This document shows positions 1-64,000 of a stretch of DNA of 64,000 nucleotides, piece by piece; the first letter of the stretch is position 1; each line of letters opens with the position of its first letter. The stretch spans positions 62,001-126,000 of the forward strand of contig NZ_JAHEDV010000002.1 of assembly GCF_024641065.1 (NCBI RefSeq), in the 5' to 3' direction. The notes under the pieces are model-generated. The model did not search any database. It worked only from the letters and a program-made list of their open reading frames with translations, and had not been told where the DNA came from. This DNA comes from Rhodoluna sp. (GTDB taxonomy: Bacteria > Actinomycetota > Actinomycetes > Actinomycetales > Microbacteriaceae). Made by a program: the position numbers and the translations under genes.

Positions 1-1
1 A

Positions 2-742
2 TTAGCGAACCTCATTCACAAAAGCTAGAGACTGGGCGATGCCATCAAAGATATCGCCACCGGTGTAGAAATCAAACTCAATAACCGGCAGTGCATTTGG
101 TGCAGCAGCCAAAATTTCACGAACCGGAATCTGACCTTGACCTGCAGGAACCTGAAGGTTGACATCACCATTCTTGTTGCCGTCTTTGACATGGATAGCA
201 ACCACGCGCTCGCCAAGCTTCTTTAGAACCTCAGGGGCGCTCTGGCCACCTGCTTCAACCCAGAAGGTGTCGATCTCTAGAACAACATCGTCGCGCAGAG
301 CGTCGATGAAAGTGTAGAGAGCTGGTGCGCCGTCGATGTGGTTTGAGAACTCCCAGTTGTGGTTGTGATACGCGATCTGCAGACCAAAGTCTGGCGCTGC
401 GGCAGCGATCTCATTGATTGCCTTTGCTATTACAACAACATCGTCTTTGTTGGTCCAACGCTCAGGAACAGTGAATGGGTCGATAAGAGTCTTGACTCCA
501 AGCTTCTGCGCAGCAGCAAGCATTGGCTTCCAGTCTTGGTCAACCATCATCGCGTGAGCGGTTGGGGCCTTCAAATTATTGCGAGAAAGTGCTTCTGAAA
601 ACTCTTCTACTCGGTCGACAAATCCATAAGGCTCCACCTGGGTGAAACCGATGGCTGCAACTCGGTCGAGTGCGATCTGTAGATCATCAGCGATAGCGTC
701 TCTCAGGGTGTAGAGCTGAACTGATGGTTGTTGCTTAGACAT
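2..742 (-). CDS. Sugar phosphate isomerase/epimerase (xylose isomerase-like TIM barrel)
   Basis: 246 aa ORF; motifs such as QIAYHNHNWEF, LEIDTFWVEAGG and VAIHVKDG are typical of the AP endonuclease 2/IolE-like family; adjacent to sugar ABC genes. Confidence 0.85.
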   Translation of the reverse strand: MSKQQPSVQLYTLRDAIADDLQIALDRVAAIGFTQVEPYGFVDRVEEFSEALSRNNLKAPTAHAMMVDQDWKPMLAAAQKLGVKTLIDPFTVPERWTNKDDVVVIAKAINEIAAAAPDFGLQIAYHNHNWEFSNHIDGAPALYTFIDALRDDVVLEIDTFWVEAGGQSAPEVLKKLGERVVAIHVKDGNKNGDVNLQVPAGQGQIPVREILAAAPNALPVIEFDFYTGGDIFDGIAQSLAFVNEVR

Positions 743-805
743 TTGTATTACTTTCTCGTTGGAGTGATGATTCTAAATCGATTGTTTATTCGCTGGCGTT
801 ATTGG

Positions 806-1639
806 CTAGCCCTTGACCGCGCCATCCATGACACCGGCAACAAACTGCTTAGCGGTGACGATGAACATTGCAATCAGTGGCAGGGCCATAAGCAGCGAGC
901 CGCCAAGGATAGACGGGTAGCTCGGGTTGTTGGCCGAGTTCAGCTGAGAAACTGCCACCTGAGCGGTGAAGTTGTCTGGAGTCTGAGTGATGATCAACGG
1001 CCAAGCGAAGTCGTTCCAAGCGGTAAGGAATGTGAACAACAGCAATACGAATGCGCTTGAGCGAACCAGCGGTAGAGCCAAGCTCCAATAGATTCTGAAG
1101 AATCCGGCGCCGTCAACTGCACCTGAGTCGATAAGCTCGCTCGGCACGTTTGAAAGCATTGCCTGACGCATCCAGAACACACCAAACACTGAAACCACGT
1201 ATGGCAAAATCAGTGCGGCCAAAGTGTCGACCAAACCAATCTTTGACATCAATAGGTAAAGCGGAATGATGCCCAGCTGAAGCGGAATCATTAGGAACAC
1301 CATGACCACGCCAAAGAGCGCCTGGTTGCCGCGGAAGCGAAGTTTTGCAAATGCAAAGCCAGCCAGGGTCGAGGTGAAAACCTGAAGAATCGCGGTAACA
1401 GCCGCAACGATGAATGAGTTGCGATAGACGGTCCAGATGTTGAACATCTCGGTGATCTGCGCAAAGTTAGCCGGCCAGTTGTTGCCAGGAACAATGGTTG
1501 GCGGAATTGTTGCGATTGCCGAGTTGTCTGATGAACCGATTACGTACATCCAGTAGAACGGGAACAGGCTTAGCAAAGCAACGATGATAAGCATTCCGTA
1601 GAGCGAAGGCTGCTTGAGCCAGCTGAATGAGATCTTCAT
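806..1639 (-). CDS. Carbohydrate ABC transporter permease (MalG-type)
   Basis: 277 aa, multiple TM segments; EAA-like loop 'ELIDSGAVDGAGFFRIYWSLALPLVRS'. Confidence 0.9.
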   Translation of the reverse strand: MKISFSWLKQPSLYGMLIIVALLSLFPFYWMYVIGSSDNSAIATIPPTIVPGNNWPANFAQITEMFNIWTVYRNSFIVAAVTAILQVFTSTLAGFAFAKLRFRGNQALFGVVMVFLMIPLQLGIIPLYLLMSKIGLVDTLAALILPYVVSVFGVFWMRQAMLSNVPSELIDSGAVDGAGFFRIYWSLALPLVRSSAFVLLLFTFLTAWNDFAWPLIITQTPDNFTAQVAVSQLNSANNPSYPSILGGSLLMALPLIAMFIVTAKQFVAGVMDGAVKG

Positions 1640-1641
1640 GA

Positions 1642-2550
1642 TTATTTGTCTGCCTTAACTAGCTTGCTGCTGATTAGAAAGTTGACTCCAGCAATGATCG
1701 CGATGATCAAGAACAGGCCAACTGCAATTGCTGATGAGTATCCGAGTCGCAACTGGGCAAACGCCTGGTCGAACAAGAACAGTGTCATCGTTCTAAATTG
1801 CCCGTCTGAACCACCGGCATAACCGGTGCCGCTGAACATATATGGCTCGGCGAAAATTTGCAGACCACCAATGGTCGAAGTGACCACGGTGAAGAAGATG
1901 GTTGGGCGAATCTGAGGAATGGTGATGTTGAAGAACTGAGACAACTTAGTTGCTCCATCAACTTCGGCGGCTTCATAAAGCTCGGCCGGAATCGCCTGCA
2001 GTGCTGCCAAGAAAATCAGGGTGTTGTAGCCAGTCCAGCGCCAGTTGACCATCATCGCGATTACAAACTGACCGGCTAGGCCATCTGCGTGCCATGGAAC
2101 CGGCCCAACGCCTAGAAAACCAAGGGCCCAGTTGACCATTCCACCGTTGTCGGCAAACATCGCACCGAACACAACTGCAACCGCAACGGTTGAGGTGATG
2201 AAAGGGAACAAGATCACTGAGCGCCAGAAGGTGCGAAAGCGAAGTTTTTTGTTATTCAACACGAGGGCCAGAAGCAACGCTGCTACTAGCTGAGGTGCTG
2301 ATGAAAGCAAGAAGATGCTGATGGTGTTGCCCAGGGATGAATAGAAGCGCTCATCGGCAACAAGTTCAATGTAGTTGTCTAGACCGACCCACTCTTGGGT
2401 GCCCAGAAGGTCCCATTTGAAGAATGAGACATAGAAGGTGAAGATGATCGGCAATAGGCCGAAGATGCCGAAAAGAAGGAAGAACGGTGACAAGAAGAGG
2501 TAACCAGCTCTTGATTCTTCTTTTCTAGAGATGTGAATAGCTTTGCTCAC
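1642..2550 (-). CDS. Carbohydrate ABC transporter permease (MalF-type)
   Basis: 302 aa; EAA loop 'ELYEAAEVDGATKLSQFFNITIPQIRPT'. Confidence 0.9.
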   Translation of the reverse strand: MSKAIHISRKEESRAGYLFLSPFFLLFGIFGLLPIIFTFYVSFFKWDLLGTQEWVGLDNYIELVADERFYSSLGNTISIFLLSSAPQLVAALLLALVLNNKKLRFRTFWRSVILFPFITSTVAVAVVFGAMFADNGGMVNWALGFLGVGPVPWHADGLAGQFVIAMMVNWRWTGYNTLIFLAALQAIPAELYEAAEVDGATKLSQFFNITIPQIRPTIFFTVVTSTIGGLQIFAEPYMFSGTGYAGGSDGQFRTMTLFLFDQAFAQLRLGYSSAIAVGLFLIIAIIAGVNFLISSKLVKADK

Positions 2551-2591
2551 GCTTGTGGCTTTCGTTTGAGGGGGCCTGTTGATTTGAGTGA

Positions 2592-2617
2592 GTGGGGTGC
2601 GCTATTGCGCACCCCAC
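2592..2617 (-). promoter_or_regulatory. Intercistronic hairpin (perfect 11-bp arms, 4-nt loop) between SBP and permease genes
   Basis: GTGGGGTGCGC-tatt-GCGCACCCCAC read directly; no T-run after it. Confidence 0.75.
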
Positions 2618-2633
2618 CCCCATCAATCTGTTG

Positions 2634-3881
2634 TTACTTGGTGTTCTTTGCGATCTCGGCTAGAGCGTCTGCCCATGCCTCATCTGCGGTCTTCTTGCCC
2701 TGAGCAACAGTGGTGGTTGCGTTCTGGAAAGAGGTACCGATGCTTGCGCTCTTAGGGCCAAGGATGGCTGGCTTAAGAGTTGCAACAGCTGATGAGTAGA
2801 TCTGACCTACTGGAGCGTTCATGTAGAACGGGTCCTTGTAAGAAGTAACTGCCTCGTCGTTTAGAGCTGCAACAGCTGAAGGGAAGTTTCCCTTGGTTAG
2901 GAAGATAGTCTTCTGCTGTTCTGGAGCCAATAGCCACTCAACGAAAGCCTTAGCTTCTTCTGGGTGAGCTGATGACTTTGAAACGGTGACCCATGAGCCA
3001 CCCCAGTTGCCGCCGCCACCAGGTACAGAAGCTACGTTCCACTTACCCTCGGTCTTAGGAGCAATTCCCTTGATCATGGTTAGCATCCAGGCTGGAGCGA
3101 GAACTGCTGCTGCGTTGCCGTCGGCAATTGCTGCGTTCCACTCGGTGCTGAATACAGCTGCTGAACCTGCGTAAGGAGCGATGTCGGTTGCGGTCTTCCA
3201 TGCAGCCTTAACTGATGGGTTAGTCTCGTAAACGTAGTCGCCTGAAGCTGAGTAGTACTGCTCAGGGGTCTGAGCAACGATGCCAGAGAATACGCTCTGA
3301 GTTGAGTCAGCAAACTTCTTGCCGGTCGCGTCGGTGTACTTCTTAGCGGTTGCTAGGTAGCCGTCCCAGCCATTTGCCCATAGAGCAGAAACTGACTCAG
3401 GGTCTGATGGAAGGCCAGCAGCTTCGAATAGGTCGGTGCGGTAAGCAACAGCCATGCCACCAACGTCGGTTGGTAGACCCAGAACGGTGCCGTCAGTTGC
3501 AACGGCTGGGTTCCAGCGCCAGTCAAGGTAGTCAGCTTGCTTGTCGGTACCGAAGTCAAGGAACTTGTCTGGGTACTGAACGAAGTAAGGCATCCATGAC
3601 CCTTCGACACCGTTGATGTCGTTACCCTTGCCAGAAGCTAGAGCGGTCAAAAGACCTTCGTGGTGCTTGTTGTATTCGCTTGATTTCTCAACGATGGTGA
3701 TGTTCGGGTGTAGGTTGTGGTACTCGGTGAATAGCTCTTTGAAACCCATGTCGCCCCAGTCACCAAAGGTGAGGGTGATGTTTTCTTCTTCAGCCGGAGC
3801 TGCAGAACAGCCTGATAGGCCAACAGCGGTCATCGCAAGCAGGAGAACAGATGCGATCGACGCCTTTGTTGCTTTCTTCAT
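2634..3881 (-). CDS. Extracellular sugar-binding lipoprotein (ABC substrate-binding protein, family 1)
   Basis: 415 aa; signal peptide with lipobox 'MTAVGLSGCS'; upstream of two sugar permease genes. Confidence 0.9.
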   Translation of the reverse strand: MKKATKASIASVLLLAMTAVGLSGCSAAPAEEENITLTFGDWGDMGFKELFTEYHNLHPNITIVEKSSEYNKHHEGLLTALASGKGNDINGVEGSWMPYFVQYPDKFLDFGTDKQADYLDWRWNPAVATDGTVLGLPTDVGGMAVAYRTDLFEAAGLPSDPESVSALWANGWDGYLATAKKYTDATGKKFADSTQSVFSGIVAQTPEQYYSASGDYVYETNPSVKAAWKTATDIAPYAGSAAVFSTEWNAAIADGNAAAVLAPAWMLTMIKGIAPKTEGKWNVASVPGGGGNWGGSWVTVSKSSAHPEEAKAFVEWLLAPEQQKTIFLTKGNFPSAVAALNDEAVTSYKDPFYMNAPVGQIYSSAVATLKPAILGPKSASIGTSFQNATTTVAQGKKTADEAWADALAEIAKNTK

Positions 3882-3949
3882 GTTTCCTCCATAGTGGAAA
3901 TAGTCTTGTCTTACGAGGTATTTAACCTTGCAAGAATGAAGTTATTGTG

Positions 3950-3973
3950 AAAACCATTCACATAGCAAGTTTT
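3950..3973. promoter_or_regulatory. Candidate operator AAAACCATTCACATAGCAAGTTTT in the SBP/TetR divergent region
   Basis: 22/24 identical to the reverse complement of 52567..52590 upstream of the GH3 operon; AAAAC/GTTTT arms. Confidence 0.65.
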
Positions 3974-4017
3974 AGCGATAACGGTTTCATAACCAACTGA
4001 TTACAGGAGTATAAATA

Positions 4018-4620
4018 ATGGCCGCGAAACAGCCTAGAGGCCCGTATTCAAAAGGAAATGCCAAGCGCGAAGAGATTTTGGCTAAAACCATTGAAGCGTT
4101 CGGTAAAACGGGATATCACGCAACTTCAATGCGTGAAATTGCTGCTGCTTGCGACTTGAGCCAAGCCGGCCTGCTCCACCACTTTCCGAACAAAGAAGCG
4201 ATTTTGCTGGCTTTGGTAGACCAGCGCGAGAAGCGACAGACCGAGAGAACAGTTCAACACCGCAAGGCAGGCGAGCTCAGCTGGCAAGAGAGCTCACTTG
4301 GCGGCCAGAAGATCAACGAAGAAGAAGCTGACCTAACCCGACTCTGGGCAAACCTGGTTGGCGAAGCCACCGACCCGAGCTTTCCGATTCACGACTACTT
4401 TCTTGAGCGCTATCGAAACACCCGCAAGACTTTCGCTGACGACATAGCCAAAGATCACGGTCGCACCACCCCAAACCGAGAAGACGAGCTTCAAGCGGCA
4501 ATCATGATTGCTATCTGGGATGGCCTGCAGACACAGTGGCTGCTTGACCCAAAGTTTGAAATGCGCCCAGCATTTGAATATGCGGTTTCAATGATCAGCC
4601 GCTATTCGCAGTTCAAATAG
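4018..4620 (+). CDS. TetR/AcrR family transcriptional regulator
   Basis: N-terminal HTH 'TSMREIAAACDLSQAGLLHHFPNKEAILLALV'; divergent from the sugar ABC operon. Confidence 0.9.
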   Translation: MAAKQPRGPYSKGNAKREEILAKTIEAFGKTGYHATSMREIAAACDLSQAGLLHHFPNKEAILLALVDQREKRQTERTVQHRKAGELSWQESSLGGQKINEEEADLTRLWANLVGEATDPSFPIHDYFLERYRNTRKTFADDIAKDHGRTTPNREDELQAAIMIAIWDGLQTQWLLDPKFEMRPAFEYAVSMISRYSQFK

Positions 4621-4642
4621 AACCAGTAAATTTATCGCCAAT

Positions 4643-4678
4643 AAAAAGAACCCCTCGATTTCTCGAGGGGTTCTTTTT
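4643..4678. terminator. Bidirectional rho-independent terminator between tetR and clpC
   Basis: AAAAAGAACCCCTCGA-tttc-TCGAGGGGTTCTTTTT perfect inverted repeat with A and T tracts. Confidence 0.9.
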
Positions 4679-4691
4679 GGGTTTCGCGAAC

Positions 4692-7145
4692 TTAGACGCC
4701 GGCGGTCTCGCGCACGTGCATGGTGAATACGAACTCGCCTTCGACAAAGTCGACGGTTACATCCGAGGCATTCTTTAGCTCGCCGTGCATGATCTTCTCG
4801 CTCAACTTGTCTTCGATCTCGCGCTGAACCGCACGACGAAGTGGTCGTGCACCTAGCGCTGGGTCAAAGCCAATCTCGATTAGGCGATCTTTGGCAGCCT
4901 GGCCAACCTTGATGGTCATGTCGCGATCTTCAAGGCGGTCGCCAAGACGCTTGATGAATAGGTCAACAATCTGAACCAGTTCAGGCTTGGTCAACTGAGG
5001 GAACACGATGGTCTCATCAACACGGTTTAGGAACTCAGGCTTGAAGTTCTTCTTGAGCTCTTCGTTGACCTTGCCCTTCATGATCTCGTAGTCGTTAGCC
5101 TGGCTGCCCTCAAGCGAGAAGCCCATGGCACCGCGAGCGATGTCGCGGGTTCCGAGGTTGGTGGTCATGATGATGATGGTGTTCTTGAAGTCAACAACTC
5201 GACCCTGGCCGTCGGTCAAACGGCCTTCTTCAAGAATCTGAAGTAGCGAGTTGAAGATGTCTGGGTGAGCCTTCTCGATTTCGTCGAACAGCACAACGCT
5301 GAATGGCTTGCGGCGAACCTTCTCGGTTAGCTGGCCACCTTCTTCGAAGCCTACGAAGCCCGGAGGAGCACCGAATAGTCGGCTGACAGTGTGCTTTTCG
5401 CCGTATTCAGACATGTCGAGCGAGATGAGTGCGCCTTCGTCATCAAACAAGAACTCGGCAAGAGCCTTGGCCAACTCGGTTTTTCCGACGCCGGTAGGGC
5501 CGGCAAAGATGAACGAACCAGAAGGGCGGTTTGGGTCTTTTAGACCAGCGCGCTGACGGCGAATCGACTTCGAGACTGCGGCAATCGCATCTTCTTGGCC
5601 AATCACGCGGCGGTGCAGGTGGTCTTCCATGAAGATCAGCTTTGCGCTTTCTTCTTCGGTCAGCTTGAACACCGGAATACCAGTAGCCTGAGCCAAAACT
5701 TCAGCAATCAAACCCTCGTCAACGATGCCTTGAGCGGCAACGTTTCCGGCTCGGAACTGCTTCTCCATCTTGACGCGCTCGATGTTTAGCTTCTTTTCTT
5801 CGTCGCGCTTTGAAGCGGCCAACTCGAACTCTTGGTTCTCGATGGCCTGCTCTTTCTCAACCTTTAGCGCAACGATCTTCTCTTCAATCTCGCGAAGCTC
5901 TGGTGGCGAAGAAAGAATCGATAGACGCAAGCGAGCACCGGCCTCGTCGATTAGGTCAATGGCCTTGTCTGGCAAGAAGCGGTCGGTGATGTAGCGGTCA
6001 GAAAGCTGTGCAGCTGCAACCAAAGCGCCATCGGTGATCGACACCTTGTGGTGAACTTCGTAGCGGTCGCGAAGACCCTTCAAAATGTTGATTGCCTGCG
6101 GCAGTGATGGTTCGTTCACAGTTACCTGCTGAAAACGACGAGTTAGGGCTGCGTCTTTTTCGAAGTGCTTGCGGTATTCATCCAGGGTGGTTGCACCGAT
6201 GGTCTGAAGCTCGCCACGGGCAAGAAGCGGCTTCAAGATCGAAGCTGCATCGATTGCACCCTCAGCTGCCCCAGCGCCAACCAAAGTGTGAATTTCGTCG
6301 ATGAAGGTGATGATGTCGCCGCGGGTGCGAATCTCTTTGGTTACCTTCTTGAGGCGCTCTTCAAAGTCACCGCGGTAGCGAGAACCGGCTATGAGTGAAC
6401 CCATGTCTAGGGTGTAAAGCTGCTTGCCCTTTAGGGTTTCAGGAACGTTGCCATTGACAATTGCCTGAGCCAAACCTTCAACCACAGCGGTCTTTCCGAC
6501 GCCAGGTTCACCAATCAAAATCGGGTTGTTCTTTGAACGGCGGCTAAGAATCTGCATCACTCGTTCGATTTCGCGCTCGCGCCCGATTACCGGGTCAAGC
6601 TTGCCCTCGGCTGCGGCCTGGGTTAGGTTGCGACCAAACTGGTCGAGAATCTGAGAACCCTTTTGCTTCTCGGTGTTGTCGCCGCCAACAGCAACGGTCT
6701 CTTTGCCCTGAAAACCAGAAAGCAACTGAATTACTTGCTGACGAACGCGGTTAGTGTCGGCGCCCAACTTGGTTAGAACCTGTGCTGCAACACCCTCGCC
6801 TTCGCGAATCAGGCCAAGCAAAAGGTGCTCGGTGCCAATGTATGAGTGACCAAGCTGCAGTGCTTCGCGAAGCGAAAGCTCAAGAACTTTTTTAGCGCGC
6901 GGGGTAAAAGGAATGTGACCGGCTGGAGCCTGCTGACCCTGACCGATGATCTCTTGCACCTGCTCGCGAACAGAATCAAGATTGATGCCCAGCGACTCAA
7001 GCGCCTTGGCTGCAACACCCTCACCCTCGTGGATCAAACCCAAGAGAATGTGCTCGGTGCCGATGTAGTTGTGGTTTAGAAGCTTGGCTTCTTCTTGCGC
7101 AAGCACAACAACACGACGAGCCTTGTCGGTGAATTTCTCAAACAT
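4692..7145 (-). CDS. clpC: ATP-dependent Clp protease ATP-binding subunit ClpC
   Basis: 817 aa; ClpN repeats ([37 protein letters not shown]), two Walker A motifs ([16 protein letters not shown]), UVR region. Confidence 0.97.
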
Positions 7146-7277
7146 CTCTACTCCATTCGCCAGCTGTGGTTATAGCTGTGTAATAGAAATGCTAAGTCGC
7201 CAAACCCCGCGGATGTAGGTTGTTCGCTGTGGGGTAAATCAGAGGATATAGGTCGCTGAACACCTAAATCCTTGAAT

Positions 7278-7475
7278 TCATCGATTCTTACTTCTGTCAA
7301 AAGTTAGCAGGAACCAAGCGAGCAAAGCTGCAGAACCAATGATTGCGGCAGGCACTCTAATTCGCTCAAGACCCAAGTCAGAAATAGCAATTCCGATGAA
7401 GACAAGTGCGACGATGCCGCTCAAGGCGACGAGCCTGAATGAACCTCTACCAATTTCCTGTTTTGAATTCGTCAT
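7278..7475 (-). CDS. Small hypothetical membrane protein
   Basis: 65 aa, two hydrophobic stretches. Confidence 0.45.
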   Translation of the reverse strand: MTNSKQEIGRGSFRLVALSGIVALVFIGIAISDLGLERIRVPAAIIGSAALLAWFLLTFDRSKNR

Positions 7476-7548
7476 GACGCGATACTATCTCTATATATGT
7501 AGAGTTAGTAGCAAAATCTCACTATCAAATGCAGGCTGGCGACTACAC

Positions 7549-7851
7549 ATGAAAAAAACACCGGCGACCGATGCCGTTCTCGGTGCTCTTATGAACTCCG
7601 GGAGCCCGCTTTGGGGTCTAGCAATTTGCAAACTGGTCGATTTACTCCCTGGCACCGTGTATCCAATTTTGCGACGGCTTGAAGCGGCTTCTTGGCTCAC
7701 ATCGAGTTGGGGAAATTCAGACGAAGCATTCGGTGGGCCTAGACGAAGATATTATTCGCTTACAGATTTTGGTCGGCAAGCGGCAGGTGAGTACCTGAAT
7801 CGCGAGCGAAGAAAAGCGTACCCCCGTCAAGGGATCCAACATGTGGTCTAG
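7549..7851 (+). CDS. PadR family transcriptional regulator
   Basis: Internal ATG of the 7339 ORF; 'LLPGTVYPILRRLEAASWLTSSW...GPRRRYYSLTDFGRQA' is a PadR winged-helix signature. Confidence 0.85.
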   Translation: MKKTPATDAVLGALMNSGSPLWGLAICKLVDLLPGTVYPILRRLEAASWLTSSWGNSDEAFGGPRRRYYSLTDFGRQAAGEYLNRERRKAYPRQGIQHVV

Positions 7852-8608
7852 GTCACGGCAGCGGCTAAAGGGAACGTTGCTTAGAATCCTGCTCAAACGC
7901 TCGCCAGATGGAACAACGGGTGAAGAATATTTGATGAGCCTCGGTCACGATATTGGGCATAACCCAGCCGGCAAGCAGCCACGCTTAAAAATGATTTGGT
8001 TCTCGTACTTGGACGCTCTCCGAGACATGTGGTTCGACAGGACCAAATCCATTCAGGTAACTTGCCTAGTGCTTCTGTGCATATTCAGCATCGGGCTCTT
8101 GCCTGTATCTTCGATCCTGTTTGAAGTCGCCATTTTTAACGTTTTCTCGTACCTAATCACTCGTCGAACGCTGCAGAGCCTGCTCCGTTTTGAGTTGGTG
8201 CGACTCGAACTAATTTCTCTCGCAATGTACCTGTCGTATGCGGTGAGTCAGTGGTTGTTTTTCGGCGGCCCTCAAACTTCGTCAATTCCAATTTATCTTT
8301 TAGTGATTCCCTCAGTAGTACTCGGTCTAAGCCTGCTTTGCCTTAGCGGATTTACAGTAAGAGATCGAATTCCCGCTGACGACAGGCAGGTTCGGGTAGT
8401 TTTGTCAGCGTCGGTTCTACACATTCTCGCGGCAATAGAAATTGCCAGGGTGCAATTAGTTGCCAACAATGGCCCCCTCAGCATCGCTCACGAAGTGCTT
8501 AGCAACCTGAAAAGCACATTCGAAATTGGAGGAGTTTTCGTTGCTGCATACGGCCTATTTGAGATTTCGAGACTTGCCTCAGCTACGAGAGACAGAAGCG
8601 GCAATTAG
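7841..8608 (+). CDS. Hypothetical multi-pass membrane protein, overlapping the padR gene
   Basis: 255 aa, several hydrophobic segments; start overlaps the padR 3' end by 11 bp. Confidence 0.65.
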   Translation: MWSRSRQRLKGTLLRILLKRSPDGTTGEEYLMSLGHDIGHNPAGKQPRLKMIWFSYLDALRDMWFDRTKSIQVTCLVLLCIFSIGLLPVSSILFEVAIFNVFSYLITRRTLQSLLRFELVRLELISLAMYLSYAVSQWLFFGGPQTSSIPIYLLVIPSVVLGLSLLCLSGFTVRDRIPADDRQVRVVLSASVLHILAAIEIARVQLVANNGPLSIAHEVLSNLKSTFEIGGVFVAAYGLFEISRLASATRDRSGN

Positions 8609-8781
8609 GGCTTCGGGGCGCCTTCGCGCTCAGCGCGCATCTCAGCTTCCATCTTTTGGTACACGGTGCGCTCTTTAGAGTCGGCGCGCAAAATGCCTCG
8701 CATCATCACCCAAAAAACGCCGCCAACAGCAACCGGTGGAACCAGCGCGAGAAGTGCATCCCAGAGAATTTGAACATCCAT
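8605..8781 (-). CDS. Small single-TM protein, below the ORF-track cutoff
   Basis: 58-codon ORF read by hand: MDVQILWDALLALVPPVAVGGVFWVMMRGILRADSKERTVYQKMEAEMRAEREGAPKP. Confidence 0.65.
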   Translation of the reverse strand: MDVQILWDALLALVPPVAVGGVFWVMMRGILRADSKERTVYQKMEAEMRAEREGAPKP

Positions 8782-8834
8782 GATTTGACCCTAACCTGCG
8801 AACCTGTGAGTTTCTAGAGCGATTGTTTTGGTGA

Positions 8835-10355
8835 CTACTTGACCAGCGGGAACATGATGGTCTCGCGAATGCCAAGGCCGGTGAGGCTCATTAGCAAACG
8901 GTCGATGCCCATGCCCATGCCGCCCGAAGGTGGCATGCCGAACTCAAGGGCTTTCAAGAAGTCTTCGTCTAGCTTCATTGCCTCAGGGTCGCCGGCTGCT
9001 GCCAAGGTAACCTGCTCAACAAAACGCTGGCGCTGAATAACCGGGTCAACCAACTCTGAATATCCGGTTGCCTGTTCATATCCTCGGATGTAAAGATCCC
9101 ACTTCTCGACTACGCCGCTCTTTGAACGGTGGTCGCGGGTAAGCGGTGAAGTGTCAACCGGAAAGTCGATCACGAAGGTTGGCTTGACAAGGTCACCCTT
9201 TACGAAGTGCTCCCACAGTTCTTCGACATATTTGCCGGCAAGTGGGTGCTCAATCTCGATTTCAACCGATGAAGCCAACTTCTTCAAATCTTCAATCGAA
9301 GTCTGCGGGGTGATGGTTTGACCACAGGCCTCGCTCAATGATTCATACATTGAAATGCGTGGCCAGTTGCCGCCAAGATCGTTGATCTCGCCATCTTCAA
9401 GAACTACCTGGTGAGTGCCGAAGACATCCATGGCGGCATTCTGAATTAGCTTCTGGGTTAGGTCAGCGATGGTGTTGTAGTCGCCATAAGCCTGATAGGC
9501 CTCGAGCATCGCAAACTCAGGTGAGTGAGTGCGGTCGGCGCCTTCGTTTCTAAAGTTGCGGTTGATTTCGAACACGCGGTCGATGCCACCAACCACTGCG
9601 CGCTTCAAGAAAAGCTCTGGTGCAATGCGCAAGAACAACTCGGTGTCGAAAGCATTTGAGTGAGTCTTGAATGGTCGGGCTGAAGCACCACCGTGAATGG
9701 TCTGAAGCATCGGGGTTTCTACCTCGAGAAACGCCTCTTGTTCAAAAGTGCGGCGAAGTGACTGCATGACCTTTGAGCGAATCTGCACTACCTCGCGAGC
9801 ACGGTCGCGAACGATCAGGTCAACATAGCGGTGACGAACGCGGTATTCCTCGCCCAGCTCGTTGTGAAGGTTTGGCAGCGGGCGAATGGTCTTTGCAGCC
9901 ATCAACCACTCGTCGGCAAGAATCGAAAGCTCGCCTCGCTTTGAGGTGATTACCTCGCCAGAGATGAACACGTGGTCACCAAGGTCAACGAGTTCTTTCC
10001 ACTCGTCTAGTCGCTCTTGGCCAACTTTGTCTAGCGACAACATTGCCTGGATGCGCTGACCCGAGCCAGCCTGAAGAGTTGCAAAACAGAGCTTGCCGGT
10101 GTTGCGCTGAAAAACAATTCGACCAGCGAGAGCGACTTTGTCACCGGTGGCAACATCGATCTCTAGGTCTGGGTAGCTGGCACGAACCTGATCAATGGTG
10201 TGAGTGATCGGAAGGGTCACTGGGTAGGCGTCGCCAAGTTCATTTAGGCGCTCGCGCTTGGCAAGACGAACAGCAATCTGCTCAGGCAGGTCTTGTTCTA
10301 GATCTTGCTCAATGTCTGGGTTGACATTGCCTGAACCGGTTGATTCTTGGCTCAT
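8835..10355 (-). CDS. lysS: Lysyl-tRNA synthetase (class II)
   Basis: 506 aa; class II motifs '[10 protein letters not shown]', '[26 protein letters not shown]', '[11 protein letters not shown]'. Confidence 0.97.
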
Positions 10356-10365
10356 GCGGGTGCTC

Positions 10366-11208
10366 CTAAAAAGTGATTTCGATGTTGTCGATCAAACGGG
10401 TGGTGCCGACAACCGCAGCTATCAGCATCAATGCCCGCCCTTTGAATGAATCTGGGATGGTTTCAAAGGTGTCAGCATCGACCAAGGCAATGTAATCAAG
10501 TTTAGCCTCAGGCACCTGAGACATCACTGCTCTGGCTGATTCTAGGGCGATGCTCGGTTTCTGGGCGGTGGCGTGACCGGCTCGAATGGCCGCCGAAAGT
10601 TGCTCGGCAACCTGGTGCGATGCTGCGTCAAGGTATCGGTTGCGGCTTGAGAGCGCGAGGCCACTTGGCTCTCGAACAATCGGTGCGCTAACAATCTGAA
10701 GCTGCGGGTAGTCAGTCTTGGCCATGCGGCGAATAAGAAAGAGCTGCTGTGCATCTTTTGCACCGAAAATTGCAAAATCAGGTTTCACCAAATCAAAGAG
10801 TCTGGCAACCACTGTGAGCATTCCGTCAAAGTGACCGGGGCGGGCAGCGCCTTCATAGCGAGTACCGATCTCACCTGAAAATTTAGTGACTGGGGCTGGT
10901 TGGCCATCTGGATACATCACGTCAACAGTCGGTGCAAAAAGCAGGTTAGCGCCAACCGACTCAAGGCTTTCAATATCTGCATCTAGAGTGCGCGGATATT
11001 TTTCGAAGTCTTCACCAACACCAAATTGAAGCGGGTTAACAAAGATAGAGACCACCACAAAATCGGCGTGATTGCGAGCAGCCGAGATTAGTGACAGGTG
11101 ACCGGCGTGAAGCGCACCCATGGTTGGCACAAAAGCGATTTTCTTGCCGGTTGATTGGGCAGCCTCAATGGCAGCGGCGAGTGATGTTGCGTCGTTGACG
11201 GTCTGCAT
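10366..11208 (-). CDS. panC: Pantoate--beta-alanine ligase
   Basis: '[15 protein letters not shown]', 'FVNPLQFG', '[14 protein letters not shown]' motifs. Confidence 0.96.
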
Positions 11209-11915
11209 TAATCCAATAATTCTTCTGGGTCGATTTGTTGATAACCATCGGCAAGTGCCTGTTCAACTGAACTTCTAATTAGCGGGCCAAGCACCGCGCG
11301 CGGGCTTTCAATGCCAGCTGATTCAAGAAGCCCAATGGCTTGGTTGACGATCATCCGTGAAAAATTATTTGCCACCGTGATTGCCTCGGCATAAGCATTG
11401 CGGTCGTCTTCGCCGATTGTGATTGGTTCGGCGCCCATCTCGATAACCAAAGCTTGGGCAATCGGCAACGCAATGTTGGGTGCAGAAACCGCAAAATAAC
11501 TTTCGCGAATTTTTACTAGATCGATGCTGGTTCCGGTGAAGGTCATGGCTGGGTGAATGGCAAGCGGAATAACACCCTGTTGAGCGGCCGACTGCAGAAC
11601 GCCGTAGCCAAATTCGCCTGCGGTGTGAGCAACTAATTGACCCGGGCGCCATAAACCGGCTTCGGCAAAACCAGTAACGGTAGGCGCGATTTGCTCAGCC
11701 GGAATAGCGAGCAGAACTAGGTCGGCCTGCTCAATGATGCTCGGCACTGGCAAGACTTTGACGCCTGGCAAAAGTGATTCGGCCCGTTCAATGTTGGCTG
11801 GGGTTGTGGTGGCAACTCCGATTATCTGGTGACCTGCCGAAGCAAGGGCCTGACCTAGAACTGCACCGACTGGGCCAGCGCCAATAATGCCTACCGAGAG
11901 CCTGCCGTTGTTCAC
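11208..11915 (-). CDS. Rossmann-like/DUF2520 domain protein (candidate NADP oxidoreductase)
   Basis: N-terminal GIIGAGPVGAVLGQAL dinucleotide-binding motif; 1-bp stop/start overlap with panC. Confidence 0.8.
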   Translation of the reverse strand: MNNGRLSVGIIGAGPVGAVLGQALASAGHQIIGVATTTPANIERAESLLPGVKVLPVPSIIEQADLVLLAIPAEQIAPTVTGFAEAGLWRPGQLVAHTAGEFGYGVLQSAAQQGVIPLAIHPAMTFTGTSIDLVKIRESYFAVSAPNIALPIAQALVIEMGAEPITIGEDDRNAYAEAITVANNFSRMIVNQAIGLLESAGIESPRAVLGPLIRSSVEQALADGYQQIDPEELLD

Positions 11916-12451
11916 GCTGGGTTCGCTTCGATGTTTTTGGCTCCACTTTGGCTGCTGGCTTCGCCATTCGAATCATCACGGATTCGGCACACGCGCTCAA
12001 TTACCCAGCCGGCAATGAGCATCAACAGGGCCCCGATTAGAGCCGCTAGGTTGTACCAAATTGCGGCCGTTATTACCGGCGCGCTCAATTGCAGCCAAAC
12101 CAGGCCGAGCTGCCAACCAAAGAAAATGGCTCCGGCAACTGCTATTGCTTTAGCAAGCAAAACTACGCGCACTGCATAGAACGGATTAATCAGAGTGCGA
12201 GGTTTGGCTGTTTTTGAAGCTGAGGCAAGTTTGGTTTTGCCTGCGCTTCGATAAGCGCGAATCATGGGCAATGCAAACAACACCAGCAAGATGGCGATCA
12301 GCGGAAGGGTGATTATGAGGCTCAGCGTTGCGATTGGCACCTGGCCGCCGCTGGCAACAATCAACTTTGGCACCAGGTAGCCGGCGGTCGTTGAAATTAC
12401 TGCCCAGGCAAGAAGCGTCTGAAATTTAGTTGGTTTCACTTGACCGGCCAA
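11912..12451 (-). CDS. DUF3180-type membrane protein
   Basis: 179 aa, four hydrophobic segments; position between folK and a DUF2520 gene is typical of actinobacteria. Confidence 0.75.
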   Translation of the reverse strand: MAGQVKPTKFQTLLAWAVISTTAGYLVPKLIVASGGQVPIATLSLIITLPLIAILLVLFALPMIRAYRSAGKTKLASASKTAKPRTLINPFYAVRVVLLAKAIAVAGAIFFGWQLGLVWLQLSAPVITAAIWYNLAALIGALLMLIAGWVIERVCRIRDDSNGEASSQSGAKNIEANPA

Positions 12452-12933
12452 ACCTGATTCTTCAGTGGCTCAGCAAGAGCTGCGACTGAGCCGTATCCGG
12501 GCAAAATTGCATCTGGTTCAAGCATCGCCCAAGGTACCAAAACAAAGGCCCGCTCAAAAGCTCGAGGGTGCGGAATGGTGAGTTCTTTGGTTGCTTTCAA
12601 AACATCGCCATAGGTAATGATGTCGATGTCGAGAGTGCGCGAACCCCAACGTTCAACACGAATTCGCCCGTGCTCGGTTTCGATTCTTCGAATCTCGGCA
12701 AGCAGCTCTTTTGGCTTCAACGTTGTGTCGATGCGAACCACGCCGTTGTAGTAGTTGGGTTTGGTTTCATCTAAACCAGCCTCGGTCATTGCGGCTGACT
12801 CGACCAATGGCGAGCACATCACACCCTTGATTCCAGGCGTAACGGCAAGTGACTTTAGTGCCGAGCGAATAGTCTTGCGGCGTTTGCCGAGGTTTCCGCC
12901 GATGGCCAAGATTGCCCGAACCGATTCAGCCAT
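12436..12933 (-). CDS. folK: 2-amino-4-hydroxy-6-hydroxymethyldihydropteridine diphosphokinase
   Basis: 'AILAIGGNLGKRRKTIRSAL', 'RWGSRTLDIDIITYGD', 'IPHPRAFERAFVLVPWA'. Confidence 0.96.
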   Translation of the reverse strand: MAESVRAILAIGGNLGKRRKTIRSALKSLAVTPGIKGVMCSPLVESAAMTEAGLDETKPNYYNGVVRIDTTLKPKELLAEIRRIETEHGRIRVERWGSRTLDIDIITYGDVLKATKELTIPHPRAFERAFVLVPWAMLEPDAILPGYGSVAALAEPLKNQVWPVK

Positions 12934-13325
12934 TACTTGTCTTTCTTGGCTTTTACGGTGACCGAGACATCCTTGAATTCATAGATGATTGGCGCGTTTG
13001 GCTTGTGAACTGTGATCTCAGCTTTTTGAACCGGGCCAGCAGGGCCACCCCAGTTGAGCACGAGGTCGAGCAGTCGTTGAGCAAGAGTTTCAAGAAGGTC
13101 GACCGGCTGCTGCTTGACGTTGTCGACGATGGCTTTGGCTAAGTCGCCGTAGTGCACAGTGTGATTTAGGTCGTCGTTGAAAGCAGCGCGATCGCCCTCG
13201 ATCCAGACGGTTGCGTCAACATAAAAGTCTTGGCCATTCTGGCGCTCAAAATCGAAAACACCGTGGTGCGCATAAACACGCAAGCCAGTTAGCTTGATCT
13301 TGTGGCGCTGTGGTTTTGAACTCAT
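12933..13325 (-). CDS. folB: Dihydroneopterin aldolase
   Basis: 'LTGLRVYAHHGVFDFERQNGQDFYVD' family signature. Confidence 0.95.
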   Translation of the reverse strand: MSSKPQRHKIKLTGLRVYAHHGVFDFERQNGQDFYVDATVWIEGDRAAFNDDLNHTVHYGDLAKAIVDNVKQQPVDLLETLAQRLLDLVLNWGGPAGPVQKAEITVHKPNAPIIYEFKDVSVTVKAKKDK

Positions 13326-13328
13326 GAT

Positions 13329-14213
13329 TCAACTCTGCCCTTTGGCTTGATTCTCGGCAACTCGCAACGCCTCGACCACGGCAATGGCATCACTGGTGGC
13401 AATCACGTTGTGAACGCGAACTCCCCAGATTTTGCGCTGAAGAAGAAGTGCGGTCAGAACGGCAGTGGCAAGGTCTCGGCGATCGTTTGAAATTTGCTCT
13501 GCGCCATCAAGGTCGGTTTCGAGTATCCCCGCGATGAACCGCTTGCGACTTGCACCAACCAAAATCGGTAGGTCGAGTTTTTCAAGTTCATCAAGCCTGG
13601 CGACTAACTGCCAGTTTTGCTGCATGTCTTTGGCAAAACCTAGGCCCGGATCAACGATGATGCGATTGCGGCTAATGCCGGCTGCCATGGCGGCATCAAC
13701 TCGCTGCTGAATTTCAAGTGCTACTTCGCGAGCGATGTCGTCGTATTGGTTGTTTTTATCCATCTCGGTGCTGAAACCGCGCCAGTGAGAAATCACAACT
13801 TTTGCACCGGTAGCCGCAACTAAATCAAACATCTTTTCGTCCGCTAAACCGCCTGATACATCGTTGATGATTGACGCTCCAGCGGCAACTGCAGCCAAGG
13901 CCGTTGTGGCATTCATGGTGTCGATACTGATGAGCACGTCTCGGCGATTGATCGACGCCAACTCGGCAGCAATGGCTTCGATTACTGGAACCACTCGCGC
14001 TAGCTCGACCGCCGGGGCCACTCGGGTTGCACCAGGGCGAGTCGATTCGCCACCAACGTCGATGATGTTTGCACCGCCCAAGACCAGTAGGCGGGCGTGA
14101 ACAAGTGCTGATTGCACGGATGTGTACTCGCCGCCATCGCTAAACGAATCAGGAGTCACATTGAGAACTCCCATAACCATTGGCTTCACGAAGGTCATGG
14201 AGTTTTGGCTCAC
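13329..14213 (-). CDS. folP: Dihydropteroate synthase
   Basis: 'MGVLNVTPDSFSDGG', 'DVGGESTRPGA', 'DPGLGFAKD'. Confidence 0.97.
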   Translation of the reverse strand: MSQNSMTFVKPMVMGVLNVTPDSFSDGGEYTSVQSALVHARLLVLGGANIIDVGGESTRPGATRVAPAVELARVVPVIEAIAAELASINRRDVLISIDTMNATTALAAVAAGASIINDVSGGLADEKMFDLVAATGAKVVISHWRGFSTEMDKNNQYDDIAREVALEIQQRVDAAMAAGISRNRIIVDPGLGFAKDMQQNWQLVARLDELEKLDLPILVGASRKRFIAGILETDLDGAEQISNDRRDLATAVLTALLLQRKIWGVRVHNVIATSDAIAVVEALRVAENQAKGQS

Positions 14214-14764
14214 TTAGAAATCAGTCCCATGACTTCGGCACGCGAAGCAGGTTCTGCATAGATTCCGCGGGCAGCCATGGTGATGGTGTTAGCTTCAGGC
14301 TGTCGAGCACCTCGAGAAACAACACAGTGGTGGCGAGCCTGAATTACCACGACAACACCCTTGGTTCCTAGGCCTTCTTCAAGCGCATCGGCAATCTGCG
14401 CAGTTAGGTTCTCTTGCAACTGCGGGCGAGCAGCAACAATTTCAACCAGCTTTGGCAACCGGCCAAGACCGACCACTCGGTCAGAAGGCAAATAGGCGAT
14501 GTGTGCAACACCGGTGAACGGCAACAGGTGGTGCTCGCAAATTGAAACAAAGTCGATATCTTTGAGAATCACAACATCGGTGTGTTCTGCCTCAAAGGTG
14601 TCACTCAGTGCAATGCGAGCGTCTACCCCAACACCTTTGAAAAATTCTGCATACGCTTCAGCGACCTTTTGCGGGGTGGCTTGAAGCTCATCCCGGTTTG
14701 GGTCTTCTCCGATTGCCGAGAGTAATTCGACAACCGCAGCCTGAATGCGTGCAGAATCAATCAT
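14210..14764 (-). CDS. folE: GTP cyclohydrolase I
   Basis: 'SICEHHLLPFTGVAHIAYLPSDRVVGLGRLPKLVEI'; 'RHHCVVSRGARQP'. Confidence 0.97.
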   Translation of the reverse strand: MIDSARIQAAVVELLSAIGEDPNRDELQATPQKVAEAYAEFFKGVGVDARIALSDTFEAEHTDVVILKDIDFVSICEHHLLPFTGVAHIAYLPSDRVVGLGRLPKLVEIVAARPQLQENLTAQIADALEEGLGTKGVVVVIQARHHCVVSRGARQPEANTITMAARGIYAEPASRAEVMGLISK

Positions 14765-16816
14765 TTATTTCTCAGATGTCTTCTTAGCTGCCGGCTTGCT
14801 TGGTGCTGACTTAGCGGCCGGCTTGCGCACTGCAGGCTTTTTGGCCGCTGGCTTTGCAGCAACTTCAGCCTTCTTCGCGGCAGCAGCTGCTGCCTTTGCC
14901 TTAGCAGCTGAAGAACCCTTGACCGGAATAGCGATAGGGCCCTGCTTTGAAACTGGACGAGTCTTCTTTGATAGCCACTGGCTGCGAAGCGGAAGCTTCT
15001 TAACCGGCTTGAAGATCTGAGCGATATCTTCTGCTTGAAGAGTCTCGCGCTCCATCAGTTGCTTAGCCATTTCATCCAAGACCTTGCGGTTCTGGTTCAG
15101 AGCCTTGTAAGCCTCATCGTGAGCCGCGTCGAGAATTGCACGAACCTCGGCGTCAATCTGCTGGGCAGTTGCCTCAGAGTATTCGCGAGCCTGAGCCATG
15201 TCGCGACCGATGAAAACTTCGCCCCCACCGCCAAAGCTCACGGCACCGAGTGTCGATGAGAAACCATACTTGGTGACCATCTCGCGGGCAATGTGGGTTG
15301 CCTTCTCGAAGTCATTTGACGCACCGGTGGTTGGGTCGTGGAACACGATTTCTTCAGCAACGCGGCCACCCATTGCGTAGGCAATCTGGTCTAGCAGCTG
15401 GTTGCGTGAAACGCTGTAACGGTCTTCAAGTGGCAACACCATGGTGTAGCCAAGAGCACGGCCGCGAGGCAAAATGGTGACCTTTGAAACTGGGTCGCTG
15501 TGGTTCAGCGAAGCAGCAACCAGTGCGTGGCCAGCCTCGTGATATGCGGTGTTCAGGCGCTCACGGTCTTGCATCAAACGGGTCTTCTTCTGAGGCCCTC
15601 CGATGACTCGGTCAATGGCTTCATCCAAGGTAGCAGCGGTGATTTCTGACTCGTTCTGACGAGCGGTCAAAAGCGCAGCCTCGTTTAGAACGTTGGCCAG
15701 GTCGGCACCGGTGAAACCAGGCGTGCGTCTTGCAACCGAAGCCATGTCGACGTCAGCAGCAATTGGCTTGCCCTTTGCGTGAACCTTCAGGATCTGTTCG
15801 CGACCTAGTTGGTCAGGTGCGCCAACGCCGATCTGTCGGTCAAATCGACCTGGGCGCAGCAATGCTGGGTCAAGAATGTCAGGTCGGTTGGTTGCCGCGA
15901 TCAAAATCACGTTAGTCTTGGTGTCAAAACCATCCATCTCAACCAGCAACTGGTTCAGAGTTTGCTCACGCTCGTCGTTACCGCCGCCGATTCCAGCGCC
16001 TCGGTGGCGACCAACTGCATCGATTTCGTCAACAAAGATGATGGCTGGGGCAGCCTGCTTGGCCTGCTCAAACAAATCGCGAACGCGTGATGCACCAACA
16101 CCAACAAACATTTCTACGAAGTCTGAACCTGAGATGGCGAAGAATGGAACACCCGCTTCACCAGCAACGGCCTTAGCCACCAAAGTCTTACCGGTTCCCG
16201 GAGGGCCATAAAGCAAAACACCGCGAGGAATCTTTGCGCCCAACTTCTGAAACTTCTCAGGCTCTTTCAAGAACTCTTTGATTTCTTGTAGTTCTTCTAG
16301 TGCCTCGTCAGTGCCAGCAACGTCTGCAAAAGTCACGTTTGACTGCTCTTTGTTAACCAACTTGGCTTTCGACTTGCCAAAGTTCATCACCTTGCTGTTG
16401 CCGCCCTGAAGGCCCGACATCAAGAACCAGAAAATTGCACCAATGATCACGAACGGAAGCAATGTTCCAAGAAGAGCCAAGAACCAAGGGGTCTTCTGAA
16501 CGTCATCGTTGAAGCCCTTGCTGATCTTTGCAGCGGCAATTGCCTCGGTAACCTGCGCACCTCGAGCAGCCACGTAATAGAACTGAACGTCTTTGCCGTA
16601 CTTTGAATCGGCGGTGGTCAGGGTTACATCAACGCGCTGGTCGGTGCCAAGGATGACAACCTTCTCGGCCTTGCCATCAGCGATCAGCTGAAGGCCATAA
16701 GCGGTGTCAACCTGTTTTACGGTTGAGCTGTTGATCATTGAAGAGCCGATCAACAGAACCATTACAGCGACAAAAATCCATACAAATGGGCCGCTAAGCA
16801 GTTTCTTGAAGTTCAT
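14765..16816 (-). CDS. ftsH: ATP-dependent zinc metalloprotease FtsH
   Basis: 683 aa; Walker [17 protein letters not shown] zinc motif; Ala/Lys/Pro-rich C-terminal tail. Confidence 0.97.
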
Positions 16817-16841
16817 GAGTGAGGTCTAGCCTCATTCCTTT

Positions 16842-17393
16842 CTAGGAGTAAACAGCTGGTGAGAGAATGGCCACACCTTTTAGGGTGCGGTATTTCTCGC
16901 TGTAGTCGAGGCCATAGCCAACGACGAATTCATTCGGAATATCAAAACCGACAAGTGAGACATTTACTTCCACTTTTGCGGCAGCAGGTTTGCGAAGCAG
17001 TGCAACAACCTCAACTGAGGCTGCGCCTCGAGCCTCAAGATTGCCGACTAACCAGCTCAGAGTTAGACCTGAGTCGATGATGTCTTCAATGATCACAACG
17101 TGACGGCCGAGCACGTCAGCATCCAAGTCTTTAAGAATTCGAACCACGCCTGAAGATACGGTGCCTGAACCGTATGAAGAAACAGCCATCCAGTCCATCG
17201 ATACCGGAATCTGCATTGCACGCGAGATGTCAGCCATGAACATGACTGCGCCCTTTAGAACACCAACCAGAAGCAGGTCTTTGTCTGCGTATTTTTCATC
17301 CAGGGCGGCTGCAAGCTCTGCCACTCGGGTGTTGATCTGTTCTTCAGTAACAAGAATTTCGGTGATCTGATCTTCTACCTGTGAAAGGTCCAC
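16842..17393 (-). CDS. hpt: Hypoxanthine phosphoribosyltransferase
   Basis: PRPP motif 'VVIIEDIIDSGLTL'; 'GVLKGAVMFMADISR'. Confidence 0.95.
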   Translation of the reverse strand: MDLSQVEDQITEILVTEEQINTRVAELAAALDEKYADKDLLLVGVLKGAVMFMADISRAMQIPVSMDWMAVSSYGSGTVSSGVVRILKDLDADVLGRHVVIIEDIIDSGLTLSWLVGNLEARGAASVEVVALLRKPAAAKVEVNVSLVGFDIPNEFVVGYGLDYSEKYRTLKGVAILSPAVYS

Positions 17394-18407
17394 TTAGCAG
17401 GCTCCTGGTTTGAGGGTTTTAGTGGTTGTCAGGGTGATGCGATCACCCAGACGTTCTACTCTAACGCCTGGCAGGGTTAGCGGTTTCTGCCCGTGCCAGC
17501 GGTCAACCAGGTCGTCAACCGCAAGGATGTGCACTCGCGCAAAGGTTGGTGCCGCCAAGACCTCGAGGCAACGGGCTAAAACACGGTGTCTCAGGGCAAG
17601 CGACAGGTTTTTGAACCCGTCAACCGGCAGGCTGAGCGACTTTGAATCGGTGCTGACAAGTTCGCTATAGGCAGACTCGGCGAGCGCCGACAGCACCTCT
17701 TCGTCTTCGCGAAATTGATCGGCTGTGCGGGCAAGGGCTGATGCGACTCCGGGGCCTAACTCTGCCTCGAGTGTCGGTAGCAAGTTTTTGCGAACTCGCA
17801 CCCGCGCATAGTGTTCGTCTTGGTTCATTGGGTCTAGCCAAAAACTAAGGTCACTGTCGGTGCAAAAAGCTTCGGTGGTTTGACGGGTAAGTGCCAACAT
17901 TGGCCTCAAATAGCGACCACTAACCGAGGCCATTCCCTGCAGCGAGCGCGCACCCGAACCGCGTGCCAGACCCAGCAGCACGGTTTCGGCTTGATCATCA
18001 AGGGTGTGACCCAAAAGAACCGCAACGGCACCGAATTCATCGGCAGCGGCGTTTAGTGCTTCATAGCGAGCATCTCGGGCTGCAGCTTCGGGGCCACCGG
18101 TATTGCCAACTGAAACTGTTTTGATAAGAACGGGGTCTAGGCCGAGGTTGATTAATTGATCAGCTACCTTGGCGGCAACTTCAGCCGAACCCGATTGCAT
18201 CTGGTGATCAACGATCACGGCACCGGCACGGATTGTTGCACGTGGTGCCTCAAAGGCCAGTGCAGCGGCTAGGGCTAGTGAGTCAGCGCCGCCAGAACAA
18301 GCAACCAGTACGAGTTGGCCTTCAGCAACCGAAGCTTGTTCAAGGCTTTCGCGCACGGCACGACGAACATCGGCAATTGCCGGGGTCAGTCGGGGGCGAA
18401 TAGTCAC
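17394..18407 (-). CDS. tilS: tRNA(Ile)-lysidine synthase
   Basis: PP-loop 'VACSGGADSLALAAAL'; 'LGHTLDDQAETVLLGLARGSGARSLQGM'. Confidence 0.95.
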   Translation of the reverse strand: MTIRPRLTPAIADVRRAVRESLEQASVAEGQLVLVACSGGADSLALAAALAFEAPRATIRAGAVIVDHQMQSGSAEVAAKVADQLINLGLDPVLIKTVSVGNTGGPEAAARDARYEALNAAADEFGAVAVLLGHTLDDQAETVLLGLARGSGARSLQGMASVSGRYLRPMLALTRQTTEAFCTDSDLSFWLDPMNQDEHYARVRVRKNLLPTLEAELGPGVASALARTADQFREDEEVLSALAESAYSELVSTDSKSLSLPVDGFKNLSLALRHRVLARCLEVLAAPTFARVHILAVDDLVDRWHGQKPLTLPGVRVERLGDRITLTTTKTLKPGAC

Positions 18408-18425
18408 ACTCAGAGTTTGCCAGAA

Positions 18426-19646
18426 CTACTCGTTGGTTGGAACGTCTAGGTCTTCTAGAGCCTGTGGCATGCCAAGACGCCAGCCCTGGCCAAAGTGAAC
18501 CCCGAGTCGCTGACACAGCTCTAGGTCTTCTTGGGTTTCAATTCCTTCACAAACAACACGAGCGTTCAGCATCGAAGCCATCTCGAGGCCAATTTTCATC
18601 ATTGACTCGACTGCCTGAGGGGTTGCCAAGCGCAACAGGCCTTTGTCCATCTTTAGGTAGTCAACTGGCAGGTGGCTGAGCACGTTGAGATTCGTCTCAC
18701 CACGGCCAAAATCGTCAATCGCAATTTGAACGCCCACCTCACGCAATCTGATGCAGGTCTTGGCAACTTCTTGAACATTTTCAATAACTGCGGTCTCAGT
18801 TAGTTCAAGAACCAACCCTCCGGTGCCGTACTGCCCTGACTCGACCATCTCGACAATTTCGTTCACAAAATTCTCGTCAGATTCGAGCGTTACTGCACTC
18901 GCATTGATGCCGACAAGTAGCCCTAACTCGGTGGCTGCGACTGCTGATTGCTTCAACGCCCAGTAGTCGATGATTTGAACGACGCCCAATTCTTCAGCCA
19001 CTGGAATAAAGATCTCTGGGCTAACTAATCCAAAGTCAGGCACGTTCCAACGCACCAAAGATTCATAGCCGCCAACCTCGAGCGTTGAGAGCTCAACCAC
19101 TGGTTGCAACACCCAACTAAAGCCAGGCGGAACCGTGTCGGTCATCGACAACTTGCTGAGCAGCTTGCGAACTTCGTATTGCACTGCGATTTCGTCGTGA
19201 TAGACCGTAGATTTGCCTGAGCGGCTTGAAACTGAGAGAGCTTTATTGGTCTTGAGAATTACTTTTTCGATGTCTTCTTTGTCGGCCGCGCTCACCATTG
19301 CTAAACCGATTGAAAACTCGATTCGAACCGGCCAGTGAGTTTCTTTATTGATTCTGGCTAGTGCATCTTCGAGTTTGCCCAAATAATCTTTAGCAACTGT
19401 CGTCGAAAGAGTTAGACAGGCATAAATCGATGGGCTAACCACACCAACAGCGCGGTGGTAGTCGAACTCCAAAAGCAGCTTTCGAACCTCGTTGATGACT
19501 CGATCGCCCATATCTGGGCCAAATTCGGCGTTGATGTTGGGCAAGTTGTCTATCTGAATCTTCGAATAAAGGCCATCGGATTTCCGTAGTTCCTTTGTTG
19601 CGAGCTGCACGAATTCTGGCCTCGTGAGTAATGCTTTAGCGCTCAC
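18426..19646 (-). CDS. EAL-domain c-di-GMP phosphodiesterase with degenerate GGDEF
   Basis: EAL motifs YESLVRW, LVLELTET, IDDFGRGETNLNVL, YLKMDK, CEGIET, FGQGWRLGMP. GTG at 19646 forms a GTGA overlap with the upstream gene's stop; the track lists the ORF to 19679. Confidence 0.88.
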   Translation of the reverse strand: MSAKALLTRPEFVQLATKELRKSDGLYSKIQIDNLPNINAEFGPDMGDRVINEVRKLLLEFDYHRAVGVVSPSIYACLTLSTTVAKDYLGKLEDALARINKETHWPVRIEFSIGLAMVSAADKEDIEKVILKTNKALSVSSRSGKSTVYHDEIAVQYEVRKLLSKLSMTDTVPPGFSWVLQPVVELSTLEVGGYESLVRWNVPDFGLVSPEIFIPVAEELGVVQIIDYWALKQSAVAATELGLLVGINASAVTLESDENFVNEIVEMVESGQYGTGGLVLELTETAVIENVQEVAKTCIRLREVGVQIAIDDFGRGETNLNVLSHLPVDYLKMDKGLLRLATPQAVESMMKIGLEMASMLNARVVCEGIETQEDLELCQRLGVHFGQGWRLGMPQALEDLDVPTNE

Positions 19647-21523
19647 AGCGACTCCTTGACTGGTGCCACGAGATAGCACTGTTCAATTATTAGTCGACGA
19701 TCGCGATCAGATTTCCAGGTCACTGGTCCGCCAATTGAACCAAGCGCTTTGGCCGGGTCAACATACTTGCCCGAAACCAAAAGCCTTCCGGCGGCTTGAG
19801 CTTCGTGGCCATCTTCAGTGGTCAGGTGCAGCAAAACGTTCACTTTCTCGCCAAGTTTCATCTGCTCAACAACTTCGCCGGCAGCCAAGAACTTAAGGCC
19901 GCCTTCGTGTAGGTCTACAACATGAACCGAGGTTCCCTCAACGTATCCGTGAAGATCAACGCTCTCTCGCCAAGTTGATCGGGTCTGAAAACGACCAAAG
20001 GCCGAAATCAAAAGGGGAATCAAGATTGCCAACTCAAACACTGCGAATAGGTTGGCAAGCCAAATTCCGGTGAAGGTCATCTCTGGCAAGAAGCCACCAT
20101 TAAACTCACTCACTTGGCGAATAATCATGGCTGACAACAAAGAAATCGTCACCAGGGTTGGCAACCAAAGCAGAGCAAGAGCAGGCACACCGCCGGTGTC
20201 GGTACCCGATTTTGGCGTTACCTGAAAGCTGGCCTTGCGGCGAAGAATTGTGTCAAATAGTGCACGGATGTAGATGCTCGATGTGATCCATGCGTTTCTA
20301 GAACCACCAAGCGGCAACTGGCGACCTCTAGAAAGTCCCCAAATTGCAAACAAGGTGAGCGCTAGCTGAGGCAACCAGAAGAAGAGCAAGAAACCTGAAC
20401 CAGCATTCAACGGAAGTTGACCGGTGGTTAGCGTTGCAACCAGAACGCCGGCAAACATTAGGTGCTGAAGTGGAACCAAGTAGTAAATCAAGTTTGAGAA
20501 ATAAGAAACGCGGGTTCTAAAACTCGACTTTGGGTGAAAAATCGGTGAGTTTTTGCCAAGCAAAATCTCAAGGGTTCCGCGTGCCCAGCGGTAGCGCTGA
20601 AGCAAGAAAGAGCCTAGGTTCTGCGGAGCAAGACCGCTTAGCAATGTCTTGTTGTGATAAATCACTTCATAACCCGCACGGTTTAGAGTCAACGAGGTTT
20701 CAAGGTCTTCGGTGATGGTCTGAGTGGCTAGCCCGCCAATCTCGCGAAGGGCCGACAAACGCAAAACGCCGCCTGAACCACACCAGAACACCGCTTTGTT
20801 GCGCTGACGACCAGGTAGCAAAACCTCAAAGAACAGCGACTGCTCGTGAATATCGTTATCAAAGTGCTGAAACGAGTCAAGATTTCTAAATGAGTGCGGA
20901 GTCTGCACCAGCGCAACTTTAGGGTCACAGAAATAACCTCTGGTTTGCTCTAGAAAATCTGTAGCCGCAACGTGGTCGGCATCAAGAATTAGCAAGAATT
21001 CGGCGTCAATGTGCTCGAGGGCGTTGTTGATGTTTCCGGCCTTGGCATGGGCGTTGTTGTCGCGAGTCAGATACTTCGCGCCATAGTGCTTGGCAAGTTG
21101 CTTTACCCACTTGCGGTGGCCGTCGTCGAGAACCCAAACCGAATCAGCACCACGCACGCGCACGGCAGCCATGATGGTTGGCTCGAGAATGTTGCGGTCT
21201 TCGTTATAAGTAGGAATCGCAATGGCAAATCGGCCATCAACTTGTTCAAAGTCGCGAATTTGGGGCTTTTGATCCCAGGCATCATGAACAAACAGTGCGA
21301 GTGAGAACCAACCGATGAGTTCAGCTACCCAGAGAGGCCAAAACATCCATGGATTGATGCCCTCGGCAGTCGATGTGATTCGCCAGGTTAAGTACCCCGC
21401 AGAGACCAAAACGGCAATGATAGCGATAGCTCGCATGGTTTGAAGGCGTGCGCCGATCACTTGCCCTATGCGCACCGAGCGCAAGTGCGCTGCGTGTGAT
21501 TGGTGGTGCTTTTGCTTAGCCAT
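19643..21523 (-). CDS. Cellulose synthase-like family 2 glycosyltransferase with C-terminal PilZ-like domain
   Basis: 626 aa; 'VLDDGHRKWV', 'LILDADHVAATDFL', 'TITEDLETSLTLNRAGY', 'LLQRYRWARGTLEIL' (D,D,D,QxxRW signature); C-terminal 'RSTWR...VDLHEGGLKF' PilZ-like. Confidence 0.88.
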   Translation of the reverse strand: MAKQKHHQSHAAHLRSVRIGQVIGARLQTMRAIAIIAVLVSAGYLTWRITSTAEGINPWMFWPLWVAELIGWFSLALFVHDAWDQKPQIRDFEQVDGRFAIAIPTYNEDRNILEPTIMAAVRVRGADSVWVLDDGHRKWVKQLAKHYGAKYLTRDNNAHAKAGNINNALEHIDAEFLLILDADHVAATDFLEQTRGYFCDPKVALVQTPHSFRNLDSFQHFDNDIHEQSLFFEVLLPGRQRNKAVFWCGSGGVLRLSALREIGGLATQTITEDLETSLTLNRAGYEVIYHNKTLLSGLAPQNLGSFLLQRYRWARGTLEILLGKNSPIFHPKSSFRTRVSYFSNLIYYLVPLQHLMFAGVLVATLTTGQLPLNAGSGFLLFFWLPQLALTLFAIWGLSRGRQLPLGGSRNAWITSSIYIRALFDTILRRKASFQVTPKSGTDTGGVPALALLWLPTLVTISLLSAMIIRQVSEFNGGFLPEMTFTGIWLANLFAVFELAILIPLLISAFGRFQTRSTWRESVDLHGYVEGTSVHVVDLHEGGLKFLAAGEVVEQMKLGEKVNVLLHLTTEDGHEAQAAGRLLVSGKYVDPAKALGSIGGPVTWKSDRDRRLIIEQCYLVAPVKESL

Positions 21524-21620
21524 AATCTCAACCTCAATAACTTAGTTACTGGGCCGGTTTCGCCACTGCTCCCCGCTGAAATAGGCGACCAATAAATTCA
21601 GCGGTTCATCGCTCCCAAAT

Positions 21621-21637
21621 AAATAGTATGTCTATTT
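21621..21637. promoter_or_regulatory. Palindrome AAATAG-TATGT-CTATTT upstream of the glycosyltransferase gene
   Basis: Inverted repeat read directly (7-bp arms if extended to 21620..21638), about 100 bp upstream of the GT start. Confidence 0.4.
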
Positions 21638-21654
21638 ACTTATATGTCGAATCG

Positions 21655-23346
21655 CTAGATTTTCACGATTCGAACGCCCGCTCGACCGTTCAACTTGACG
21701 CCATACATCTCGCGATCGGCGAAACGCATAACTTCAGACGCATCGTTCGAGAAGTCTTCAACAAATGCCACACCAGCTGAACAGGTCAACTCCACCCAAA
21801 CCCCGGCGCTAACTTCATAGTTGCCCTGAAGCTTGTGGTGAACATCTTCGACAAATTTTTTCGCAGCATCGAAGTCGCAAGACTTGGTGCTCAGAAAAGC
21901 AAACTCATCACCACTGATTCGGGCAACGAATCCTTCGCCATCAACGGCCTTAGTTAATCGATCGCCAAAGTCTTTGAGCACTTTGTCGCCGGCTGCGTGG
22001 CCATAGGTGTCGTTGACTTTCTTGAAGTGATCAAGATCGATGAACGCAAACATCAAGGGCATTGATTCAGCTTTAGCGAGCTCTAGAGACATCTCCAGGT
22101 GCGCCTCAAGCTCTTGCCTACTGGCCAATCCAGTTAGGTGGTCATGCGCGACCAGCCATCGAAGCTTGTTCTCTTCGCGGCGTTGATCTGTGATGTCTCT
22201 AAACGAAGTGACCAAGGATGTCTTGGTTAGCGGAACAATCTTGTTTTCGAATGTGCCGATCCAGCCAGCCTCAGTGTCTAACTCAACAACATCAATAACT
22301 TCTGACTGTGTGGTGAGTGCTTGCTTAAAAAGACCACTTAGATGTTCACTCTGCCCGTTGTCGAGTGCTTCAGCGATGTCTAGGCCGACGAGATCAAGTG
22401 GTGACCTACCGGTTGGGGCAGCGCCAGCAGCGTTGATGTATCTGAGCGTAAAACTTTCAATCGAGCCATTAGGTGCCGTGCGGGCATCCCAAATGGCAAA
22501 ACCGTCGCGAGAAACATTCAGTGCCTTTGAAAGCCAGTTGACCTCGGATTGCATTTGCAGGCTCGAAGACCGAGGGCTGTGCATTGTGGTCAACTGAGCG
22601 TCTAGGTCACGAATGATTAAGAAAAGCTCAGCCTTTGCTGCCGAGACTTCATTGAGCCTTGAAGCCCAGACCTCAACGGTTCGAGTGCCGCCGTCGAAAC
22701 GCTTGAGAGCCACAGTGGTCGAAGCGGCCTCACCGGCTTTGGCAGTTTCTAGACAAGAAACAAAACTGGTTTTGTCATCTTCAGAAATCTTTTCAAAGAT
22801 GCTCAGCGTGTGGAAAGCCTCTGGCGCATATCCGAAGTTTTCGCAGAACGACTCGGTGCCGTGGTTCAGCCAGAAATCTTCATTTGCCACCGAAAAAGCG
22901 ATTGGTGTCGAAGCCATCAGTTTGCTGATTGAATCCATGGCTTTGATGATCAGCGAAGGTGAAGATTCAGGCTGAGTCTCGTGCGCCATCAAAATCAAAT
23001 AGCCGCGCAGCCAAAAAACCAGCGCTTGAAAAGTCTTCTCGATGCCATCAATTCTTAGCGTGGTTGTGGTTCGCTCTTGAAGCTCATGAAGGTTGTCTTT
23101 GGCCATTGAGCCTTCGAGCCAATTGCGACAAGTCTCATCCATTTCGAATTGCGTCACGCATCGACCCAACAGATTGTCTGGAGAGCACATGTCAGAGAGC
23201 GCTGAGTTAGCCCAGCAAATATCGATTGTTTTTACCGAGCCATCTGAGGCCCTGTGAGGCTCAGCAATAATCACGACGTGCGGCAATAAATTAAGTGTGC
23301 CTAAATCGATCCCCATCGATTTTGTAGCTACTGACAAATCTGTCAT
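21655..23346 (-). CDS. PAS/GGDEF diguanylate cyclase
   Basis: 'DHLTGLASRQELEAHL', 'FIDLDHFKKVNDTYGHAAGDKVL', 'VARISGDEFAFL' (SGDEF active-type variant). Start taken at the internal Met of MTDLSVATKS; the track lists the ORF to 23448. Confidence 0.88.
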   Translation of the reverse strand: MTDLSVATKSMGIDLGTLNLLPHVVIIAEPHRASDGSVKTIDICWANSALSDMCSPDNLLGRCVTQFEMDETCRNWLEGSMAKDNLHELQERTTTTLRIDGIEKTFQALVFWLRGYLILMAHETQPESSPSLIIKAMDSISKLMASTPIAFSVANEDFWLNHGTESFCENFGYAPEAFHTLSIFEKISEDDKTSFVSCLETAKAGEAASTTVALKRFDGGTRTVEVWASRLNEVSAAKAELFLIIRDLDAQLTTMHSPRSSSLQMQSEVNWLSKALNVSRDGFAIWDARTAPNGSIESFTLRYINAAGAAPTGRSPLDLVGLDIAEALDNGQSEHLSGLFKQALTTQSEVIDVVELDTEAGWIGTFENKIVPLTKTSLVTSFRDITDQRREENKLRWLVAHDHLTGLASRQELEAHLEMSLELAKAESMPLMFAFIDLDHFKKVNDTYGHAAGDKVLKDFGDRLTKAVDGEGFVARISGDEFAFLSTKSCDFDAAKKFVEDVHHKLQGNYEVSAGVWVELTCSAGVAFVEDFSNDASEVMRFADREMYGVKLNGRAGVRIVKI

Positions 23347-23456
23347 TGCATCCCCGGTTTCATCGAGAGCCTGGCCCCCGCTGTTTAACAAAATCTTGTT
23401 GTGTCTAAACTTATTGCAAGCCTCACACAATATGTGAATTTCTAACAAGGAGAACC

Positions 23457-23945
23457 ATGGGTTACGAAGCAGTAATTGAGATTCCTCGCGGAAGCCGCAA
23501 CAAATACGAAGTAGACCACGAGACCGGTCGCGTTCACCTAGACCGTGTTCTGTTCACACCGTTCGTTTACCCAGTTGACTACGGCTACTTCGACAAGACC
23601 CTTGGTGGCGACGGCGACCCGCTAGACGCACTCGTACTACTTGAGTTCCCAGTGTTCCCAGGCGTTGTAGTTGACGTTCGACCAGTTGGCGTTTTGCCTA
23701 TGGAAGACGACGGCGGCATCGACGAGAAGGTTATCTGCGTTCAGACCAAAGACCCACGTTGGGCTCACATCCAAGACATCAACGATGTTCCAGAGCAGAC
23801 CAAGAACGAGCTTCTTCACTTCTTCTCTCACTACAAAGACCTTGAGCCTGGCAAATGGGTAAAGGTTGGCGAATGGCAGGGCAAGGATGTTGCCGAGCGA
23901 CTAATCAAAGAGGCTTACGAGCGCTTTGAAAAAGAAGGCCACTAA
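23457..23945 (+). CDS. ppa: Inorganic pyrophosphatase
   Basis: 'IEIPRGSRNKYEVDHETG', 'YGYFDKTLGGDGDPLDALVL'. Confidence 0.97.
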   Translation: MGYEAVIEIPRGSRNKYEVDHETGRVHLDRVLFTPFVYPVDYGYFDKTLGGDGDPLDALVLLEFPVFPGVVVDVRPVGVLPMEDDGGIDEKVICVQTKDPRWAHIQDINDVPEQTKNELLHFFSHYKDLEPGKWVKVGEWQGKDVAERLIKEAYERFEKEGH

Positions 23946-23968
23946 CTTGAATTCTTTGGCATAGCCAA

Positions 23969-23998
23969 AAAAAGACCCCGAGCAATCGGGGTCTTTTT
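23969..23998. terminator. Bidirectional rho-independent terminator
   Basis: AAAAAGACCCCGA-gcaa-TCGGGGTCTTTTT. Confidence 0.9.
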
Positions 23999-24012
23999 AT
24001 TTGTTCAAATTT

Positions 24013-25212
24013 TTAGGCGCTTGGTCGGCCGGCGTACGGGAACAGCTCACCATAACGAAGAGGCACGATACGAACAGTTCGGGCAGGGTTCGGAGCTTCA
24101 AGCATCATGTCGCCGCCGAGGTAGATCACGACGTGATATTTATCGCCGTTGAAAGAGCTCGACTGCGAGTACCACATGAGGTCACCCTTGACCGCTTGGC
24201 TCAGTGGAACCAGCTTTCGCTCAGAAGCCATGGTGTTGAACTGGTTGGTTGCAGAGTGCGTGCCGATGTAGATTCCGGCAGTTGCATAACTAGCCTTGGT
24301 GATGCCAGAGCAGTCCCAAACATCTGGGCCAATTCCGCCAAGCACATAGCGCTCGCCCAACTGTGCTTTAGCAAAGCTGAGCATGGTCTCAACCTTGCCG
24401 CTGTTAGCTGGGCCAACTTCGTAAAGCTCTGGAGCTACCGGTTTGTCGGTTCCGGCGTTCTGTCGCGCTTCGGCTGCAAGGCCCTCAGCACGTTGCTGCT
24501 CGAGGCTGGCCGCGGTGTTTCTAAGCGATGCCAGTTGAGCATATAAGGTGGCATTGAGAGATTTGTTTTCGTCGACCTTGGCCTGAACCTCATTGGCTGC
24601 GGCCACTGCCTCGTCAAAAGCATCCTGAGCAATTTTGGCTTTATCGGCCAACTGCTGCTTTGCAACTTTTAGTTCATCGGTGACCGACTGCGCATAGCGC
24701 TGGTCTTCAATTGCCCGGCGATAAATTACATCGTTCTGTTGTGCGACTTTTTCTTGAGCACCAAGTTGATACAAGAGGTCGTCGGCCTCGCCAGAATTCA
24801 AAAGCAAATTCAGTGATGTTCCGCCGGTGCCTTCGCGATACATCTGAGCTGCGATCTGACCAAGTTGCTCTTGAGCCGCCTCAGCCTTGGCATTTGCTGC
24901 GTCGGCCTGGCTCTGCAAAGTGTTGACCTTGGTGGTCATGATGTCGACTTCATCCTGGGCCTGGTTGAATGTCTCGCCCTTGATCTGAGCCAATCGGCCC
25001 AATTCATCGGCCTCCGCAGCTAGGTCTGAGATGATCTGCTCAATGCGCTCGATCATGGCTTTTTTGTCTGAAACATTCTGCTTGGCAGCTTCTACTTCAG
25101 CTGCCGTTGGGTATGAAGGCACGGCCCAAGAAGGGGCTACCGCGAGGCCTGAAAACAGCAATCCACCGACTGCCGTAGCGGCAATTAGGGCGCGCGAATA
25201 CTGCTTCTTCAT
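24013..25212 (-). CDS. Secreted NlpC/P60 peptidoglycan hydrolase with N-terminal coiled coil (RipA-like)
   Basis: Signal peptide, long coiled coil, catalytic 'DVWDCSGITKASY' Cys and 'KYHVVIYLG' His. Confidence 0.92.
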   Translation of the reverse strand: MKKQYSRALIAATAVGGLLFSGLAVAPSWAVPSYPTAAEVEAAKQNVSDKKAMIERIEQIISDLAAEADELGRLAQIKGETFNQAQDEVDIMTTKVNTLQSQADAANAKAEAAQEQLGQIAAQMYREGTGGTSLNLLLNSGEADDLLYQLGAQEKVAQQNDVIYRRAIEDQRYAQSVTDELKVAKQQLADKAKIAQDAFDEAVAAANEVQAKVDENKSLNATLYAQLASLRNTAASLEQQRAEGLAAEARQNAGTDKPVAPELYEVGPANSGKVETMLSFAKAQLGERYVLGGIGPDVWDCSGITKASYATAGIYIGTHSATNQFNTMASERKLVPLSQAVKGDLMWYSQSSSFNGDKYHVVIYLGGDMMLEAPNPARTVRIVPLRYGELFPYAGRPSA

Positions 25213-25338
25213 AGTCCGAAAATAACACGGATGCCCGTCTTTAAGGCTGAGGCTTCGCTGTGAATGAAACCTCAGGTTGCGGGTTCACAAACATCCGACT
25301 ATTCTTTTCTCTTGGTGCTATGAAGTATCCGCTTTGTA

Positions 25339-25411
25339 GGCCCCATCGTTTAGAGGCCTAGGACACCGCCCTTTCACGGCGGCAGCACGGGTTCGAATCC
25401 CGTTGGGGTCA
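25339..25411 (+). tRNA. tRNA-Glu (TTC)
   Basis: Cloverleaf folded by eye: GGCCCCA/TGGGGTC acceptor, anticodon loop CTTTCAC, T-arm CGGGTTCGAATCCCG. Confidence 0.95.
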
Positions 25412-25442
25412 CTATAAGGCGAGGTACACAAGCACTAAGTAA

Positions 25443-25516
25443 GGTCCTGTAGCGCAGTTGGTTAGCGCGCCGCCCTGTCACGGCGGAGGTCGCGGGTTCA
25501 AGTCCCGTCAGGATCG
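25443..25516 (+). tRNA. tRNA-Asp (GTC)
   Basis: Acceptor GGTCCTG/CAGGATC, anticodon loop CTGTCAC, T-arm CGGGTTCAAGTCCCG. Confidence 0.95.
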
Positions 25517-25524
25517 CTCAATAG

Positions 25525-25549
25525 GAGCCCTTCTTTTAGGAGGGCTTTT
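25525..25549 (+). terminator. Probable terminator after tRNA-Asp
   Basis: AGCCCT-tcttttagg-AGGGCT followed by TTTT. Confidence 0.65.
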
Positions 25550-25575
25550 ATCGAAAAGGGAGATTTATCTCCCTC

Positions 25576-25648
25576 GGCTCTGTAGCTCAGTTGGTAGAGC
25601 GAACGACTGAAAATCGTTAGGTCACCGGATCGATGCCGGTCGGAGCCA
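25576..25648 (+). tRNA. tRNA-Phe (GAA)
   Basis: Acceptor GGCTCTG/CGGAGCC, anticodon loop CTGAAAA. Confidence 0.95.
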
Positions 25649-25650
25649 CG

Positions 25651-25682
25651 AAAACCCCTGACTTCTCACGAGCAGGGGTTTT
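25651..25682 (+). terminator. Rho-independent terminator after tRNA-Phe
   Basis: AAAACCCCTG-acttctcacgag-CAGGGGTTTT. Confidence 0.8.
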
Positions 25683-25710
25683 CACTTTAAGTGCGACTTA
25701 GGCTAATTCA

Positions 25711-26568
25711 GTGCTGACAATCATCCTTGGCTTTGCGACCTCACTGGTCTATGGCTTCGCCGATTTCTTTGGGGCAATCGGAAGCCGCAAAATCAAGCCG
25801 GTCACTGTGACCATGGTGAGTGGTTTTGTTGGTCTAATTTTTGTTTGCCTGGTGGGCCTCTCGATGGGCGCGAGTTTCAGTTCGGGAGTCTGGTTTTGGG
25901 GAACCATCGCCGGCCTGAGTTCAGCGGTTGGCCTCAGCGCCCTATATGCTGCTCTCGCAATTGGCCCGATTTCAATTTTGTCGCCGCTCTCAGCCGTAGT
26001 GTCAGCCATCGTGCCGATGTTGGTCGGCTTTTTTATCGGGGAGCGATTTTCAGCACTTGGTTTTGTCGCCTTGGGCGTAATTCTGCTGGCCGTATTCCTC
26101 GTGGGCTTCGTTCCAGGCGATGACGTTCATCTGCCAACTCCCAGAGCTCTAATACTGAGCATCGTCGCTGGCACTGGAATCGGCGTAGTGCTGATTGCTA
26201 TTGACCAGGCCCCCGGTGATTCTGGTCTTGGCCCGGTGATTATTGTGCGTGCGGTTGCCGCGCTTTCGCTCGCGCTGTTTCTTGTGCTGAGCCTGGTTCG
26301 TAAAAGCACGGATACCCCAAAGCCTGCGCCGGCCAAACGATTCTGGTTAGCAGTTGCTCTAGCCGGAATTTTTGACGGATCGGCAAACATCCTTTTTCTG
26401 CTCGCCTCTCGCGAAGGTTCGCTCACTGTGGTCGCGGTACTTACCGCCCTGTATCCGCTGGGAACTATCATCCTTGCCAGAATTTTCTTGAAAGAACGTC
26501 TGGCCAAGAGCCAGATGGCCGGAATTTTGCTGGCCCTCGGCGGCAGCGCGCTGCTTGCAATTGCCTAG
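25711..26568 (+). CDS. EamA/DMT family transporter
   Basis: 285 aa, ten hydrophobic segments in two EamA-like halves; GTG start. Confidence 0.85.
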   Translation: MLTIILGFATSLVYGFADFFGAIGSRKIKPVTVTMVSGFVGLIFVCLVGLSMGASFSSGVWFWGTIAGLSSAVGLSALYAALAIGPISILSPLSAVVSAIVPMLVGFFIGERFSALGFVALGVILLAVFLVGFVPGDDVHLPTPRALILSIVAGTGIGVVLIAIDQAPGDSGLGPVIIVRAVAALSLALFLVLSLVRKSTDTPKPAPAKRFWLAVALAGIFDGSANILFLLASREGSLTVVAVLTALYPLGTIILARIFLKERLAKSQMAGILLALGGSALLAIA

Positions 26569-26601
26569 AACCAAAGGGCAATAGTCAGTTAGCCTAGGTG
26601 A

Positions 26602-28251
26602 ATGACTAAAACTAGAAACCGCTGGATCGGCCTTGTCTTCATCTCGATGGCAATCTCGCTGGTAATCATCGATGGCACCATCGTCAACACGATTTTTCCG
26701 AACGTTATTAAGGCACTTGACCTAACCTCAACCCAGGTTCAGTGGGTTCAAGAAAGCTATGTTCTAGTTTTTGCATCTTTGCTATTGGTCTGGGGTTCGA
26801 TCGCCGACCGAATTGGTCGCCGTCGCCTGCTCGTACTAGGCCTGGCAATCTTTATTGGTGCCTCGGTTTGGGCTGGTTTCAGCAACGATGCTGCCTCAAT
26901 GATTTTGGCCCGCATCGCCCAAGGCATCGGTGGCGCCATGGTCTTGCCGACCACACTTTCGCTGGTGAACGCAAACTTTCAGGGCAAGGAACGTGGCATT
27001 GCATTTGCCGTTTGGGGTTCGACCATTGGTGGAATGGTGGCCCTTGGCCCAGTTCTAGGTGGTTGGCTAGCCACTGACTTCGGTGCCGACGGTTGGCGCC
27101 TAGCTTTCAACATCAACCTGCCACTTGGTTTGATCGTAATTGCCGGTTTGTTGTTCTGGGTTCGCGAATCGAAGCAAGAGCAACGCGACGGCGGCATTGA
27201 CCTTGTTGGTGCTGGCATCTCGGTAATCATGTTTGCCACTTTGGTTTTCGGTCTGATTGAAGGCCGCATGTATGGCTGGTGGCAGGCAAGCACCAACAAC
27301 ATTTTCACTATCGGTGACTTCAGCTGGCCTACCGACGGGTTGTCAATCATCCCGGTTTCACTAGCTGTTTCAGTTTTGTTTTTTGTGATTTTTGTTCTTT
27401 GGGAGAAATCTCGCGAGAAGGCACATAAGAACGTATTGCTTGACCTTGACCTTTTCAAGGTTTCTTCGTTCCGCAATGGTTCGATTGCCGCAACCATCAT
27501 TTCAATGGGTGAATTCGGTCTGTTGTTTGCAATTCCACTTTGGTTGCAAAACGTTGAAGGTCTAACCCCGGTTTCATCTGGCATGGTTTTGCTTTGGCTT
27601 GCCGGTGGCGCTTTCTTGGCCTCTGGCGTCGGCGGCGCGATGAGCGGCAAACTGCCTGCCGTTCGCGCGGTTCAGATTGGTGTTTTGTTTGAGCTGGTTG
27701 GTGTTGCCGGAATCGCGCTTGTTGCAACCACCGGTGGCGGCTGGTGGCCAGTGGCTCCGTTCCTGCTCCTTTATGGAATTGGCGTTGGTTTGGCAACCGC
27801 TCAACTAACCGGCGTAATCATGGTTGATGTTCCGATGACCAAAATTGGTCAGGCCTCGGGCTCACAGAGCACCGTTCGCCAAATTGGTTCTGCGCTTGGT
27901 ATTGCCGTTTTGGGTACCGTGCTGTTCACCGCAACCCAGGCTTCAGCAGAGGCCCGATTGCAAGACACCGCCTATGTTCAGCAACTTCCTGAAACCGCCC
28001 AGGATGAATTCATCGCCGGCCTAACCGATGCAGTTGTAGACAGCGCCGGTGCGGCATTGCCTGGCATTGGTGAGTTTGCGAAGGCAAACTTTGGTGCAAG
28101 CGATGAAGCGGCAACTGAGATTCAGACCGCTGCGAACGATGGTTTTACCGATGGTGTGAAAGCTACCGGTTGGGCAGCCGCCGGTTTCTTAGCGCTAGGT
28201 CTGATTTCAACCTTCTCGATGGGCTCAAAACGCCGTCGCAATAAGGAGTAG
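26602..28251 (+). CDS. MFS transporter, DHA2/EmrB-type drug efflux
   Basis: 549 aa; 'DGTIVNTIFPNVIKAL', 'WGSIADRIGRRRLLVLGLAIF', 'GIGGAMVLPTTLSLV'. Confidence 0.9.
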   Translation: MTKTRNRWIGLVFISMAISLVIIDGTIVNTIFPNVIKALDLTSTQVQWVQESYVLVFASLLLVWGSIADRIGRRRLLVLGLAIFIGASVWAGFSNDAASMILARIAQGIGGAMVLPTTLSLVNANFQGKERGIAFAVWGSTIGGMVALGPVLGGWLATDFGADGWRLAFNINLPLGLIVIAGLLFWVRESKQEQRDGGIDLVGAGISVIMFATLVFGLIEGRMYGWWQASTNNIFTIGDFSWPTDGLSIIPVSLAVSVLFFVIFVLWEKSREKAHKNVLLDLDLFKVSSFRNGSIAATIISMGEFGLLFAIPLWLQNVEGLTPVSSGMVLLWLAGGAFLASGVGGAMSGKLPAVRAVQIGVLFELVGVAGIALVATTGGGWWPVAPFLLLYGIGVGLATAQLTGVIMVDVPMTKIGQASGSQSTVRQIGSALGIAVLGTVLFTATQASAEARLQDTAYVQQLPETAQDEFIAGLTDAVVDSAGAALPGIGEFAKANFGASDEAATEIQTAANDGFTDGVKATGWAAAGFLALGLISTFSMGSKRRRNKE

Positions 28252-28262
28252 ATTTATTCCTC

Positions 28263-30353
28263 GTGAATGACTCGCAAAATCCAAAAAGATGGTTTCTAGG
28301 CAAACGCCTTTCGACTAAAAACCTCGAAGGCCAACTTCTTCCGAAGACCATCGCGCTACCGATCTTCTCGAGCGACCCATTGTCATCAGTGGCATACGGC
28401 CCGCAAGAGCTCTTGATGATTCTTACCCTCGGCGGCGTCAGCTTCTTGTCATTCGCTCCAGGCATTGCAGCCGTTGTTGTGCTGCTGCTAACCGTGATTA
28501 TTCTCAGCTACCGCAAAGTAATTGCAGCCTACCCTTCGGGTGGTGGCGACTACGAAGTTGCCATGAAGAACCTGGGCAAGAAGCCTGCGCTGGTTGTTGC
28601 CTCGGCGCTTTTGCTTGACTACGTTATGACCGTTGCCGTTTCGGTTGCCGCTGGTACCGACAACGTTATTTCTGCCTTCCCAGAGATTGCACCTTTCCGC
28701 GTTGAGATCGCGGTTGGCTTCATTCTGCTTCTTACCGTGATTAACCTTCGTGGTGTTCGCGAATCAGGCACCGCGTTTGCGATTCCTACCTACCTGTTCT
28801 TGGCCAGCGTTTTCTTGATGATTGGCACCGGTCTTTACAAGCTGTGGAACGGCGAGACTTTGGCAGCGCCTTCAGCGGCCTTCGAGGTTCACATCCATGA
28901 CAGCGTGGTTGGCACATCACAGGTGGCAATGATCCTGCTGCTGCTGCGTGCCTTTGCTTCTGGTTCGGCAGCCCTTACCGGTATCGAGGCAATCGCCAAT
29001 GGTGTGCCGGCGTTCCGCAAGCCAAAGATCAAGAATGCTCAGATCACCATGGCGCTGATGGGTGTTGCCGCGGTCTCGATGTTCGTTGGAATCATCACCT
29101 TGGCTCTTGCTTCAAACGTTCACTACGCAGAGTTTCCTTGTGAGCAGTTGCCTGACTGGACCAGCTGTGCCACCTCACCTCAGCTTTCGGTTATGGCCCA
29201 GATTGCTTCGGCGGTTTTTGGCAACGGCCAATTCATGTTCTTCGTTATTCAGGCCGGCACCGCCGCAGTTCTTTTGCTTGCCGCAAACACAGCCTTCAAC
29301 GGGTTCCCACTGCTCGCATCAGTTTTGGCCAAAGACAAATTTGCCCCTAAGGCCTTGATGACCCGAGGCGACCGCTTGGTTTACTCAAACGGCATGCTTT
29401 CACTGATGTTGGCCGCTCTTGGTTTGATGTTGGTGTTCCAGGCTTCGGTTACCGCGCTGATTCAGCTTTACATCCTTGGTGTTTTCACATCGTTCACCAT
29501 CGGCCAAATCGGCATGCTCAAGCACTGGGGTCGCATGCTTCAGCCAAAGAAACGCCTCACCGACGAGCAGAACCAGGCCAACCGCAAAGAGGCTATCTCG
29601 GGCATCTTGATCAACGGTCTAGGCGCTGTGATGACCGGTTCGGTTTTGATCATTGTGACCCTAACCAAGTTCACCCACGGCGCTTGGCTGGTCTTCATCA
29701 TCATGCCAATTCTTTACACCGTGATGTTCTACACCCACCGCTACTATGCGCAGGTTGAAAACGAAATTCGCATGGATGGTGAAACCACCTTCGGCTCAAA
29801 GGGTGACTATGCGGTGGTTCTGATGAACAAGTTGAACAAGCCTCAGTTGAAGGCCTTGGACTACGCGCTTTCTAGCCGCCACACTCACCTTGAGGCAATT
29901 CACATTGCGGTTGACCCAGCTGAGGCTGCCGCGTTTGCGAAGCTCTGGAAGAAGTATGAAAAAGAGCTTGGTCTGCCACTTCGAATTATCGAATCTCCAT
30001 ACCGCGATTTCTCTGCCCCGCTAATTGAGTTCTTGGCAGCTCACCGCGCAGCAAATGGTTCAGAGCGCATTTCGGTTTATCTACCTAAGTACGTTGTGGG
30101 CCACTGGTGGGAGCACATCTTCCACAACCACCGCGCCAGCCGCATTCGCAAGCAGTTGATGTATCTGCGCGGTGTGATGGTTACCCTCGTGCCTTGGCGT
30201 TTTGAGTCTGCAGAATACAAAGACATCTTTACCCGACGCCCTCTCCCTGGTGATGCTCGCCGTGGTGACCAGGTTCGCCCTGCACCTCGCCGTCACCGTG
30301 GCAGCGAGAACGCTGTTTCAAAGGTGCGTCACAAGCGCATCGACGAAGACTAG
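28263..30353 (+). CDS. APC-superfamily permease, KimA-like potassium importer
   Basis: 'FSSDPLSSVAYGPQELL', 'AYPSGGGDYEVAMKNLG', 'LLDYVMTVAVSVAAGTDNVISAFPEI', 'INLRGVRESGTAFA' match the KimA/YdaO pattern from memory. Confidence 0.72.
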   Translation: MNDSQNPKRWFLGKRLSTKNLEGQLLPKTIALPIFSSDPLSSVAYGPQELLMILTLGGVSFLSFAPGIAAVVVLLLTVIILSYRKVIAAYPSGGGDYEVAMKNLGKKPALVVASALLLDYVMTVAVSVAAGTDNVISAFPEIAPFRVEIAVGFILLLTVINLRGVRESGTAFAIPTYLFLASVFLMIGTGLYKLWNGETLAAPSAAFEVHIHDSVVGTSQVAMILLLLRAFASGSAALTGIEAIANGVPAFRKPKIKNAQITMALMGVAAVSMFVGIITLALASNVHYAEFPCEQLPDWTSCATSPQLSVMAQIASAVFGNGQFMFFVIQAGTAAVLLLAANTAFNGFPLLASVLAKDKFAPKALMTRGDRLVYSNGMLSLMLAALGLMLVFQASVTALIQLYILGVFTSFTIGQIGMLKHWGRMLQPKKRLTDEQNQANRKEAISGILINGLGAVMTGSVLIIVTLTKFTHGAWLVFIIMPILYTVMFYTHRYYAQVENEIRMDGETTFGSKGDYAVVLMNKLNKPQLKALDYALSSRHTHLEAIHIAVDPAEAAAFAKLWKKYEKELGLPLRIIESPYRDFSAPLIEFLAAHRAANGSERISVYLPKYVVGHWWEHIFHNHRASRIRKQLMYLRGVMVTLVPWRFESAEYKDIFTRRPLPGDARRGDQVRPAPRRHRGSENAVSKVRHKRIDED

Positions 30354-30359
30354 GCCGGC

Positions 30360-30722
30360 ATGAAGCTCGACAACAAAATCATTGGTCTCACCTTTGCCGG
30401 TGGTGCCCTCGGATCTATGTTGCGTTATGGGCTAGATTTCTTGACCCCAAACAACTTGGTTCTACTGTTTGTTGTGAATATTCTTGGTGCGGCACTCCTG
30501 GGTTTTGTTGCTGCTCGAGGCGAAAAATTCACGGATGCTGCCCGAAGTTTTTGGGGCACTGGCGTAGCCGGCGGCTTCACCACCATGAGTGCGGTTGCCC
30601 TTTGGTTCGCAGTTGAAGGCGCATTTGCGCAGTGGGCCTTCAGCATGGTCGCGACAATGTTCATACTTGGCCTGCTAGCTTATTTTGGAGCCCACAAACT
30701 CACTCAGAAACTGAGCCGCTGA
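30360..30722 (+). CDS. crcB: Fluoride efflux channel CrcB/FluC
   Basis: 'GGALGSMLRYGLDFL', 'GTGVAGGFTTMSAVALWFAVE'. Confidence 0.9.
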   Translation: MKLDNKIIGLTFAGGALGSMLRYGLDFLTPNNLVLLFVVNILGAALLGFVAARGEKFTDAARSFWGTGVAGGFTTMSAVALWFAVEGAFAQWAFSMVATMFILGLLAYFGAHKLTQKLSR

Positions 30723-31111
30723 TGGAAACCAACTTCTTGCCCTTTCTAATTGGCGTTGGCATTTTTGGCGGCATGGGCGCTGTGATTCGCGGGTTGGTCT
30801 CAAACTGGTCAGGTCGTTTGCCTTACGGAATCTTGGCCGTGAACTCAGTGGCTTCGCTGGTGGCAGGTTTTGCCGCAGCGGCACTATCGGCAGCACCTGA
30901 AAATGACCCAAAGGCCCAGCTGATTTATGTGGTGGTTGTGGCCGGTTTTTGCGGCGGCCTCTCGACCTTCAGCAGCTTTGCTGCCAACACGGTTGAACTA
31001 ATTCGCCAGGGTCGCGCGATCATGGCGGCTATCAATGCTGCCCTCAACTTCATCTTGCCGGTTATCGCTGTGGTGCTTGGGGTATTGCTTGCTTCTTCCC
31101 TGCTAAAATAG
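30722..31111 (+). CDS. crcB: Fluoride efflux channel CrcB/FluC (second copy)
   Basis: 'GGMGAVIRGLVSNW', 'GFCGGLSTFSSFAANTVELIRQG'; true start is the internal ATG at 30722. Confidence 0.9.
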   Translation: METNFLPFLIGVGIFGGMGAVIRGLVSNWSGRLPYGILAVNSVASLVAGFAAAALSAAPENDPKAQLIYVVVVAGFCGGLSTFSSFAANTVELIRQGRAIMAAINAALNFILPVIAVVLGVLLASSLLK

Positions 31112-31156
31112 CGGGAGGTTTTCTCTGTCTCCCACTCACGTTAGGGGGGTCTCGCC

Positions 31157-31378
31157 ATGGGGCGTGGCCGTCAAAAAGCAAAGCACACCAAGGTGGCTCG
31201 CGAGCTAAAGTACTTTAGCCCGAACACCGACTTGACCGCACTCGAAAAAGAGATTGGCCACATTGCGCCAGCTTCAACCGGTTTTGCTGGCGACGCTGAG
31301 CCTGAATACGAAGACAAGTGGGCAGACCTTTACGAGGATGAAGATTCAGAAGAATCTGACGACGAGGACCAGCGCTAA
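31157..31378 (+). CDS. DUF3073 family small acidic protein
   Basis: 'MGRGRQKAKHTKVARELKYFSPNTDLTALEKEI', acidic C-terminus. Confidence 0.85.
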   Translation: MGRGRQKAKHTKVARELKYFSPNTDLTALEKEIGHIAPASTGFAGDAEPEYEDKWADLYEDEDSEESDDEDQR

Positions 31379-31383
31379 CTAAA

Positions 31384-32622
31384 GTGGGCGTAATTCTCGT
31401 AGGCACCGATCACCGCGAAGCCTCACTTGAAGAGCTAGATCTTCTGGCTAAAAACTTTGATTCAATTCGCCAAGGTCTTCTCGAGAAACAAGAATCTGGC
31501 CTAATTCAAGGTTTTGTTGGCCTAACCACCTGCAACCGGTTCGAGCTTTATTTAGAAACCAAAGACTCTCATTCGGCAGGCGCCGAGGTTCTGAGGGTAA
31601 TTGCCGATAATTCTGAAATCGATGCTGACTACTGTGCGCAGGTTTTTCAAGTTGCTGGCGAACTAGCAGCTGCTCGCCACCTTTTTTCGGTTACCGCCGG
31701 CCTCGAATCGATGGTTATCGGCGAAGAAGAAATTGCTGGCCAGGTGCGCAAGGCATTTGCCAGCGCCCAGGACGGCGCTCAAACCTCGGCCGCGCTTAAC
31801 CAGCTCTTTCAAAAGGCTGCTTCAGTTGCCAAAAAGGTCACTACCCAAACCGGGCTAGGTGCCGCCGGCCGTTCGACCATCACGGTTGGCTTAGATATTT
31901 TGAAGGCACAGCACGGTGAGCTCGCAGGCAAGCAGGCATTGCTGATCGGCACCGGCGCCCACGCTCGCGTGGTGGTGGCCGCGCTGATTCGTGCGGGCAT
32001 CAACGAGATTTCGGTTTATTCGCCAACCGGTCGTGCAGCTGAGTTCGCCAACTCGCGCGGTCTGCAGATAAGCGAGAACTTGAACGCCTCACTTGCGCAT
32101 TCAGATTTGGTTGTTGCCTGCAGCGGTCACGGCAGCCAATTGATTGGCCAGAACGAACTGCGCGCGGCGAGGGCATCCGGGTCTAAAGAGCTAATGATTA
32201 TTGATGTCGCGCTGAGCCACGATGTTGCGGCCGATGTTGCCGAACTTGACGGCGTGACCCTGGTGAACCTTGAAACCATTAAGCACCACACCCCTCACGA
32301 GCACACCGCAGCAGTGCTTCAGGCCCGCGAACTTGTGAACGAAGCCACGGATGAATTTCAGGCTGAACAACTTGGTCGAAACCTCGACCCGTTTGTAACC
32401 GCAATCAAGCGCAAGCTAAACCTCTGGATCGACGAAGAGGTTGCTCGAGTTGAATTGCGCGAGGGTGCAGAGACTGCCGCTGAGGTTCGAGCTTCGCTAA
32501 ATAGCCTGGCTAACCAGATGCTGCACGAGCCACTCACAACGGCAAAGGCTCTGGCTGCAACTGGTGATGATGAAAATTATCGACGTGCGCTGATGGTTCT
32601 TTTTGGTGGCCGCGATGAGTGA
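31384..32622 (+). CDS. hemA: Glutamyl-tRNA reductase
   Basis: 'TCNRFELYL', 'FSVTAGLESMVIGEEEIAGQVRKAF'; first gene of the hem cluster. Confidence 0.95.
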   Translation: MGVILVGTDHREASLEELDLLAKNFDSIRQGLLEKQESGLIQGFVGLTTCNRFELYLETKDSHSAGAEVLRVIADNSEIDADYCAQVFQVAGELAAARHLFSVTAGLESMVIGEEEIAGQVRKAFASAQDGAQTSAALNQLFQKAASVAKKVTTQTGLGAAGRSTITVGLDILKAQHGELAGKQALLIGTGAHARVVVAALIRAGINEISVYSPTGRAAEFANSRGLQISENLNASLAHSDLVVACSGHGSQLIGQNELRAARASGSKELMIIDVALSHDVAADVAELDGVTLVNLETIKHHTPHEHTAAVLQARELVNEATDEFQAEQLGRNLDPFVTAIKRKLNLWIDEEVARVELREGAETAAEVRASLNSLANQMLHEPLTTAKALAATGDDENYRRALMVLFGGRDE

Positions 32623-33523
32623 GCGTGTTTTTCGTGTGGGCACCAGGGGTAGCAAGCTTGCGCTGGTGCAGGCTAATTTTGTAGCCGATTGGCTGCGCAC
32701 GGCCAGCGGCCACAAAGTTGAGATTCAGATCATCAGCACCGAGGGTGATGAAACACAGGGGTCACTCATGAACCCCATGCGCCCAGGCGTCTTTGTTAGT
32801 TCGATTCGCGATGCCCTGCTTGCTGAGAAAGTCGACTTGATTGTTCACTCGTTTAAAGACTTGCCATCGGCACCAATCGAAGGTTTGCAGTTGGTTGCCG
32901 TGCCCGAGCGTGAAGACAACCGCGACGTAATTGTGTCGAATGGCAATCTTGGTCTTATGCAGTTGCCGGCTGGGTCGCGCGTTGGTACATCTTCGCCAAG
33001 ACGTGAAGCGCGAATCAACTTTTTGCGACCAGACTTGGTCACCTTGCCGATTAGAGGCAACGTTGATACTCGAATTCAGAAACTGCGCGATGGCCAATAT
33101 GACGCCATTGTTTTAGCGGCTGCTGGCATAAATAGACTTGGCCGCCAGAGCGAGATTTCTGAATATCTGAATTCAGAACAGTTGCTTCCGGCGCCGGCAC
33201 AGGGTGCCTTGGCTATTGAAATTCGCACCGATGACGACCAGCTGCGAGAGCTGCTGACGCCACTAAACGATGCGCAAACCCGACTCATCACCACAGCTGA
33301 GCGAGCTGTTCTGGTCGGCATCAATGCAGCCTGCACCACTGCTATCGGCGCGCTAGCAGAACTAAATGGAGACCAACTCACGGTGACCGCCGAATTGAGC
33401 GACCCTGAAACCAACACCCACAAGCGGGTTCGCAAAACAGTTGGTCCGGTTGAGGTCGGCATGACATCCGAGGCATTTCAATTGGGCATGTATGTGGCAA
33501 GGCAGTTGATGAGCGATGACTAA
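32615..33523 (+). CDS. hemC: Hydroxymethylbilane synthase (porphobilinogen deaminase)
   Basis: 'RVGTRGSKLALVQANFV', 'HSFKDLPSAP', 'AAGINRLG', 'NAACTTAIGALAE'. Confidence 0.95.
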   Translation: MSERVFRVGTRGSKLALVQANFVADWLRTASGHKVEIQIISTEGDETQGSLMNPMRPGVFVSSIRDALLAEKVDLIVHSFKDLPSAPIEGLQLVAVPEREDNRDVIVSNGNLGLMQLPAGSRVGTSSPRREARINFLRPDLVTLPIRGNVDTRIQKLRDGQYDAIVLAAAGINRLGRQSEISEYLNSEQLLPAPAQGALAIEIRTDDDQLRELLTPLNDAQTRLITTAERAVLVGINAACTTAIGALAELNGDQLTVTAELSDPETNTHKRVRKTVGPVEVGMTSEAFQLGMYVARQLMSDD

Positions 33524-34268
33524 ACCGGTTTTGCTGGTTCGCGCTGATGGCAACCAAAACGATGCAGAAGCCCTTGCTGCATTAGGCATCGAGTCGGTTA
33601 TTGACCCATACATTTCAATTGAAAAAGCCACTCATGCGGCAGGTGCGGTCAAGCTGATTGCAGCTTTGGCTAATGCCGCAGAGCACACCTGGTTAATTGC
33701 AACCTCGGCCAACGCGATTCGACTATTCGGTGAAATCATCGGAATAGAGAACTTGCGAAACGCTGTGAAAAACCCAAACCTGAGATTTGCTGCGGTGGGT
33801 GAAAGCACGGCCAAGGCATTGCTTGAGGTTGGTGCTCGAATGGTGTTGACCCCTGAGGTTGCCGATTCAGCAAGCCTTGCCGAGATGCTTTTAGAACAAC
33901 CGATTGGTACAGCAGTGATTCCGTCTGGGCAACTAGCCATGAAACAGTTGCCAAATGCGCTCGAGGCAGCTGGCTGGAATCTAGTCACCGGAGTTGTCTA
34001 CACAACTGTGCCGGTAGCCACCCAGCCCGCCTCTGTCGCAGGCGTCACCCGCGGTGATTATTCAGCAGTAATTTTTAGATCACCGAGTGCAGCGCGCTCA
34101 TTTTTGTCATTCAACTCCGATGCAAAAATACCGATGATTGCCGCCGGATTTACTACGGCAAAAGTCATCGAAGATGCGGGCCTCGAGGTTGCTTCGATAC
34201 CCTTGAATCCGACGCCAGAAGCGGTTGCCCTGGCAGTTCAAAAAGTAATTAACACCAACGAGGTTTAG
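33516..34268 (+). CDS. hemD: Uroporphyrinogen-III synthase
   Basis: HemD-like length and 'IFRSPSAARSFL', 'IAAGFTTAKVIEDAGLEV'; position between hemC and hemB. Confidence 0.88.
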   Translation: MTKPVLLVRADGNQNDAEALAALGIESVIDPYISIEKATHAAGAVKLIAALANAAEHTWLIATSANAIRLFGEIIGIENLRNAVKNPNLRFAAVGESTAKALLEVGARMVLTPEVADSASLAEMLLEQPIGTAVIPSGQLAMKQLPNALEAAGWNLVTGVVYTTVPVATQPASVAGVTRGDYSAVIFRSPSAARSFLSFNSDAKIPMIAAGFTTAKVIEDAGLEVASIPLNPTPEAVALAVQKVINTNEV

Positions 34269-34270
34269 CC

Positions 34271-35242
34271 ATGATTCAGAGACCACGCAGATTGCGCGCC
34301 AATGCCGCTATTCGCAACCTGGTCAGCGAAACTCAGGTGCGTGCCGAGCAATTGGTCTTGCCGCTTTTTGTTCGCGAAGGCCTTGAGTCACCAAAACCAA
34401 TCAAGGGTCTGCCGGGTGTGGTTCAACACACCAAAGAGTCACTACACGCTGAGATCGACCGCGCACTAGCAGCTGGCATCGGTGGTGTGATGGTGTTTGG
34501 CATTCCTAATCATCGCGATGCCGATGGCTCTGAGAGCTGCAACCCAAATGGGGTTTTAGCCGAGGCCGTGCGAGCAATTCGCGAGCAAGCTGGCGATCGA
34601 CTGGTTGTTATTGCCGACCTTTGCCTAGACGAATTCACCAGCCACGGGCACTGCGGTGTGCTCAGCCCAGATGGCTCGGTTGACAACGACCGCACTCTTG
34701 AAATTTATGCACAAATGGCTGTTGTTCTTGCCGAAGCCGGAGCCCACATGCTCGGCGCCAGTGGCATGATGGACGGCCAGGTTGGCGCAGTTCGCACTGC
34801 TCTTGATGCCGCCAACTTCAAGGATGTTTCGATTCTGGCTTACGCTGCTAAGTACGCATCGGCCTTCTATGGCCCATTCCGTGACGCAGTTGAATCAGCT
34901 CTCGAAGGTGACCGTTTCACCTATCAGCAAGACCCAAGAAACATCCGTGAGTCAATGCGAGAAATCAAGCTTGATGCTGAAGAAGGCGCCGACATCATCA
35001 TGGTGAAACCGGCCCTGGGCTATCTCGACGTAGTTCGCGAAGCTAGCCAAATTGTTGACCTACCAATTGCCAGCTACATCGTCTCGGGCGAGACGGCCAT
35101 GATTGAGGCTGCCGCCGCGCAAGATCTGATTGACCGCGAGCGTGCGATTCTTGAGGCACTTGCTTCAGTTCATCGTGCTGGCGCAAAAATTATTTGCACC
35201 TACTGGGCTATCGAAGCTTCTGTGCTTCTTTCGAATCGATAA
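34271..35242 (+). CDS. hemB: Delta-aminolevulinic acid dehydratase
   Basis: 'RPRRLRANAAIRNLVSET', 'DLCLDEFTSHGHCG', 'MVKPALGYLDVVREA'. Confidence 0.97.
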   Translation: MIQRPRRLRANAAIRNLVSETQVRAEQLVLPLFVREGLESPKPIKGLPGVVQHTKESLHAEIDRALAAGIGGVMVFGIPNHRDADGSESCNPNGVLAEAVRAIREQAGDRLVVIADLCLDEFTSHGHCGVLSPDGSVDNDRTLEIYAQMAVVLAEAGAHMLGASGMMDGQVGAVRTALDAANFKDVSILAYAAKYASAFYGPFRDAVESALEGDRFTYQQDPRNIRESMREIKLDAEEGADIIMVKPALGYLDVVREASQIVDLPIASYIVSGETAMIEAAAAQDLIDRERAILEALASVHRAGAKIICTYWAIEASVLLSNR

Positions 35243-35245
35243 GCC

Positions 35246-36562
35246 TTGACTCAAAACATCGAAGGCTCGACCAACTGGCACCAGCGCGCTCAACAGGTGA
35301 TTCCCGGTGGCGTTAGCTCTCCGGTTCGAGCTTTCAAAGGCGTAGGCGGAACCCCTAGATATTTTGTGCGCGGCGAGGGTTCACGCATCTGGGATGTTGA
35401 CGGCAACGAGTACATCGATCTGGTTGGTTCTTGGGGCCCGATGATTGTTGGTCACGCACACCCTGAAGTTGTTGCCAAAGTTACAGCTGCAGCGGCACTT
35501 TCAGCATCTTTTGGTGCCCCTAGCCCAAACGAAGTTTTGTTGGCAGAAGAGATAATTTATAGGGTCGCGCCAATTGAACGCGTTCGGTTTGTCTCATCTG
35601 GCACCGAAGCTGTGATGACTGCCATTCGCCTCGCGCGCGCTGCCACCGGCCGCAACATCATCGTTAAATTTGCCGGTTGTTACCACGGGCACAGCGATGC
35701 CCTATTGGTGCAAGCCGGTTCTGGCGTGGCGACCCTTGGTCTGCCAAATTCACCTGGCGTAACCGAGGGTCAGGCCCAAGACACATTGGTCTTGCCTTAT
35801 AACGACCTCGATGCTCTCGAGAATCTGTTCGCTGCCCGAGGCTCAGACATTGCCGCGGTTATCACCGAGCCGGTGCCTGCAAACATGGGAGTTGTGCCGC
35901 CAGTTGCTGGTTTCAACGCCGCTATATCGCAATTAGCAAAGTCGGCAGGTGCGCTGTTCATTCTTGACGAAGTCATGACGGGCTTCAGAATTTCTCGCGG
36001 TGGCTGGTGGGCAAAATTCGCCACACATGAAGGCTGGGCCCCTGACCTATTCACCTACGGAAAAGTCATCGGTGGTGGCTACCCGGTTGCCGCAGTAGCC
36101 GGCTCGGCAGCAGTGATGGATCTTCTCGCTCCGGTTGGCTCGGTTTATCAAGCAGGAACACTGAGCGGAAACCCAGTTGCAACCGCAGCCGGTTTGGCCA
36201 CTCTCGAACTTTGTGACGAAGCTCTCTATGAGACTCTCGACAATCGGGCCAAGCAGGTCGGCGAGGCAATTTCAACGGCGCTCAGCGCAGCCGGGGTTGC
36301 CCACTCTCTTCAGAGCGAAGGCAATCTGTTCTCAATATTCTTCACCAACAGTCGAGTCAAGAATTTTGCCGACGCACAGTCGCAGAATATTCCCGCCTTC
36401 AACGCTTTCTTTCACGCGATGCTCGAAAACGGTGTTTCGATTCCGCCATCGGCCTTTGAAGCTTGGTTTGTCTCTGGCGCGCTTAGCGATGCCGATGTTG
36501 TGCGAATTGGCGAGGTAGCCAAGATTGCCGCAATCGCAGCGGCAGCGGCTTCTGAAGACTAG
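35246..36562 (+). CDS. hemL: Glutamate-1-semialdehyde 2,1-aminomutase
   Basis: '[21 protein letters not shown]', '[13 protein letters not shown]', PLP lysine '[17 protein letters not shown]'; TTG start. Confidence 0.97.
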
Positions 36563-37044
36563 TTAGCCTCGTAGGCTGGTCGGCTGACCCAGGCATCTGG
36601 CTGAGTCAAAAGTTCAGATAACTCTGTGCCAAATTTGCCGGCTACAACATCAGCCAAAGTTACATTCTCAAGAATGCTACGAAGCGCAACGCGAATGCCA
36701 ACCCATACATCTTGAAGGTGCTCAGCCGAACCGTCATAGCTAACATTCTCGGGGCGTAGACCTCGAACAGCGGCGAGTGGGCCATCGAGCACACGGATAA
36801 CCTCAGCGAGACTGATCTTGGCTGCACTGCGACTTAGTCGATAGCCGCCTACGGCCCCACGCTGACTGAGAATGAAACCAGCATGGCGCAATTCGGTAAG
36901 AATGCCCTCGAGAAATTTCAAGGGTATCGATTGGGCGGTGGCAATAGCCTCGCCTTTTACAAGCTTTTCGGAGTCTGCGAGATGCGCCTCGGCTAGAAAG
37001 AGCAATGCTCTAACCCCGTAGTCGACCTTCGCTGAAACCTGCAT
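36559..37044 (-). CDS. Rrf2 family transcriptional regulator
   Basis: Internal start [20 protein letters not shown]; '[54 protein letters not shown]'. No conserved Cys triad seen. Confidence 0.9.
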
Positions 37045-37121
37045 ACCTATATCAAAGCAGGTTTTGTAGCTCTGAAACATTACGTCATGAAAGAGCACGA
37101 GAAATTTGAAATAGGTAATCT

Positions 37122-37138
37122 CTACTAAAGCACTAGAG
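37122..37138. promoter_or_regulatory. Candidate Rrf2-type operator CTACTAAAGCACTAGAG
   Basis: 12/17 identical, ungapped, to 47405..47421; lies within TCTCTA-N9-TAGAGA, 16 bp before the SBP ATG. Confidence 0.5.
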
Positions 37139-37153
37139 AAAGTAGTAATTGAC

Positions 37154-38236
37154 ATGAGTCGCCGTAGCAGACAGACCAAAAAATTGGTCCAAATTATTGG
37201 AAGCCTAGCCGCAGTTGCAGTGATTGCTTCTGTCGCTATGTCAGCCATCAAGTTACCAACAGCAGCCGAAACCAACTCGGGCACACCCGCAACTATTCGC
37301 ATCGGATACTTCGCAAACATCACTCACGCGCCTGCTTTGATCGCCGTTCAAAAGGGTCTGTTTTCAAAGTATTTGCCAGATACAAAAATCGAATACTTTG
37401 TCTTTCCGTCAGGCCCAGCTGCAGTTGAGGCATTCAAGGGCGGCGCTCTAGATATCAGTTATCTAGGCCCGAACCCAGCTATCAACGGTTTTGCCACCAC
37501 CGACGGCAGCCTTCTGAGAATTGTTTCTGGGGCTACCTACGGAGGCGCTCAGTTCATTGTGCAACCAGGCATAACCGAAGAAACCTTGCAGGGTAAAAAC
37601 TTTGCGACGCCAGGCCTCGGTGGCACCCAAGATGTTGCGCTTCGCAGTTGGTTGACCAACAAAGGTTTGAGCTATGAAGTTGGTGGCGATGTTTCGATTA
37701 CGCCTTCTGACAACGCAGCGACCCTGGCACTATTCCAAAAGGGCGACATCGATGGCGCCTGGGTTCCAGAGCCATGGGCATCAAGATTGGTGCTCGAGGG
37801 CAAGGGCGAGGTTTTGGTTGACGAAACTGACCTCTGGAAAGACGGCCAGTTTGTGACCACTCACATTGCGAGCACCACCGCATTTGCAGCCAAGTACCCG
37901 GCAGCTGTTGAGGCAGTTTTGCAGGCTAACTTGGATGCACTTCAGTTGATCGCCGAAGACCCGGCCGAGGCTAAACGTCTGAGCTTGGCAGAAATTGCCA
38001 AACAGACCGGCAAAACCCTGGCCGCCGATGTTGTTGAGCGCGCATGGGCGAACCTAAGTTTTGGCTATGACCCATTGGCCAAGGCTTTGCAAGCCAGCGC
38101 TGATTCGGCTGTGAATGCCGGATTGCTCAAATTAGGGCCATCAGGTTTGAAGGGAATCTATAACCTGGCGCCTTTGAATTCGCTGGTCGCAAAACGTGGA
38201 CTACCAGCTGCTGACTCGGCCGGATTGGAAGAATAA
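37154..38236 (+). CDS. ABC transporter substrate-binding protein, SsuA/NrtA-like
   Basis: 'IRIGYFANITHAPALIAVQKGLF', 'FPSGPAAVEAFKGGALDISYLGPNPAING', 'DIDGAWVPEPWAS'. Confidence 0.87.
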   Translation: MSRRSRQTKKLVQIIGSLAAVAVIASVAMSAIKLPTAAETNSGTPATIRIGYFANITHAPALIAVQKGLFSKYLPDTKIEYFVFPSGPAAVEAFKGGALDISYLGPNPAINGFATTDGSLLRIVSGATYGGAQFIVQPGITEETLQGKNFATPGLGGTQDVALRSWLTNKGLSYEVGGDVSITPSDNAATLALFQKGDIDGAWVPEPWASRLVLEGKGEVLVDETDLWKDGQFVTTHIASTTAFAAKYPAAVEAVLQANLDALQLIAEDPAEAKRLSLAEIAKQTGKTLAADVVERAWANLSFGYDPLAKALQASADSAVNAGLLKLGPSGLKGIYNLAPLNSLVAKRGLPAADSAGLEE

Positions 38237-39018
38237 TGAGCGAAAGCTATTCAGGTTCAACTGCTGTTGAACCAATTTTGAAGATCAGGAATCTAACCAA
38301 GCGCTATGCACCAAATGCGCCTGTGATTCTTGATGAGTTCAACCTTGACCTCAAACCAGGTGAATTTGTTGCCCTCGTTGGCGCATCTGGTTGTGGCAAG
38401 TCGACTCTGCTAAACATTCTTACCGGTCTAGAAGAGCCAACCTCTGGAACCATCGAGACTTCACATGAGGCAAGCCTGATGTTTCAGGAGCACGCTCTTT
38501 TGCCTTGGCTGACCGCTGGTGAAAACGTTGAACTCGCTCTCAAATTGAGTGATGCACCAGAGGCCAAGGCCCTGAACGCTGACGGCCGCGAAGCTCGCGC
38601 TCAAGAGTTGCTAGAACTGGTTCACCTGCCGACAGCATTTGACCTTCGACCGCACGAACTATCGGGTGGCATGCGTCAACGTGTTGCGATTGCTCGAGCG
38701 CTTGCCCAGGGACGCAAGATTTTGCTCATGGATGAGCCTTTTGCCGCCCTTGACGCAATCACCCGTGACTTGCTTCACGACGAGTTGATTCGCATCTGGG
38801 ATGAAACCGGACTCGCCGTGATTTTTGTGACCCACAACGTTCGCGAGGCTGTTCGCCTGGCACAGCGTGTGATTCTGATGAGTTCAAAACCCGGCCGCAT
38901 CATTCGTGAATGGAACATCAAGTACGCACAGCCTCGACGCATCGATTCAAGCGACATCGCTCAAGCCGCCGCTGTGATCACCGACGAACTACGCAAGGAG
39001 ATTCGCCGCCATGCCTAA
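38236..39018 (+). CDS. ABC transporter ATP-binding protein, SsuB/NrtD-like
   Basis: Walker A 'GASGCGKST', 'LSGGMRQRVAIARAL', 'LLMDEPFAALDAITR'. Confidence 0.93.
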   Translation: MSESYSGSTAVEPILKIRNLTKRYAPNAPVILDEFNLDLKPGEFVALVGASGCGKSTLLNILTGLEEPTSGTIETSHEASLMFQEHALLPWLTAGENVELALKLSDAPEAKALNADGREARAQELLELVHLPTAFDLRPHELSGGMRQRVAIARALAQGRKILLMDEPFAALDAITRDLLHDELIRIWDETGLAVIFVTHNVREAVRLAQRVILMSSKPGRIIREWNIKYAQPRRIDSSDIAQAAAVITDELRKEIRRHA

Positions 39019-39916
39019 TTTTGAACACATTGATATTGACATCGCGCTCGAGGCTAAAAAGCGTCAAGAAGACCTAGCTGCAATGTCGGCTGGTCTTGAC
39101 GCACTCGAGACCTCATCCAAGCAAAAAGGAAGCCGATCTAAGGCGCTGCTCAAGGCATTCGCACCACTTGCAGCAGTTGCAATTGTTCTTGCGCTCTGGC
39201 AGCTGGCGATTGTGTTGAAGCTTCAGCCTGACTACATTTTGCCTTCGCCGGCTCAGGTTTTTGCCTCGCTAGTTGATCAGTTCAACCAAGGTCTGCTGGT
39301 TCCTTCGGCAATCAACAGCTTGCGTCGAGGAGTTCAGGGTTTTGCAATTTCACTACTGATTGCTGTGCCGGTTGGTTTGGCTCTCGGCCTTAACCCAACA
39401 CTTCGAGCAATCGCTCGACCGCTGTTGACCGGCTTGCAGCAGTTGCCTTCGGTTGCCTGGGTGCCGGCAGCAATCATCTGGTTCGGCCTTTCAGACGCCA
39501 CCATCTTTGCCGTGGTGCTTCTCGGTGCTGTTCCTTCGATTGCCAATGGCTTGATCTCAGGTATCGATCAGATTCCGCCAATCTACCTGCGCGCCGGCAA
39601 AGTTCTTGGAGCCAAGGGTTTCAAGAACATCTACCACATCGTGATTCCGGGTGCCTGGCCAGGTTTCTTGGGCGGCTTAGAACAAGGATGGGCTTTCGCC
39701 TGGCGTTCACTAATGGCTGCTGAATTGATTGCAGTTGCGCCCTCGCTCGGCCCTGGTCTTGGCTTGATGCTAGACACCGGTCGTCAGCTGGGCGACATGT
39801 CACTCGTGCTTGGCTCGATCATCACCATCATGATTGTCGGTGTGCTTATCGAGCGTTTGGTGTTCTCACCAATTCGTCAGCGCACACTGCGCAACCGCGG
39901 ATTGATTGGTCGCTAA
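39011..39916 (+). CDS. ABC transporter permease, SsuC/NrtB-like
   Basis: 301 aa; 'GLQQLPSVAWVPAAIIWFGLSD', 'RAGKVLGAKGFKNIYHIVIPGAWPGFLGGLEQGWAFAWRSLMAAEL'. Confidence 0.93.
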   Translation: MPNFEHIDIDIALEAKKRQEDLAAMSAGLDALETSSKQKGSRSKALLKAFAPLAAVAIVLALWQLAIVLKLQPDYILPSPAQVFASLVDQFNQGLLVPSAINSLRRGVQGFAISLLIAVPVGLALGLNPTLRAIARPLLTGLQQLPSVAWVPAAIIWFGLSDATIFAVVLLGAVPSIANGLISGIDQIPPIYLRAGKVLGAKGFKNIYHIVIPGAWPGFLGGLEQGWAFAWRSLMAAELIAVAPSLGPGLGLMLDTGRQLGDMSLVLGSIITIMIVGVLIERLVFSPIRQRTLRNRGLIGR

Positions 39917-39947
39917 AAACTACTGGTAGCCAAACGGCTCGAAAACT

Positions 39948-39985
39948 AAAAGAATCCCCCGAGATTTTCTCGGGGGATTCTTTTT
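39948..39985. terminator. Bidirectional rho-independent terminator
   Basis: AAAAGAATCCCCCGAGA-ttt-TCTCGGGGGATTCTTTTT. Confidence 0.9.
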
Positions 39986-39997
39986 GCTTTGCAAAAA

Positions 39998-41356
39998 CTA
40001 AGCGTTCGAGATGCGAACCTGCTCTTCGCGGTCGACAACCTTTACGCGCTCACGTTCAACGTGTGACTGGTCAGCCGCACCAAGTGCAATCTCGTGCTCG
40101 TTCAACTTGAGCCAACCAGCCCAGGTGGTGAACTCAACGCCGCGAGCGGTCAGCTCGCCAAGAATAGCCTCAGCCTCGTTGACCTCAGGGTCAACCAACT
40201 GGTCTAGATCAGCAATCAAGTTCTCAATGGTTTCGGTTGCATCACTCTTGGTGTGACCGATTAGACCAACCGGGCCACGCTTGATCCAGCCGGTTGCATA
40301 AAGGCCTTCGACCTGTTCGCCCGACTCAGAAACTACGCGGCCACCTTCGTTGCGAATAACACCAAGCTTGTCGTTGAAAGGCACCTCTGGCAGTTCGCTG
40401 CCAAAGTAACCAATAGCGCGGTAGACGGCCTGAACATCAAACTCTACGAACTCGCCGGTGCCGTGAACAGTTGCGCCATCGGCGTTCAACTTGGTGCGCT
40501 CAAACTTGATGCCCTCAACTTTGCCATCGCCAAGAATCTCGGCTGGGCTTGAGAAGAAGTGCAGGTGCAGTCGACGTGAGGCGCCCTTAGGCTTTTCTTC
40601 ACGCCAGCCCTCGATGATGCGAGCCATGATGCGGTGCTGGTTGGTTACACCCTCAGCATCTTCGTCGAACCAGCCCTCAGGAAAATCTTCGTCATAAAGA
40701 ACTAGGTCAACATCTTCAAGTTCGCCAAGTTCGCGAAGCTCAATCGGAGTGAACTTAATCTGAGCTGGACCGCGGCGACCAAACACGTGAACATCCGTGA
40801 CTGGTGAAGCCTTTAGACCCTCATAAACGTTGGCCGGGATATCGGTTGAAAGCATGTCATCTGCGTGCTTGGCAAGAACGCGCGCAACGTCAAGCGCCAC
40901 GTTGCCGTTACCCAAAACAGCAACCTGCTGAGCCTCAAGCGGCCAGGTGCGCGGAAAGTCTGGGTGACCGTCATACCAAGCAACGAAGTCGGCTGCACCG
41001 TATGAGCCTTCAAGGTCGATTCCTGGGATGTTCAGTGAAGCATCTTTGATTGCACCAGTAGCAAAAATCACCGCGTGGTAATACTTGCGAAGGTCTTCAA
41101 GCTTTAGGTCTTTGCCAAACTCAACGTTGCCGAAGAAACGAATAACGCCTGAGTCGAGCATCTCGTGCAGTGAATTAACGATGCCCTTGATGCGAGGGTG
41201 GTCAGGAGCCACACCGTAGCGAATCAAACCGTAAGGTGCAGGTAGTGAGTCGAACAGGTCGATGTTCACATCTGGGTACTTGCTGGCCAAAATGTTTCCG
41301 GCATAGATACCAGCCGGGCCTGCGCCAATAATCGCAACGCGTAGGTGTTTGGTCAT
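39998..41356 (-). CDS. Ferredoxin--NADP reductase (FprA-type)
   Basis: 'AIIGAGPAGIYAGNILASKYPDVNIDLFDSLPAPYGLIRYGVAPDHPRIKGI', 'VAVLGNGNVALDVARVL', 'YATGWIKRGPVGLIGHTKSDA'. Confidence 0.95.
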   Translation of the reverse strand: MTKHLRVAIIGAGPAGIYAGNILASKYPDVNIDLFDSLPAPYGLIRYGVAPDHPRIKGIVNSLHEMLDSGVIRFFGNVEFGKDLKLEDLRKYYHAVIFATGAIKDASLNIPGIDLEGSYGAADFVAWYDGHPDFPRTWPLEAQQVAVLGNGNVALDVARVLAKHADDMLSTDIPANVYEGLKASPVTDVHVFGRRGPAQIKFTPIELRELGELEDVDLVLYDEDFPEGWFDEDAEGVTNQHRIMARIIEGWREEKPKGASRRLHLHFFSSPAEILGDGKVEGIKFERTKLNADGATVHGTGEFVEFDVQAVYRAIGYFGSELPEVPFNDKLGVIRNEGGRVVSESGEQVEGLYATGWIKRGPVGLIGHTKSDATETIENLIADLDQLVDPEVNEAEAILGELTARGVEFTTWAGWLKLNEHEIALGAADQSHVERERVKVVDREEQVRISNA

Positions 41357-42558
41357 TATTCCTCTTCTTTGTTTCTCTCGGTCACTACGTCACCGATGAC
41401 GATTACCGCCGGTGACTTAATGCCGACTTGCTCGGCAACCTTGTCAATATCGCCAAGGGTTGATCTGGTAATTCTCTGGTCTGAGCCATAGCCATCTTCG
41501 ATTACGGCAATTGGGCATTCGGGGCCGCGCACACCAGCGGCTAGGTTGGCTGCGGTTTCGGCCAGTGTTGCCACGCCCATCAATATCACCACAGTGTGGT
41601 CGCGACCGCCGCTGATTTCGCTAACTGGCACGTGGCCGGTGGTAACAGTGAAGCTGGTTGCCACGCCTCGGTGGGTGACCGGAATTCCGGCTAGGGCTGG
41701 AACTGAGATTGCACTGGTGATGCCTGGAACAACCTCAACCTGCACGCCGTTGGCAACACAGAAATCTAGTTCTTCGCCACCGCGGCCAAGAACGTATGGG
41801 TCGCCACCTTTTAGGCGAACAACTTTCTTGCCCAGTTTTGCCTGGTCAACCAATATCTGATTGATCTCGTCTTGAGGAACCGGGTGGTTGTTCGGGCTCT
41901 TGCCAACGTCAATAATTTCAACTTCTGGTCGCAACCATGAAAGCAAGTGGCGAGGGCCCAAGCGATCGGTTACCACCACATCGGCCTCGTTCAAAAGTCG
42001 CTGACCACGAACGGTTACTAGGTCATCTGCGCCAGGCCCGCCACCAACCAAGGCAACTCGGCCTTCGGTGCGTGCTCCGCGAACGGCATCAATCGGCAGG
42101 GTGCCATCCAAGAGTTTTGAAATGATCGAGTCACGAAGCGCAATGCCTCGACGAGGGTCGCCACCGCCAAAGGTTGCTACGGTCAGGCCATCGAATCGGC
42201 CCACCGATGGAACCCAAGCGCTAGATTTTTCGGCTTCGGCGGCATTCACGACCAAGGTGCGCTGTGCATCAGCCTCGGCAGTGACTGCAGCATCAACCTC
42301 AACCACACCGGTTGCGGTGTGCACCAACCAGGCTTCGGCTAGATCGCCGGCCTGATATTCGCGAGCAACCCAATTGAGCTTGCCACCTCTTGCCAGCGCT
42401 GCAACCTCGGGTGAAGCCAATGGTGAAATGACGGTAACGTCTGCCCCTGAGTTCAGCAGGCCGAGTGCGCGGCGCGTGCCAATCTTGCCCGCGCCAATAA
42501 CAACGACCTTGCGGCCACTGATGCGCAGACCTAGTGGGTAGAGTTCAGGGTTGGTCAT
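41356..42558 (-). CDS. cysG: Fused siroheme synthase: precorrin-2 dehydrogenase plus uroporphyrinogen-III C-methyltransferase
   Basis: N-terminal Rossmann 'VVVIGAGKIGTRRALGLL'; C-terminal SUMT 'VALVGGGPGADDLVTVRGQRLLNEADVVVTDRL', 'VVRLKGGDPYVLGRGGEE'. Confidence 0.93.
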   Translation of the reverse strand: MTNPELYPLGLRISGRKVVVIGAGKIGTRRALGLLNSGADVTVISPLASPEVAALARGGKLNWVAREYQAGDLAEAWLVHTATGVVEVDAAVTAEADAQRTLVVNAAEAEKSSAWVPSVGRFDGLTVATFGGGDPRRGIALRDSIISKLLDGTLPIDAVRGARTEGRVALVGGGPGADDLVTVRGQRLLNEADVVVTDRLGPRHLLSWLRPEVEIIDVGKSPNNHPVPQDEINQILVDQAKLGKKVVRLKGGDPYVLGRGGEELDFCVANGVQVEVVPGITSAISVPALAGIPVTHRGVATSFTVTTGHVPVSEISGGRDHTVVILMGVATLAETAANLAAGVRGPECPIAVIEDGYGSDQRITRSTLGDIDKVAEQVGIKSPAVIVIGDVVTERNKEEE

Positions 42559-43895
42559 ATTGAGAAGTTGACCAGCTCTAGGTTGGTGTGAATACCTGCG
42601 GCTAGTGTTGCGCCATCTTGAGGCTGAATGATCAAGAATGCCCCGGCACGACGGTTGTCGCGGTAGTCATCAAACGGCTGCGGTGTAGCCAACTTGATCA
42701 GAACGTGAGCAATGTCGTTCACTTCGATCTTTTCAGCTGGGTCGATAGCCAAAGTGTCGAGGTTTCGACGACCAATAACCTGCGAGATGATTCCCTGAAC
42801 GGTTGAGGTTCCGGTCTTCACCAACACACGGGCACCAGCTTCTGCTGAACGTGGATCTAGCCAGAACACCTCTGCCTCGATTAGGTTTACCGATTCAGGC
42901 AAGGTGTTGGTGGCACCGATGACGGCACCACGGGCAACATCAAACTCTTCGGCCAAACGCAGGTTTACCGACTGCGGTGCAAATGCGTGTTCAACGCTCT
43001 TGCCAGCAATGTCGATGCCGACAACCTTGGTCTTGAAGTTTCCTGGAGCAATCTCAACTGAGTCGCCTACGCGAATCTCGCCCGATGAAATCTGGCCAGC
43101 GTAGCCGCGGTAGTCTCTGAATTCATCTGCATCAACGCTCGGCGCCAAGCCACCCTGAGGGCGAATCACCAACTGCACCGGGAATCGGAATGCCTCGTGG
43201 TTGTTCTCAATTTCGTCGATAGCTGGCAGCTGCTCTAGCAGCTCAATAAGAGTTGGGCCTGAATACCAAGGGGTCTTGGTTGAGCGCTCAACAACGTTGT
43301 CCCCCTCAAGAGCAGAAACCGGAATAACGTGCACGTCATCCATGCGCATGCCGTTGGTGATTTTGGCTAGGTCGGTGACGATGTCGTTGTAGACCTGCTC
43401 GCTGAAGTCAACCAAGTCGATCTTGTTTACGGCAACAATCACGTTTGGCACGCGAAGAAGTGCAACCACAGATAGGTGGCGACGGGTCTGCTCGAGAACA
43501 CCCTTGCGAGCGTCAATGAGCACTACAACTGCGTCTGCAGTAGCGGCACCGGTAACCATGTTGCGGGTGTACTGAACGTGACCTGGGCAGTCAGCAAGAA
43601 TAAAGCTGCGCTCACTGGTTGAGAAGTAGCGGTAGGCAACGTCGATGGTGATGCCCTGCTCGCGCTCGGCACGAAGGCCATCGGTTAGCAATGCAAGGTC
43701 AAGACCGCCGGCCTCGCCACCGAAACCACGCTCGGCTGAGGTTCTAGCAACTGCCTCAAGCTGGTCAACCAAAACCGCCTTGCTGTCGTGCAACAAACGA
43801 CCAACCAAAGTTGATTTGCCATCGTCAACCGAACCAGCGGTGGCAAAGCGAAGAAGGGTTCTGGCCTGCGCCAAAGTCTGAGTAATTTCTGGCAT
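42555..43895 (-). CDS. cysN: Sulfate adenylyltransferase subunit 1
   Basis: GTPase motifs 'GSVDDGKSTLVGRLL', 'DCPGHVQYTRNM', 'NKIDLV'; follows cysD. Confidence 0.96.
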   Translation of the reverse strand: MPEITQTLAQARTLLRFATAGSVDDGKSTLVGRLLHDSKAVLVDQLEAVARTSAERGFGGEAGGLDLALLTDGLRAEREQGITIDVAYRYFSTSERSFILADCPGHVQYTRNMVTGAATADAVVVLIDARKGVLEQTRRHLSVVALLRVPNVIVAVNKIDLVDFSEQVYNDIVTDLAKITNGMRMDDVHVIPVSALEGDNVVERSTKTPWYSGPTLIELLEQLPAIDEIENNHEAFRFPVQLVIRPQGGLAPSVDADEFRDYRGYAGQISSGEIRVGDSVEIAPGNFKTKVVGIDIAGKSVEHAFAPQSVNLRLAEEFDVARGAVIGATNTLPESVNLIEAEVFWLDPRSAEAGARVLVKTGTSTVQGIISQVIGRRNLDTLAIDPAEKIEVNDIAHVLIKLATPQPFDDYRDNRRAGAFLIIQPQDGATLAAGIHTNLELVNFSI

Positions 43896-44809
43896 TAGAA
43901 GTAGCCCTCTTTCTTACGGTCTTCCATGGCTGCTTCTGAGATTCGGTCGTCGGCACGAGTAGCGCCACGCTCGGTCAAAGTTGAAGCAGCAACCTCAATT
44001 ACAACGTCTGAGATTGTGCGAGCTGGAGACTCAACTGCACCGGTGCAGCTCATGTCACCAACAGTGCGGTAGCGAACCAAGCGGGTCTCAACAACCTCAT
44101 CTGGGGTTGGCTCTGAAACCGGGCCAACCGCGCGCCACATGCCATCACGCTGATAAACCTCACGCTCGTGGGCGTAATACAGCGGTGGCAACTCGATGCC
44201 CTCGCGCTCGATGTAGCGCCAGATGTCTAGCTCGGTCCAGTTTGAAATCGGAAAGGCGCGAACGTGCTGACCAGGTAGGTGGCGGCCGTTGTAGAGGTTC
44301 CAAAGTTCAGGGCGCTGATTGCGTGGATCCCACTGACCAAACTCATCGCGAAGGCTAATGATGCGCTCTTTAGCGCGAGCCTTGTCTTCGTCACGGCGTG
44401 CTCCGCCAAAAACAGCGTCGTGCTTTCCGGCGGTAATTGCGTCAAGGAGAGGCAAGGTCTGCAGCGGGTTTCGGGTTCCATCCGGGCGCTCTTGAAGTAC
44501 ACCGCGATCGATGTAATCTTGCACGCTAGCAACTTCAAGACGAAGACCAAGCTTCTCTACAGTGCGATCGCGAAACTCGATTACCTCAGGAAAGTTGTGG
44601 CCGGTGTCAACGTGCAGAACCGGGAACGGGACCTTGCCTGGCCAGAAGGCCTTGGTTGCCAAGTGCAGCACGACAACCGAGTCTTTGCCTCCAGAGAACA
44701 ACAGCACTGGGCGCTCAAATTCAGCAACAACCTCTCGGATGATGTGAATCGACTCGCTCTCTAGGGTGTCTAAAAGGTCTAGGCGATTTTCAGATAGTTT
44801 TTGGCTCAT
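43895..44809 (-). CDS. cysD: Sulfate adenylyltransferase subunit 2
   Basis: 'LLFSGGKDSVVVLHLATKAF', 'GGARRDEDKARAKERIISLRDEFGQWDPRNQRPELWNLYN'; start taken at MSQKLSENRLD. Confidence 0.96.
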   Translation of the reverse strand: MSQKLSENRLDLLDTLESESIHIIREVVAEFERPVLLFSGGKDSVVVLHLATKAFWPGKVPFPVLHVDTGHNFPEVIEFRDRTVEKLGLRLEVASVQDYIDRGVLQERPDGTRNPLQTLPLLDAITAGKHDAVFGGARRDEDKARAKERIISLRDEFGQWDPRNQRPELWNLYNGRHLPGQHVRAFPISNWTELDIWRYIEREGIELPPLYYAHEREVYQRDGMWRAVGPVSEPTPDEVVETRLVRYRTVGDMSCTGAVESPARTISDVVIEVAASTLTERGATRADDRISEAAMEDRKKEGYF

Positions 44810-45543
44810 ATGTGCAGCCCGCATTCAGTCTTGTTGGCGCCGGCCCAGCGGCCAGAGCGAGGGTCTTCACCCTCGGCAACTGGCTTGGTGCAAGGCTCGC
44901 AGCCGATTGATGGATATCCGTTTGAAAGCAATAGGTTTACCGGAACCTTGTGCTCGGTGGCATAGTCGATTAGCTCGTCGAAGGTCCAGGCAGCAACCGG
45001 GTTGACCTTGATTAGGCCGTTCTTTTCATCCCAGGTTAGAAGCGGGGTGTTTGCTCGAGTTGGAGCCTCTTCGCGACGAACGCCGGTGAACCACAGCTCG
45101 TAGTTTTTCAAACTGTCGTTCAGCGGGTTGACCTTGCGAAGCGCGCAGCACAGATTTGGGTCGCGCGACCAAAGCTTTTCGCCGTGTTGCGCATCTTGCT
45201 CGGCAACGGTTTGCTTTGGCAAAACATCAACCACACGGATAGGAAGCGCGCGGGCTACCTCATTGCGGGTGGCGTGAGTTTCGGCAAAGTGGTAGCCGGT
45301 CTCAAGAAAGAGCACGTCAACGTTCTCGATTTGAGTTGAAACAATGTGAGGCAAAACTGCATCGGCCATTGAACAGGCAACTGCAATTGCGTCAGCCGAG
45401 AAGTTCTTGGCAACCCAAGCGATTACCTGCTCGGCGGTTGCCTCTTTGCCAGAAGCCGCGATGGCCTCGAACTCTGCGTTGCCTTCGGCAACCAAAGCCT
45501 GAAGATCTTCGGCGCTACGAATTTTTTCAACGGTCAAACTCAT
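44806..45543 (-). CDS. cysH: Phosphoadenylyl/adenylyl-sulfate reductase, APS-reductase type
   Basis: 'ETGYHFAETHATRNEV', two Cys pairs 'NLCCALRKVNPL' and 'IGCEPCTKP', C-terminal ECGLHI; start taken at MSLTVEKIRS. Confidence 0.95.
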   Translation of the reverse strand: MSLTVEKIRSAEDLQALVAEGNAEFEAIAASGKEATAEQVIAWVAKNFSADAIAVACSMADAVLPHIVSTQIENVDVLFLETGYHFAETHATRNEVARALPIRVVDVLPKQTVAEQDAQHGEKLWSRDPNLCCALRKVNPLNDSLKNYELWFTGVRREEAPTRANTPLLTWDEKNGLIKVNPVAAWTFDELIDYATEHKVPVNLLLSNGYPSIGCEPCTKPVAEGEDPRSGRWAGANKTECGLHI

Positions 45544-47252
45544 TGCAATGCCTCTTCTTCTGCTCGGTGTGCCCATTCAGCAAAAGTCTCGTTGTCGAAA
45601 GAGTCTTCGTCATAGCGACGAACAACGCGCTCAACGTATTCATCCAAGTTTGCAGCGGTGACCTTTAGGCCACGAACAGTTCGGCCAAGGCCAGCCTCTT
45701 CGCGATCTGCCCATGCCAAACCGCCACCGAGGTGAACCTGAAAACCTGGCTCCATTCCGCCGTTGCCGTCAGGAAGCAACTGACCCTTAAGGCCAATGTC
45801 AGCTACCTGAATTCGTGCACATGAGTTAGGGCAACCATTGATGTGAAGGCTGATTGGGCGCTTCAGCTCAAGGTCGACCAGCTTTTTCTCAAGAGTGTTA
45901 ACGGCCTTTGCAGCGGTGTTCTTGGTGTCAACAATTGCCAACTTGCAATATTCGATGCCGGTGCAGGCGATGGTTGCGCGACGGAACTCGCTCGGGCGGG
46001 CCTGAAGACCCAGCTCGTTTAGTTCGGCAATAATCGGCTCTACGTCTTTTTCTTCGATGTCAAGCAAGACCAACTTTTGGTGAGCGGTAGTGCGCAAACG
46101 AGTTGAGCCATACTTTTCAAGCAGATCAGCCAACTGGCCGAGGATAGTTCCAGAAACACGACCAACCACCGGTGCAACACCGATGTAGAACTTGCCGTCT
46201 TTCTGCTTGTGAACACCAATGTGGTCACCAACAATCTTCGGAGTCGGAATCGACGGACCGTCTAGAAGCGGAGCATCGAGGTATTCGGTCTCTAGAATCT
46301 GGCGGAACTTTTCAGGGCCCCAGTCAGCCAGCAAGAACTTTAGACGTGCCTTATTACGTAGGCGTCTGAAACCGTAGTCGCGGAACAGCGAGCAAACTCC
46401 GTACCAAACATCTGCAACTCGATCTGCCGGAACCCAGGCACCAAGACGCTCGGCCAAGCGAGGCGCGGTTGACAAGCCGCCACCAACCCAAAGGTCAAAA
46501 CCAACACCGAATTCAGGGTGCTCAACGGCAACAAAAGCCAAGTCGTTAATTTCGTGAACAACATCTTGGCTTGGGTGGCCGGTGATTGCTGACTTGAACT
46601 TGCGAGGCAAGTTAGCCAACTCTGGGTCGCCAATGTACTTTTTGACGATGTCACGGATGATTGGGGTTGGGTCGATTAGCTCATCTGCAGAGATACCGGC
46701 GACCGGTGAACCAAGGATGATGCGTGGCACATCGCCACAGGCCTCGGTGGTCTCAAGACCTACAGCCTCAAGTCGCCTCCAGATCTCTGGAACATCTTCA
46801 ACCTGAATCCAGTGCAACTGAAAGTTCTGGCGGTCGGTTACGTCTGCGGTGTCGCGACCAAACTCTTTGCTGATTCCTGCGATTACGCGAAGTTGCTCGG
46901 TGGTTAGCTGGCCCGAGTCAATGCGCACGCGAAGCATGAAGTACTTGTCTTCAAGCTCGTGCGGTTCAAGAGTTGCGGTCTTTCCGCCATCAATGCCTGG
47001 CTTGCGCTGCGTGTAAAGACCCCACCAGCGAAAGCGACCGTGAAGGTCGGTGTCTTCGATTGAGTCAAAACCCTCTTTTGAATAGATGGTCTCAATGCGC
47101 TCACGAACCGAAAGACCGCCGTCGGCTGCCTTCCATTTTTCGTTGTCATTCAGCGGCTCTTTGCCGTCTACCTTCCACTGACCATTAGCTCGCCCTTCAC
47201 GTGGCGGGCGAGCAGCAGCGTGAGTGCCACCGGCAGGTGTGTTTGCAGTCAT
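45540..47252 (-). CDS. Ferredoxin-dependent sulfite reductase (SirA/NirA family)
   Basis: 570 aa; siroheme/Fe-S motifs 'IACTGIEYCKLA' and 'HINGCPNSCARIQ'. Confidence 0.94.
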   Translation of the reverse strand: MTANTPAGGTHAAARPPREGRANGQWKVDGKEPLNDNEKWKAADGGLSVRERIETIYSKEGFDSIEDTDLHGRFRWWGLYTQRKPGIDGGKTATLEPHELEDKYFMLRVRIDSGQLTTEQLRVIAGISKEFGRDTADVTDRQNFQLHWIQVEDVPEIWRRLEAVGLETTEACGDVPRIILGSPVAGISADELIDPTPIIRDIVKKYIGDPELANLPRKFKSAITGHPSQDVVHEINDLAFVAVEHPEFGVGFDLWVGGGLSTAPRLAERLGAWVPADRVADVWYGVCSLFRDYGFRRLRNKARLKFLLADWGPEKFRQILETEYLDAPLLDGPSIPTPKIVGDHIGVHKQKDGKFYIGVAPVVGRVSGTILGQLADLLEKYGSTRLRTTAHQKLVLLDIEEKDVEPIIAELNELGLQARPSEFRRATIACTGIEYCKLAIVDTKNTAAKAVNTLEKKLVDLELKRPISLHINGCPNSCARIQVADIGLKGQLLPDGNGGMEPGFQVHLGGGLAWADREEAGLGRTVRGLKVTAANLDEYVERVVRRYDEDSFDNETFAEWAHRAEEEALQ

Positions 47253-47404
47253 CGAAGTGTCCTTTAGAAATGCGATTGCGAGGGCAGAAAATCCCCCGCG
47301 TCACATACAACTCTAGGTTGCTCTTTTGTCACAAATGAAACATTCTGTAATAACAAGTTCCGCGCCACAGAGCCGAAGTAGCCTCATTTCACGACTTAGG
47401 TTTC

Positions 47405-47421
47405 CTACCAAATCGGTAGAC
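47405..47421. promoter_or_regulatory. Candidate Rrf2-type operator CTACCAAATCGGTAGAC
   Basis: CTACC-aaatc-GGTAG perfect inverted repeat; 12/17 identity to 37122..37138; 33 bp upstream of the ATG at 47455. Confidence 0.55.
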
Positions 47422-47454
47422 TTGGCGGAACACCTTTTAGTTATTGAGGAACCC

Positions 47455-48246
47455 ATGGCAACCCTGATTGCGGCTTCGCACGGCACTGATAATTCATCAG
47501 GTGCTTCGGCAATTTCTGCCCTGGTTAAATCAGTGCAAATTACCTTGGATGCCACCCACGTTGGCCACCGAGTTTTCGAGGCTTTTGTTGACGTGCAGCA
47601 ACCAGACGTGCCGGCAGTTTTGGCTGAGGCAGGCAATGCTGAGCCAGCAATCATTGTGCCGCTGCTGTTGGCAACCGGGTATCACGTGCGACAAGACATC
47701 GCAGATGCAGCTTTCGAAGCTGGCGAGCACGTTTCAATCACCCCGGCACTTGGGCCAGACCAACGCATGGTCAAGGTTTTGGTTCGACGCCTCAGCGAGG
47801 CTGGTTACCAGCCGGGCGACCTAGTGGTTTTGGCGGTTGCCGGTTCAAGCGATCAACGAGCTCAGGCCGAGAGTGCGCTGGTGCAGTTGATGGTTGAAGA
47901 GGCTCTGGGGCGAAAAGTTGAATTGGCGTTTTTGTCGGCCGCCGACCCAAAACTCAAAGACCTGATTCCGAAGCTAAAGTTTCAAAACCCAAACAAGCGG
48001 GTGGTGGTTGCAACTTACCTTTTGGCCGATGGGTACTTTGCTGGCCTCACCAAAAAGTTTGGCGCCCATCTGGTTGCCGAGCCTTTGCTTGTTGAAGGCC
48101 AAACTGCGCCGGCAGAGCTAGTCGAAATCATTGTCGATCGCTTGACTGCCGGTCTTGCTGGCACAACCACCGGTTGCCTAACCGGCCTTAGAGGTGAGGC
48201 ATTTGCCGGCTGTGCTGCTGGTTGCAAAACTTCTTGTCGCGCCTAA
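47455..48246 (+). CDS. Sirohydrochlorin chelatase (CbiX/SirB-like)
   Basis: 'MATLIAASHGTDNSSGASAISALV', 'AIIVPLLLATGYHVRQDI', 'VVVATYLLADGYFAGL'; divergent from the sulfite reductase gene. Confidence 0.88.
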   Translation: MATLIAASHGTDNSSGASAISALVKSVQITLDATHVGHRVFEAFVDVQQPDVPAVLAEAGNAEPAIIVPLLLATGYHVRQDIADAAFEAGEHVSITPALGPDQRMVKVLVRRLSEAGYQPGDLVVLAVAGSSDQRAQAESALVQLMVEEALGRKVELAFLSAADPKLKDLIPKLKFQNPNKRVVVATYLLADGYFAGLTKKFGAHLVAEPLLVEGQTAPAELVEIIVDRLTAGLAGTTTGCLTGLRGEAFAGCAAGCKTSCRA

Positions 48247-48273
48247 CCGGTTCGTGCCCCACGAAGAGATTTG

Positions 48274-50037
48274 TTAGACGCTGAGCCCGGCTCCGTAGGC
48301 AAAAGTTGGCGAAGCCGTGTCATATGGCACATCAGACTTGCTCGCCAAGATCGCCTCCAGTGATGAAGGCAATTCAATTGGCAAACGCCCCTTGGCTAGC
48401 TTTGGGTTTTGCAGAACATCCATGAAGGCATTTGGGTTCGAACCAAAGTTGGCGGTGACCACTGCTGCAGCCTCGGCAATTTCGGGGAACACCGCTGCTC
48501 GGTCGAGATAGATGTCGAAGATGGTCGGAACCGTCTTGCAGATCTCAACAATTCGAGCAACTTCTGCAGACGGAAACTCAAGCGAGCCCGCGTGAAAAAT
48601 TGCTTCGAAGCCACCTGGGCGTGGGTCAAAGTGAGCATTTTTGCGAACGATTGCCAGGTCGGCTTCGGCAGGGTTGCCAACCACCTGGCCCAAGCGGCCA
48701 GCTTTGTCGGCGTCGAGCCCTTCGACATAAATTTTTAGCCCGGCAGGCAGCGGCAACTGAGCGGCACCCTCGGCAGCCAGCTTGAGCAAAACATAACCGG
48801 CCCGCTGAGCAGCCTCGCCAGCGGCCAGGAATTCAGGCTTGCCAACAATCGCATCGGCAGCAGCCTCATCAACAAAACGTTCTTCGTCGAATAATCCGAG
48901 AATGAACTTCTCAGCCAAAAGTTTTGCAGCCGAGTAGTTAATGCGTTCTTCAGAGATTCGACCCTCGCGAACCAATTCAACGATCAGCTCTGGGCAAGAT
49001 TCGCCACCGAACTGGTCAGAGCCGGCATTGATTGCCTTTTCAACTCTTTCGCTTCGACTTAGGTGTTCAACGCCCCAAGCGCGAGCTGGCATATCTTGGC
49101 CAAGAATATTGGCGTCGGTAATCAAGCCCCAGTCGGTGCAGATGATGCCTTCAAACCCGAGTTCACCCTTGAGCAAGTCGGTGAGCACGCCTTTGTTGAA
49201 ACCAAAGCCAACTTCTTCATACTTGGTGCCGATCGGTTGACCGTAATACGGCATCATTGCGCGGGTGCCAGCAGCGATTGCATCTTTGAAAGGCTCAACG
49301 TGATAGTCAAAGTTGTTGCCCGGGTAGACCTGCTCTTTGCCATATTCAAAGTGCGGGTCTTCACCATCAAGTTGCGGGCCGCCACCCGGAAAGTGCTTAG
49401 TCATGGTCGACACCGAAGACTTGCCAAAAACCTTGCCCTGAAATCCACGGATGTAGGCAGCGCCTACCGCACCCGATTGCTTAGCGTCTTCGCCGAAAGT
49501 CATACCCGAGCGAGCCCAACGTGGTTCAGTTGCCAAGTCGATTTGTGGGTGAAGCGATGCGTGAATGCCTACGGCGCGATATTCCTGACGAGCAATGTCA
49601 CCGAACTGTTCAACAACTTCAAGATCGCCGATGGCACTAAAGGCTAGCGATTCAGGCCACTGCGAGAATGCACCCGAACTAAAGAGTGCGCCTTGGTTTT
49701 CTGCAAAGGCGTGACGAGGGTCGGTAGAGATTGTCACCGGAACACCAAGACCTACCTCGGCCGCAATGCTTTGCAGCTTGTTATGCCAGCGGGCCATTTC
49801 GCTGCCCTGCTTTGGTACACCGTGAACATTAAAGTGAGTGATGCGCTTCTGGCGAATCAATTCTTCAGTGGCCACGCCCCAAGGCGAACCCGATGGCAAC
49901 AATTCGCCACCCGGGAGCATCGGTGCAATCTCGTGAAACATCAGGCCGGCTTTATCTTCGAGCGAAAGTCTCGGCAGCAAGTCGGCAACGCGCTCGGCAA
50001 CCGTTAGCTTCGGGTCTTGATATGGCAATGCGTTCAC
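48274..50037 (-). CDS. Glycoside hydrolase family 3 protein
   Basis: 587 aa; 'KHFPGGGPQLDGEDPHF', nucleophile region 'FEGIICTDWGLI'. Confidence 0.93.
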   Translation of the reverse strand: MNALPYQDPKLTVAERVADLLPRLSLEDKAGLMFHEIAPMLPGGELLPSGSPWGVATEELIRQKRITHFNVHGVPKQGSEMARWHNKLQSIAAEVGLGVPVTISTDPRHAFAENQGALFSSGAFSQWPESLAFSAIGDLEVVEQFGDIARQEYRAVGIHASLHPQIDLATEPRWARSGMTFGEDAKQSGAVGAAYIRGFQGKVFGKSSVSTMTKHFPGGGPQLDGEDPHFEYGKEQVYPGNNFDYHVEPFKDAIAAGTRAMMPYYGQPIGTKYEEVGFGFNKGVLTDLLKGELGFEGIICTDWGLITDANILGQDMPARAWGVEHLSRSERVEKAINAGSDQFGGESCPELIVELVREGRISEERINYSAAKLLAEKFILGLFDEERFVDEAAADAIVGKPEFLAAGEAAQRAGYVLLKLAAEGAAQLPLPAGLKIYVEGLDADKAGRLGQVVGNPAEADLAIVRKNAHFDPRPGGFEAIFHAGSLEFPSAEVARIVEICKTVPTIFDIYLDRAAVFPEIAEAAAVVTANFGSNPNAFMDVLQNPKLAKGRLPIELPSSLEAILASKSDVPYDTASPTFAYGAGLSV

Positions 50038-50058
50038 GATGACTCCTTCTTTGAGCGC

Positions 50059-52524
50059 TTAGCCGACGTTGACTTCGATTTTGGCAATGATGTCGACAAC
50101 CGAGGTACCGACATGCAGTTCAAACTTGCCGGCCTCATACTGCCAGCCGTCTGACCAGTGAGCGAACTCACGGCCGCGAATCTTCACCTCGGCAAGAACA
50201 GTTTCGCCAGCTTCGGCATTTACTTCGACAAAGCCAACCAACCAACGAACCGGGCGATCAACTGAGCTGTTGTTGCGCGATGCATACACCTGAACGACCT
50301 GCTTGCCCTTTCGTGCACCAGTGTTGGTGACCGGCACCGACAACTTCAGATCTGAACCAACGCCGATTGCCTTAGGCGCATTGACGTCGCCGAAAGTCCA
50401 GCTGGTGTAGCCAAGGCCAAAACCAAAGTTGAAGGCTGGGGCGACGTTGTCTTTCATCCATGCGCGGTAACCAATGTGAATGCCCTCTTCATAAACAACC
50501 TGACCGTCTACCGGTGTGCAGTTTGAAACTGGCAGGTCAGACTCGTCAATTGCCCAAGTGGTTGGCAGGCGGCCGCCAGGTTCTTCGGCACCGGTCAGAA
50601 TCTCGACCAGAGCGTTGCCCATTTCTTGACCAGCAAAGTAGGTGAGCAAAATTGCCTTCACTCGGTTGCGCCACGGCAAGATCACCGGTGAACCCGAGTT
50701 CACGATGACAACCACGTTTGGGTTCACGGCAAGCACTGCTTCAACCAGCTCGTCTTGGCGACCAGGCAGAGCCAACGACTTGCGGTCAATGCCCTCTGAC
50801 TCGACTGCCGAGTTGGTACCCACAACCACAATCGCAAGCTCCGCGTTTTTAGCGTTCTCGACAGCTTCGGCAATCATGGCGTCACCAAGTGATTTGTTCG
50901 GCTCAAATCCAAGGATGAATGCGAAGGCCGCAGATTCAATACCAACGCGACCGGCAAGGTCGATTTCGGCAACAATGCGAACAGTTTTGCCAGCAACCAA
51001 GTCAACTGGTGCAGTGACGAATGGTGGGTCCATCAGGTCAGAGAATGGGTCTTCGCTGGTGCGAGGAATCAACTGATCAATCAGAACGTCACCGTCAACA
51101 GTCACCTTGTTGTAGCGAGTGTTAGCTACGCCCATAAGTTCGGTGCGGGTTTCGGTTGGAGTGAAATCGGTGGTGAAGCGCAGGCCGTGAGCAGCCGCAA
51201 TTGGTGAGCCAGAGCCCAGCCACATTAGGTTGCTGCCACCGCGAGTTTCGGTAAAGATCGGCTGGCCGTCTTCGCCCAAAAGTTCAAGGTGCGCACCAGC
51301 CTCACCGGTGATTGGGTTTTTCAGTTCATCTTTTGGCAACTCGGCCAAACCGTGCTGAACTACTGCGCCGATTGAATAACTGAGTTTGTCGCCAAGCAGT
51401 TTCTTGAGCGCCTGAAGCGGGGTCACCACAGTCTTTGGCATAACGGTTGCTGAGCCACCGCCCTGGGTTCGGGCAACTGAAGCGTTGTTTCCGATGAGGG
51501 CAACCTTGCCAAACTTGTTGAAGTCAATTGGCAGGCTCTGCTCTTGGTTGCGAAGCAAGACTGAGGTCTGAACCGCTGCTTTGCGAGCGAAAGCTACATC
51601 TTGGTCAGAAATGTTGTTGTGACGAGGCTTTTGCGCAGGGGTCGAGCCGTCAGCGCCGATTGCACCAACTCGAATGGCCAACAGAATCATGCGCTTGATC
51701 TTGCGGTCGATGGTTTCTTCTGCAATCTCGCCACTGCGAACCGCATTGATTAGGTTCTGTGACCAAAACTCAGTTGGGCCAGGCATCTCTAGATCTTGCT
51801 CATAGTTTGCCGAGTCAAGGGTTCGCACGGCTGTCCAGTCGCTGATGACTACACCGTCGAATCCCCATTCGCTGCGAAGCGGAGTTTGCAGCAGGTCGTT
51901 CTCGGTCATGGTCTTGCCGTTCACCGAGTTGTAGGCACTCATGATTGTCCAGGCCTGCCCATCAACCACAGCGTCTTCAAACGGGCGAAGGTAAAGCTCG
52001 CGCAAGGTGCGCTCGTCAACGGTCACGTTAGCGGTGAAGCGTTCGGTTTCAAAGTCGTTGGCCACATAGTGCTTAGGGCACGCGCCAATTCCGGTTGACT
52101 GAATGCCTTGGGTGAACGAGGTGGCTAGGGCACCGGTAAGCATCGCGTCTTCACTCAAGCACTCAAAGTGTCGGCCACCAAGCGGTGATCGGTGCAGGTT
52201 GATGGTTGGGCCAAGAACAACGTCAACGCCCTTGCGTTGAGCTTCGCTACCGAGCGTGCGGCCATACTCGGCAGCAAGTGTTGGGCTCCAAGATGAACCA
52301 AGTGCGGTGCCCGATGGAAGGTTGAGTGAGTTGTCGCGTTCATCCCAGAATTCACCACGCACACCAGCAGGGCCATCAGAGAGCAGCATGTTGCGCAGAC
52401 CGATTGATTCGAGCGGAACGGTGTTCCAAAAATCACGACCGGTAAGCAGTGAAACCTTTTCTTCAAGGCTCAGCTTGGCGGTTAGGTCATCGATGCGTGA
52501 AACAAGGTTTGTCATTCGAGGCAC
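50059..52524 (-). CDS. Glycoside hydrolase family 3 beta-glucosidase
   Basis: 821 aa; 'LLTGRDFWNTVPLESIGLRNMLLSDGPAGVRGE', 'KHYVANDFETERF', 'FDGVVISDWTAVRT', C-terminal fibronectin-III-like domain. Confidence 0.95.
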   Translation of the reverse strand: MPRMTNLVSRIDDLTAKLSLEEKVSLLTGRDFWNTVPLESIGLRNMLLSDGPAGVRGEFWDERDNSLNLPSGTALGSSWSPTLAAEYGRTLGSEAQRKGVDVVLGPTINLHRSPLGGRHFECLSEDAMLTGALATSFTQGIQSTGIGACPKHYVANDFETERFTANVTVDERTLRELYLRPFEDAVVDGQAWTIMSAYNSVNGKTMTENDLLQTPLRSEWGFDGVVISDWTAVRTLDSANYEQDLEMPGPTEFWSQNLINAVRSGEIAEETIDRKIKRMILLAIRVGAIGADGSTPAQKPRHNNISDQDVAFARKAAVQTSVLLRNQEQSLPIDFNKFGKVALIGNNASVARTQGGGSATVMPKTVVTPLQALKKLLGDKLSYSIGAVVQHGLAELPKDELKNPITGEAGAHLELLGEDGQPIFTETRGGSNLMWLGSGSPIAAAHGLRFTTDFTPTETRTELMGVANTRYNKVTVDGDVLIDQLIPRTSEDPFSDLMDPPFVTAPVDLVAGKTVRIVAEIDLAGRVGIESAAFAFILGFEPNKSLGDAMIAEAVENAKNAELAIVVVGTNSAVESEGIDRKSLALPGRQDELVEAVLAVNPNVVVIVNSGSPVILPWRNRVKAILLTYFAGQEMGNALVEILTGAEEPGGRLPTTWAIDESDLPVSNCTPVDGQVVYEEGIHIGYRAWMKDNVAPAFNFGFGLGYTSWTFGDVNAPKAIGVGSDLKLSVPVTNTGARKGKQVVQVYASRNNSSVDRPVRWLVGFVEVNAEAGETVLAEVKIRGREFAHWSDGWQYEAGKFELHVGTSVVDIIAKIEVNVG

Positions 52525-52566
52525 TCTTTCTTCGTTGAAACGCGAAAACAGAAAAAGTGTATACCG

Positions 52567-52590
52567 AAAACCTGTTATGTGAATGGTTTT
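52567..52590. promoter_or_regulatory. Candidate operator AAAACCTGTTATGTGAATGGTTTT upstream of the GH3 operon
   Basis: AAAACC/GGTTTT arms; reverse complement is 22/24 identical to 3950..3973. Confidence 0.65.
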
Positions 52591-52669
52591 GTGTCGACGT
52601 TATGAAACTGTGAAAATTGGCCGGTCAGGCCGCAATAAATATTGAGCTCGAGGTTAGCTGCCCGTGAGG

Positions 52670-53767
52670 CTACTTGTATTCGCCAACTAGGCGAACTGCG
52701 CCACCGTCAACACCCTTGGCACCCTGAACATAGGTCGCCAAATCAGTCGGTGCGGCTTCAATCTCGCCAAGGTTCCAGGTGTGAACACCTAGTTTGGTGA
52801 GGGTTGCGGCAACTTCGTCAGCCTTCTCGGCTTCGACAACAACTGCTTGACCCAAGCCAAGGTTCCAGGTGCCCTCAACAGATTCGAGCGAGAAACCGCC
52901 CCAGCCAGCGAGAACTTGGAATACCTCTTGCGGGCTCCAAGATGAACGGTGAACATCCAAGGCAACACCCTGCGGAAGAACGCGGGCAATGTTAGCCGCG
53001 ATGCCGCCGCCGGTGATGTGACTCATTGCGTGAACCGCTGAACCAAGCTCGCTCTCAAGCAAGCTGTTTAGAACACCGGTGTATAGCGCGGTTGGCTCAA
53101 GCAACTTCTCGCCAAGTGAGACGCCAGAGAACTCGGCAACCTGGTCGTTGTAGTCAAAACCTTTGTCACGAACAATTTTGCGAACCAGAGAATAGCCGTT
53201 TGAGTGCAGACCAGAAGATGACATACCCAAAACCACATCGCCAACGCGAACGTTTTGTGGGCCCAGCAATTTAGCAGCGTCAACAACGCCAACGGCAGCG
53301 CCGGCGACGTCATAGTCATCAACACCAAGCAGCCCAGGATGCTCTGCAGTTTCGCCGCCGACCAGGGCAACGCCAACTGATGCACAAGCTTCGGCAATGC
53401 CGCGAACGATGTCGGCAATGCGCTCTGGAACGACCTTGCCACAAGCGATGTAGTCAGTCATGAATAGGCTCTTTGCACCAACCACGACGATGTCGTCAAC
53501 AACCATGCCAACTAGGTCTTGGCCAATGGTGTCGTGCTTGTCGATTGCCTGAGCAATGGCAACCTTGGTGCCAACACCGTCGGTTGAGGTTGCCAAAAGT
53601 GGGCGGTCATAAGCCTTCAAGAACGAGACGTCCATCATGCCCGCAAAGCCGCCGAGGCCACCCATCACAAGGTCGTTGTGGGTCGCGCCAACGGCACGCT
53701 TCATAAGTTCAACGGCTAGATCGCCAGCTTCGGTGTCAACACCAGATGCCGCATAGGCGTTAGTCAT
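52670..53767 (-). CDS. purM: Phosphoribosylformylglycinamidine cyclo-ligase
   Basis: 'LATSTDGVGTKVAIAQAI', 'ALVGGETAEHPGL', 'MSHITGGGIAANIARVLP'. Confidence 0.97.
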   Translation of the reverse strand: MTNAYAASGVDTEAGDLAVELMKRAVGATHNDLVMGGLGGFAGMMDVSFLKAYDRPLLATSTDGVGTKVAIAQAIDKHDTIGQDLVGMVVDDIVVVGAKSLFMTDYIACGKVVPERIADIVRGIAEACASVGVALVGGETAEHPGLLGVDDYDVAGAAVGVVDAAKLLGPQNVRVGDVVLGMSSSGLHSNGYSLVRKIVRDKGFDYNDQVAEFSGVSLGEKLLEPTALYTGVLNSLLESELGSAVHAMSHITGGGIAANIARVLPQGVALDVHRSSWSPQEVFQVLAGWGGFSLESVEGTWNLGLGQAVVVEAEKADEVAATLTKLGVHTWNLGEIEAAPTDLATYVQGAKGVDGGAVRLVGEYK

Positions 53768-55304
53768 TCAGAGTCTCCTGTTGTTCGCGCACTACGGCGT
53801 CAAGTTCTGAGTCTGGGCCAGGGTTGCAAGCTGCTGCATCCTGCTCAAGCAAATTCTTGCCAAGTCGGTCTGCGGTTGGCAGCTCGATTGGATACTTGCC
53901 GGTGAAGCAAGCGGTGCAAAGTTGTGATTCCTGCTGACCGGTGGCGGCAACCATGCCATCCTTGGTCAAATAACCGAGAGTGTCTGCGCCAATCGAGGTG
54001 CGAACATCGTCAACGCCAAGACCGGTAGCAATAAGTTCGGCGCGAGTAGCAAAGTCGATGCCATAGAAGCATGGCCAGGTGATCGGTGGGCTAGAAATTC
54101 GAACGTGAATTTCGGCTGCTCCAGCCTCGCGAAGCATCTGAACCAATGCGCGCTGGGTGTTTCCGCGAACGATCGAGTCGTCAATCACCACAATGCGCTT
54201 ACCACGGATAACTTCTTTAAGCGGGTTCAACTTGAGGCGAATACCGCGCTGGCGAATGGTTTGTGAAGGCTGAATAAAGGTGCGGCCAACATAAGAGTTT
54301 TTAACCAAGCCGTGACCAAATGGAATGCCTGACTCTTGCGAGTAGCCAATGGCAGCCGGGGTGCCTGATTCAGGAGTTGGAATAACCAGGTCGGCTTCAA
54401 CCGGATATTCGCGGGCAAGTTCGCGGCCCATCTCAACACGAGCGTCATAAACATTCTTGCCATTGATTGAGGTGTCTGGGCGGGCCAGATAAACGTATTC
54501 AAAAACGCAACCGGCGCGCTTGGTCTCAGCAAAACGAGTCGAACGAAGACCGTTCTCATCAATGGCAATAAGTTCACCTGGTTCGACTTCGCGAACAAAG
54601 CTGGCACCAACAATGTCTAGGGCTGCGGTCTCTGATGCAACTACCCAGCCTGAAGACAAACGGCCAAGAACTAGTGGGCGAACACCCTGAGGGTCGCGGG
54701 CGGCATACATGGTGGTTTCATCCATGAAGACCAAACAGAAAGCGCCCTTAACCTTTGGCAACAATTCGAGTGCGGTCGACTCAAGGGTGTGGTCTAAGTC
54801 GCCGGCCAAAAGCGCGGTCAAAACTGCCGTATCGGTGGTGTTGCCACCGGTGATCTCGTTAGCGCCCTGATCTGGGTAACGCTCTTTGAGAAGGTCAAGC
54901 AAATCTGCGGTGTTGGTTAGGTTTCCGTTGTGAGCCAAAGCAACAGTGCCGGCAGATGTGCGGCCGAGAGTTGGCTGCGCGTTTCGCCAGTGGCTAGCGC
55001 CAGTGGTTGAGTAGCGGTTGTGGCCGATTGCAATGTGGCCAACCAGGCTCTCAAGTGCTGACTCTGAGAAAACCTGCGATACCAAACCCATGTCTTTGTA
55101 GACCAAGATTTTCTTGCCATCTGAGGTGGCGATGCCCGCTGATTCTTGACCGCGGTGCTGAAGTGAATAGAGGCCGAAGAAAGTTAGCTTGGCTACTTCT
55201 TCACCTGGTGCCCATACGCCGAATACGCCGCACTGGTCTTGTGGTGCTTTATCGTCATCGCTTACTGCGATATCGAGATTTAGTTTTCCATCGCCACGGA
55301 GCAA
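53760..55304 (-). CDS. purF: Amidophosphoribosyltransferase
   Basis: 'CGVFGVWAPGEEVAKLTFFGLYSLQHRGQESAGIA', PRPP motif 'IVVIDDSIVRGNT'; exact start (TTG at 55304) uncertain. Confidence 0.96.
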   Translation of the reverse strand: MLRGDGKLNLDIAVSDDDKAPQDQCGVFGVWAPGEEVAKLTFFGLYSLQHRGQESAGIATSDGKKILVYKDMGLVSQVFSESALESLVGHIAIGHNRYSTTGASHWRNAQPTLGRTSAGTVALAHNGNLTNTADLLDLLKERYPDQGANEITGGNTTDTAVLTALLAGDLDHTLESTALELLPKVKGAFCLVFMDETTMYAARDPQGVRPLVLGRLSSGWVVASETAALDIVGASFVREVEPGELIAIDENGLRSTRFAETKRAGCVFEYVYLARPDTSINGKNVYDARVEMGRELAREYPVEADLVIPTPESGTPAAIGYSQESGIPFGHGLVKNSYVGRTFIQPSQTIRQRGIRLKLNPLKEVIRGKRIVVIDDSIVRGNTQRALVQMLREAGAAEIHVRISSPPITWPCFYGIDFATRAELIATGLGVDDVRTSIGADTLGYLTKDGMVAATGQQESQLCTACFTGKYPIELPTADRLGKNLLEQDAAACNPGPDSELDAVVREQQETLND

Positions 55305-55330
55305 GGCAGTTTCCTGTCGGTAAGAGCGGG

Positions 55331-55594
55331 CTACCCCTCTAGTTTAGTGGCCTCGGCTGTTTTGGCACGAGCGGCAGTAACGCTGCTGATCACAGTTGCT
55401 GTGATGATTCCGGCAACGGCACCCAGTGCAGCCAGAAACGCAACCAAATAACTAAGAATTGGTGCGGCTGTTCGCTGTTCGGCTGGAATGCTCGCGTCGA
55501 GAATCAAAGCCAAAAGAATGCCGAGAATTGCGCCGGTGAGCAAGAACGGCAAAAACTTAGGGGCGCGACGAATAGTGACCTTTTCGGTTTTCAT
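55331..55594 (-). CDS. Small conserved two-TM membrane protein
   Basis: Internal start MKTEKVTIRRAPKFLPFLLTGAILGILLALILD. Confidence 0.7.
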   Translation of the reverse strand: MKTEKVTIRRAPKFLPFLLTGAILGILLALILDASIPAEQRTAAPILSYLVAFLAALGAVAGIITATVISSVTAARAKTAEATKLEG

Positions 55595-55598
55595 ACCA

Positions 55599-55979
55599 CT
55601 ATTCAACCAAACCGGTGGGGCGGGTAATTCCCAGCGGCAAAATATCGCCAAGATCGGCTCGAGTGCCCGAAGCTGCAATTAGATTTTGAGCCACGGCCTC
55701 GGCCCAAGTGAGCTGCCCAGTGGCAACGGCAAACCAGGTTTCTGGGCTCATCTCAACGGTGTTCGGTGGGGTGCCGCGAGTGTGACGTGGGCCCTCTATG
55801 CATTGGGTTGCCCCGAGTGGCGGAACCCTCACCTCAACCGAGTTGCCTGGGGCAACTTCGGCCAATTCTTCGAGCAAAAACCGAACGGCTGTTGAAAATT
55901 CAGCCGCAGCCACGCCTTCGGCAAGCGCAGCTCGCACTGCATCCATGCCGGCATTTGTTTTGATTCTGCGTCTTGCCAT
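55599..55979 (-). CDS. Sterol carrier-like (SCP superfamily) protein, MARRR start
   Basis: 127 aa; 'SVEVRVPPLGATQCIEGPRHTRGTPPNTVEMSPETWFAVATGQLTW' resembles the actinobacterial sterol carrier family next to purF. Confidence 0.75.
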   Translation of the reverse strand: MARRRIKTNAGMDAVRAALAEGVAAAEFSTAVRFLLEELAEVAPGNSVEVRVPPLGATQCIEGPRHTRGTPPNTVEMSPETWFAVATGQLTWAEAVAQNLIAASGTRADLGDILPLGITRPTGLVE

Positions 55980-56035
55980 AGGCCAATTCTCTCGCAACCG
56001 AAGTGTTGAAAATAACTCTTGCCAAGTGAATTTAG

Positions 56036-56054
56036 TTAGGGTAGCCTAACCTTA
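56036..56054. promoter_or_regulatory. DtxR/IdeR-type iron box TTAGGGTAGCCTAACCTTA
   Basis: Differs from the remembered consensus TTAGGTTAGSCTAACCTAA at two positions; upstream of efeUOB. Confidence 0.85.
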
Positions 56055-56064
56055 CCGAAGTCAG

Positions 56065-56901
56065 ATGATACTGACCCGACGGAAGAAAAAATTGATCTCA
56101 AATTACCTAATCGGTTTGCGCGAGGGCCTCGAAGCTGCACTGGTAGTCAGCATCTTGATTACTTATCTTGTGAAAACAAACCGCAAAGCAAATATCAAGT
56201 TTGTTTGGCTCGGCGTCTTTGCAGCACTCGGGCTCAGCCTGCTCTTTGGCGCACTCCTCACCTACACTCGTTTCACCCTTCTAGCCGACTTCAAATCTCA
56301 AGAGATTTTCGGCGGCGTCATGTCAATAATTGCGGTGGCACTGGTGACGTGGATGATCGTTTGGATGCGCGATACCGGTGCGAGAATCAGTGCCGAATTG
56401 CAGGGAAAACTTGAATCTGCAATACAGGGTGGTGTAGTCACGGTGGCCGCAATGGCTTTCGTGGCGGTAGCCCGGGAGGGTCTCGAGACAGCACTCTTCT
56501 TTTTTAGTGCGGTTCAGGCAGCCGGCTCAACTCTAGAACCGGTAATTGGCTTTGTGCTTGGTGTCTCGACAGCGGCGATTCTCGGATACCTGCTTTATCG
56601 ACGCGCAGTGAAGATCAATCTTAAGAATTTCTTTACCGTGACTGGCTACTTCCTAATTTTGGTTGCAGCCGGAGTGCTCTCCTATGGAATGCACGACCTT
56701 CAAGAAGCTGGCGTATTGCCAGGTTTGAAGGTTTTGGCATTCGACCTTTCAGAAACCATATCTATCGATAGCTGGTTCGGCGCATTGGCCAAGGGAATTT
56801 TTAACTTCAGTCCACAAACGTCTTGGATCGAAGCAATCGCCTGGGTGAGCTATGTTCTATTCGCCGTCTGGGTATTCAACCGCAGAAAAGAAGCCAAATG
56901 A
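56065..56901 (+). CDS. efeU: Iron permease EfeU (FTR1 family)
   Basis: Two REGLE motifs (GLREGLEAALVV, AREGLETALFFF), seven TM segments; TTG at 56092 is an alternative start. Confidence 0.93.
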   Translation: MILTRRKKKLISNYLIGLREGLEAALVVSILITYLVKTNRKANIKFVWLGVFAALGLSLLFGALLTYTRFTLLADFKSQEIFGGVMSIIAVALVTWMIVWMRDTGARISAELQGKLESAIQGGVVTVAAMAFVAVAREGLETALFFFSAVQAAGSTLEPVIGFVLGVSTAAILGYLLYRRAVKINLKNFFTVTGYFLILVAAGVLSYGMHDLQEAGVLPGLKVLAFDLSETISIDSWFGALAKGIFNFSPQTSWIEAIAWVSYVLFAVWVFNRRKEAK

Positions 56902-58013
56902 GAAATAAAAAACTGGCCATAGCCCTAATTTCGACCTTCACCGCCGTTTCACTGACCGGCTGTGCGCCGCTCGCGTCTGACGTTCGCGTGAGCGTTACCC
57001 AAGATGCAAATACCTGCGAACTTTCACAAACCGAATTAACCTCAGGGGTTGCAACCTTCGTCATTCAAAATATTGGTGATACTACGGCTGAGTTCTACAT
57101 TTTGAACGGCAACGACGACGGAATTTTGACTGAGATCGAGAACATCGGTGCTGGGCTGACTCGCGAACTAACTGTTGAGTTAGCCGAAGGAACCTACCGA
57201 TATTCATGCGAGCAGATGGACGGCGGCGATGTTATTCGAGGCGAACTTGAGGTTGCCAAAGGCAACGACTCAAAAGTGGTTGACCCAACCACCGAGAACG
57301 CGATTGCTGAGTACACCGAATTTGTTCGTGGCCAGGCAAAAACATTGTTGAATGAAACACGTGAATTTGTGAATGCGGTGAAGGCAGGCGATGTCGAACT
57401 TGCGAAAAGCCTCTATGCATCAACTCGCGTCTATTGGGAACGAATCGAACCAGTTGCAGAGTCATTTGGCGACCTAGACCCAAAGATGGATGCCCGGGAG
57501 GGTGACTTAGACCCAGGCGTTGCTTGGACCGGCTGGCACAACCTAGAAAAACAATTGTGGGTCAGTGGCTTGCAAAGTGATGCGGGGAGTATTGCCGATT
57601 TGCTTCTAGCAGACACTCAAGAATTGGTGAATCGAATCGACTCAGTTGAGCTTACGATTTCGCAGATGGGTAATGGTGCCAAAGAACTGCTTGATGAGGT
57701 TGCCACAGGAAAAGTTACCGGTGAAGAGGAACGCTATTCTCACACCGACCTTTGGGATTTTGAGGCGAACGTTTTTGGCGCTCAAAAGGTTCTAGAAGTG
57801 TCGTCCAACCTTCTGGAGCAGAGAGACCCGGCACTATTAGCCGATCTTGAAACCCGATTCGCAGCCCTGAACACCGAACTCGACAAACACCGCGTCGGCG
57901 ATGGTTTCAAGCTTTACACCGAACTCTCAGCGACTGAAGTTTCTAAACTTGCCGGTCTAGTCGAGGCAGTTTCTGAACCACTCTCAAAGATGACGGCAGC
58001 TCTGGTCAAATAG
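56898..58013 (+). CDS. efeO: Iron uptake lipoprotein EfeO (cupredoxin plus M75 peptidase-like)
   Basis: Lipobox 'VSLTGCAP', 'YRYSCEQMDGGDVIRGELEV', 'TRVYWERIEPVAESFGDLDPKMDAREGD'. Confidence 0.94.
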   Translation: MRNKKLAIALISTFTAVSLTGCAPLASDVRVSVTQDANTCELSQTELTSGVATFVIQNIGDTTAEFYILNGNDDGILTEIENIGAGLTRELTVELAEGTYRYSCEQMDGGDVIRGELEVAKGNDSKVVDPTTENAIAEYTEFVRGQAKTLLNETREFVNAVKAGDVELAKSLYASTRVYWERIEPVAESFGDLDPKMDAREGDLDPGVAWTGWHNLEKQLWVSGLQSDAGSIADLLLADTQELVNRIDSVELTISQMGNGAKELLDEVATGKVTGEEERYSHTDLWDFEANVFGAQKVLEVSSNLLEQRDPALLADLETRFAALNTELDKHRVGDGFKLYTELSATEVSKLAGLVEAVSEPLSKMTAALVK

Positions 58014-59236
58014 TGCAACTTGATCGCAGAAGTTTCATTGGGCTAGCCGGGGCCTTTGGCCTTGGGGCCGCGGTTGGCGTTCCGTCGACCTTGGCTGCAA
58101 CCTCAGGGTTTGCGGCCATGGCTGGCGGTTCATCGGTGCCGTTTTATGGCAAATACCAAGCAGGCATAACTACCCCGATGCAAGACCGTCTGTATTTCGC
58201 AGCTTTTAATGTTGAGACTGAAGACACGGCCCAGCTAAAACGGGTCTTGAAAGAGTGGACACTGGCAGCAGAGCGAATGAGTCGAGGCACAGATGCTGGG
58301 CCAATTGGAGCAGCTTCAGGCATGCCAGAGGCGCCGCCAGACGACACTGGTGAAGCCCTCGATTTGCCCGCCGCACGGGTGACCATGACAATCGGCTTTG
58401 GGCCAAGCATTTTTGATTCACGATTCGGCTTTGCTTCACGCAAACCTGCCGGATTCGAAAAGTTGCCCACGTTTGCCCGCGATGAACTTGAATCTGAGCA
58501 GCAAAATGCAGACTTGATGATTCAGGTGTGCGCCGATGATGACCAAGTCGCTTTTCACGCGATTAGAAACCTAATTCGTATTGCCAAGGGAACCATTTCG
58601 CCGGTTTGGTTGCAGTCTGGATTCTCGGGTGCCGCCAAGGCCTCGGCCAGCAGACACACCCCGCGCAACCTGTTTGGCTTCAAAGATGGAACCGCAAATC
58701 TAAACGTTGACGACTTCACCGAAACGCAGATGCACCTTTGGGTGGACCGCGGTTGGATGACCAACGGCACTTACATGGCAGTTAGAAATTTTAGGTTCGA
58801 CATTGAAACCTGGGACAGATCTTCACTTGTTGAGCAAGAGCAGGTTTTTGGGCGAACCAAAGGCGCTGGCGCTCCCCTGAGCGGAGGTTCCGAATTTAGC
58901 CAACCTGACTTCAAGGCCAAGAATGCCCGGGGTGAACTCGCAATCGCTGAGGATTCACACATGGCTCTGGCTCATCCGAGCAAACACGGTGGAGCCAAAA
59001 TCCTTCGGCGCGCCTTCAACTATTCAAACGGCACAGATAGAGTTGCTCGAATTGATGCCGGCTTGCTTTTTATCTCGTATCAGAAAGACCTCGAAAAACA
59101 GTTTGTGCCAATTCAGCGGGCTCTAGCCAACAACGATCAGATGAATGAATACGTCACGGTAATCGGTTCGTCAACCTACGCTTGCCCACCAGGATTGGCC
59201 CCTGGAGAATTCTGGGGCCACCAACTTTTTGCCTAG
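58013..59236 (+). CDS. efeB: EfeB Dyp-type heme peroxidase with Tat-like signal
   Basis: N-terminal 'DRRSFIGLAGAFGLGAAVG', 'GFKDGTANL', 'LFISYQKDLEKQFVPIQRAL'; GTG start. Confidence 0.94.
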   Translation: MQLDRRSFIGLAGAFGLGAAVGVPSTLAATSGFAAMAGGSSVPFYGKYQAGITTPMQDRLYFAAFNVETEDTAQLKRVLKEWTLAAERMSRGTDAGPIGAASGMPEAPPDDTGEALDLPAARVTMTIGFGPSIFDSRFGFASRKPAGFEKLPTFARDELESEQQNADLMIQVCADDDQVAFHAIRNLIRIAKGTISPVWLQSGFSGAAKASASRHTPRNLFGFKDGTANLNVDDFTETQMHLWVDRGWMTNGTYMAVRNFRFDIETWDRSSLVEQEQVFGRTKGAGAPLSGGSEFSQPDFKAKNARGELAIAEDSHMALAHPSKHGGAKILRRAFNYSNGTDRVARIDAGLLFISYQKDLEKQFVPIQRALANNDQMNEYVTVIGSSTYACPPGLAPGEFWGHQLFA

Positions 59237-59245
59237 TTTGGCGGG

Positions 59246-59884
59246 CTACTCCATCGAGCTCAACAGCTCATCAACCGCGGTCTGAAGAATCTTTAGGTCT
59301 TCGGCACCGGGCGCGCCAAAAGTGATGGTTCGCACAAAAGGGCCATCGGTGTCGGTTGGGTAGTCAACCTTGGTCATTAGCCCAGCGTCGTCAATAAAGT
59401 AGCGCGTGGTTTGAACCTCACCGGCCATCTCGGCATCTTCTTCGGCGGTGTAGCTGTTGGTTGCCTGGTCATAGGTGACAGTCAGGTTCTCGCTAACATC
59501 GGTGCCGCCCTCGGTTACCAAACCAATTACTCCGGCAAAGTAGCAAACCTCAAAGGCATAAGCCTCATAGATGATTTCGGTGACACCACCTGGGTCAACA
59601 CCAACGGCTGAGTAATCCTGATAGGCCTCAGCCTTGGCGGTCATGATCACCTTGTATGCCTGCTTACCGTCATCGGTGATGTTTTCAACCACGCCCTCGG
59701 CATTCGCTTTATCGCAACTATCGGTGGCAACTTTGGTGAACTCGGCTAGCGGGTCGGCGCCTCGGGCAGTGGCCACACTTGGCGAAACCGAGCTCGATGG
59801 CGAAACCGAAGGGTTTGAAGCTGGCCCAGTCGCACAACCCGTCAAAACTAATGCCCCCGCAAGAGCCATCCCCAAAATTCTCAT
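59246..59884 (-). CDS. Hypothetical lipoprotein
   Basis: 212 aa; lipobox 'ALVLTGCAT' followed by a Ser/Pro linker. Confidence 0.7.
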   Translation of the reverse strand: MRILGMALAGALVLTGCATGPASNPSVSPSSSVSPSVATARGADPLAEFTKVATDSCDKANAEGVVENITDDGKQAYKVIMTAKAEAYQDYSAVGVDPGGVTEIIYEAYAFEVCYFAGVIGLVTEGGTDVSENLTVTYDQATNSYTAEEDAEMAGEVQTTRYFIDDAGLMTKVDYPTDTDGPFVRTITFGAPGAEDLKILQTAVDELLSSME

Positions 59885-59913
59885 GGCTTCATTGTGTCAG
59901 TTAAACTTGAGAG

Positions 59914-61179
59914 GTGAAGATTCTTCTTTTGGGCCAGGGTGCCCGCGAACATGCCATCGTCAAAGCTTTGATTCGCACTGGCACAGCCAAGGCCGATCTA
60001 ATTGTTGCGCCTGGCAACGCTGGCATTGCCGCTGATGCTCACTGTGAGCCAGACCTAAACCCAAATGACCCGCTAGAGGTTTCAAAGTTTGCGCTGGCGC
60101 ACTCAATCGACCTAGCCATCATCGGCCCAGAGGCTCCGCTAATCGCTGGTGTTTCAGACGCCCTTCGCGAGCAGGGCATTGCCGTCTTCGGCCCTTCACA
60201 AGAAGCCGCTCAGCTTGAGGGCTCAAAGAGTTTTGCTAAAGAAGTTATGTCGGCCGCTGGTGTTCCAACCGGCATGGCTCGCCAGTGCGACACCCTCGCG
60301 CAGGTTGAAGAGGCCATGGATGACTTCGGCGCTCCATACGTAATCAAGGCCGACGGCTTGGCTGCTGGCAAGGGCGTTATCGTCACCGAAGACCGCGCTG
60401 CCGCTCTAGAGCACGCTGCCAAGTTCATCGACATGGGCATTCTGGTTGAAGAATTCTTAGATGGCCAAGAGGTGAGCCTGTTCTTCTTGAGCGACGGAAA
60501 GTCGGTTCTGCCACTAACCCCAGCCCAAGACTTCAAGCGTGCACTGAACGACGACCAAGGCCCAAACACCGGCGGCATGGGTGCCTACAGCCCGCTGCCT
60601 TGGTTGCCTGAAGGTTTCATCGAAGAGGTCGAACGCGATGTTGCGATTCCAACCGTTCAAGAGATGGCCCGCTTGGGTGCGCCTTTTGTTGGACTGCTCT
60701 ACTGCGGCCTAATTCTTACCAAGCGCGGCACTCGCGTTATTGAGTTCAACGCCCGATTTGGCGACCCAGAAACCCAGGTTGTGCTTCGTCGCCTGATCAC
60801 CCCGCTGGCGACACTTCTTTATAAGGCAGCAACAGGTCAACTTGACAGCGCCCCTCAGCCTGAATTCAGCAAGGATGTTGCCATCACCGTGGTGCTAGCC
60901 AGCGAGGGCTACCCAGAGAAGTCGGCTCCAAACCGACCACTTTATGGTTTGAGCGCTGCCGAGGCTAAGGGTGTCGAAATCTGTCACGCGGCTACTGCTT
61001 TTGAAGAGACCAAAGACGGCGAAGAGATCTTGGTTGCCACCGGTGGCCGTGTGCTTTCAGTAGTTGCAACCGGCAAGAATTTTGCTGGCGCTCGCGACCA
61101 GGCTTATGAAGGTTTGGCCGAGATTCACCTAGAAGGTAGCCACTACCGCACCGACATCGCTGCCAAGGTTGCCAACTAA
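59914..61179 (+). CDS. purD: Phosphoribosylamine--glycine ligase
   Basis: 'LLLGQGAREHAIVKAL', 'VIKADGLAAGKGVIV', 'EFNARFGDPETQVVL'; GTG start. Confidence 0.97.
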   Translation: MKILLLGQGAREHAIVKALIRTGTAKADLIVAPGNAGIAADAHCEPDLNPNDPLEVSKFALAHSIDLAIIGPEAPLIAGVSDALREQGIAVFGPSQEAAQLEGSKSFAKEVMSAAGVPTGMARQCDTLAQVEEAMDDFGAPYVIKADGLAAGKGVIVTEDRAAALEHAAKFIDMGILVEEFLDGQEVSLFFLSDGKSVLPLTPAQDFKRALNDDQGPNTGGMGAYSPLPWLPEGFIEEVERDVAIPTVQEMARLGAPFVGLLYCGLILTKRGTRVIEFNARFGDPETQVVLRRLITPLATLLYKAATGQLDSAPQPEFSKDVAITVVLASEGYPEKSAPNRPLYGLSAAEAKGVEICHAATAFEETKDGEEILVATGGRVLSVVATGKNFAGARDQAYEGLAEIHLEGSHYRTDIAAKVAN

Positions 61180-62090
61180 TGGCCGCCGAATCAGCCAACG
61201 CAGCTGTAAACATCGCAGGTTGGAACCACGTTTATTCAGGCAAGGTTCGCGATCTTTATGAGAGCCAAGACCCAGCCCTGCAGCACGTAATTTTGGTGGT
61301 TGCATCAGACCGCGTGAGCGCCTTTGACCACGTGCTCGAACCGGCTATCACAGGCAAGGGCAAGCACCTCACCGCTCTAACCAACTGGTGGTTTGACCGC
61401 CTAGAGGTGCCGAACCACCTAAGCACCGATGTTGCTGTTCCGGCCGAAGTTGCTGGCCGCGCAACCGTAGCCAAGAAGCTTGAGATGTTCCCGGTTGAGT
61501 GTGTGGTTCGCGGTTACATCAGCGGTTCAGGCTGGAAGGACTACCAGGCCAACGGCTCTATCTGTGGCGTTCAGCTGCCAGAGGGCCTAACTTTTGGCGG
61601 CCGTTTGCCAGAGCCAATTTTCACCCCGGCCTATAAGGCACCGATGGGCGAGCACGACGAAAACATCACTTTCGACCAGGTGGTTGAACTTATCGGTCAG
61701 GCCAACGCCGATGCGCTTCGCAAATTGAGCTTGGATGTTTTCAAGCGCGCAAGCGAACTTGCCGAACACGCCGGTTTGATCTTGGCCGACACCAAATTTG
61801 AATTTGGAATCGACCCTTCGGGAGAGCCGACCGCAACTTTCAACGGTGTTAGCGGAACCATAACCCTGGGCGACGAAGTGCTCACCCCTGACTCAAGCCG
61901 ATTCTGGAGCAAGGCCGCCTGGGATCGCGGCGAGCGCAAAGATTCATTCGACAAGCAGATTGTTCGTAACTGGTTGGCAGAAAATTGGAATCAAGAGGGC
62001 ACTCCTCCGGTTCTACCTGCTGAGATCGTTGCGCAAACTGCCGACAAATATGCCGAGTTAGTAGAGCGCCTTACAACAGAAGTGGCCTAA
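61179..62090 (+). CDS. purC: Phosphoribosylaminoimidazolesuccinocarboxamide synthase
   Basis: 'VYSGKVRDLYES', 'VECVVRGYISGSGWKDYQ', 'LADTKFEFGID'. Confidence 0.97.
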   Translation: MAAESANAAVNIAGWNHVYSGKVRDLYESQDPALQHVILVVASDRVSAFDHVLEPAITGKGKHLTALTNWWFDRLEVPNHLSTDVAVPAEVAGRATVAKKLEMFPVECVVRGYISGSGWKDYQANGSICGVQLPEGLTFGGRLPEPIFTPAYKAPMGEHDENITFDQVVELIGQANADALRKLSLDVFKRASELAEHAGLILADTKFEFGIDPSGEPTATFNGVSGTITLGDEVLTPDSSRFWSKAAWDRGERKDSFDKQIVRNWLAENWNQEGTPPVLPAEIVAQTADKYAELVERLTTEVA

Positions 62091-62665
62091 TGACCCCAGC
62101 ACCAGTTAGAGACGAACGCCAGGATGCAATCTTGCAGGCGGCACAGTCACTAATTGCCGAGCAGGGTGTTGAAGCGGTTTCGATGGCCGAGTTGGCTAAG
62201 GCTACTGGCCTGAGTCGCCCAGCGATTTATCAATACTTTTCTTCAAAAGACCACGTGCTCGCTGAGCTGGTAATCAACGAGATGGCCGACCTGAGCAACG
62301 CCATCGACGAGCACATCGCCAAGTTTGAAGACCCGATGGAGCGCATTCGCATCTGGATTCACTACACCCTCGCGCATCTGGCTAGCGCTGAGCACCGAGT
62401 TATCCGTGAAATTTCAATTGCTTCGCTGCCTGAAGAAAGCCGCGGAATGATCAACGCCATGCACGGTCACTTCATGATGGCTTTGGTTAGCCCGGTTGGT
62501 CAGATTGGTGTTCGCGATGTGACAGCAACCTGTCACCTGATTTATGCCTCGGTTGCTGCTGCAGCCAAGCGCATTGATGAAGGCAGCGAATATGTGCGAG
62601 AGGCCGCAGCACTCGAACAATTCACCGTTGCGGGAATCGCCGGAGCACTGCGGCCTACAAACTAG
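62090..62665 (+). CDS. TetR/AcrR family transcriptional regulator
   Basis: 'VSMAELAKATGLSRPAIYQYFSSKDHVLAELV'; 1-bp overlap with purC. Confidence 0.9.
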   Translation: MTPAPVRDERQDAILQAAQSLIAEQGVEAVSMAELAKATGLSRPAIYQYFSSKDHVLAELVINEMADLSNAIDEHIAKFEDPMERIRIWIHYTLAHLASAEHRVIREISIASLPEESRGMINAMHGHFMMALVSPVGQIGVRDVTATCHLIYASVAAAAKRIDEGSEYVREAAALEQFTVAGIAGALRPTN

Positions 62666-62691
62666 TCGGGAAAGTGCCTGACTAAAGTTCG

Positions 62692-63423
62692 CTAGTTGGT
62701 GAACTTCTTCGAAAGAATCTTCACACCACCGATGTAGGCAACAGCGGTGAACCAGCCACGAGTGGGTGCAACCACGTTTAGCTTGTAGTTGTTATTCGGA
62801 ATCTTCTTGACCACTCGGCGGGTGCCAACATAAACAGTCACGGTCTTACCCTTTTTGTTCACGATGGTGAAAGTCACTTTGCCTGGGCTGTGGCTCACGC
62901 CGTTCTTAGGCGCAACCACCGGAGATGCTACTGGGTCAGATGCTGGCGGGGCATCAACCACGGTTGGGTCGGCAAAGGTCAGCGGAATAAAACGGTCTAG
63001 CGAGTAGTCGGTGCCATTTAGGTGATCGCGACGAATGTGAATTCCACAGGCCTGAGTTAGGCAATTGATGTCGTGGCCGTTAGCGGTGAACTGGGCCTGA
63101 ACCGCAAGCGCAACCGGGTTGGCCGCATCAACAGCACCATAGCCAAAATATGCGCTGTTGTTGGTTGCCCAAGAACCCTGACCAAAGCAGTCGGCAGGGC
63201 GGCCAACCAGTGCTTCGGCAGCTGTGCCGGCACACAAACGAACATAGATTCCGGTGTTAGCCGGAAGGTCACTGATAGTTACGTTGACGTTGTCGCCAGC
63301 TGCAATCAGTGCTGTGGTTTTGTCCGCGGCGACGGCAAAGCCGGTAGCTTGGGCCGGTGCAACGGCTGCGGTTGCCAGCAAAACGCTGGTCGCGATAGCG
63401 ATTGATACTTTCTTGATTGACAC
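62692..63423 (-). CDS. Secreted protein with neocarzinostatin-like Ig-fold domain plus C-terminal module
   Basis: Signal peptide; 'AAGDNVNVTISDLPANTGIYVRLCA...DCFG', 'INCLTQACGIHI' Cys pattern as in the neocarzinostatin family. Confidence 0.6.
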   Translation of the reverse strand: MSIKKVSIAIATSVLLATAAVAPAQATGFAVAADKTTALIAAGDNVNVTISDLPANTGIYVRLCAGTAAEALVGRPADCFGQGSWATNNSAYFGYGAVDAANPVALAVQAQFTANGHDINCLTQACGIHIRRDHLNGTDYSLDRFIPLTFADPTVVDAPPASDPVASPVVAPKNGVSHSPGKVTFTIVNKKGKTVTVYVGTRRVVKKIPNNNYKLNVVAPTRGWFTAVAYIGGVKILSKKFTN

Positions 63424-63460
63424 TGTGATTCCTTTGATTGGGTTTCGGTTTTCAGGGGGC

Positions 63461-63970
63461 TTATTTGATGGTTACTGCAATCAGCACATCGGCTTTGCGA
63501 TTGCTGCCTTGGGTGTGATCAGCTCGGGTGACCAGCGCGCACTTTACTTTTTTGCAGTCATAGTCACCGATCATCCTGGTGACTTTGATTGATTCTTTGA
63601 ACGTGCCACCTTTGCCAAATGGCTTGACCAGCAACTTGGCATAGAGGGGTGGGTTAGAAGAGATCCACACGGATGCGTTGTTTTTGCCGGTGATGTCGAA
63701 CGGGCCGCAGAGCTCGGGCTTTTTACCTTTTGCTGGCACAACGCAATAGGTCACATAGATGCCAACCTTGAGGCTGTAGCCCTTGCCGGTTATTGTGACC
63801 TTGGTTCCATCGGCAATTTGTTGAGTTTTTGAAGCAATCAGCGTTTGACCGGCTGGGCCTTTGACGGTCTTGGCTGAACCCACCGCTAGTGCCGGCGAAC
63901 CAACGGTCAAGAGCGAGGCAACCAGAGCCAGCCCGATGAGCTTTTTCGAGAATGATTTGTTCACGAGCAC
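63461..63970 (-). CDS. Secreted protein with neocarzinostatin-like Ig-fold domain
   Basis: Signal peptide; 'IADGTKVTITGKGYSLKVGIYVTYCVVPAKGKKPELC', 'YDCKKVKCALVTRADH'. Confidence 0.6.
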   Translation of the reverse strand: MLVNKSFSKKLIGLALVASLLTVGSPALAVGSAKTVKGPAGQTLIASKTQQIADGTKVTITGKGYSLKVGIYVTYCVVPAKGKKPELCGPFDITGKNNASVWISSNPPLYAKLLVKPFGKGGTFKESIKVTRMIGDYDCKKVKCALVTRADHTQGSNRKADVLIAVTIK

Positions 63971-64000
63971 AAAGTTAGGTGGTCAAAAAATTTTCAACCT

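Follow-up and report, generated by a model that had tools for sequence, protein, structure and literature searches.

The locus

The window, a stretch of 64,000 nucleotides from the genome of a Rhodoluna species (G000), carries a sugar ABC operon with a divergent tetR gene at its left end and a two-gene GH3 operon 48 kb away. Related 24-bp elements, identified by sequence comparison, precede both operons. The features are as follows.

2..742, minus strand: AP_endonuc_2 TIM-barrel protein, isomerase/epimerase-like
806..1639, minus strand: sugar ABC permease, UgpE/MalG-like
1642..2550, minus strand: sugar ABC permease, UgpA/MalF-like
2634..3881, minus strand: sugar ABC solute-binding lipoprotein (SBP_bac_8, 7.8e-29), first gene of the putatively controlled operon
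3950..3973: candidate TetR operator 1, a degenerate 24-bp palindrome between the divergent solute-binding protein (SBP) and tetR genes
3984..3993: companion element GTTTCATAAC, upstream of operator 1 relative to SBP
4018..4620, plus strand: TetR-family regulator, 200 aa, a probable repressor and autoregulator (Pfam TetR_N, 5.4e-16; orthologs)
48274..50037, minus strand: second GH3-family protein, 21 bp downstream of the first and probably in the same operon
50059..52524, minus strand: GH3 glycosidase, Celf_0468 beta-glucosidase-like, 821 aa
52556..52583, minus strand: promoter-like TTCACA-16-TACACT for the GH3 gene, with its -35 hexamer inside operator 2
52567..52590: candidate TetR operator 2, before the GH3 operon
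52599..52608: companion element GTTATGAAAC, upstream of operator 2 relative to GH3

The N-terminal HTH of the regulator (PF00440, 58.5 bits against a cut-off of 24) places it in the TetR family. The larger GH3 protein is most like the Celf_0468 beta-glucosidase model, scoring below its cut-off. Left of the window, the ABC operon also encodes a pair of Gfo/Idh/MocA oxidoreductases, another AP_endonuc_2 TIM barrel, and a Bcr/CflA MFS transporter. To judge from these families, an ABC importer together with dehydrogenases and TIM-barrel isomerases suggests catabolism of glycosides or inositol-like compounds. A strong hairpin, GGGGTGCGCTATTGCGCACCCC, lies at 2593-2616 between the SBP and first permease genes; such hairpins are often found where the binding protein is expressed above the permeases.

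A repeated 24-mer

An earlier note on this DNA had drawn attention to a 24-mer in the gap between the SBP gene (start 3881, minus strand) and tetR (start 4018, plus strand), with an inverted partner before the GH3 operon. Its coordinates and sequence are exact: AAAACCATTCACATAGCAAGTTTT at 3950-3973 (plus strand) matches AAAACCATTCACATAACAGGTTTT at 52567-52590 (minus strand) in 22 of 24 positions. Operator 1 lies 68 bp from the SBP start and 44 bp from the tetR start; operator 2 lies 42-51 bp from the GH3 start, which is either 52524 (GTG) or 52515 (ATG). A chance match had been judged very unlikely, and 100 shuffles of the sequence produced none, with the caveat that a match chosen as the best in an entire window is less surprising than one from a comparison fixed beforehand. 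When every 24-mer in the window was compared with every other at up to two mismatches, this was the sole dispersed pair, along with one local hairpin. Scanning the genome (1.43 Mb in 33 contigs, 91% complete) with the 24-mer at up to three mismatches found the two window copies and no third. It is recurrence in relatives, described below, that settles the reality of the pair.

The companion decamers also are present as first noted: the element, GTTTCATAAC at operator 1 and GTTATGAAAC at operator 2, stands 8-10 bp upstream of the two operators, relative to SBP and GH3, and these two copies in the window compare with 0.08 expected. Genome-wide there are three copies of GTTATGAAAC, the third inside a carB-like coding sequence, and no other intergenic copy. 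The simplest guess is that this element is the site of a second, sugar-specific factor.

Conservation beside TetR orthologs

A search with the window's TetR identified orthologs in five genomes of the genus (G002, 81% identical; G025, 80%; G018, 60%; G051, 58%; G058, 46%) and in one of another genus (G332, 45%). Footprinting in these relatives, which the earlier note had proposed, shows the palindrome recurring beside orthologs of the adjacent TetR and GH3. In the gap between tetR and GH3, G018 carries AAAACCATTCAGTTGATTGGATTT (one mismatch to the pattern), G051 carries AAAACCAATCGACCGATAGGTTTT (no mismatches; the site also is given as AAAACCTATCGGTCGATTGGTTTT), and G332 carries TAAACCTCTCATCTGAAGGGTTTT; G058 has AAAACCAATCAACACATGGGTTTT upstream of tetR. 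The two nearest orthologs, in G002 and G025, have no operator at their own tetR. In G051, the GH3 operator (L065 13850-13873) overlaps the 3' coding end of tetR, so that the same nucleotides are coding and regulatory at once. G332 has a second operator-like palindrome, AAAACCTACAGGATTATAGGTTTT (L070 12169), between genes for an alpha/beta hydrolase and a solute-binding protein.

Because these sites around TetR orthologs are cleaner palindromes, both window sites can be recognized as degenerate members of a 24-bp palindrome, AAAACCAATCA-NN-TGATTGGTTTT, each with one good half. Operator 1 is the weaker, with four mismatches to the consensus pattern. The palindrome near tetR is conserved; that it is the inverted-repeat target of TetR itself is predicted. 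In a leave-one-out PWM analysis, every site outscored all non-site positions in 157 kb. A sequence-only model (R1), trained without the MFS sites considered below and applied genome-wide, regained both window sites and the Bcr/CflA site, with weak E-values (0.005-0.46) that are not decisive by themselves.

The footprint extends well beyond the genus. In other Microbacteriaceae, TetR homologs (36-43% identical) are often encoded divergently from GH3, with AAAACC(A/T)TAC-N4-CTCGGTTTT between. The best 80 named actinobacterial loci come from Leifsonia, Agromyces, Microbacterium, Rhodococcus, Humibacillus, Kribbella, Nonomuraea, and others. AAAAC-N13/14-GTTTT occurs at positions -300 to +30 of the tetR match in 30 of them, and once in the remaining 630 kb. 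It lies upstream of tetR in 27 of 31 loci with a divergent GH3 gene versus 3 of 49 without (Fisher, 6.6e-14; the loci are mutually related, so the p-value overstates their independence, but the contrast is still plain). The palindrome measures 24 bp here; other genera have a 23- or 24-bp form. Variant palindromes upstream of tetR at L030 (AAAACAGACAGAGGTGTCTGTTTT) and L051 (AAAACAGAGTGAGTACACTGTTTT), in sub-clades, suggest that the operator may have drifted while its AAAAC/GTTTT ends were conserved. TetR homologs at L030, L105, and L153, from another Microbacteriaceae genus and Streptomyces, have no GH3 match in the flanks examined and adjoin AP_endonuc_2 TIM-barrel genes, hinting at a possible wider glycoside theme.

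Within the genus, the closest relatives of the larger GH3 protein are in G022 (66-67% identical) and G026 (62%), neither of which has the operator or a close TetR ortholog (G022 encodes no more than a 31% TetR homolog). The tetR-linked GH3 proteins of G018 and G051 are only 45-48% identical to it, and an operator is present at a GH3 gene from Kribbella that falls within the same larger branch. Either the operator was gained before GH3 here, or it was lost in G022 and G026.

G000, G002, and G058 all have their genes here in the order GNAT, variable block, tetR, clpC. In G002, a single MFS gene makes up the variable block; it shares 53% identity with the gene that ends the G000 operon. The G000 sugar block has a candidate TetR site at both ends: operator 1 and AAAACCAATCGAGTGGCAGGTATT (G000:C23:56387). 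Within the genus, the ABC operon was seen beside tetR in G000 only, so its control draws no support from conservation. SBP orthologs were considered as such support and dropped: none of the 15 relatives checked has an operator at its SBP gene, and all of these proteins are at most 47% identical and encoded in other operons.

A wider candidate regulon

The genus was scanned with the pattern AAAACCWWTCRNNYGAWWGGTTTT at up to three mismatches, with the reversed pattern as control. G000 has six matches versus none for the control; operator 1, at four mismatches, is missing from this list. Over all genomes, there are 16 places in 6 genomes with the TetR versus 10 in 61 without it (reversed control, 2 and 19). 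The five G000 places other than operator 2 each lie immediately before a gene: a Bcr/CflA MFS transporter (NCBIfam TIGR00710, above cut-off); two MFS transporters of unclear class; an EmrB/LmrA-like MFS transporter; and the following pair.

L058 5488-7527 (G000:C23:55487-57526): MmyB-like HTH gene and zinc alcohol dehydrogenase gene, sharing a divergent promoter with a candidate TetR site, at the far end of the sugar block

Thus, four unlinked MFS genes carry the site, two of them of drug-efflux type. The companion GTTATGAAAC is absent at the MFS operators. Bcr/CflA orthologs have the site in five of five TetR-containing genomes versus none of seven evaluable genomes lacking TetR (p=0.0013). 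For the second MFS gene the counts are four of six versus none of 13 (p=0.004), the two TetR-containing exceptions being 49%-identical homologs. The MFS contrasts therefore allow sister species to act as natural controls. GH3 orthologs have the site in three of three TetR-containing genomes versus none of two lacking it. Three genomes with TetR and MFS sites (G002, G025, and G058) have no GH3 ortholog. A role for the nearest TetR orthologs in regulating a GH3 gene was therefore rejected, and the MFS genes are the main candidate targets found in these three genomes.

The earlier proposal, that the adjacent TetR co-controls sugar uptake and GH3 glycosidases, is supported by comparison in its choice of regulator. 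It drew the regulon too narrowly, given the four MFS genes and the HTH/alcohol dehydrogenase promoter.

Could a different TetR paralog, with a similar operator, read the MFS sites while this TetR controls the GH3 and ABC promoters? The MFS sites do differ somewhat, with an ACC-rich core and weaker outer AAAA/TTTT, and the genome encodes other TetR-like candidates, the second-best match being only 35% identical over the HTH. This division of labor nevertheless seems doubtful: MFS and GH3 sites share the same length and palindrome, and the MFS sites, present with the window-type TetR (also in the three genomes where GH3 is missing), are absent without it.

A model for control

The same palindrome in the tetR-GH3 gaps of relatives, and the concentration of sites in TetR-containing genomes, make the adjacent TetR by far the best candidate regulator of both window sites, as the earlier note had supposed, and the palindrome very probably its switch. 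There is a strong likelihood that the 24-mers are operators through which TetR (4018-4620) would repress its own gene and the ABC operon, the GH3 operon, and the MFS genes until a ligand releases it.

Presumably, a TetR dimer binds directly to the palindrome AAAACCAATCA-NN-TGATTGGTTTT where it overlaps promoters. It would thereby repress, rather than activate, its own gene together with the divergent sugar ABC, Gfo/Idh, and TIM-barrel operon; the two-gene GH3 operon; and a number of MFS transporter genes at unlinked loci. TetR would be freed by a ligand, probably a glycoside or the corresponding aglycone, so that glycoside uptake and cleavage might be coordinated with transport or export of the products. 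Repression and release are suggested by analogy with TetR family behavior. The placement of sites is consistent: operator 2 covers the -35 hexamer of the sole promoter-like match before GH3, and the operators at Bcr/CflA genes stop about 6-16 bp short of the start codon, which fits a repressor blocking RNA polymerase. Around operator 1, there was no match to a classical promoter.

It is highly improbable that another regulator binds the 24-mer with TetR a bystander, whether of LacI type or the MmyB-like HTH protein encoded left of the window. LacI proteins are the usual regulators of sugar operons, the MmyB-like gene has a site in its own promoter, and the companion GTTATGAAAC hints at a second factor; yet the site adjoins tetR in many genera and, within the genus, is concentrated in genomes with TetR. 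LacI-type sugar operators are short palindromes with a central CG, whereas the center of the consensus here is variable and has no such CG. A LacI reading of TGAAACCGTTATC was set aside, since it has one exact match in the window and otherwise occurs at chance level. No MmyB-like HTH gene was seen on the examined contigs of G018, G051, and G332.

That the 24-mer is a core promoter or activator element is suggested by its overlap with TTCACA before GH3, but this is scarcely credible for a palindrome that tracks the distribution of TetR and, at Bcr/CflA genes, ends at a distance from the start codon that suits a repressor.

Relation to known regulators

The earlier remark that TetR control of a sugar regulon would be unusual is only half right, since two precedents exist. 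BgrT proteins are TetR-family beta-glucoside regulators predicted by comparative genomics in Bifidobacterium and other Actinobacteria (PMC4746261). Their genes lie near bglX-type beta-glucosidases and ABC or MFS transporters, and palindromic operators precede the regulated genes. Here likewise, tetR adjoins the ABC operon in the window and GH3 in G018, G051, G332, and 31 named loci. The window TetR would thus resemble BgrT as described; the best 80 named loci include no Bifidobacterium BgrT. BgrT motifs are 18-22 nt, with MFS transporters for beta-glucosides or galactosides, and the regulons are described as local; the operator here is 23-24 bp, its sites occur at several unlinked G000 loci, and its candidate targets include Bcr/CflA and EmrB-type transporters as well as Gfo/Idh and TIM-barrel enzymes.

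The second precedent is GusR/UidR, the established, glycoside-released TetR-type repressor of the Escherichia coli glucuronide operon (PMC9881133; PDB 6ayi), which similarly governs a glycosidase and a glycoside transporter. Among PDB entries, UidR ranks second for the profile, and the window protein matches 6ayi mainly over the HTH. The relationship is distant: hydrolase, transporter class, and ligand differ, the candidate targets here being GH3, ABC, and MFS genes rather than beta-glucuronidase (gusA) and GusB.

The drug-efflux repressors AcrR, TtgR, and MtrR share the TetR fold and efflux-type targets. Regulons of that type center on efflux, whereas the operator here is common to glycosidase and sugar ABC genes. 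A literature search on TetR, glycoalkaloids, and aglycone efflux yielded nothing usable.

Implications

It is conceivable, as a tentative proposal, that a single Rhodoluna TetR links the scavenging of glycosides (by GH3 hydrolases, the ABC importer, and Gfo/Idh and TIM-barrel enzymes) to drug-type MFS exporters, sensing glycosides or aglycones as both food and toxin. Its regulon would have been rewired by operator moves: some species would retain the MFS arm alone, and here an operator would have been placed before a GH3 gene from another lineage, whose closest counterparts in the genus are without the site.

Drug-type MFS transporters and glycosidases under one TetR would suggest linked substrates, a link open to testing; Rhodoluna lacicola is naturally transformable (PMC11577799). 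A visual match has become a defined candidate regulator-operator pair that can be traced across Actinobacteria. It may serve in predicting the glycoside regulons of streamlined bacteria from fresh water, about whose regulation little is known, and would offer a case of regulon rewiring in which sister species with and without TetR provide the controls.
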